Assembly: GCA_016933635.1 (NCBI GenBank)
Contig: JAFGAP010000201.1
Span: forward strand, 1 to 35,602
Reading direction: 5' to 3'
From: Kosmotogaceae bacterium
GTDB lineage: Bacteria; Thermotogota; Thermotogae; Petrotogales; Kosmotogaceae
DNA length: 35,602 bases
Positions 1 to 35,602 of the stretch are shown in pieces; within the stretch, counting starts at the first letter, position 1; every line of letters begins with the position of its first letter. Both the position numbers and the translations under genes were made by a program. Below the pieces are notes generated by a model. That model saw only the letters and a list, made by a program, of their open reading frames with translations. It was not told the origin of the DNA and ran no database searches.

Positions 1-1113
1 AAAGGAGGCGGCAATCACCATTCCCAAAATCCCGGCAATAGTGTACATTCTCCTAATACCGAACGCACGTATCAACACGCCTCCTAAGACTGAACCCAGG
101 AGATAACTAAGTCCCATGGTTGACATCCAGTAGATTGTGAGCGCCCTTGTTGCTTTGTTTTCTTCGAAGTTCTTGTGGATGAAGCTTGTTACGGAATAGT
201 AGACCACAATGTAGTTGATTCCGTGTAAGGCTTGAAATAGTAGAAAGACTGGAAAAGATGGAGCAATCGAAGTCAGGAACCATCTTAGCCCTGTAGCAAA
301 GATTCCCACAAGAAGCAGTCTGGTATTGCCTATTCTATCTATGATCTTCTCGGCGAAAAAGAGAAAAGGCACCTCTGAAAGTGCCATCAATGAAAAGGAG
401 AAACCGGCCGATGAAAGGTCGTATCCCATCTCACTGGTCAAAAGAGGGAGAAAGGTCGATCCAAAAGCACCGACTGTTATCGATGCAACTCCTGCCAGTA
501 CAAGTAAGTAGAATTCGATTGGTAATGGCGCGGAATCCATTTCGCTTTCATTCCTTTCAAGTATGCGCTTCGATGGATAAGCTCTGCTCACAGCGGTAGC
601 TGTCAGAAGCGATACGCTTGCAATTATGAAAATAATTACGAAGCCTCTACTCAATAAGATTCCGGAAATCAAGGCAGTTGCTGAATAACCTATAGTGCCG
701 AACGCCCTTGCCCTGTTGAAGCGTTTTCCCTTGCTCCTCAAAGACGGAACTACCACGGATTCTGAGATGGGGATAACGCTCACTGCAAAGAATGCAAAAA
801 GCAACATCGCTATCAGTGAGCTTTCAAAGGTTGGAGTCAGAAAGACACCCCATACGGCAATTGCGGAGACGATAGAAAGCATACCCATGACCGAAGGGCC
901 GCCTTTCCTACTTGATCTCTTAAACCAGAAGGGATTGGCAATGAGTGAAAGGGTAGGAGTAACCGCCATTAGAATGCCGATTTCAACAGAGGAGAAGCCT
1001 TTACTGTGGAAAAACTGACTGAAAAGAGCCATAACGCTTAGATTTGAGTAGATAAAGATTTCAGTAGCTGTCTCACGAGCGCTGGAAGAGGCACTAAAAA
1101 GAAAAAGCGGCAC
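1..1113 (-). CDS. MFS-family transporter (MFS_1-like), 3' end truncated by window edge
   Basis: Minus-strand ORF open from GTG at 1113 to the window edge; reads VPLFLFSASSSARETATEIFIYSNLSVMALFSQFFHSKGFSSVEIGILMAVTPTLSLIANPFWFKRSSRKGGPSV..., hydrophobic, MFS-like; SD AGGAGGAG just upstream. Missing from the ORF track because it has no stop in the window. Confidence 0.8.
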   Translation of the reverse strand, partial: MPLFLFSASSSARETATEIFIYSNLSVMALFSQFFHSKGFSSVEIGILMAVTPTLSLIANPFWFKRSSRKGGPSVMGMLSIVSAIAVWGVFLTPTFESSLIAMLLFAFFAVSVIPISESVVVPSLRSKGKRFNRARAFGTIGYSATALISGILLSRGFVIIFIIASVSLLTATAVSRAYPSKRILERNESEMDSAPLPIEFYLLVLAGVASITVGAFGSTFLPLLTSEMGYDLSSAGFSFSLMALSEVPFLFFAEKIIDRIGNTRLLLVGIFATGLRWFLTSIAPSFPVFLLFQALHGINYIVVYYSVTSFIHKNFEENKATRALTIYWMSTMGLSYLLGSVLGGVLIRAFGIRRMYTIAGILGMVIAASF

Positions 1114-1134
1114 CGATTATCACTCCTCCTGGTG

Positions 1135-1144
1135 TAGAATTCTA
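1135..1144. promoter_or_regulatory. 10-bp perfect palindrome TAGAATTCTA between divergent genes; possible shared -10
   Basis: TAGAATTCTA is self-complementary and gives a TAGAAT -10-like hexamer on both strands; minus strand has TCGACA 16 bp upstream. Confidence 0.35.
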
Positions 1145-1159
1145 AAGGGGGTGAATCTA

Positions 1160-2539
1160 TTGTCGAAATGTTGTTTATCTTTATTGATGCTTATCATACC
1201 ATTAATGGTTCTGGGAAGCACGGGTTTGCACGTGATTCTTTCACCTTCATTATCTCTTGATAATATTCCCTCTGTCGCGAGCAACTACGAGCCTGATTAT
1301 GAAGATCTAGACAGGTATATGCAGATTCCGGCGATCTTTTCGGGGGGGCTGGAGATAGCGTTCGGTAATTCGAAATTGTACGTGAATATGGACTTGAGAC
1401 AGGAGTTCTCAGATTACCTGATGGGAGACTGCTTCAGCAATCTACCACTCTCCACGACTTCCTTTCTGCCGGCCGTTGATATGAACTTTCCCAGACTTGG
1501 TTACTTCGAACGGAGGGGTTCAAATTCATTCATATCGTTGGGAAGAAGAAAGCTGGGCCTTGGAATTTCATCATACAGCTTTGTACTCTCAAATTACCTA
1601 CCGTATTTTGACCATCTGTGGATAGAGCTGAACGGAGAGGCAAAATCGGGTGAGTATATTTATGATTTCTTCGCGGTATCTGCCGACAGAACGATAAGCG
1701 GCGGGCCGAAGACTCTTTTGGGTCATCGATTCTGTTATATGAACGACAACTTGAAAGTCGCGTTCGGTGAGGAGAATCTTGTTTATGGTGCCTATCCCGA
1801 TTTGCAAGACCTGGGACCGTTCTTGATTTACCACCATACCTATCAAAGCAACTCAAATGTTACTGCCACAATTGCATCAGAGGTTAAGCTAAGCGATGTA
1901 ATAGCATACGGAGAGTTCACACTTGATGACTTCAGACTTGCATCGGAGGGCGAGAATTCAAATCCAACGGCATTTGGCTGGGTCGCGGGTTTTCTCTGGA
2001 GAATTTCCGATGGTAATCCATATTCTGGACTGAAATTGAATGAATCAGAGCACGAAATAAGAGACAAGACTCTTCTGCAAGACGGTGGCCTCAGAGTCAG
2101 GATGGAACATTACCATTCCACCACATATCTCTACAACAGGGGAACAAATATTGGAAAGTTTACATATCCCTACAGGTTTAATGTCTTACATCTAGATTCT
2201 TGGCCCGTTATCACAGGGTTTTTCGGATTTCCCTACGGACCCGATTCTACGCTCACTCTGATTGGCATAGAATATGAGAGCCGGAGTGTTTCGTTGAAAA
2301 TCGCTGCGGAACTGCTGCGAATAGGTTCAATCACAATCAGCTCTCCATATTCGCCACCCTTCGATACAGAATGGTACGGACCGAAGAAACCGATAACCAC
2401 CTCTTTCATTCTGACTGGAGAGGGTTTTTATGCAGCAAATCAAAATACAACTCTCTTCGTTGCCGGTAAACTGACCTTTTCCAAGAAGGTTGATTTCTGG
2501 ATAAATATTGGTTTTATTAGAATGTTTTCACTACTATAG
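1160..2539 (+). CDS. Putative secreted/envelope beta-barrel protein (Wzi-like), paralogue of the next gene
   Basis: ORF track 1151..2539; TTG at 1160 preferred because the SD AAAGGGGGTG (1145-1153) covers the 1151 GTG; N-terminal signal peptide; shares blocks with the next ORF (GHRF, PDLxDxxPFxIxHxTY, aYGExxxDD). Confidence 0.65.
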   Translation: MSKCCLSLLMLIIPLMVLGSTGLHVILSPSLSLDNIPSVASNYEPDYEDLDRYMQIPAIFSGGLEIAFGNSKLYVNMDLRQEFSDYLMGDCFSNLPLSTTSFLPAVDMNFPRLGYFERRGSNSFISLGRRKLGLGISSYSFVLSNYLPYFDHLWIELNGEAKSGEYIYDFFAVSADRTISGGPKTLLGHRFCYMNDNLKVAFGEENLVYGAYPDLQDLGPFLIYHHTYQSNSNVTATIASEVKLSDVIAYGEFTLDDFRLASEGENSNPTAFGWVAGFLWRISDGNPYSGLKLNESEHEIRDKTLLQDGGLRVRMEHYHSTTYLYNRGTNIGKFTYPYRFNVLHLDSWPVITGFFGFPYGPDSTLTLIGIEYESRSVSLKIAAELLRIGSITISSPYSPPFDTEWYGPKKPITTSFILTGEGFYAANQNTTLFVAGKLTFSKKVDFWINIGFIRMFSLL

Positions 2540-2552
2540 GGAGGTATCACCG

Positions 2553-4184
2553 ATGAAGAAGTTTACCTTGCTTCTGTTCTTTACACTGGTAGTGGCAGTT
2601 TTTGGCAGTCAGGGAACTTTGATGTTCAAGGGCACAGATCAATACAACTTGTTTTTGGGCAGAAACCTGATTGATGGAAGAACTCTCTTTACTGCAAATA
2701 CGGCAATTCCAGAGGGATTTGCTTCAGTTCAGGTAGAACAGCCTACGGTAAAGACCGCGGCCGGTACGGGCATTTTCCTCCAAGTCACTCCGCAGTTCTT
2801 GATACATAATTTCGAACCCTTCAAGCAAAAGGGGTGGTTGCAATCTGTTGTCCCTCTTTATTTGAGGTATCGGTACGATACTTTGAAGCCATGGCTTGTG
2901 CTGGGGTTTGAGAGCGAAGTATCAGACAATATCACGGGCTTCATAAATCTCGACATCCCGAAAGACTACAGAAGCTACATCAGTCACGGTGATAACTTTG
3001 ATTCGAAGCCGTATATGAATTTTCCAGTAGAGCTTTTTGAGGGAAAACTCGAGGCGCTCGATATGAGCTGGCCAACATTCGGTTATGTATCCTATGCTAG
3101 CAATAACTTCTATGCTTCTCTGGGTAGGTACAAGGTGGCCTGGGGGCCTATGAGAAATGGATTCACGATAAGTGATGCATCATCGTATTACGATAACATC
3201 TCTTCTTCATACACTACGCCTCTCTGGAAGAAAGGCCGTTTTACCTATTCTTTTCTGGTTATAACCCCGACTTCGCTCCTGAACGACGAGGAGTGGGTGA
3301 AACAGGGAAAGGTGTGGGATCTGAACCAGAGAAGGCCTTACACCGAAGGAGCGAAGACTATCATTGGACATCGTTTCGATGTTCAGTTTTCGACATGGGG
3401 GAGGTTAGGGGTAGGAGAGCTTAACGTCGTTGGAGGGAAACATCCCGATCTGAACGATGCCAATCCATTCATAATCTTCCACAATACATACGGCGAAGAT
3501 TTCTCCAACGTCATGGCATCGCTTGACTTTTCTCTTGTTCCTTTCAAGGGTATCGAGCTCTACGGAGAAATCGCCATAGATGATGTTTCTTTCGGTTCTA
3601 CTGAGGCCGGAGCTCGGGGCAAACCAACGGCGCTGGCTTATGGTGGTGGTCTTAGATACGCAATGGACATTAAGGGAACGCTGCTCCTTGCCTCCGTAGA
3701 GCTCTATCACACTGACACGTGGATGTACAATCGCTGGCAACCGCTTCTCACATTCACAAACAGAATCTACACTAAGTCAGAGCTACCCGGAAGCAGGGAT
3801 TTCACAGATTATCCGCTGGGATTCAAGTATGGATCTGATCTCAATGGATTCTCGATAATGGCTAATGCAATAATGACCAATGGGCTTTCAATCTCCTTTG
3901 TATATGAACACTTCAAACAGGGAGAGGTTACTCTGAAAACCCCGTACTTGAACATGGAAGAACCGGAGGACGACCCCGGTGAATTTACGGCCCCTGAAGA
4001 CTGGAGCGGGCCAGTTGGTGAAACTGTTATTGCTAACATTTTGAAGCTCAATGTGATGATCCCTTACCGGAACTTTACATTCGGAAGCGACTTCTCTCTT
4101 TATTTTGGAGATTATTTCAAGAAGAACGGAGGGTATGAGAAACTGATTTTCGAGATCAGACCTTATCTGTCCTACGTCTTCTAG
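2553..4184 (+). CDS. Putative secreted/envelope beta-barrel protein (Wzi-like)
   Basis: ATG 2553 with SD GGGAGG at 2539-2544; signal peptide MKKFTLLLFFTLVVAVFGS; aromatic-rich alternating strands; ends in SYVF (C-terminal Phe typical of barrels). Confidence 0.7.
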   Translation: MKKFTLLLFFTLVVAVFGSQGTLMFKGTDQYNLFLGRNLIDGRTLFTANTAIPEGFASVQVEQPTVKTAAGTGIFLQVTPQFLIHNFEPFKQKGWLQSVVPLYLRYRYDTLKPWLVLGFESEVSDNITGFINLDIPKDYRSYISHGDNFDSKPYMNFPVELFEGKLEALDMSWPTFGYVSYASNNFYASLGRYKVAWGPMRNGFTISDASSYYDNISSSYTTPLWKKGRFTYSFLVITPTSLLNDEEWVKQGKVWDLNQRRPYTEGAKTIIGHRFDVQFSTWGRLGVGELNVVGGKHPDLNDANPFIIFHNTYGEDFSNVMASLDFSLVPFKGIELYGEIAIDDVSFGSTEAGARGKPTALAYGGGLRYAMDIKGTLLLASVELYHTDTWMYNRWQPLLTFTNRIYTKSELPGSRDFTDYPLGFKYGSDLNGFSIMANAIMTNGLSISFVYEHFKQGEVTLKTPYLNMEEPEDDPGEFTAPEDWSGPVGETVIANILKLNVMIPYRNFTFGSDFSLYFGDYFKKNGGYEKLIFEIRPYLSYVF

Positions 4185-4216
4185 AAAGAACGTTACTCCT
4201 GTAGATGTCCTAATAG

Positions 4217-4247
4217 AAAGGGGCGGGTTGTTTCCCGCCCCTTTTTA
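4217..4247 (+). terminator. Rho-independent terminator
   Basis: GGGGCGGG TTGTTT CCCGCCCC TTTTT, perfect 8-bp GC stem and U-tract after the stop at 4184. Confidence 0.9.
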
Positions 4248-4253
4248 ACAAAG

Positions 4254-4400
4254 CTAAATGAAGCCAAATACAAGAAATCCTATTAGGAATCCGATTATCA
4301 GTCCTAAAATCAGTCCTCTTGTGAATCTGTCGGTTCCTCGGGATGGTGTTTTTTCCTGTTTTTGGCTCTCTTTGTACCAGTCTCTATCGTAGATTCCCAA
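4254..4400 (-). CDS. Small glycine-zipper single-pass membrane protein (48 aa) with MGIYDRDWY N-terminus; overlaps the AI-2E gene out of frame
   Basis: TTG at 4400 preceded by SD AAAGGAG about 10 nt upstream and an in-frame TAA two codons upstream; translation MGIYDRDWYKESQKQEKTPSRGTDRFTRGLILGLIIGFLIGFLVFGFI*; below the 60-aa ORF-track cutoff. Confidence 0.7.
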   Translation of the reverse strand: MGIYDRDWYKESQKQEKTPSRGTDRFTRGLILGLIIGFLIGFLVFGFI

Positions 4401-5401
4401 TTGTTACCACTCCTTTCATTGAGAACGAAGTCCATCCAGTACCTCTTTATGAATATCAGAATTGGGACTGCAAAAACAACTCCAAAGACGCCCAGCAGTT
4501 CACCGAAGCCTATTATCGATACCAGAACGATGAACCAGTTAATCTTAACTCTGTTCGATAAGATTTTTGGCGAGAGGAACCATATCTCGATCTGGTTGGC
4601 GAAAACTAGCAGCACGATTGCTCCAACAACACCCCAAAGTCCTTTGCTTACGAAAGAAAGCACGATCATAGGAATTGACGTAACTACCACACCAAGATAA
4701 GGGATGAAATTCGTTATTCCCGCTAACAAACCAAGGAAAATCGCATTGGGAACTCCAAGAATAGCCGATCCTACTGCGATTATTGTACCGACAACAAGCG
4801 CAATTATCAGCTGACCGCCAATGTAGGTCTGAAAATCCTTGTACAACGAATGAAAGAAGCTGCTCACCTTATCCTGATTACACCCGGGAAAGAGTATGGG
4901 AACGCTTTTCTGGATCATATTGGTCTTTCTTGCGATTACGAAACCTGCAATGATTAGCAGGACAACACCTGTAATCCATGAAGTGATGTTTGAGGCAACG
5001 TATTGACCAATCATAATTGCCGCGTCACTCAACCATTGGGAAGCGCTCTCGACTATGTCGACTATCGCTTCAGAAATGAATGGGGGAATCTTCTCCAGCC
5101 ACTTGTCGAACGTACCGTCATTGAAAAGAGAGTCTAGCTCCAACGAAAGGCTTCTAACCCCCTTAATGGTTATTGGAATTGCGCTGTAGATAAGGAAGAA
5201 CATAAATGATAAAAGAGCTGTGCCGGTGATTATATTTAGGGCTCCTCTTGGAATCCTTCTGGTGACAAACTGCGCCGGTGTGTTGATAATTAGCGAGAAT
5301 ATAAAGGCCAGTCCGAGAACCCTTGAGGTCATAGGAAAGAGAAAGAGAGTCATGAATACTGCTATGAAATATCCGAGAACCCAGAACTTTGTTTTCTTCA
5401 T
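4310..5401 (-). CDS. AI-2E family transporter (PerM-like permease)
   Basis: 363 aa, multi-TM; conserved YIGGQLIIALVVGTI..., NFIPYLGVVVTSIPMI, FGVVFAVPILIFIK; SD GGTGGAGGG before ATG. Confidence 0.9.
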   Translation of the reverse strand: MKKTKFWVLGYFIAVFMTLFLFPMTSRVLGLAFIFSLIINTPAQFVTRRIPRGALNIITGTALLSFMFFLIYSAIPITIKGVRSLSLELDSLFNDGTFDKWLEKIPPFISEAIVDIVESASQWLSDAAIMIGQYVASNITSWITGVVLLIIAGFVIARKTNMIQKSVPILFPGCNQDKVSSFFHSLYKDFQTYIGGQLIIALVVGTIIAVGSAILGVPNAIFLGLLAGITNFIPYLGVVVTSIPMIVLSFVSKGLWGVVGAIVLLVFANQIEIWFLSPKILSNRVKINWFIVLVSIIGFGELLGVFGVVFAVPILIFIKRYWMDFVLNERSGNNWESTIETGTKRAKNRKKHHPEEPTDSQED

Positions 5402-5475
5402 AATAGCCCTCCACCGGAGAATAGTTATAAATCTGTTGTATACTCAATATGTATAATATCTTCTGAGGTGCCTTT

Positions 5476-6120
5476 ATGAAAAGAGTATATATTATCCTGA
5501 TAGTCTTTTTTGTTATTGCACTTGTTTCATTTGGCTCGACACATTCCTCAAGGATGATGACTCCTGGATCTGTTAGAGCGATGGTTGGTTTCAAAGATAT
5601 CGGACTGAGGATTGGAATTCTTCCTTTTCTTGAAGCCGGTTGGTTCATTGATGAAGGCCCTTACTTCACAGTAGGCTACGATAGAAACTTTCATTTTGCT
5701 TCCCGCGTTTCCTTCTCTTCGCTTCAAGAAGCGCGAGTGATTGCGGAGTTAGGATATGATTTCGACGTTGTTTATCTGGAGGTTGGAGGGCTTTATGAGT
5801 ATGCAGCTCCCGATGCCTCGTTTCTCGGTGGGCAACTGAAGGCGGAAGTGTTCTTCGATAATGATCTGAGCATTATCAACGCTACCCTGGGCAGGTTTCA
5901 GAAGGTTGCGGGCGATACCCAGAAGCAGAGTTTTACCTCTGTGGGATTTTCCGCCAGACGAAGACTGGAAATTGGAAAGCAGTTTTACTTCATAGATCTT
6001 GAAAGTGTTGAGCTTGTTGGTACATTAAAATGGGAGATAAAGGACGACCTCTCTTCCTTCAGCCCATTTCCCGCGTATAGTTTTGTGGGAATCCAGCTTA
6101 ATCTGGGGTTCCTAAACTAA
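5476..6120 (+). CDS. Secreted hypothetical protein, possibly a small beta barrel
   Basis: Signal peptide MKRVYIILIVFFVIALVSFGS; SD GAGGTG; alternating beta pattern. Confidence 0.65.
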   Translation: MKRVYIILIVFFVIALVSFGSTHSSRMMTPGSVRAMVGFKDIGLRIGILPFLEAGWFIDEGPYFTVGYDRNFHFASRVSFSSLQEARVIAELGYDFDVVYLEVGGLYEYAAPDASFLGGQLKAEVFFDNDLSIINATLGRFQKVAGDTQKQSFTSVGFSARRRLEIGKQFYFIDLESVELVGTLKWEIKDDLSSFSPFPAYSFVGIQLNLGFLN

Positions 6121-6123
6121 CAA

Positions 6124-6150
6124 AATCCCTTCCGATTCTCGGAAGGGATT
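6124..6150. terminator. Bidirectional hairpin terminator between convergent genes
   Basis: AATCCCTTCCGA TTC TCGGAAGGGATT, 12-bp perfect stem; minus strand followed by TTTTG. Confidence 0.7.
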
Positions 6151-6190
6151 ATATGCTGTCTTTCCTGGTATATTTTTCGCAGAGAACAAA

Positions 6191-6742
6191 TTATGAAAGT
6201 AACTTGGCCATTTCGTCTACTTCCTTTTCGTCAGGCATCTCCCCGTCAACTGCCATTTCCATGATTTTGCCTGCCATGTAGGATAGAAGACGATGAGATA
6301 CTTTGGAAGCACGTCTCATCGACATTGAAGATCCTAGTGCTCTCTCTAATCTATCGTAGAAGTCAGCTCTCGCATTGATTAGGATCTCCCTCACTCTTTT
6401 ATTCTTCATTCCATGAAGCCAGAGATATACAAGAGAAACCATTATATCTGGTCTTTCAGAATAGAGCTTCAACAGTTCTGCGTAAAGATCTCTTGTTATC
6501 TCTACAGGTTGTTTACCTTGATCAATGAGCGGTTCGATTCTCGGAAGAACATAGTTATTGAGAATGTGCCTTGATAGATCGATTAGCATTCCCTCTTTGG
6601 AACGGTGATGATAATGAATAGCCGCAAGGTTCACTTCTGCAATTCCCGAGACCTTACGTGTGCTCAGGCCTTCGATCGTTTCTTCAGCGATGACCTGTAT
6701 AGCCGCCTCCATTATTCTCTCTCTTGTTTCTTGACCGCGCAC
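6191..6742 (-). CDS. TetR family transcriptional regulator
   Basis: N-terminal HTH TRERIMEAAIQVIAEETIEGLSTRKVSGIAEVNLAAIHYHHRSKEGML; start GTG 6742 preferred over track start 6760 because SD AAAGGAG lies 8 nt upstream of it. Confidence 0.88.
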   Translation of the reverse strand: MRGQETRERIMEAAIQVIAEETIEGLSTRKVSGIAEVNLAAIHYHHRSKEGMLIDLSRHILNNYVLPRIEPLIDQGKQPVEITRDLYAELLKLYSERPDIMVSLVYLWLHGMKNKRVREILINARADFYDRLERALGSSMSMRRASKVSHRLLSYMAGKIMEMAVDGEMPDEKEVDEMAKLLS

Positions 6743-6766
6743 CGTCGTCACTCCTTTCAATCATTC

Positions 6767-6784
6767 GTATAACACAGATTATAC
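6767..6784. promoter_or_regulatory. Candidate TetR operator GTATAA-CACAGA-TTATAC over the tetR -10
   Basis: 6-bp perfect arms, 6-nt spacer; minus-strand promoter TTGTAT-17-TATAAT has its -10 (6783-6778) inside this dyad. Confidence 0.6.
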
Positions 6785-6803
6785 CACATCGCAACAGGAA
6801 ATA

Positions 6804-6830
6804 CAAAAGAAGCCGGAGAATCACCCCGGC
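6804..6830 (-). terminator. Terminator of the carbamate kinase gene
   Basis: Minus strand GCCGGGG TGATT CTCCGGC TTCTTTTG. Confidence 0.75.
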
Positions 6831-6836
6831 CTCTAT

Positions 6837-7775
6837 CTATGCAACGATTCTTGTGCCCGACTCCCCTTTTAGTGCGAGATCGACATTTTCGAGCGAAGTG
6901 ATGATCGCTTCCTTTCCGGTTAAAGAGACAAATTCGATTGCGGATTCTATCTTTGGCAACATACTTCCCTTCGCAAAGTGACCGGCTTCCATTAACTCTC
7001 TTCCTTCCTTCACAGTCAATTCCTTTAGTTCCTTCTGATTGTCCCTTCCAAAGTTTATATATGCGTAGTCGACTCCAGTAAGTATAACTAGAGCGTCCGC
7101 TTCAATAAGCTTTGCGAGCAGGGCAGAGGCTCTGTCCTTGTCAATGACTGCTTCGATGCCCTTAATCCGTCCCGATTCGTCTCTTACAACGGGTATTCCT
7201 CCGCCACCGGCCGCAACTACTATGGTGCCATCCTTTATCATCTCTCTAATAGGTTCGATTTCAAGAACATCAAGCGGCATCGGTGAAGGTACTACTCGGC
7301 GATATCCTCTGCCGGCATCTTCTTTGACGGTCCAGCCTTTGGTTTTCTCGAGTTCTTTGGCCGTTTCTCTGTCATAAAACGGTCCAACGGGTTTGGAAGG
7401 ATTTTCGAAACCCTTGTCGTGCTCGTCTACAACTATCTGAGTCAGAACGCAGGCGATATCCATTTTTATGTTTCTCTTAATGAGTTCATTGTTCAAAGTC
7501 TGGGTTATCAAGTAACCTATGGAACCCTGTGTCATTGCGTCGTTTACATCGATCGGAAAGGGAGGAAAAACGTCCTTCGCGAGATCCTGCTGAACAAGGA
7601 GATTCCCAACCTGCGGTCCATTGCCGTGAGTAATTATGAGTTCATAACCTTCCTCTACAAGATCCGCTAGATAGGAAGTGGTCGATGACAGGTTTTTCTC
7701 CATCACTTCTGCTGTAGGTTTTTCATTTGGTTTGTTAAGCGCGTTACCGCCTATCGCAACTACGATTCTCTTCAT
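6837..7775 (-). CDS. arcC: Carbamate kinase
   Basis: MKRIVVAIGGNALNKPNEKPT..., THGNGPQVGNLL, PVVAAGGGGIPV-type motif, DKDRASALLA, LTGVDYAYINFG. Confidence 0.96.
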   Translation of the reverse strand: MKRIVVAIGGNALNKPNEKPTAEVMEKNLSSTTSYLADLVEEGYELIITHGNGPQVGNLLVQQDLAKDVFPPFPIDVNDAMTQGSIGYLITQTLNNELIKRNIKMDIACVLTQIVVDEHDKGFENPSKPVGPFYDRETAKELEKTKGWTVKEDAGRGYRRVVPSPMPLDVLEIEPIREMIKDGTIVVAAGGGGIPVVRDESGRIKGIEAVIDKDRASALLAKLIEADALVILTGVDYAYINFGRDNQKELKELTVKEGRELMEAGHFAKGSMLPKIESAIEFVSLTGKEAIITSLENVDLALKGESGTRIVA

Positions 7776-7783
7776 ACTTCCCC

Positions 7784-8725
7784 CTATAGCAGTGTGGCTA
7801 TCATTACTGCTTTGATTGTGTGTTTTCTGTTCTCTGCCTCTTCGAAGACTCTTGAGGCAGGGCTTTCGAAGACATCTTCTGTTACTTCATTCCCTTTTAC
7901 AGCGGGTAGACAGTGAAGGAATATAGTCTCTGCCTTTCCCGTCTTTTTCATCATCTCAGCATTTACCTGATAGGGTTTCAGCAGGGCAATTCTTTCTTGA
8001 AGCTTTGCCTCTTCACCCATCGATGCCCAGACGTCTGTATAGACTGCGTCGGCGTCCTTTAGTGCAGAGTCGATATCTTCAGTTACCTTGACCGTTGCTC
8101 CGGATTGTTTTGCAATCTCCCTGCACTTGCTGACGATAACCGGATCAGTATGAAGTCTCTCCGGACCGCAGGCTACGAAGTGTAGGCCCATCTTTGCGGA
8201 TCCTATCATGAGGGAGTTGGCCATGTTGTTTCTTGAATCGCCAACGAAGACAAGTTTTCGTCCCTTCAGACTGCCTAGGCTTTCTTCGATAGTCATGAAA
8301 TCAGCCAGAATTTGGGTCGGGTGGTATAGATCGGTAAGGCCATTATAGACAGGAACGCCAGACCACTGCGCAAGAACCTCTACAGTCTCTTGCTTGAAGC
8401 CCCTGAATGCTATCGCGTCGAACATTCTACCTAGAACTCTTGCCGTGTCTTTCAAATCCTCTTTAACTCCAAGATGAATATCGTCCTTTGAAAGAAAGAC
8501 CGCATGGCCGCCCTCTTCTCCGAAGGAAGTTTCAAAAGCCGTTCTTGTCCTTGTTGAACGCTTCTCGAAAACAATGGCCAGTGTTTTGCCTGCAAACCTA
8601 CTTGTTGGTGTACCGGCCCTCTTTTCGACTTTCACCTGTCTTGCAATATCCAGTAGATAGCGGATCTCGTCCGTCGTGAAATCAAGTAGTGTCAAAAAGC
8701 TCTTTCCTTTTAGGTTTACGCCCAT
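7784..8725 (-). CDS. argF: Ornithine carbamoyltransferase
   Basis: FEKRSTRTRTAFE, YNGLTDLYHPTQILADFMT, FLHCLPAVKG motifs. Confidence 0.96.
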   Translation of the reverse strand: MGVNLKGKSFLTLLDFTTDEIRYLLDIARQVKVEKRAGTPTSRFAGKTLAIVFEKRSTRTRTAFETSFGEEGGHAVFLSKDDIHLGVKEDLKDTARVLGRMFDAIAFRGFKQETVEVLAQWSGVPVYNGLTDLYHPTQILADFMTIEESLGSLKGRKLVFVGDSRNNMANSLMIGSAKMGLHFVACGPERLHTDPVIVSKCREIAKQSGATVKVTEDIDSALKDADAVYTDVWASMGEEAKLQERIALLKPYQVNAEMMKKTGKAETIFLHCLPAVKGNEVTEDVFESPASRVFEEAENRKHTIKAVMIATLL

Positions 8726-8756
8726 CTTAACCCTCCTTGTTTTAGTTATCTCTAAT

Positions 8757-8785
8757 ATAATACATATATAAGACTATGCTTTCAA
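8757..8785 (-). promoter_or_regulatory. Putative sigma-A promoter for the OTC/carbamate kinase pair
   Basis: Minus strand TTGAAA-17-TATTAT. Confidence 0.6.
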
Positions 8786-8787
8786 TT

Positions 8788-8820
8788 GCGTTTATTCGTA
8801 CGAGGAAACGCAGAATAAAC
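8788..8820. repeat. Nested, mutually exclusive inverted repeats in the OTC/argS divergent region
   Basis: GCGTTT (8788-8793)/AAACGC (8806-8811) and GTTTATTC (8790-8797)/GAATAAAC (8813-8820); the arms overlap. Confidence 0.6.
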
Positions 8821-8888
8821 CATATCACAACAATGCGGTGTTATGCTTTTGTATGCTAAGGTATGTTGGCCTAATTAGGAGGTGGACT

Positions 8889-10520
8889 GTGTTTAAGGAG
8901 AAGCTGGAGAGCTCAATAAAGAAAGTGTTGGAAGAATTCGAGATTTATGATGACAAAATCGATTTCAAAGTTGAGATACCTCCTGAGGGGTTTGGTGATC
9001 TCTCTACCAATGTCGCGTTCATTCTTTCGAGGATTTTGAAGAAAAACCCAAGAGAAATCGCAAATACAATTTGCGATAGGCTCAGCATGGAAGCCGACTA
9101 CAGCAGAGTAGAGGTTGCCGGACCGGGATTCATAAACGTAGATTTTTCCATTGCATATCTATCCTCTGTACTGGCCGAGATGATCAACGCCCCGGATTTC
9201 TGGAAGACTAAGGGGGATACGAAAATCCAATTTGAATTTGCAAGCGCCAACCCTACGGGACCCTTTACAGTTGGTCACGGTCGCCAGGCTGTATTCGGAG
9301 ACGTTCTGTGCCGAATCTTTTCCTCCAGAGGATACAGAGTTCATAGAGAGATGTACATAAATGACGCGGGAAGGCAGATTGGGCTTTTGGGCCGTTCTTT
9401 GTGGGTTAGATACAATCAATACCTGGGGGTTGAAGAGGTGCTGCCCGAGGACGGTTATCAGGGTGAGTATTTGATCGATATTGCCAGGGGACTTGCCGGA
9501 GAGATCGGGGAGCGTTTCAAAGGGATATGGAACTCAGAGATCGAAGCTTTTTTCAAGAAATATGCTCTCGACACGATGCTAGAAGATATCATGGGGACAC
9601 TCAAGAGACTGAGAGTGGAGTTTGACAACGTCTTCTTTGAAAGCTCTCTGATAGACGATGGAACTGTTGATTCCGTCATTGGCATGCTTGACAGAAAAGA
9701 ATTGATATATGAATCGGAAGGAGCAAGGTGGCTTAAAGTATCAAGCTTTGTGGAGGATGATGATAAGGTTCTCGTAAGATCGAACGGAAGCAATACTTAC
9801 TTCATGACCGATATTGCCTATCACTACAACAAGCACGGTCGGGGCTTCAGAAAGGTATTTGATATCTGGGGTGCAGATCACATGGGCCATATTCCAAGGA
9901 TGAATGCTGCTATGAAGGCCCTCGAAATTGAAGATGGATTCCTGAATGTAATTGTCCATCAATACGTCAATCTCAAAAGAGAGGGCGAAGTGGTGAAGAT
10001 GTCCACAAGAAGAGGGGAATTCACAACCCTGGATGAACTGGTTGAAGCCGTGGGAGTGGATTCTACGAGATATTTCTTCGCGATGTTCGATCCTGACACT
10101 CACATGCTTTTTGATATAGATCTGGCAAGGCAGAGGTCGAATGACAATCCTGTTTTTTACGTCCAGTATGCCAACGCAAGAATAAGTAACGTTTTCAGAA
10201 CTGCTAAGGAGAAGAACGTGGAAACATCAAGGGATTCGCTTGAGCTTCTTGATTCTCAGGAAGACAGGAGGATCATAAAACTTCTAACGATCTTTCCTGA
10301 GATTTTAGACTCAGTAGTCACAGATTACAGGACAAATCGTCTGACGTCTTATCTGGAAGATCTGTCCAGGGCATTTCACGGTTACTACAACAAAAATATC
10401 ATTGTTGATCCGGAGAACCCGGCGCTCTCAGGTGCAAGGTTAGCATTGTGCGACGCGATTCAGAACATCTTGAAGAACGGATTGGAGCTTCTAGGCGTTG
10501 AGGCTCCCGATAGTATGTAA
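8889..10520 (+). CDS. argS: Arginyl-tRNA synthetase
   Basis: FEFASANPTGPFTVGHGRQAVFGDVLCRI (HIGH region), VKMSTRRGEFTTLDELV; GTG 8889 with SD AGGAGGTG. Confidence 0.96.
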   Translation: MFKEKLESSIKKVLEEFEIYDDKIDFKVEIPPEGFGDLSTNVAFILSRILKKNPREIANTICDRLSMEADYSRVEVAGPGFINVDFSIAYLSSVLAEMINAPDFWKTKGDTKIQFEFASANPTGPFTVGHGRQAVFGDVLCRIFSSRGYRVHREMYINDAGRQIGLLGRSLWVRYNQYLGVEEVLPEDGYQGEYLIDIARGLAGEIGERFKGIWNSEIEAFFKKYALDTMLEDIMGTLKRLRVEFDNVFFESSLIDDGTVDSVIGMLDRKELIYESEGARWLKVSSFVEDDDKVLVRSNGSNTYFMTDIAYHYNKHGRGFRKVFDIWGADHMGHIPRMNAAMKALEIEDGFLNVIVHQYVNLKREGEVVKMSTRRGEFTTLDELVEAVGVDSTRYFFAMFDPDTHMLFDIDLARQRSNDNPVFYVQYANARISNVFRTAKEKNVETSRDSLELLDSQEDRRIIKLLTIFPEILDSVVTDYRTNRLTSYLEDLSRAFHGYYNKNIIVDPENPALSGARLALCDAIQNILKNGLELLGVEAPDSM

Positions 10521-11839
10521 TGGAGGAACTTAGGATTGAGAAGTTAATCGCAGGAGGTTTCTCTCTCGCCAGAACAGATGACGGGAAAGTAGCTTTGCTC
10601 GATGCGGGTTATCCGGGCGAAGTTGTTTTGGCAAGCAAGAAAAAGGGTAGAAGCGACTTTCGTACGATGAAGGTTGAGAGAGTGCTCATCCCTTCAAATA
10701 GTCGAAGAGAGAGGCTTTGCAGGAACTTTCCTGCATGCGGCGGTTGTGACTGGCAGACACTCGACTATTCAGAACAGCTTTTCTGGAAGAGAGAAGTCAT
10801 TAGAGAGCAGTTCAGAAGAGTGGGAAAGATTGAACTGGAAGACTTTGAGATCGTTCCTTCGCCGAGAGAGACGAATTACAGACTGAAGATGGAGTTTGTC
10901 TGCTACAGGGGGAAGGATGGACTTTCTCTCGGCCTTTATAGAAGGAATAGCAACTCCCCCATCAGTTGCCAAGGTTGTGTGTTGGGTCTGAAAGGCTTTG
11001 AAAAAGCCAGATCGGTTCTTGAAGAGATACTGAGGAAAACTGCAATAGTTGCATACAGCAGGGTTACGGGAAAAGGTGAACTAAAGCATGTAATACTGAG
11101 AGGCAATGGAAGAGAAATCATGGCAATACTTGTCACAAAAGGAGAACGTCTTCCCGATGAAAACCGTATTCTCTTGGAGGTTAAGAAGAAGCTTCCCGAT
11201 ATCTCAACGCTCGTCCATCTCATGAATGCGAACGACAGAGTGGTTATGAGAGGCGTTTCGAGAACGCTTTTCGGGGAAGGGATAATCGACCAGGAACTTT
11301 CCGGAAGGAGGTTTGAGATTCCACCAGTAGCCTTCTTTCAAAACAATCTCGAAGTTACGGAGTCGATTGTCAGTCACATATTGAATGAGATGAAGGATTC
11401 AAATAGCGACTCTCTTCTAGATCTTTACAGTGGCATAGGAACATTCTCAATCACTGTTGGAAAGAAGATGGGAAGTGTCACTTCGGTAGAATCGAATCCC
11501 GTGTCTATTAAGGCACTCAAGGCAAACTCTAATCTTAACGAAATGTTTGGCACTGAAATTGTGTCGAGCGATGTTCTTGAATTTCTCAAGTCTGATGTGC
11601 GTCGGTACTCTATTGTAATTCTCGATCCGCCAAGATCTGGAGTCGGTTCTGAAATTGGGCTTCTCTATAAGTTTGGCGCTTCCATGGTGTTTTATGTGTC
11701 CTGTGATCCCACTACACTGGCGAGAGATACCGCGAAGCTCAGAGAGTCAGGGTATGAAATCTCTTCGGTAAAGGCTTTCGATATGTTTCCTCAGACATGG
11801 CATGTGGAAACAGTTGTGTGTCTTGTCAAGAAACGATGA
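10520..11839 (+). CDS. Class I SAM-dependent RNA (uracil-5-)-methyltransferase, RumA/RlmD/TrmA family
   Basis: TRAM-like N-terminus, CGGCDWQ, LLDLYSGIGTFSI, LDPPRSGVG, YVSCDPTTLARD motifs. Confidence 0.92.
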   Translation: MEELRIEKLIAGGFSLARTDDGKVALLDAGYPGEVVLASKKKGRSDFRTMKVERVLIPSNSRRERLCRNFPACGGCDWQTLDYSEQLFWKREVIREQFRRVGKIELEDFEIVPSPRETNYRLKMEFVCYRGKDGLSLGLYRRNSNSPISCQGCVLGLKGFEKARSVLEEILRKTAIVAYSRVTGKGELKHVILRGNGREIMAILVTKGERLPDENRILLEVKKKLPDISTLVHLMNANDRVVMRGVSRTLFGEGIIDQELSGRRFEIPPVAFFQNNLEVTESIVSHILNEMKDSNSDSLLDLYSGIGTFSITVGKKMGSVTSVESNPVSIKALKANSNLNEMFGTEIVSSDVLEFLKSDVRRYSIVILDPPRSGVGSEIGLLYKFGASMVFYVSCDPTTLARDTAKLRESGYEISSVKAFDMFPQTWHVETVVCLVKKR

Positions 11840-12106
11840 ACTTGACTGAGTGGAGTTTGCGTCCATTTGTATTAGGAATTGTCATTTCCGACACCAAGGA
11901 ATTTGAGAGTCAAGAAAAGAAGCGGTAGGTAACCTGTTAGGATTTTTTGGACGGCCGAAATTCTACTAAAGTAGTTTTAAGAGCCATTAGTACAGATAAG
12001 CATGGGTGTCTGCAACTACTCCAAATACTCACCTATTCTGATACAATTCCAGATTAGATGGCCTATAATTAGCTGAGAGGATTCCTTGCTTGAAAGGAGA
12101 TATGCA

Positions 12107-13186
12107 ATGGCTAGAAGAAGTAGCGGCGGGTCGTCATCCAGTAACAGAAGCAGTGGTGGAAGAAGCGGGGGATCGTTCAGCAGCAGTCGAAGCAGCCGAT
12201 CCTCGAGCAGTAGCTCCAGCAGCTCCAGGGGAAGCACTTCGAGCAGACCGGGGAGCTCATTCCCTTCGGGTATATTTGGTGGTTCTTCCCGCAAAAAGGT
12301 TGTCACGTCACCCTTCAGAATTCCCGTTGGAGGTTTCAAGAGACCGACTGTGGGGGGATCGGGAGTGAACACTGCCGGATGTGCAGGATGCAGCGGCTGC
12401 AGTCTCTTTGCCTTTGGTGTAATCGTCATCGCAATAATACTGATTGTGCTTGTTGCCTCGGGTACCTTCTCCTCTTGTGGAATTAATCCCGGAAGTGTCG
12501 AGATCACGAAATCGACGATTGCGAGAGAACCGCTGCCAAAAGGATCGGTCAACGAAACCGGATATTATACGGATGAGCTCGGGTGGATCAACAAAGATTC
12601 TGTTCTTATCAACGGCATGAAACACTTTTACCAGGAGACAGGTGTTCAGCCTTATCTATATATAACAGATACGGTGAACGGGTCTCACTCACCCACTGCC
12701 GATGACCTTGCAGATTTCGCTAGTGGACTTTACGACAAACTTTTCACAGACGAAGCCCACTGCCTCGTAGTCTTTTTCGAATACGGCGACGGTTATATGG
12801 ATAGATATGTATGCGGTAATCAGGCGAAGACAGTTATAGACGACGAGGCCGCCGATATCCTTCTCGATTACATAGACAAGTACTACTACTATGACAACTT
12901 AGCCGATGAAGAGTTTTTCGCCAAGGCATTCAGCGATGCGGCATACAGGATCATGACGGTTACCAGATCTCCATGGATTCCAGTATTCATTGTAATAGGA
13001 ATCATAGCAGTGATTGCGCTTCTGCTATTCTGGTGGAGCAATGTGAAGAGACAGAAGAATATCGAGGCGAAGCAGACTCAAGAAATCTTGAACACGCCAC
13101 TGGAAAAGTTTGGAGATCAGGAAGTTGAAGAATTAACCAAGAAATATGAGAATAAAGATGAAGGAAGTCAGTCAAAAGAAAGCTGA
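12107..13186 (+). CDS. Membrane protein: Ser/Gly/Arg-rich N-terminus, CxxCxxC motif, TM, TPM-like domain, second TM
   Basis: ATG 12107 with SD AAAGGAGAT; CAGCSGCSLFAFGVIVIAIILIVLVAS; TPM-like region TGYYTDELGWINKDS...CLVVFFEYGDGYMDRYVCG; C-terminal TM PWIPVFIVIGIIAVIALLLFWW. Confidence 0.75.
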   Translation: MARRSSGGSSSSNRSSGGRSGGSFSSSRSSRSSSSSSSSSRGSTSSRPGSSFPSGIFGGSSRKKVVTSPFRIPVGGFKRPTVGGSGVNTAGCAGCSGCSLFAFGVIVIAIILIVLVASGTFSSCGINPGSVEITKSTIAREPLPKGSVNETGYYTDELGWINKDSVLINGMKHFYQETGVQPYLYITDTVNGSHSPTADDLADFASGLYDKLFTDEAHCLVVFFEYGDGYMDRYVCGNQAKTVIDDEAADILLDYIDKYYYYDNLADEEFFAKAFSDAAYRIMTVTRSPWIPVFIVIGIIAVIALLLFWWSNVKRQKNIEAKQTQEILNTPLEKFGDQEVEELTKKYENKDEGSQSKES

Positions 13187-13229
13187 AACTATCACACAGG
13201 CCTGAAGGGCTTGGTTCTGGGAGGAAAAG

Positions 13230-13907
13230 ATGGGTATTCTTGACAGGTTCAATGACATTATCAAGTCAAACGTAAATGCTTTGCTCGACAAGATGGAAGA
13301 TCCTTCGAAGATGATCGATCAGCATCTTCGTGAGCTTACCGAGGACCTCGCCGAAGTGAAGCGAGGAACTGCAGGTGTAATTGCCGAGGAAACGAGAACA
13401 AAGAGACTGGTCGATGAAAACGCGGCAGAGGTGGCAAAATACGCAGACTTCGCAAAGAGGGCCTTGCTTTCCAAGAATGATGGAGATGCCAAGGTCTTTA
13501 TCGCAAAGAAGCAGGAGCTCGAGAACGTGGGCGCAGGTCTAATGACGGCTTATGCAGCAGCCCATGAAAATTCTGTTAAGATGCGCCAAATGCACGACAA
13601 GTTAGTTTCGGACATCGAGTCTCTCAAGAACAAACGCGCAATGATCAAAGCTAAGGTGGCCGTCGCGAAGACTCAGAAGAAGATGAATGAGGTCAGTTCT
13701 TCGGCCGGTAAGACGCAGGGCGCAATGGATGCTGTCGGGAGACTTGAAGAAAAGGCACAGAAGATGCTCGATGAAGCTAATGCCATGGCCGAACTCAATA
13801 CTGAACCGATTGACAAGGCGAAGGCTCTCGAAGAGAAGTATGCGGCGAAGAGCTCCTTTGCAGTCGATGAAGAGCTTGAACAGATGAAGAAGGAGCTAGG
13901 GATTTAG
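13230..13907 (+). CDS. pspA: PspA/IM30 family protein
   Basis: MGILDRFNDIIKSNVNALLDKMEDPSKMIDQHLRELTEDLAEVKRGTAGVIAEE..., coiled-coil throughout. Confidence 0.92.
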   Translation: MGILDRFNDIIKSNVNALLDKMEDPSKMIDQHLRELTEDLAEVKRGTAGVIAEETRTKRLVDENAAEVAKYADFAKRALLSKNDGDAKVFIAKKQELENVGAGLMTAYAAAHENSVKMRQMHDKLVSDIESLKNKRAMIKAKVAVAKTQKKMNEVSSSAGKTQGAMDAVGRLEEKAQKMLDEANAMAELNTEPIDKAKALEEKYAAKSSFAVDEELEQMKKELGI

Positions 13908-14021
13908 GGATTTTTTGGAGTGTTCTGTCTCTTCTTTCTTGAGAGGAACAGTATCTCAAAGAAGATTCTATTCGAAGCCAGTTCATAGAATTCGGAGAGA
14001 TTATCGGATTAACTGTAAGTA

Positions 14022-14086
14022 GGGCCGAAGATTGATGCAGTGTATTTGCACTGATCGAAGTTACTTTCTTCGGCCTTTCTTTTTTG
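14022..14086 (+). terminator. Two-tier Rho-independent terminator
   Basis: GGCCGAAGA (14023-14031) pairs with TCTTCGGCC (14067-14075), internal CAGTG/CACTG hairpin, then TTTCTTTTTT. Confidence 0.8.
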
Positions 14087-14198
14087 CATCAGGATGTCTC
14101 TCAGAAGTAATTTGGTGGACTACACAGAGACGGTGACACTTGCTAATCTAACAGGCTCTTCTGCGATACTTGGCAGTAGTTCTCTTTGGAGGTTAAGC

Positions 14199-15026
14199 AT
14201 GATCGAGATACCGGAGGCATTTGTTATTGCAAATCAGATCGATGAAACTCTTGCGAGCAAGAAGGTAGAGAAGGTTGAAGTACCGGCAAAGCCTAACAAG
14301 TATTCCTTCTATTTTGGCAACCCTTCTGAATACTGGCGTCTGCTGAATGGTGCGGTTTTTTCTTCTGCAAGAGCACTGGGTGGAATGGTAGAGATTTCCT
14401 TTGAAAGCAGACGATTAGTTTTGTCTGACGGGGCTGTAATTACCTTTCACGACAAAGACGGAACGCCGGAATCGAAATCACAGCTGACAATTACATTCGG
14501 TGACGGAACATCCCTTACTGTCAGAATCCAGCTTTATGGTGGTATTTGGTGCTTCAATGAAGGAGAGTTCAACAACAAGTACTATCTTGCGGCTCAGGAA
14601 AAGCCTTCACCGCTTGTTGATCAGTTCAATGAGGCTTACTTTCTTCGTATACTAGACTTTGCGGGAGCAGGTAAACACAGCTTGAAGTCTTTTCTTGCAA
14701 CTGAACAGCGTATTCCCGGTTTGGGAAATGGAACACTTCAGGATATTGCATGGACATCGGGTCTTCACCCGAAAATCAAGATTGAGAGCCTTTCCGATGA
14801 GGAGAGAGGGAGATTGTTCTCTTCAATAAGGAGCGTTATGAAGAAAATGGCTATGCGTGGAGGCAGAGATTCTGAGAAGGACTTCTTTGGGAATCGCGGA
14901 GGATATACGACTATAATGGGAAAAGGGACCTACGGGAAACCTTGCCCGAGATGCGGAGCACTTATTGAAAGGCAAGACTATCTAGGAGGAAAGATCTACT
15001 TCTGTTCGGGATGCCAGAAGAAGTGA
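14199..15026 (+). CDS. Formamidopyrimidine-DNA glycosylase / endonuclease VIII-like protein
   Basis: MIEIPEAFVIANQI N-terminus, LATEQRIPGLGNGTLQDIAWTSGLHPK (H2TH), C-terminal zinc finger CPRCGALIERQDYLGGKIYFCSGCQ; ATG 14199 with SD GGAGG. Confidence 0.88.
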   Translation: MIEIPEAFVIANQIDETLASKKVEKVEVPAKPNKYSFYFGNPSEYWRLLNGAVFSSARALGGMVEISFESRRLVLSDGAVITFHDKDGTPESKSQLTITFGDGTSLTVRIQLYGGIWCFNEGEFNNKYYLAAQEKPSPLVDQFNEAYFLRILDFAGAGKHSLKSFLATEQRIPGLGNGTLQDIAWTSGLHPKIKIESLSDEERGRLFSSIRSVMKKMAMRGGRDSEKDFFGNRGGYTTIMGKGTYGKPCPRCGALIERQDYLGGKIYFCSGCQKK

Positions 15027-15155
15027 CCGACTTCTATGCTTGGGCAGATCGTCTGATTGTTTACTGATTTCTACGATAGCTTTCTCCTTCACTTCCGTAT
15101 AGGTTATACTTTCCTTGAGTTAAGAAGTCGAAATCAGCATCAAGGAGGGTTTTTG

Positions 15156-16052
15156 TTGAAAGATTTTGCTGAACTTGTTTCACTTTCCAAGGTAGGAGGT
15201 ACTAGAAGAGTTGTTCTTATAGGATCGGAAGACAGAGAGGGGATTAAGGCTCTCAAAAACGCATTTGACGAAGGGATCGCAACGCCTGTCTTTGTTGGCA
15301 AAGAAGCGGAGACTCTTGAAATCCTTAAAGAAGAAGGGCTTGAAGGAGAATTGATTCCCGCATCCTGCCCCGAAGAAGCTTGCGAGAAGGGGATAAAGTT
15401 TGTTAGTTCAGGCAAAGCCGATGTTGTAATGAAGGGACTGGTGAAGACATCGATTCTCCTGAAAGCAGTCTTGAACAAAGAATGGGGCTTAAGATCTGGG
15501 AAGGTTTTGAGCCACATCGTGGCCATGGATGTTCCAGGAGTCGATAGGATTGTTTTTGTAACCGATGGAGGGATGGTAATCCGCCCGGATTTACAGACAA
15601 AAGTGTCGATAATCGAGAACGCCGTCACTTTTTTGAAGTCGATAGGTTACGAAAAACCGAAAGTCGCGCTTATTGCTGCTGTTGAGGTTGTGAACGAAGA
15701 TATGCAGGAGACTCTCGATGCGGCAATTATCTCTAAGATGGCCCAGAGGGGGCAGATCGGAGATTGTGTAGTCGACGGTCCTCTTGGTATGGACAATGCA
15801 CTTTCACCAGCAGCGGCAAGAATCAAGAAGATTTCCGGGCCGGTAGCAGGGCAGGCCGATCTTCTTGTCGTACCGGACATAGCAAGCGGTAATTTCTTGG
15901 GCAAGTCGGCGGTCTATCTTGCCGGTGGAACGATTGCCGGTCTTGTTTTGGGTGCAGCTGCCCCAATCGTTATTGTTTCCAGAGCCGATTCGGCTGCTTC
16001 AAAACTGGCATCTATTGCCCTGGCCAGTTATTCTATCGGAAAGAGCACATGA
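15156..16052 (+). CDS. ptb: Phosphate butyryltransferase / phosphate acetyltransferase family
   Basis: KADVVMKGLVKTSILLKAVLN, FVTDGGMVIRPDL, DGPLGMDNALSPAAA, GNFLGKSAVYLAGG; TTG start with SD AAGGAGGG. Confidence 0.9.
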   Translation: MKDFAELVSLSKVGGTRRVVLIGSEDREGIKALKNAFDEGIATPVFVGKEAETLEILKEEGLEGELIPASCPEEACEKGIKFVSSGKADVVMKGLVKTSILLKAVLNKEWGLRSGKVLSHIVAMDVPGVDRIVFVTDGGMVIRPDLQTKVSIIENAVTFLKSIGYEKPKVALIAAVEVVNEDMQETLDAAIISKMAQRGQIGDCVVDGPLGMDNALSPAAARIKKISGPVAGQADLLVVPDIASGNFLGKSAVYLAGGTIAGLVLGAAAPIVIVSRADSAASKLASIALASYSIGKST

Positions 16053-16237
16053 AGGTTCAGTTTGGAGAAGAGACTATAGATATCGAAGGAAATGTATACG
16101 TTAGCGAGCTGCTCAATTCTCTCTCTATCGATTATGATCATTACATTGTGATCGAGAACGGGAAAATTGCAAATTTGAATACGTTTCTGAAAGATGACTC
16201 TGAAGTCCTATTACTCAAGGCCGCTGTCGGCGGGTAA
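16049..16237 (+). CDS. MoaD/ThiS-like beta-grasp sulfur carrier, C-terminal GG
   Basis: 62 aa ending LLKAAVGG; ATGA overlap with the preceding gene. Confidence 0.8.
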   Translation: MKVQFGEETIDIEGNVYVSELLNSLSIDYDHYIVIENGKIANLNTFLKDDSEVLLLKAAVGG

Positions 16238-17050
16238 GGATTCAAGGAAGCTGGAAACTGCGGAGTCTGGAATATCAATCCCCAGTTCGAGATCTTTTTT
16301 GTGCTTGCCGTGATAATCACTGCCTCCCGTGGCTATCAATCCAAGATTTCTTGAGATCTCGAAAAGCTCTTCTCTAGTAGCCTCTTCATAGGTCTTGTAA
16401 AACACCTCCATGCCTTTCAATCCATAGCGCATCATCGTCCTAACAATCTCTATCGTTCCGTTTCGATCGAGCATCATTGAAAGAGGATGGGCTAGGACGG
16501 GAATACCTCCAGCGGAAAGAATGAGTTCAATTGCACTCTTTATGGATAGCTTCTCTTTCTCAACGTACGCTTTTCCATCTTTTCCAAGAAACTCTTTGAA
16601 GGCATTCTCTGTTGAATCAGAATAACCCTTTTTGACAATTAGATTGGCTATGTGCGGTCTTCCCAGACTCTCCCCGGGAAATGAACTTTCCAGCTCTTCG
16701 TCGGTAATCTCGACACCCATAGATCGAAGTCTAGAGAGAATTCTTGTGTTCCTCAGATCTCTCTTAAGCCTGATTTGTCTGAGTTCTTCTCCCATAAACC
16801 ATGCTTCCAAATCCATACCGTAACCAAGAACATCGAGGGTCTCATGAAAGTCGCAGCTTATCTCTACTCCCCTTATGTACTTTATTCCAGCCCTTAAGCA
16901 CAATTCTCTGGCTTCATTCTGACCGGCTAGTGTATCGTGGTCGGTTACAGAGAGAATAGAAACTCCTTTTTCCGTAGCCTTTTGTATTATTGCCTCAACC
17001 GAGTCCGTTCCGTCTGAATGATCGGAATGACAGTGAAAGTCCACAAACAT
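16211..17050 (-). CDS. PHP domain phosphoesterase (TrpH/RNase AM-like)
   Basis: MFVDFHCHSDHSDGTDSVEAII, TDHDTLAG, VLAHPL, GGSDYHGKHK. Confidence 0.92.
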   Translation of the reverse strand: MFVDFHCHSDHSDGTDSVEAIIQKATEKGVSILSVTDHDTLAGQNEARELCLRAGIKYIRGVEISCDFHETLDVLGYGMDLEAWFMGEELRQIRLKRDLRNTRILSRLRSMGVEITDEELESSFPGESLGRPHIANLIVKKGYSDSTENAFKEFLGKDGKAYVEKEKLSIKSAIELILSAGGIPVLAHPLSMMLDRNGTIEIVRTMMRYGLKGMEVFYKTYEEATREELFEISRNLGLIATGGSDYHGKHKKDLELGIDIPDSAVSSFLESLPADSGLE

Positions 17051-17095
17051 TCATCTACCACCTTTTACTTCAATGATGATATTATTCTACTAGAG

Positions 17096-17956
17096 GTGAT
17101 CACAATACAATACTACCTCAAAGAAGGAACAATCTTGAAGAAACGCTATAGAATTGTCGAGCCGCTTGGAAGGGGCGGGTTTGGCATGACTTATTTATGC
17201 TCAGACTTTCATACCGGAAACAGCGTGGCTGTTAAGGAATTCTTTCCTCGAGGAGCAGAAAGGGAAGATAATTTTGTTAAACCGATAAGCGGCGATCTGA
17301 AGGAAGCCTATTTCGAAAGGCTTTCTTCTTTTTCAGAAGAGTTCACAATCATGTCCAGAATCGAAGATGATAGGGTTGTAAAGGTTCTTGATCTTTTTAC
17401 AGAGAACAACACAGCTTACTATGTTATGGAATTTATAAGCGGAAGAACATTAAGAGACACGGTGAAGACCGATGGTGTTATTGATGAGTCTAGAGCTCTA
17501 GAAATAATTGATGAAATCCTTAAGGGTGTGTCCTCGATCCATGAGAGAGGTTATATTCACGGTGACTTAAAGCCGACCAACGTCATGCTTACGGATGAAG
17601 GGAAAATTAAGGTCATGGATTTCGGCGCAGCCTGTTTGAAAGATGTGTACTTGATGAATTCCATTTCCAAGGTTGTTTCTTTGAGCTACACTTGTCCCGA
17701 GAAGTTCTTTTATTCTTCAACTCCAGGCTATTCATGGGATGTCTATTCCGTTGGAGGTATCCTTTTCTTTCTCCTGAGTGGAAAGGATCCCATTCCTTCA
17801 ACGGAGAGGGTCAAGGGAATTCCGCTGGTCCTAGACCTTTTCTCCAGAAAGGCGCGAAGAATTTTGGAAAAGTCAATGGCTCTAGTAGCAGATAAGAGAT
17901 ACGCAAATGCCGATAACTTCAGAAAAGCGTTGAAGCCCAGGTTATTTGGATTTTGA
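17096..17956 (+). CDS. Stand-alone serine/threonine protein kinase
   Basis: LKEGTILKKRYRIVEPLGRGGFGMTY, VAVKEFFP, YIHGDLKPTNVML, VMDFGAA; no PASTA or other C-terminal sensor. Start uncertain (GTG 17096, AUA 17105 or TTG 17135). Confidence 0.9.
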   Translation: MITIQYYLKEGTILKKRYRIVEPLGRGGFGMTYLCSDFHTGNSVAVKEFFPRGAEREDNFVKPISGDLKEAYFERLSSFSEEFTIMSRIEDDRVVKVLDLFTENNTAYYVMEFISGRTLRDTVKTDGVIDESRALEIIDEILKGVSSIHERGYIHGDLKPTNVMLTDEGKIKVMDFGAACLKDVYLMNSISKVVSLSYTCPEKFFYSSTPGYSWDVYSVGGILFFLLSGKDPIPSTERVKGIPLVLDLFSRKARRILEKSMALVADKRYANADNFRKALKPRLFGF

Positions 17957-17957
17957 T

Positions 17958-18797
17958 TTATCTTCTGGCGATCAGATTGTATATATCTCTCATCTCTTTC
18001 TTGAGGTCGGAAAAAGAATCTATTTCTCCGAGAATAGACTGGAACGATTCCTCCACCCCTATCTGTGCCTCTTCAAGAGACTCGAAGGATAGAATAGTGA
18101 GTTTGTTCAGTTTCCCATCTTTACCGGGGGTCTTTCCAAGTTCACTTTCAGTTGAAATGACGTCTTTTATGTCGTCCATTATCTGAAAGAGTCTTCCAAA
18201 TCTCACACCGAGTTTGTACATCTCGTCTATCTTCTCCTTGCTCTCTCTAATGAAGGGGGCAGCAAAACAGAAGCCAAAAAGAGCTCCTGTCTTTGCAGAA
18301 TGGATTTTATCCATCTGTTCTCTGGATTCACTTTTCGGAAAGACATCATCGAATTCGCCCTCGACAACTTTGAGTGTCGTCTCTTGCCATAACTCTAGAA
18401 GAAGATGAATGTATATGGATTCCAGATCGAGGGAGGAGAGGACCCTGCCTGGAAAAAGCATAAGAAAGTCCCCCGCAAGTATTGCCTTGCATTCACCAAA
18501 TCTGATATGACTTGATGGAATGCCTCGCCGAATAGTGTCATTATCTATCGCAGGTAGATCGTCGTGAATCAGGCTCCCACTGTGAAACAACTCAACTGCA
18601 ATTCCAGCCTTCAAAGCATTTTCCTCTCCAAAACCCGTGTGCCTGGAAAGCTCCCAGACAAGATATGCCCTGAGCCTCTTGCCTCCAGCCATCGGAGTGT
18701 AGATGACTACATCTTTGAAAGGCTTGGATATGTCAAGTTCGTCCAGAAACTCTTCTAGTTTGCGATTGAAAAAGGGAGAGAATTCAACTAGTTTCAC
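17958..18797 (-). CDS. Polyprenyl diphosphate synthase
   Basis: AGGKRLR, SLIHDDLPAIDNDTIRRG (FARM), FQIMDDIKD (SARM). Confidence 0.93.
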   Translation of the reverse strand: MKLVEFSPFFNRKLEEFLDELDISKPFKDVVIYTPMAGGKRLRAYLVWELSRHTGFGEENALKAGIAVELFHSGSLIHDDLPAIDNDTIRRGIPSSHIRFGECKAILAGDFLMLFPGRVLSSLDLESIYIHLLLELWQETTLKVVEGEFDDVFPKSESREQMDKIHSAKTGALFGFCFAAPFIRESKEKIDEMYKLGVRFGRLFQIMDDIKDVISTESELGKTPGKDGKLNKLTILSFESLEEAQIGVEESFQSILGEIDSFSDLKKEMRDIYNLIARR

Positions 18798-19317
18798 TTT
18801 CGTCGTCCTTGCTCCTGAAATGTTTTTTCAGTTCTTCGATATCAAGATTCTCGACAAACTTCTTGAAACTATCGGTGTCTTCTTCCCGACCGTGCTGAAG
18901 CGCGTCGGTATGTAGATTGCTCAGATCGATCGAACTCTCTTTGAACACCGAATCCTCCACAAAAATTGGAAAGCCCTTCTTGACAGCAAGCACGAGACAA
19001 TCGGAAGGACGTGCATCCACAACGTAAAGCTGTCCGCTTCTATCCTGCAAATGCAGCGAAGCATAATAAACATTGTCTTTCACCTGCCCGATCACTGCCT
19101 TTTCAAATGCTCCGCCAAGCTGAGTAACCACATTTACAAATAGATCATATGTTAAGGGCCTTGGGAAGTCCTTTCCGCTAACCGCAAGGGCCAGAGCTTC
19201 GGCCTCAAACGGGCCGATCCATATTCCGAACCCTTTGTTAGTCTTTTCAACTTCAAGTATTACCACCGGGGAATTACTCTGGTCGAGAGCAAGGCCCCTA
19301 AGTCTTACCTGTAACAT
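18784..19317 (-). CDS. Bifunctional nuclease family protein (DUF151)
   Basis: IWIGPFEAEALALAVSG, RPLTYDLF, VDARPSDCLVLAVKKGFPIFV; ATG 19317 with SD GAGGTGGG. Confidence 0.92.
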   Translation of the reverse strand: MLQVRLRGLALDQSNSPVVILEVEKTNKGFGIWIGPFEAEALALAVSGKDFPRPLTYDLFVNVVTQLGGAFEKAVIGQVKDNVYYASLHLQDRSGQLYVVDARPSDCLVLAVKKGFPIFVEDSVFKESSIDLSNLHTDALQHGREEDTDSFKKFVENLDIEELKKHFRSKDDESETS

Positions 19318-19327
19318 AGAACCCACC

Positions 19328-20080
19328 TCAATTTCTCATTGATTCCAGTGCTGCCTTAATTATATTATAGACTTCTCCGCTGAATTCTTCCTCGGAACCG
19401 AAATCCTGAGGGAAGATAGGTTTACAAATCGAAAGAGAGATTTTCGAAGGTGTGATGAGATAGCTGTTCTTCTTGAGAAGATTGCGTGTTCCGTCTAGAG
19501 CAACAGGGAGGACCTTCACACCAAGTTTATATGGAATTGATAGACTTCCTTCTTTGAATTCTCCGATTTCACCGGCCTTGCTTCGCGTTCCTTCTGGAAA
19601 TAGAAGAATTGTTCCGTCCTCCTTCAGAATTCTGAATATTTTCCTCATTGCGCCGGCCGTTTGTGATCTATTTCCTCTCTCAATGTATACTCCGTCCAGA
19701 GCGCTAACAAACCAGCTTATACCGGGAATCTTTGAAAGCTCCTTTTTTGCAATGAAAGCAATCTCTGGATAAACGTAGCCGGGTATAAGAGGTATATCAA
19801 ATGCACTCTGATGATTTGCGACGATAACCATGGGACCAGTCTCGGGAACGTTTTCCTTACCTGATAATCTAACTCTTGACCCCGAGAGTACGAAAGCCGC
19901 CCTGCCGAATCTAGAGACTTCTCTCGAAATGAAGGTCTTTCTCTCTTTCTTTCCTCTTATCTTTCCAATCAGGTTTCCAATTAAGATGACTATTCCGCCA
20001 TAAACACAGATGTAGAGAACTCCAAGCACGGCAATCCATACAGTTACGAATAAGCTAAGAAGCTTCTTCAGAAATCTCAA
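19328..20080 (-). CDS. plsC: 1-acyl-sn-glycerol-3-phosphate acyltransferase
   Basis: NHQSAFD, LFPEGTRSKAG motifs, N-terminal TM. Confidence 0.93.
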   Translation of the reverse strand: MRFLKKLLSLFVTVWIAVLGVLYICVYGGIVILIGNLIGKIRGKKERKTFISREVSRFGRAAFVLSGSRVRLSGKENVPETGPMVIVANHQSAFDIPLIPGYVYPEIAFIAKKELSKIPGISWFVSALDGVYIERGNRSQTAGAMRKIFRILKEDGTILLFPEGTRSKAGEIGEFKEGSLSIPYKLGVKVLPVALDGTRNLLKKNSYLITPSKISLSICKPIFPQDFGSEEEFSGEVYNIIKAALESMRN

Positions 20081-21269
20081 TGTTCTTTACCTCCAGTACC
20101 TTGCCATTCTTTATCTTGTACATCCTCGATTTGCTTATTGTATGTTTTGCTAGACTTTCCAGGTCCAGTCCCGTTTCGACTCGATTTATGTCGAAAAGCC
20201 TCGCCTTTGTCACTGGATTGGACGGGACAAAAACAGTGCAACAGTCTTCGTAAGGTAAAGTTGATGTTTCAAAAGTGCCTATTCGTTTTGCGAGTTCTAC
20301 TGTCTCGATTTTATCGTAAGTGAGCAGCGGCCTGAGCACTAATAGTTCAGTCTGTTCTTCGATAATTCTCATATTCTCAAGGGTCTGGCTTGCAACCTGG
20401 CCCAAGTTTTCTCCCGTAACGATTGCGATTATCCTTTGAGCTTCTGCTATCTTACTTGCGATTTTCATCATCAGTCTTCTCTGGCAGACTAGACTGTATC
20501 TTTCTTCAACATGCTTATGTACTGCAACTTGAGCATCGGTAAAATGCATGGAATAAAGCCTGAACTCTCTTCCCCCGTTAAAGATTGAAAGAGCTTTCGC
20601 CAGTGACAGAACTTTGTCAAATGATCTCTCTCCGGTGTAAGGAGGACTGGAGAAATGTATTGCATCGAGATCCAGTCCCCTTTTTTGAGCCAGCCATCCT
20701 GCAACGGGGCTATCTATTCCCCCCGAAAGCAGCAACAAAGCCCTTCCGCTAACTCCAACGGGAAGACCGCCGCTTGCTGGTGTCTTCCCACTCGAGATCA
20801 GTACTCCTTCGTCCCTTATCTCAATCTCTATCTTGAATTCAGGATTGTGAATGTTGACATTCGTTTCAGGGAGTTCTTCGAGAATTCTCTCCCCTACTAG
20901 AGGATTCAGCTCGACGCTTTTTAGAGGAAATCTTTTGTCCAATCTCCGTGTTTCAACCTTGAAAGTCTTTCTTCCTCTCTTTAGTTCATCCTTCGCTAGA
21001 TCGACCGAGGTTAGGTAAATATCTTCCAGATCATAGGAAGTCCATGTACCGACACTGAAGTTCTGTATGCCAAACGTTCTGGATATTATTTCTTTTGCAG
21101 GTCTTAGACTCTCTGAGGGAACAGAAACGATTATCCGTCCTCTTATTCTTTCGACTGTCGATCTTCCAATCTGCCTCTTTATGTTGTTTACAAGGACCTT
21201 CTCGAAAAGCTTTCTATTACCCTGTTTAAGAGCGATTTCACCGTACCTGACTACGACAAATCTATTCAT
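20055..21269 (-). CDS. thiI: tRNA 4-thiouridine synthase ThiI (no rhodanese domain)
   Basis: THUMP N-terminus, LLSGGIDSPVAGWLAQKRG PP-loop, GENLGQVASQTLENM. Confidence 0.94.
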   Translation of the reverse strand: MNRFVVVRYGEIALKQGNRKLFEKVLVNNIKRQIGRSTVERIRGRIIVSVPSESLRPAKEIISRTFGIQNFSVGTWTSYDLEDIYLTSVDLAKDELKRGRKTFKVETRRLDKRFPLKSVELNPLVGERILEELPETNVNIHNPEFKIEIEIRDEGVLISSGKTPASGGLPVGVSGRALLLLSGGIDSPVAGWLAQKRGLDLDAIHFSSPPYTGERSFDKVLSLAKALSIFNGGREFRLYSMHFTDAQVAVHKHVEERYSLVCQRRLMMKIASKIAEAQRIIAIVTGENLGQVASQTLENMRIIEEQTELLVLRPLLTYDKIETVELAKRIGTFETSTLPYEDCCTVFVPSNPVTKARLFDINRVETGLDLESLAKHTISKSRMYKIKNGKVLEVKNIEISEEAS

Positions 21270-21351
21270 TAACCTACCTCCATCATTCTTTCCATCATGT
21301 AGTTATATAATATTCCTATCACACAATCTTCGTTTGGAGGTGTACTGTTTT

Positions 21352-22068
21352 ATGAAGAAAATGCTTGTTATCACTTTTTTGATTGTTTTCTCATCGCTTT
21401 TCCTTGCTTCTGAATACGAAGCCTTGCATTCCGAGTTTGTGCAAATAAGGGCCGTGGAGAACACTGAAATGATGGCCGAGTTCATTGAAAAACTTGAGTC
21501 TGAGGATCTGGAAGATATTGAAATTCTCACTCTGCTCGCGGATTGTCACAGAGAGTACGCGAACTGGATAGAAGATAAGAAGACAAGAGAGACTCATTAC
21601 AAGAAGGCGAGAGAGCTTGCAGAACAGGCGATAAAAATCGATGACTCATATGGGATGGCCTACTATGTTAAGGGAGCGGCAATAGGACAGCTCGCTCAGA
21701 TGGCAGGGATAATTCAGTCTATGTTTCTCATAACGGACTTTGACAAGAGCATTGACAAAGCGATGGAACTGATGCCGGATAGCCCATTCCCGTTCATTGC
21801 TAAGGGAATGAGGGACAGGGACACCCCATGGCCATACAGGAATTACGGGAAGTCGGAACAGCGGTTTATGAAGGCAATTGAAAACGATCCGGGATATCTC
21901 AATAGCTATTATGAGTTAGCGGTACTCTATCAGGTTTGGAAAAAGAAGGATCTTGCAGCTCAGTATTACAGAAAGGTTCTTGAACTAGAACTTCAGCCCG
22001 ATTTTATCGTTCAAGGTCAGGAAGCAAAAGAAGAGGCTCAGAAGTGGCTAGAAGATAACGGCTACTGA
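21352..22068 (+). CDS. Secreted TPR-repeat protein
   Basis: Signal peptide MKKMLVITFLIVFSSLFLAS; TPR-like helices; ATG 21352 with SD GGAGGTG (track start 21067 lies inside thiI). Confidence 0.75.
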   Translation: MKKMLVITFLIVFSSLFLASEYEALHSEFVQIRAVENTEMMAEFIEKLESEDLEDIEILTLLADCHREYANWIEDKKTRETHYKKARELAEQAIKIDDSYGMAYYVKGAAIGQLAQMAGIIQSMFLITDFDKSIDKAMELMPDSPFPFIAKGMRDRDTPWPYRNYGKSEQRFMKAIENDPGYLNSYYELAVLYQVWKKKDLAAQYYRKVLELELQPDFIVQGQEAKEEAQKWLEDNGY

Positions 22069-22553
22069 TGATATACAGGATAATTTTCTCTCTGTTTCCT
22101 CTCTTCATCATGCCGTTCTTTAACTATACTCTTTTGTTCTCGGCAATTGTGGTTTTCCTGGTCTCAATCGGCGTAATCCTCGGTAGGAAGACTGAGCGAG
22201 TTGCGAGGATTCAGAATTTGACCCTGACTTTGTTCTATGTTGTGATTCTATTTGGCTATTTCCAAGACACTGCCGGGATTATTTACAGAAGCGAAGTCTT
22301 GCTACTTGCAGTAGCTCAGGGAGTCTCGGGTTTCTATGGATTCTTTCACTACAGAAGAGCTCTATCGGTCGTCTTTTCACTTGTATACTGGATTCTGATC
22401 GGGATTGCTTTAAGTAGAATTGCGTGGATGCGACTTGGCAACGGCGGTTTGATCCTTGGTATAGTATTGATTGCTCTTGTAGCGTTTCAAGATATCAGGA
22501 GGATCTACAAACCATTAGTTAGAAGTCCCTTTGAACAGGATGGTGAAGGTTGA
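22068..22553 (+). CDS. Integral membrane protein, unknown function
   Basis: About five hydrophobic segments; TGATG coupling with the previous gene. Confidence 0.75.
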   Translation: MIYRIIFSLFPLFIMPFFNYTLLFSAIVVFLVSIGVILGRKTERVARIQNLTLTLFYVVILFGYFQDTAGIIYRSEVLLLAVAQGVSGFYGFFHYRRALSVVFSLVYWILIGIALSRIAWMRLGNGGLILGIVLIALVAFQDIRRIYKPLVRSPFEQDGEG

Positions 22554-22554
22554 A

Positions 22555-23358
22555 ATGGGAAACTCGGGAAGGATAAAAATTGGAATCGTTCAATTTAGAG
22601 CCGACAATGATGCCCCTGGAGAGAATCTGGAGAAGATTACGAGTTACATTGAGAGTCTCGTTGAGGAAAATGTAGATCTAGTTCTTCTTCCCGAGATGTT
22701 CAACAGTGGGTACGGCACAGATGAGGCAACTATAAGCAATGCCTCTGAAATGCAAGAAGAGACCGTAGAGGTTCTTTCTGCTCTTGCAGACTACAATGAT
22801 ATTGCGATTGTAGGTGGAATCGTAAACAGGATGAACGGGGGTTTCTTCAATTCTACTGTGATAATGTTGCCCTATCTAGAACCGATTTACTACAACAAAA
22901 CCCACCTCTTCCGCGATGAAAAGAAAGTCTTCACTCCCGGTCGTGAATTCAAGACTTTCGAGTTTTCGGGAATCCAGTTCGGAGTACTCATGTGTTACGA
23001 GATAGGGTTTCCAGAAATCTCGAGAAAGTTATGTAAGCAGGGAGCAGAGGTTCTCCTGGTTCCATTTGCCTTTGGAAGGGAAAGAAAAGTGATCTTCGAA
23101 ACTGCGACCAGGGCCCGCTCAATAGAGAACGGATGTTACCTTGTTGCTGCCAGTCAGTGCGGCGCAAATAAGACTATGAACTTTGTTGGAGGAAGCAGAA
23201 TCATCTCACCTTCGGGAGAAATAATGATCGAATGCGGAGGGGCCGAAGGTTTTGCTTCTGTAGAGATCGACACCAGGCTCGTCAAGAAGTATCGATTTGG
23301 TGAGAGCCGTGATTCACACGGCTATTTCTCCAACTTTAGAGACGATCTTTACCATTGA
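22555..23358 (+). CDS. Carbon-nitrogen hydrolase (nitrilase superfamily)
   Basis: Catalytic E (LLPEMFNSGYG), K (NKTHLF), C (VLMCYEIGFPE). Confidence 0.93.
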   Translation: MGNSGRIKIGIVQFRADNDAPGENLEKITSYIESLVEENVDLVLLPEMFNSGYGTDEATISNASEMQEETVEVLSALADYNDIAIVGGIVNRMNGGFFNSTVIMLPYLEPIYYNKTHLFRDEKKVFTPGREFKTFEFSGIQFGVLMCYEIGFPEISRKLCKQGAEVLLVPFAFGRERKVIFETATRARSIENGCYLVAASQCGANKTMNFVGGSRIISPSGEIMIECGGAEGFASVEIDTRLVKKYRFGESRDSHGYFSNFRDDLYH

Positions 23359-23365
23359 AACCCGG

Positions 23366-23394
23366 TTGACAGGTTCATTCGCATGAGATACAAT
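23366..23394 (+). promoter_or_regulatory. Consensus sigma-A promoter for tRNA-Lys / infC operon
   Basis: TTGACA-17-TACAAT; predicted start a few nt before the tRNA. Confidence 0.85.
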
Positions 23395-23407
23395 AAATAC
23401 CGTCAGT

Positions 23408-23483
23408 GGGCCGTTAGCTCAGCAGGCAGAGCGATTGATTCTTAATCAATAGGTTGCAGGTTCGATCCCTGCACGGCTCACCA
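23408..23483 (+). tRNA. tRNA-Lys(CTT), CCA encoded
   Basis: Full cloverleaf; anticodon loop TTCTTAA; GGTTCGATCC T-arm; acceptor GGGCCGT/ACGGCTC. Confidence 0.96.
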
Positions 23484-23500
23484 GAGTGAGTAAATTAAGT

Positions 23501-23592
23501 GGAGAAGTTCTCCCACCCCCGCCCTAAGGTTGAGGGGTCAATACCTTAAATAATGGTTATTGACGTGGCGGGATTTTCCGCCAATTTTTTTT
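23501..23592 (+). ncRNA. infC-rpmI-rplT leader: attenuator with candidate pseudoknot (L20-leader-like)
   Basis: CCCGCC (23518-23523) can pair GGCGGG (23567-23572), competing with terminator GGCGG-GATTTT-CCGCC + T8; GTCAATA (23537-23543)/TATTGAC (23558-23564) stem whose loop CCTTA (23544-23548) pairs TAAGG (23525-23529). Confidence 0.85.
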
Positions 23593-23607
23593 GAGAGGTG
23601 ATGTAGT

Positions 23608-24174
23608 ATCGCAAGAGGTGATTCAACACCGAAGAACAACGAAATAATGACGAAGACGGTTAGACTTGTTGACATGAACGGTGAACAGCTTGGGGTAGTC
23701 CAGACGTCAGAAGCTTTGAGAATTGCCAGAGAAAAGGGATTGGATCTTGTCCTTGTAGCACCTGCGGCGAATCCGCCGGTTGCAAGGATCATGGATTACG
23801 GGAAGTACAAGTACGAAAAAGACAAGCGCAAGAAGGAAGCGAAGAAGAAAACAAAACAGTCCCAGCTTAAAGAGATGAAATTCAGGATTAGAATCGATGA
23901 ACACGATTTCCAGACCAAGACGAACAGGATCAAAGAGTTTCTTGAAAAGGGAAGCAAAGTAAGAGTAGTAATCATGTTCAGAGGAAGGGAAATTGTCTTT
24001 TCAGATAAAGGGAGAGAGATTCTCGAACGAGTTGCAGATCAGCTTCAGCAGATTTCCGATATCGATCGGCCTCCAAAGCTGGAGGGAAGAGATATGTGGA
24101 TGATCCTTAAGCCAAAGACAACTCCTCAAGGAGGTAAAGATAATGGGCAACAAAGTAAAAATGAAGACTCATAA
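23608..24174 (+). CDS. infC: Translation initiation factor IF-3, probable AUC start
   Basis: IF-3 body MTKTVRLVDMNGEQLGVV...PPKLEGRDMWMILKP; upstream in frame ATC-ARGDSTPKNNEI aligns with the expected IF-3 N-terminus; SD AGAGGTGAT 5 nt upstream of ATC. Confidence 0.9.
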   Translation: MARGDSTPKNNEIMTKTVRLVDMNGEQLGVVQTSEALRIAREKGLDLVLVAPAANPPVARIMDYGKYKYEKDKRKKEAKKKTKQSQLKEMKFRIRIDEHDFQTKTNRIKEFLEKGSKVRVVIMFRGREIVFSDKGREILERVADQLQQISDIDRPPKLEGRDMWMILKPKTTPQGGKDNGQQSKNEDS

Positions 24175-24346
24175 GGCAAGTGCCAAAAGGTATAAGGTGA
24201 CCGGTAGCGGTAAGATTATGAGAAATCAATCTGGAACTGGCCACAATACCGGTAAGAAGAGCGAAAGCAGCCGTCGTGAGGCTCGAAAGTGGAAACTGGT
24301 CGAGGGCGGATACGAGAAGAAAGTTAAGAAAAGCCTGGGCATTTGA
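24143..24346 (+). CDS. rpmI: 50S ribosomal protein L35
   Basis: MKTHKASAKRYKVTGSGKI...; SD CAAGGAGGT; overlaps infC by 32 nt. Confidence 0.96.
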   Translation: MGNKVKMKTHKASAKRYKVTGSGKIMRNQSGTGHNTGKKSESSRREARKWKLVEGGYEKKVKKSLGI

Positions 24347-24369
24347 CCCTTTTGTGAGGTGAGATTTAG

Positions 24370-24729
24370 ATGCGTGTAAAAGGTGGAGTAAATTCTAAGA
24401 AGAAAAAGCTAAAATACTTGAAAGCCGCTAAAGGATACAGGGGTGCGCTCAGCAGAAGGTACAGACTTGCGAAGCAGTATTACATAAGATCAGGAGTGTA
24501 CGCCTACGCAGGAAGAAAGGTAAGAAAGAGAGATTTCAGGAAGCTCTGGATTACTAGAATCAATGCCGGCGCAAGAATCGCGGGAACTAAGTACAATGAT
24601 CTGATTCACGGTTTGAAGATTGCAGGAGTAAATATAAACAGAAAGATGCTTGCCGATCTTGCAGTCAACGATTTTGGAACGTTCAAAGAGTATTGTGAGA
24701 TCGCCAAATCGGCGTTGAATGGAAATTAA
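24370..24729 (+). CDS. rplT: 50S ribosomal protein L20
   Basis: MRVKGGVNSKKKKLKYLKAAKGYRGALSRRYRLAKQ... Confidence 0.97.
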   Translation: MRVKGGVNSKKKKLKYLKAAKGYRGALSRRYRLAKQYYIRSGVYAYAGRKVRKRDFRKLWITRINAGARIAGTKYNDLIHGLKIAGVNINRKMLADLAVNDFGTFKEYCEIAKSALNGN

Positions 24730-24753
24730 AAGGGGCTCAGGCCCTTTTTTTTT
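24728..24753 (+). terminator. Rho-independent terminator after rplT
   Basis: AAAAGGGGC TCAG GCCCTTTTTTTTT. Confidence 0.8.
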
Positions 24754-24771
24754 GAAGGGAGATGAAGGACA

Positions 24772-25194
24772 ATGGAATACTCTGCAAAGAGAATAGGAAA
24801 GATGGCCTTCTACGCAAAGACTCCTTCAGGCCATGATATACATATGGATGCAAGTGAAAGCTCTGGAGGCGATGGGTCGGCTCCGACTCCAATGGAGACG
24901 GTAATGGCAGCGTTGATGGGTTGCACTTCAATGGATGTAGTTTCGATTCTCTCCAAGATGAAGGTTACGGACTACGAGTACTGGATTTCTGCAAACTACG
25001 AGTATGCAAAGGAACATCCGAAAGTCTTCACGAGCATCGAACTCGTATATCACTTCTCTGGCAAGGAACTGCCAAAGGATAAGATAGAAAAGGCGGTTAG
25101 CCTTTCTCAGGAAAGATACTGTTCTGTCTCGGCTATGCTTGGCAAAACGGCTGATTTGTCAATGAGAATTGAATATGAAGGTGAAGAAGAGTGA
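24772..25194 (+). CDS. OsmC/Ohr family protein
   Basis: PMETVMAALMGCTSMDVVSIL, SLSQERYCSVSAMLGKTADLS. Confidence 0.9.
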   Translation: MEYSAKRIGKMAFYAKTPSGHDIHMDASESSGGDGSAPTPMETVMAALMGCTSMDVVSILSKMKVTDYEYWISANYEYAKEHPKVFTSIELVYHFSGKELPKDKIEKAVSLSQERYCSVSAMLGKTADLSMRIEYEGEEE

Positions 25195-25997
25195 ATCCAA
25201 AAGAAATGGCAGAGAGAATGGAAACCATAAGAGACAACGTTAAGTCAATAAAGAATAAGATACTCGTAATGTCTGGAAAGGGCGGAGTCGGGAAGTCGAC
25301 GGTCGCAGTCAATCTAGCGCTGGCTCTTGCAGATGAAGGCTTCAAGACGGGTCTGATGGATATAGATCTCCATGGACCAAACGTAGCCAGGATGGTCGGT
25401 CTGAAAAAGCAGCCCGAAGTTGTGGAAGGACAGATTTTCCCTCCCGAGGTTCTGCCTAACCTGAAAGTTATTAGTATCTCAAGTTTCGTTGAAGAAGATG
25501 CTCCAGTCATTTGGCGTGGGCCAATGAAGACAACAGCGATCTATCAGTTTCTCGGGGATGTTATGTGGGGTGAACTAGACTTTCTCGTAATCGATTCTCC
25601 TCCAGGAACCGGAGACGAGCCGCTCACCGTTCTGCAGACTCTGACCGATCTGAAAGCCGTTGTAGTAACGACTCCTCAGGCAGTAGCGGTCCAGGATGTC
25701 AAGAGAGCGATTAACCTTGTCAAGACAATGCACAGAGATATTCTTGGAATTGTCGAGAACATGTCTTACTTGAGGTGTCCGCGCTGTGGAGAAGTGATAA
25801 AACTCTTCGGCGAGGGCGGAGGAAAGGACCTTGAAAATCTCTTCAACATTCCGCTCATCGGTTCTCTTCCCTTTGATCCTGCACTGGTTGGTTTTTCAGA
25901 CACTGGGAAGAGCATTGTGACAAACATGAGAGGATCTGAGCTCGAAGCCGCCTACAGATCAGCTGTGAGGGAGATAGTGAAAAGGGTGAAGATTTAG
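25191..25997 (+). CDS. Mrp/NBP35 family P-loop ATPase, Fe-S carrier
   Basis: VMSGKGGVGKSTVAVNLALALAD, DIDLHGPN, SPPGTGDE, CPRCG. Confidence 0.94.
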   Translation: MNPKEMAERMETIRDNVKSIKNKILVMSGKGGVGKSTVAVNLALALADEGFKTGLMDIDLHGPNVARMVGLKKQPEVVEGQIFPPEVLPNLKVISISSFVEEDAPVIWRGPMKTTAIYQFLGDVMWGELDFLVIDSPPGTGDEPLTVLQTLTDLKAVVVTTPQAVAVQDVKRAINLVKTMHRDILGIVENMSYLRCPRCGEVIKLFGEGGGKDLENLFNIPLIGSLPFDPALVGFSDTGKSIVTNMRGSELEAAYRSAVREIVKRVKI

Positions 25998-27064
25998 TGA
26001 GCCATTTCAAGAGTTTGACGCTTGAGTGGAGCGAAGAACGCCTGATATTGATTGATCAGAGGAAGCTTCCTATAGAAGAAAAGTATGTCGAATGCAGGAA
26101 CCATGAAGATGTCTATCTTGCCATCAGAGAAATGATTGTCCGAGGCGCTCCGGCAATAGGTGCCACTGCAGCCTTCGGTTACTTGCTCGGTGCGCGGGAA
26201 TTAGCGAATGCATCTGATGAGGTCTTTTTCGACCATATGACAACTGTTAAGAGAAGGCTTTCAGATAGCAGGCCTACTGCCGTGAACCTCTTTTGGGCCC
26301 TGGAAAGGATGGAAAACGTTCTTTTTTCAAATAGGAGCTTGAATAGAAAGGAACTCATCGATTCGCTCGAGGGAGCGGCCCTGAGTATTGCAAAAGAGGA
26401 TATCGAGATTAATAAGGCGTTAGGGAGAAATGGAGCAACTGTGGTGAGAGATGGGGACGGAATTCTAACTCACTGTAACGCCGGAGCTCTTGCAACAGTC
26501 GATTACGGTACGGCTCTCGGCGTAATGCGAGCTGCTGCGGAACAGGGTAAGAGGATCAAAATCTACGCCGATGAGACTCGCCCCTATCTTCAGGGAGCGA
26601 GGCTGACAGCCTGGGAACTCATCAAATCAGGGATCGACGTGACACTTATATGCGATAACATGGCAGGATGGGTAATGAAGAAGGGATTCATTGATTTGGT
26701 GCTAGTCGGAGCAGATAGAATTGCTGCAAATGGAGATTCCGCAAATAAAATTGGGACCTATTCCATCGCAATACTTGCCCAGAGGCATGGAATTCCTTTT
26801 TACATAGTTGCCCCACTTAGCACCGTGGATCTAACGACCGTTTCTGGAGAGGAAATCCCTATAGAGGAGAGGAGCCATAGTGAGATAACTCACCTAGGCA
26901 ATCAACAGATTGCTCCAGAAGGTGTGAAGTGTTTCAACCCAGCTTTTGATGTAACGCCGTCGAGTTTGATAACAGGAATAATCACAGAAAAGGGTATTGC
27001 GAGGCCGCCATACGACGTATCGCTGAGAGAAATGTTTGAGAAGAATCCTGAGGAGGTTATCTGA
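25997..27064 (+). CDS. mtnA: S-methyl-5-thioribose-1-phosphate isomerase
   Basis: IRGAPAIG-type motif (VRGAPAIGATAAFGY), THCNAGALATVDYGTALGV, ETRPYLQGARLTAWEL, GADRIAANGDSANKIGTY. Confidence 0.95.
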   Translation: MSHFKSLTLEWSEERLILIDQRKLPIEEKYVECRNHEDVYLAIREMIVRGAPAIGATAAFGYLLGARELANASDEVFFDHMTTVKRRLSDSRPTAVNLFWALERMENVLFSNRSLNRKELIDSLEGAALSIAKEDIEINKALGRNGATVVRDGDGILTHCNAGALATVDYGTALGVMRAAAEQGKRIKIYADETRPYLQGARLTAWELIKSGIDVTLICDNMAGWVMKKGFIDLVLVGADRIAANGDSANKIGTYSIAILAQRHGIPFYIVAPLSTVDLTTVSGEEIPIEERSHSEITHLGNQQIAPEGVKCFNPAFDVTPSSLITGIITEKGIARPPYDVSLREMFEKNPEEVI

Positions 27065-29742
<2,678 letters not shown>

Positions 29743-29746
29743 GGAT

Positions 29747-30319
29747 ATGTCTGGTAAGCTTACGGTTGTTGTGGGACCAATGTATTCGGGGAAGACCTCG
29801 ACGCTTCTTTCCATGATTGAAATTTATACACTTGGAAAAAAGCGAATAAAGGTCTTTAAACCAGTAATAGACGACAGATACTCTTCTGATCATGTTGTAA
29901 GTCACTCCGGTCAGATGGCGGAAGCGATAAATGTTTTCGATTCCTCCGAAATCAAGGAAATCATGTCCCGGGAGAAGGGAAGACTTGACGCGATCTTTAT
30001 TGATGAGATCAATTTTTTTGACGAAAACCTCCTTCGCATTGTAGAAGAGATAATCTTCAGCGGTGTAGATGTGTTCTGTGTTGGTCTCGATCTAAGTTAC
30101 AAGCACAGACCTTTTGCCGTAACAGCGAATCTGATGGCTGCGGCAGATGAGGTAGTAAAGAAGAAGGCTGTCTGTCACTTATGCGGTGAGTACAATGCCA
30201 CCGTTACTCACAGAATTTCAGGTCCAACTGATAGCGAAATAGATATAGGTGGTATGGAAAAATACATTGCTGTTTGTAGGGATTGTTACAAAAAACTGAA
30301 TGCGGAAGACTGGGGTTGA
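29747..30319 (+). CDS. tdk: Thymidine kinase
   Basis: VVVGPMYSGKTSTLLS, IFIDEINFF, GLDLSYKHRPF, CHLCG Zn site. Confidence 0.95.
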   Translation: MSGKLTVVVGPMYSGKTSTLLSMIEIYTLGKKRIKVFKPVIDDRYSSDHVVSHSGQMAEAINVFDSSEIKEIMSREKGRLDAIFIDEINFFDENLLRIVEEIIFSGVDVFCVGLDLSYKHRPFAVTANLMAAADEVVKKKAVCHLCGEYNATVTHRISGPTDSEIDIGGMEKYIAVCRDCYKKLNAEDWG

Positions 30320-30426
30320 AAAGTCATTATCCTCTTTTATCCTTTATTATAGAGATTTTAGATGCCAGGATGGATGATTGATAATAATCCTTAGAAACAC
30401 TTTCTTCGAAGATTCATAGATTAATT

Positions 30427-30469
30427 AAGTATATTGATACCTTCACGGTAACTAAAAATTAATATACTT
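30427..30469. repeat. Inverted repeat AAGTATATT ... AATATACTT upstream of ffh
   Basis: 9-bp perfect arms 25 nt apart with an inner TACC-TTCAC-GGTA hairpin. Confidence 0.65.
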
Positions 30470-30555
30470 GCCTGATAATCACTGTTGTTGTTCAGATAAG
30501 TTCAACATACAAACGCTGGCCCGTTGTATACTTTTCAAGCTGCGGAGGTGTTCGG

Positions 30556-31872
30556 ATGTTTGAGAATCTCCAGGAAAAGCTGGGCAGAGCTTTTAAGCTG
30601 CTAAGCGGAAAGGGAAGAATCTCTGAGAAGAATATAGAAGATGCTGTAAAGCAGGTCAAGTTATCGCTGCTGGAGGCAGACGTCAACTATAAAGTTGTCA
30701 AGGAGTTTATAAACGGAGTCACTGAGAAGGCACTTGGGGAAGAGTTATTGAAGTCCTTCTCGCCTGATCAGCAGTTCATAAAGATTGTTAGAGACGAATT
30801 GATCAAAATGCTTGGTGAGAAATCGGTCCCATTGAAGCTTTCAAGTCAGCCTTCGAAGATAATGATGGTGGGTCTTCAGGGAAGTGGAAAGACGACTACT
30901 ACGGCCAAGCTGGGTACATTGTTGAGAAAGGAAGGCCGAAAACCTCTTCTCGTAGCTGCAGACGTTTACAGACCGGCGGCAATAGATCAACTGATGCAAC
31001 TCGGAAAGCAAATAGATATGCCTGTTTTCACCGGCGACAGAAAGAATACCTTAAGAATTGTTCAGGAAGCAATGCAGCAGGCGGTTAAGAACATAAATGA
31101 TGTCGTGATTCTAGATACCGCGGGCAGACTTCACATCGACGATACAATGATGAGAGAGTTGAAGGAAATCGTCTCCGTTGTAAAGCCCGATGAGATACTA
31201 ATGGTTGTCGATGCCATGACTGGACAGGACGCCGTGAATTCTGCGAAGGCATTTAACGAAGCACTCGAGCTCTCTGGGTTCGTTGTAACAAAGCTTGATG
31301 GCGACGCGAGAGGAGGAGTAATTCTCTCAATACGGCATGTAACGGGAAAACCCGTCAAGTTCATTGGAATCTCTGAAAAGCCCGACGGTATTGAGGCCTT
31401 TCATCCAGACAGAGTTGCAGGAAGAATACTGGGAATGGGTGATGTTTTGTCGCTCATTGATAAGCTGCAGTCTAACATTGACGAGGAAAAGGCCAAAGAA
31501 ATGGAAGAGAAATTCCTAAAGAACAAGTTTGATCTTGAGGACTTTCTGGACCAACTGAAAGAAGTAAAAAAGCTGGGGTCGATTGCAGATATCATGGAAA
31601 TGATACCTGGTGCTCCTAAAGACGTTGATCTTGCAGGAAGCGAAAAAAGCATGAAGAGAACAGAGGCAATTATCCACTCTATGACGTATAAAGAGAGAAG
31701 GAACCCAAAGCTTCTGAACTATTCTAGAAAGCAAAGAGTAGCTAGAGGTAGCGGAACAACGATTCAGGATGTCAACAAACTCCTTAAGTCGTACGATCAG
31801 ATGAAAAGTATGATGAAGCAGTTCGGACGAAAAGGAAAACTACTTAAAGGCATGAAAGGATTTCCATTTTAG
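30556..31872 (+). CDS. ffh: Signal recognition particle GTPase
   Basis: MVGLQGSGKTTTTAKLG, DTAGRL, TKLDGDARGG, Met-rich M domain. Confidence 0.97.
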   Translation: MFENLQEKLGRAFKLLSGKGRISEKNIEDAVKQVKLSLLEADVNYKVVKEFINGVTEKALGEELLKSFSPDQQFIKIVRDELIKMLGEKSVPLKLSSQPSKIMMVGLQGSGKTTTTAKLGTLLRKEGRKPLLVAADVYRPAAIDQLMQLGKQIDMPVFTGDRKNTLRIVQEAMQQAVKNINDVVILDTAGRLHIDDTMMRELKEIVSVVKPDEILMVVDAMTGQDAVNSAKAFNEALELSGFVVTKLDGDARGGVILSIRHVTGKPVKFIGISEKPDGIEAFHPDRVAGRILGMGDVLSLIDKLQSNIDEEKAKEMEEKFLKNKFDLEDFLDQLKEVKKLGSIADIMEMIPGAPKDVDLAGSEKSMKRTEAIIHSMTYKERRNPKLLNYSRKQRVARGSGTTIQDVNKLLKSYDQMKSMMKQFGRKGKLLKGMKGFPF

Positions 31873-31903
31873 ATAGTAAAGAATCAGGAGGTGCACGCAA
31901 AGA

Positions 31904-32194
31904 ATGGTAAAGATTAGGCTTACAAGAATGGGTAGAAGAAACAGGCCTTTTTACAGGCTTGTCGTAGTGGATTCACAGAAGCGTAGAGATGGGGCTTATA
32001 TTGACTCTCTGGGATTCTATGATCCTATAAGAGATCCCGGTATTATGAGCGTTGATGTAGACAAGGCAGTGAGCTGGATAATGAAAGGTGCTCAACCGAC
32101 TGAGACCGCAAGATCGATTCTTGCAAGGTTCGGAGTTATGAAGAAGGTTCACGAGCTGAAGTATGTCAAAGAATCTGGAGAGAAAGCAGAGTAA
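31904..32194 (+). CDS. rpsP: 30S ribosomal protein S16
   Basis: [30 protein letters not shown]. Confidence 0.97.
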
Positions 32195-32427
32195 TGAAGG
32201 AAGTGTTAGAACACATTCTGAAAGGAATAGTGAGGGAGCCCGATCGGATAGCTGTTACTGAAGCAGTAGACGACAACGGAAACACGGTCTTTGAAATCAG
32301 CGCTGCGGAAGAAGATGTCGGCCAGATAATTGGAAAAGATGGTAGAACTATCAAGTCAATCAATGTTCTTCTCAACGCACTCGCCGGATCATCAAAGGAG
32401 AGTTTTATCCTAAAGGTGGTAAGATGA
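32194..32427 (+). CDS. khpA: KH-domain RNA-binding protein
   Basis: VGQIIGKDGRTIKSINVLLNA; TAATG coupling to rpsP. Confidence 0.94.
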   Translation: MKEVLEHILKGIVREPDRIAVTEAVDDNGNTVFEISAAEEDVGQIIGKDGRTIKSINVLLNALAGSSKESFILKVVR

Positions 32428-32980
32428 GAGAATTGAAAGACAAGCCTTTGGAGGAAATGGTTCCAATCGGGAGAATAGTGAAGCCTCACGGACTTCGTGG
32501 AGAGATGAAAGCAAAAGTTGCTCTTGAAGACGAAACCGCTTTCAAAGAGTTCCAGGAGGTCCTGCTTTATGATGAAAAGACCGGTTCGCGGTTCGTAACC
32601 TTAATCGACGGAGCCAGGAAAGCCAACAAAGGATGGATCTTGCATTTCGAGGGAATTGACTCTATGGGTCAGGCAGAAAGGCTTGTGGGCTTTCATATGT
32701 ACGTTGAAGAACGTATCTTGCCTGAACTGAAAGAGGGAGAGTATTATTACTTTCAGATTCTGGGTAGCAGAGTATTCGATGAACACCGCAGTCTCATAGG
32801 CACTGTAAAAGATATCATAGAAACGGGAGCAAACGATGTTATGGTGGTTGTTCGGGAAGAGAAAGATTTGACCGTTCGTGAAGAGCTGATTCCTATCATA
32901 AGAGACTATATACTCGAGCTCAATGTTGAAGACAAGACGATTGTTGCCAGGTCGATGGAATTCGAAGAGGTCAAGCCCGA

Positions 32981-32984
<4 letters not shown>
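32424..32984 (+). CDS. rimM: 16S rRNA processing protein RimM
   Basis: IGRIVKPHGLRGEMKAKV, PRC-barrel C-terminus; position between khpA and trmD. Confidence 0.95.
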
Positions 32985-34298
<1,314 letters not shown>

Positions 34299-34299
34299 G

Positions 34300-34647
34300 A
34301 TGGATCAGTACATAAGATCTCTGGAAAACGAGCATTTGAGGGACGACCTGCCAAAAATGGGCCCGGGCGATACCGTTAGAGTAAGCGTTAGAATCAAAGA
34401 GGGGAACAAAGAGAGAATTCAGGCCTTTGAGGGAATTGTAATGGGAATTAGAGGCAGTGGGACGGGTAAATCCTTTACAGTCAGAAGAGTCGGAGCTGCC
34501 GGCATAGGTGTGGAAAGAATATTTCCATTCACAAGCCCTTCTCTCGAGAAGATTGAAGTCCTTAGAAGGGGAAAGGTAAGAAGAGCGAAGATCTACTACA
34601 TTAGAGACGTGAAGGGTAAGGTTAAGATAAAAGAGAAAAGGGACTGA
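34300..34647 (+). CDS. rplS: 50S ribosomal protein L19
   Basis: [61 protein letters not shown] 34300 with SD AGGAGGG. Confidence 0.97.
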
Positions 34648-34653
34648 GGCCAA

Positions 34654-35496
34654 GTGTCTGCCAAAAAGTCGGAAAAGGTTTCTGACAAGAAGGGATCGCG
34701 CTTTCTCCACGAAGTTAAAGAGTGGGGAAAGGCGATTCTTTATGCTGTTGTCTTTGGTACGATAATTCGTTTATTTGTTTTTGAGACGATGCTGGTACCG
34801 ACAGGTTCCATGATACCTACCATAAATCCTCCTGCCAGATTGTTTGTGGAGAAAATCACTTACGAATACAGAGAGCCTGATTACGGGGACATAGTGGTAT
34901 TCTGGACGCCCTATGTAGATATTGAGTCTCAGAAGTATCTCAGAGGGTTTGATAAGTTCATGGATCTTTTCGCTCCTGCCAAGTACAGGGGGCATGTCAA
35001 ATATGTAAAGCGATTGGTTGGGAAGGCCGGAGATGTTCTTGAACTCAGAAGAGCACCTGATTATACTGCGGCGAATCCAGTATACCAGCTCTACGTAAAT
35101 GGTGAGATTCCACCTGCACTTGAAGAAAGGCGGTATGTTAGAGAGGGAGTGTTTTACGACCCCAGCTTCTATTTAGGCTTGGCTCGCCCCGACGATCCTT
35201 CGGTAAGATTCTCCCCTTATTACAGACTTTTTCAAGCCTATAAGGGGCTGATCGAATATACGGAGTTCTTCGAAACGGTTTTGGAGCCCCTCGGTTTGGA
35301 GAAGTACATCACTCAGGACCCCTCAACTGGTGAGGTCAGAGTTACCGTGCCGGAAGGGTTCCGATTTATGATGGGCGATAATTCAACGAACAGTTTCGAT
35401 AGCAGGTATTTTGGATTCGTTCCTGAGGAAGCAATAATCGGTAGTCCGATGTTGACTATATGGCCTTTTTCTGATTTCGGCCCGCTAAAGAAATAA
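34654..35496 (+). CDS. lepB: Signal peptidase I
   Basis: VPTGSMIPTI (catalytic Ser), YVKRLVGKAGD (Lys), MGDNSTNSFDSRYFG. Confidence 0.95.
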   Translation: MSAKKSEKVSDKKGSRFLHEVKEWGKAILYAVVFGTIIRLFVFETMLVPTGSMIPTINPPARLFVEKITYEYREPDYGDIVVFWTPYVDIESQKYLRGFDKFMDLFAPAKYRGHVKYVKRLVGKAGDVLELRRAPDYTAANPVYQLYVNGEIPPALEERRYVREGVFYDPSFYLGLARPDDPSVRFSPYYRLFQAYKGLIEYTEFFETVLEPLGLEKYITQDPSTGEVRVTVPEGFRFMMGDNSTNSFDSRYFGFVPEEAIIGSPMLTIWPFSDFGPLKK

Positions 35497-35516
35497 CCGG
35501 GGAATTCCCCGGTTTT
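35495..35516. terminator. 20-bp perfect palindrome AACCGGGGAATTCCCCGGTT, bidirectional terminator
   Basis: 10-bp arms overlapping the lepB stop, followed by TT; abuts the 3' CCA of the convergent tRNA. Confidence 0.8.
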
Positions 35517-35602
35517 GGCGGAGGCGGTGGGACTCGAACCCACAAGGGGCGTCAACCCCACCGATTTTCAAGACCGGCTCCTTAGCCAATTAGGATACGC
35601 CT
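35516..35602 (-). tRNA. tRNA-Ser(TGA), 5' end cut by the window edge, CCA encoded
   Basis: Minus strand AGGCGTATCCTAATTGGCTAAGGAGCCGGTCTTGAAAATCGG + long variable arm + GGTTCGAGTCC + CGCCTCC-G-CCA; about 2 nt of the acceptor are missing. Confidence 0.93.

Follow-up and report, generated by a model that had tools for sequence, protein, structure and literature searches.

A conserved small membrane-protein gene of the Kosmotogaceae bears an N-terminal tag that recurs on other bacterial and phage proteins

In this report, we find that an overlooked open reading frame at positions 4254-4400 (minus strand) of the window, i.e. the whole 35,602-nt stretch of Kosmotogaceae DNA that was analysed, is, judged by its conservation among relatives, a genuine protein-coding gene of this family. 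Aligned orthologues of its 48-residue product share one invariant part, the N-terminus, M-[GS]-I-Y-D-R-D-[WY]-Y. These nine residues recur almost unchanged in different phyla on membrane proteins without other detectable similarity, proteases and phage proteins among them, which implies a specific recognition step; that step has so far not been named in the open literature that we searched. We propose, with a probability of roughly 0.55 for the reading as a whole, that the small protein is a single-pass membrane protein that presents a cytosolic docking motif to a conserved partner. The observation made in an earlier, sequence-only reading was correct; its suggestion of a partnership with an AI-2E family transporter finds no support, and its suggestion of a docking tag is strengthened. 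The tag is of more interest than the open reading frame. The latter becomes a testable single-copy gene of the Kosmotogaceae, and a peptide with the sequence of the tag offers a means to fish out the putative receptor.

The small gene and its product

The gene runs from a TTG start codon (4398-4400, minus strand) to a stop codon at 4254-4256. A single codon (CAA) separates the start from an upstream in-frame TAA (4404-4406, minus strand), and a Shine-Dalgarno sequence, AAAGGAG (4410-4416, minus strand), is positioned with a 9-nt spacer to the TTG. When rechecked on the sequence, the coordinates, the translation, these signals, the 91-nt overlap with the AI-2E gene and the glycines G29, G33, G37 and G41 were all as first described. 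The tag, MGIYDRDWYK (residues 1-10; 4371-4400, minus strand), is supported by invariant alignment columns and by its occurrence on unrelated membrane proteins. Both the sequence and AlphaFold2 point to a C-terminal transmembrane helix at residues 29-48 (4257-4316, minus strand), which includes the four glycines; in the AlphaFold2 model, the helix spans residues 22-47, with a pLDDT of 91 across residues 31-40, and residues 3-15 form a weak, low-confidence helix. The positive charges ahead of the transmembrane helix suggest that the N-terminus lies in the cytosol. Searches of Pfam, NCBIfam (above cut-off) and PADLOC with the 48 residues returned no family match, and no defence or toxin family was found. 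A search for PDB homology yielded nothing for the tag and transmembrane-only noise for the profile of the small protein.

Between the small gene and a convergent gene lies a GC-rich hairpin of 11 bp (4217-4244; -22.7 kcal/mol, z = -4.45) that is probably a bidirectional terminator. Because it follows the stop codon of the small gene, the AI-2E transcription unit probably ends with that gene. A weak Rfam match to Termite-leu RNA at 4214-4275 on the plus strand (27.2 bits against a gathering threshold of 51) probably reflects just this hairpin, and no RNA element above Rfam thresholds was found where the small gene and the AI-2E gene overlap.

A search with the 48 residues against 61 relatives (E down to 1e-25) identified orthologues with the same start position in seven of ten congeneric genomes, that of the window included, as well as in four additional genera of the same family (g2-g5). 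These orthologues retain the frame, the start position, an upstream Shine-Dalgarno-like sequence and the C-terminal transmembrane helix. The TTG itself holds only within the genus of the window (g1); the other genera use ATG. The gene is single-copy and sits in a conserved neighbourhood. A profile search of 103 Thermotogota genomes revealed no convincing orthologue beyond the family, the distant matches with E > 0.003 having been discarded as transmembrane-only. Possible exceptions are genome G053, itself a row of the profile, which encodes a short-tagged protein that starts MDRDYYKE and is flanked by different genes, and G043, with a weaker match. In the same 103 genomes, a relaxed pattern for the N-terminal tag gave 13 matches, one per genome, and each of them is the small gene of a family member.

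The pattern of substitutions also bears the mark of a coding sequence. We counted variable columns by codon position in the seven sequences from the window genus. Beyond the overlap with the AI-2E gene, variable columns number 6/17, 1/18 and 17/18 at codon positions 1, 2 and 3, respectively; thus, 17 of 18 third positions vary against 7 of 35 first and second positions (Fisher p = 1.6e-7). For the first 13 codons, the corresponding figures are 0/13, 1/13 and 6/13 (Fisher p = 0.003). The third position of the small frame is there position 2 of the AI-2E frame, and the excess at third positions thus points to constraint by the small frame on the tag region and to change in the overlapping tail of the AI-2E protein. 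Within the overlap, where the sequence-only reading had proposed a test for constraint, the signal is present in these 13 codons and absent from codons 14-31, i.e. the linker (p = 0.37). Together, the orthologues and the codon-position bias support a real gene for a small membrane protein. The alignment shows no variation at M1, D5, R6, D7 and Y9 and almost none at I3 and Y4; the tag is kept while the linker and the transmembrane helix diverge, with overall identity as low as 31-45%.

Relation to the AI-2E transporter gene

The upstream neighbour of the small gene encodes an AI-2E family transporter (4310-5401, minus strand; PF01594, E = 4e-39, residues 11-320 of 363). The shared stretch, 4310-4400, comprises the last 91 nt of that gene and falls outside the Pfam domain. 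The small protein had been proposed as a translationally coupled partner or regulator of the permease; on this explanation, it would be an accessory subunit made from the same mRNA that binds via the glycine face of its transmembrane helix. The small gene does lie directly 3' of the AI-2E gene in g1, g3, g4 and g5, the two share a terminator position, and the overlap is present across the whole window genus. Further, two members of that genus without the small gene (G003 and G008) also lack a close AI-2E orthologue.

The wider family argues against this explanation, and from the sequences we consider a dedicated AI-2E partner unlikely. A dedicated accessory protein should always accompany its transporter, but both genomes of g2 (G010 and G014) retain the small gene alone. 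There, the locus reads Wzi-like gene, small gene, beta-barrel-like gene, TetR gene, without an AI-2E gene; genome-wide, only a distant, longer paralogue is found. The absence of an AI-2E orthologue is likely but not proven, given that both genomes are drafts of 90-93% completeness. Because g2 keeps the small gene without AI-2E, the small gene is not tied to that transporter. Conversely, G006 lacks the small gene but encodes an AI-2E homologue, set among different genes. The overlap itself measures 91-94 nt in the window genus; it shrinks to 77 nt in G015 and to 14 nt in G011. In G013 there is none, and in G012 the two genes stand 356 nt apart. Given this variation, any coupling by way of the overlap would be no more than a feature of the genus. 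Finally, tagged proteins in other phyla have neighbour genes that differ from those of the small gene.

In size, in its one transmembrane helix and in the location of its gene near a transporter, the small protein is reminiscent of MgrB-type single-pass regulators (PMC10576120). It differs in that no sequence relation to them is known and in that its gene is retained without the adjacent transporter.

Other genes of the neighbourhood deserve brief mention. The 214-aa product of 5476-6120 (plus strand) has no Pfam match, and a similar gene adjoins the small gene in g2 too. The adjacent genes at 1151-2539 and 2508-4184 (plus strand) probably encode outer-membrane beta-barrels, the second of them Wzi-like and just under the Pfam cut-off (PF14052).

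The tag on other membrane proteins

The sequence-only reading had named a motif, M-G-[IL]-Y-D-R-D-[YW]-Y, as shared with rhomboids and other membrane proteins, and a pattern search bore this out. The degenerate coding pattern M-[GSR]-x-Y-D-R-D-[YWC]-Y-x matched 19 viral contigs and, in the genome collection, at least 117 loci, against about two expected. In 136 translated matches, residue 2 is always G or S and residue 8 always Y or W, though the DNA pattern permitted R and C. A transmembrane-like stretch is present in 132 of 133 tagged proteins of at least 40 residues, with a median start at residue 24. The matches listed fall into 21 BLAST groups, across several bacterial phyla, without detectable similarity beyond the tag, which is all that "unrelated" denotes here; some of these groups are probably the same gene by synteny, and BLAST can miss homology between short bodies. 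Among the matches listed, the largest group consists of 92 rhomboids, and others comprise small proteins of the Desulfurobacteriaceae (mostly behind cysS), proteins of Clostridia and phage proteins. In Dechloromonas the tag heads a TIGR02281 retropepsin-like protease, and in Treponema an SH3 protein. Unanchored tag matches in 24 carrier genomes were N-terminal in almost all cases. Four loci of the Desulfurobacteriaceae (L098, L141, L160 and L167) have a tagged single-pass gene of 47-58 aa directly after cysS, touching it or nearly so.

Each carrier genome checked encodes one tagged protein; the exception is Tepidimonas, where a phage region is present in two copies, and a second match in Treponema is internal. 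The notion of a shared docking tag therefore holds in that the tag is common to lineages, but not in the sense of a marker on many proteins of one cell, which we reject for the genomes checked.

In the viral contigs, freeing position 2, or allowing Y4 to become F or D5/D7 to become E, added no matches; dropping positions 9-10 gained phage proteins with MGxYDRDWW, along with false YDSD-type matches. In planctomycete-type genomes, dropping the same two positions gained rhomboids whose ninth residue is L, T, A or S, together with a single protein of the Bax1-I/YccA family. The latter (L291; PF01027) starts MGLYDRDYM, a relaxed form of the tag. We propose the name "YDRD-tagged membrane proteins" for proteins with an N-terminal M-[GS]-x-Y-D-R-D-[WY] and a transmembrane segment downstream, a group to which the 48-aa protein belongs. 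The tag may have come to several phyla through convergence or through common descent, both of which fit. In the open PMC set, neither YDRDYY nor YDRDWY occurs in any paper; a description elsewhere or in other words is possible.

The planctomycete-type rhomboids with DUF6576 (PF01694 plus PF20216) bear the same tag ahead of their first transmembrane segment. They differ from the small protein in being multi-pass proteases with conserved Ser/His. DUF6576 is excluded as a common receptor, being absent from the Kosmotogaceae genomes tested and from other carriers.

Proposed role of the tag

On the docking reading, the 48-aa protein would be inserted in the inner membrane by a single pass, with its N-terminus in the cytosol. 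M-[GS]-I-Y-D-R-D-[WY]-Y would then be a short linear motif that docks onto a conserved partner, either intracellular or membrane-bound. The linker and transmembrane helix would keep this motif at the membrane. A rhomboid model built from 47 tagged sequences is consistent with such a role: the tag has a pLDDT of about 52, against more than 90 for the body, although it is among the most conserved columns of the alignment (partly by construction, the rows having been chosen by the tag). A segment that is conserved yet predicted with low confidence suggests that it is not packed on its own protein and binds another molecule, an argument drawn from one prediction method and limited alignments.

Some results sit less well with docking. 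With a single tagged protein in each genome checked, a one-to-one interaction or a self-contained role is as plausible as a hub; position 9 varies in some carriers, as the planctomycete rhomboids demonstrate; and the tag is patchy, with few genomes of the sampled phylum of G103 carrying it (4 of 294 by the strict pattern, 10 of 149 by the relaxed one). We put forward only tentatively, as less probable than not, a broader version in which the tag is an N-terminal cytosolic address signal with a receptor shared across phyla, carried by one protein of variable body per genome and copied by filamentous phages. As to the partner, our guess, which would be wrong more often than right, is membrane-protein quality control, with machinery of the FtsH type. 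It stems from the tag's presence on rhomboids and a retropepsin-like protease, and from the relaxed variant that heads the Bax1-I/YccA-family protein. In E. coli, YccA is among the substrates of FtsH, which recognises it by the N-terminal tail.

Another possibility is that the tag has no protein receptor at all and serves as an aromatic and charged N-terminus that either lies in the membrane interface or determines how the protein inserts and which topology it adopts. The tag is always N-terminal and shortly ahead of a transmembrane segment, and the low-confidence helix predicted for residues 3-15 would suit this role. Interface or topology signals, however, normally tolerate conservative changes, and the failure of the F, E and position 2 relaxations to add matches in the viral contigs therefore makes a receptor-free tag improbable.

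In two genera, the glycine run probably contributes self-association as well. G-x3-G-x3-G-x3-G is complete in g1 (all seven members with the gene) and in g2; three of its glycines are left in g3, two in g4 and one in g5, so that even G-x3-G-x3-G is not conserved family-wide. An oligomeric glycine-zipper peptide, channel-like or membrane-active in the manner of a toxin, is an improbable explanation: the four-glycine run and the glycine zippers of EsxX, a membrane-depolarising toxin (PMC12744356), speak for it, but the glycines decay in g3-g5 while the tag persists, the gene is single-copy in a conserved neighbourhood, and no toxin or defence family matches.

As a short terminal signal on unrelated proteins, the YDRD tag resembles GlyGly-CTERM, the partner of rhombosortase (PMC3237569). 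GlyGly-CTERM, however, is a C-terminal processing signal with many-to-one pairing, whereas the YDRD tag is N-terminal, usually occurs on one protein per genome and has no known processing enzyme.

The phage carriers include PHROG 13107 and PHROG 35657, inovirus small membrane proteins of unknown function with the same tag, a single transmembrane segment and a similar size. The 48-aa protein matches PHROG 13107 (E = 2.9e-4) over residues 1-17 of 48, i.e. the tag, rather than over most of the profile, and we do not count it as a member; some of the phage genes, moreover, lie just 3' of a Zot/pI ATPase gene. A tblastn search of annotated phages with one inovirus tagged protein found nothing. Eight inovirus-like contigs or loci (the viral contigs L225, L231, L233, L235, L237 and L240, also L150 and L158) encode a tagged single-pass protein of about 58-65 aa that belongs to PHROG 13107, on the same strand as, and shortly downstream of, a Zot/pI-type ATPase frame. 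L150 and L158 lie about 5.7 kb apart on one contig of Tepidimonas alkaliphilus, where the same tagged gene occurs twice, each time with the same Zot-like gene; this duplication suggests tandem filamentous prophages.
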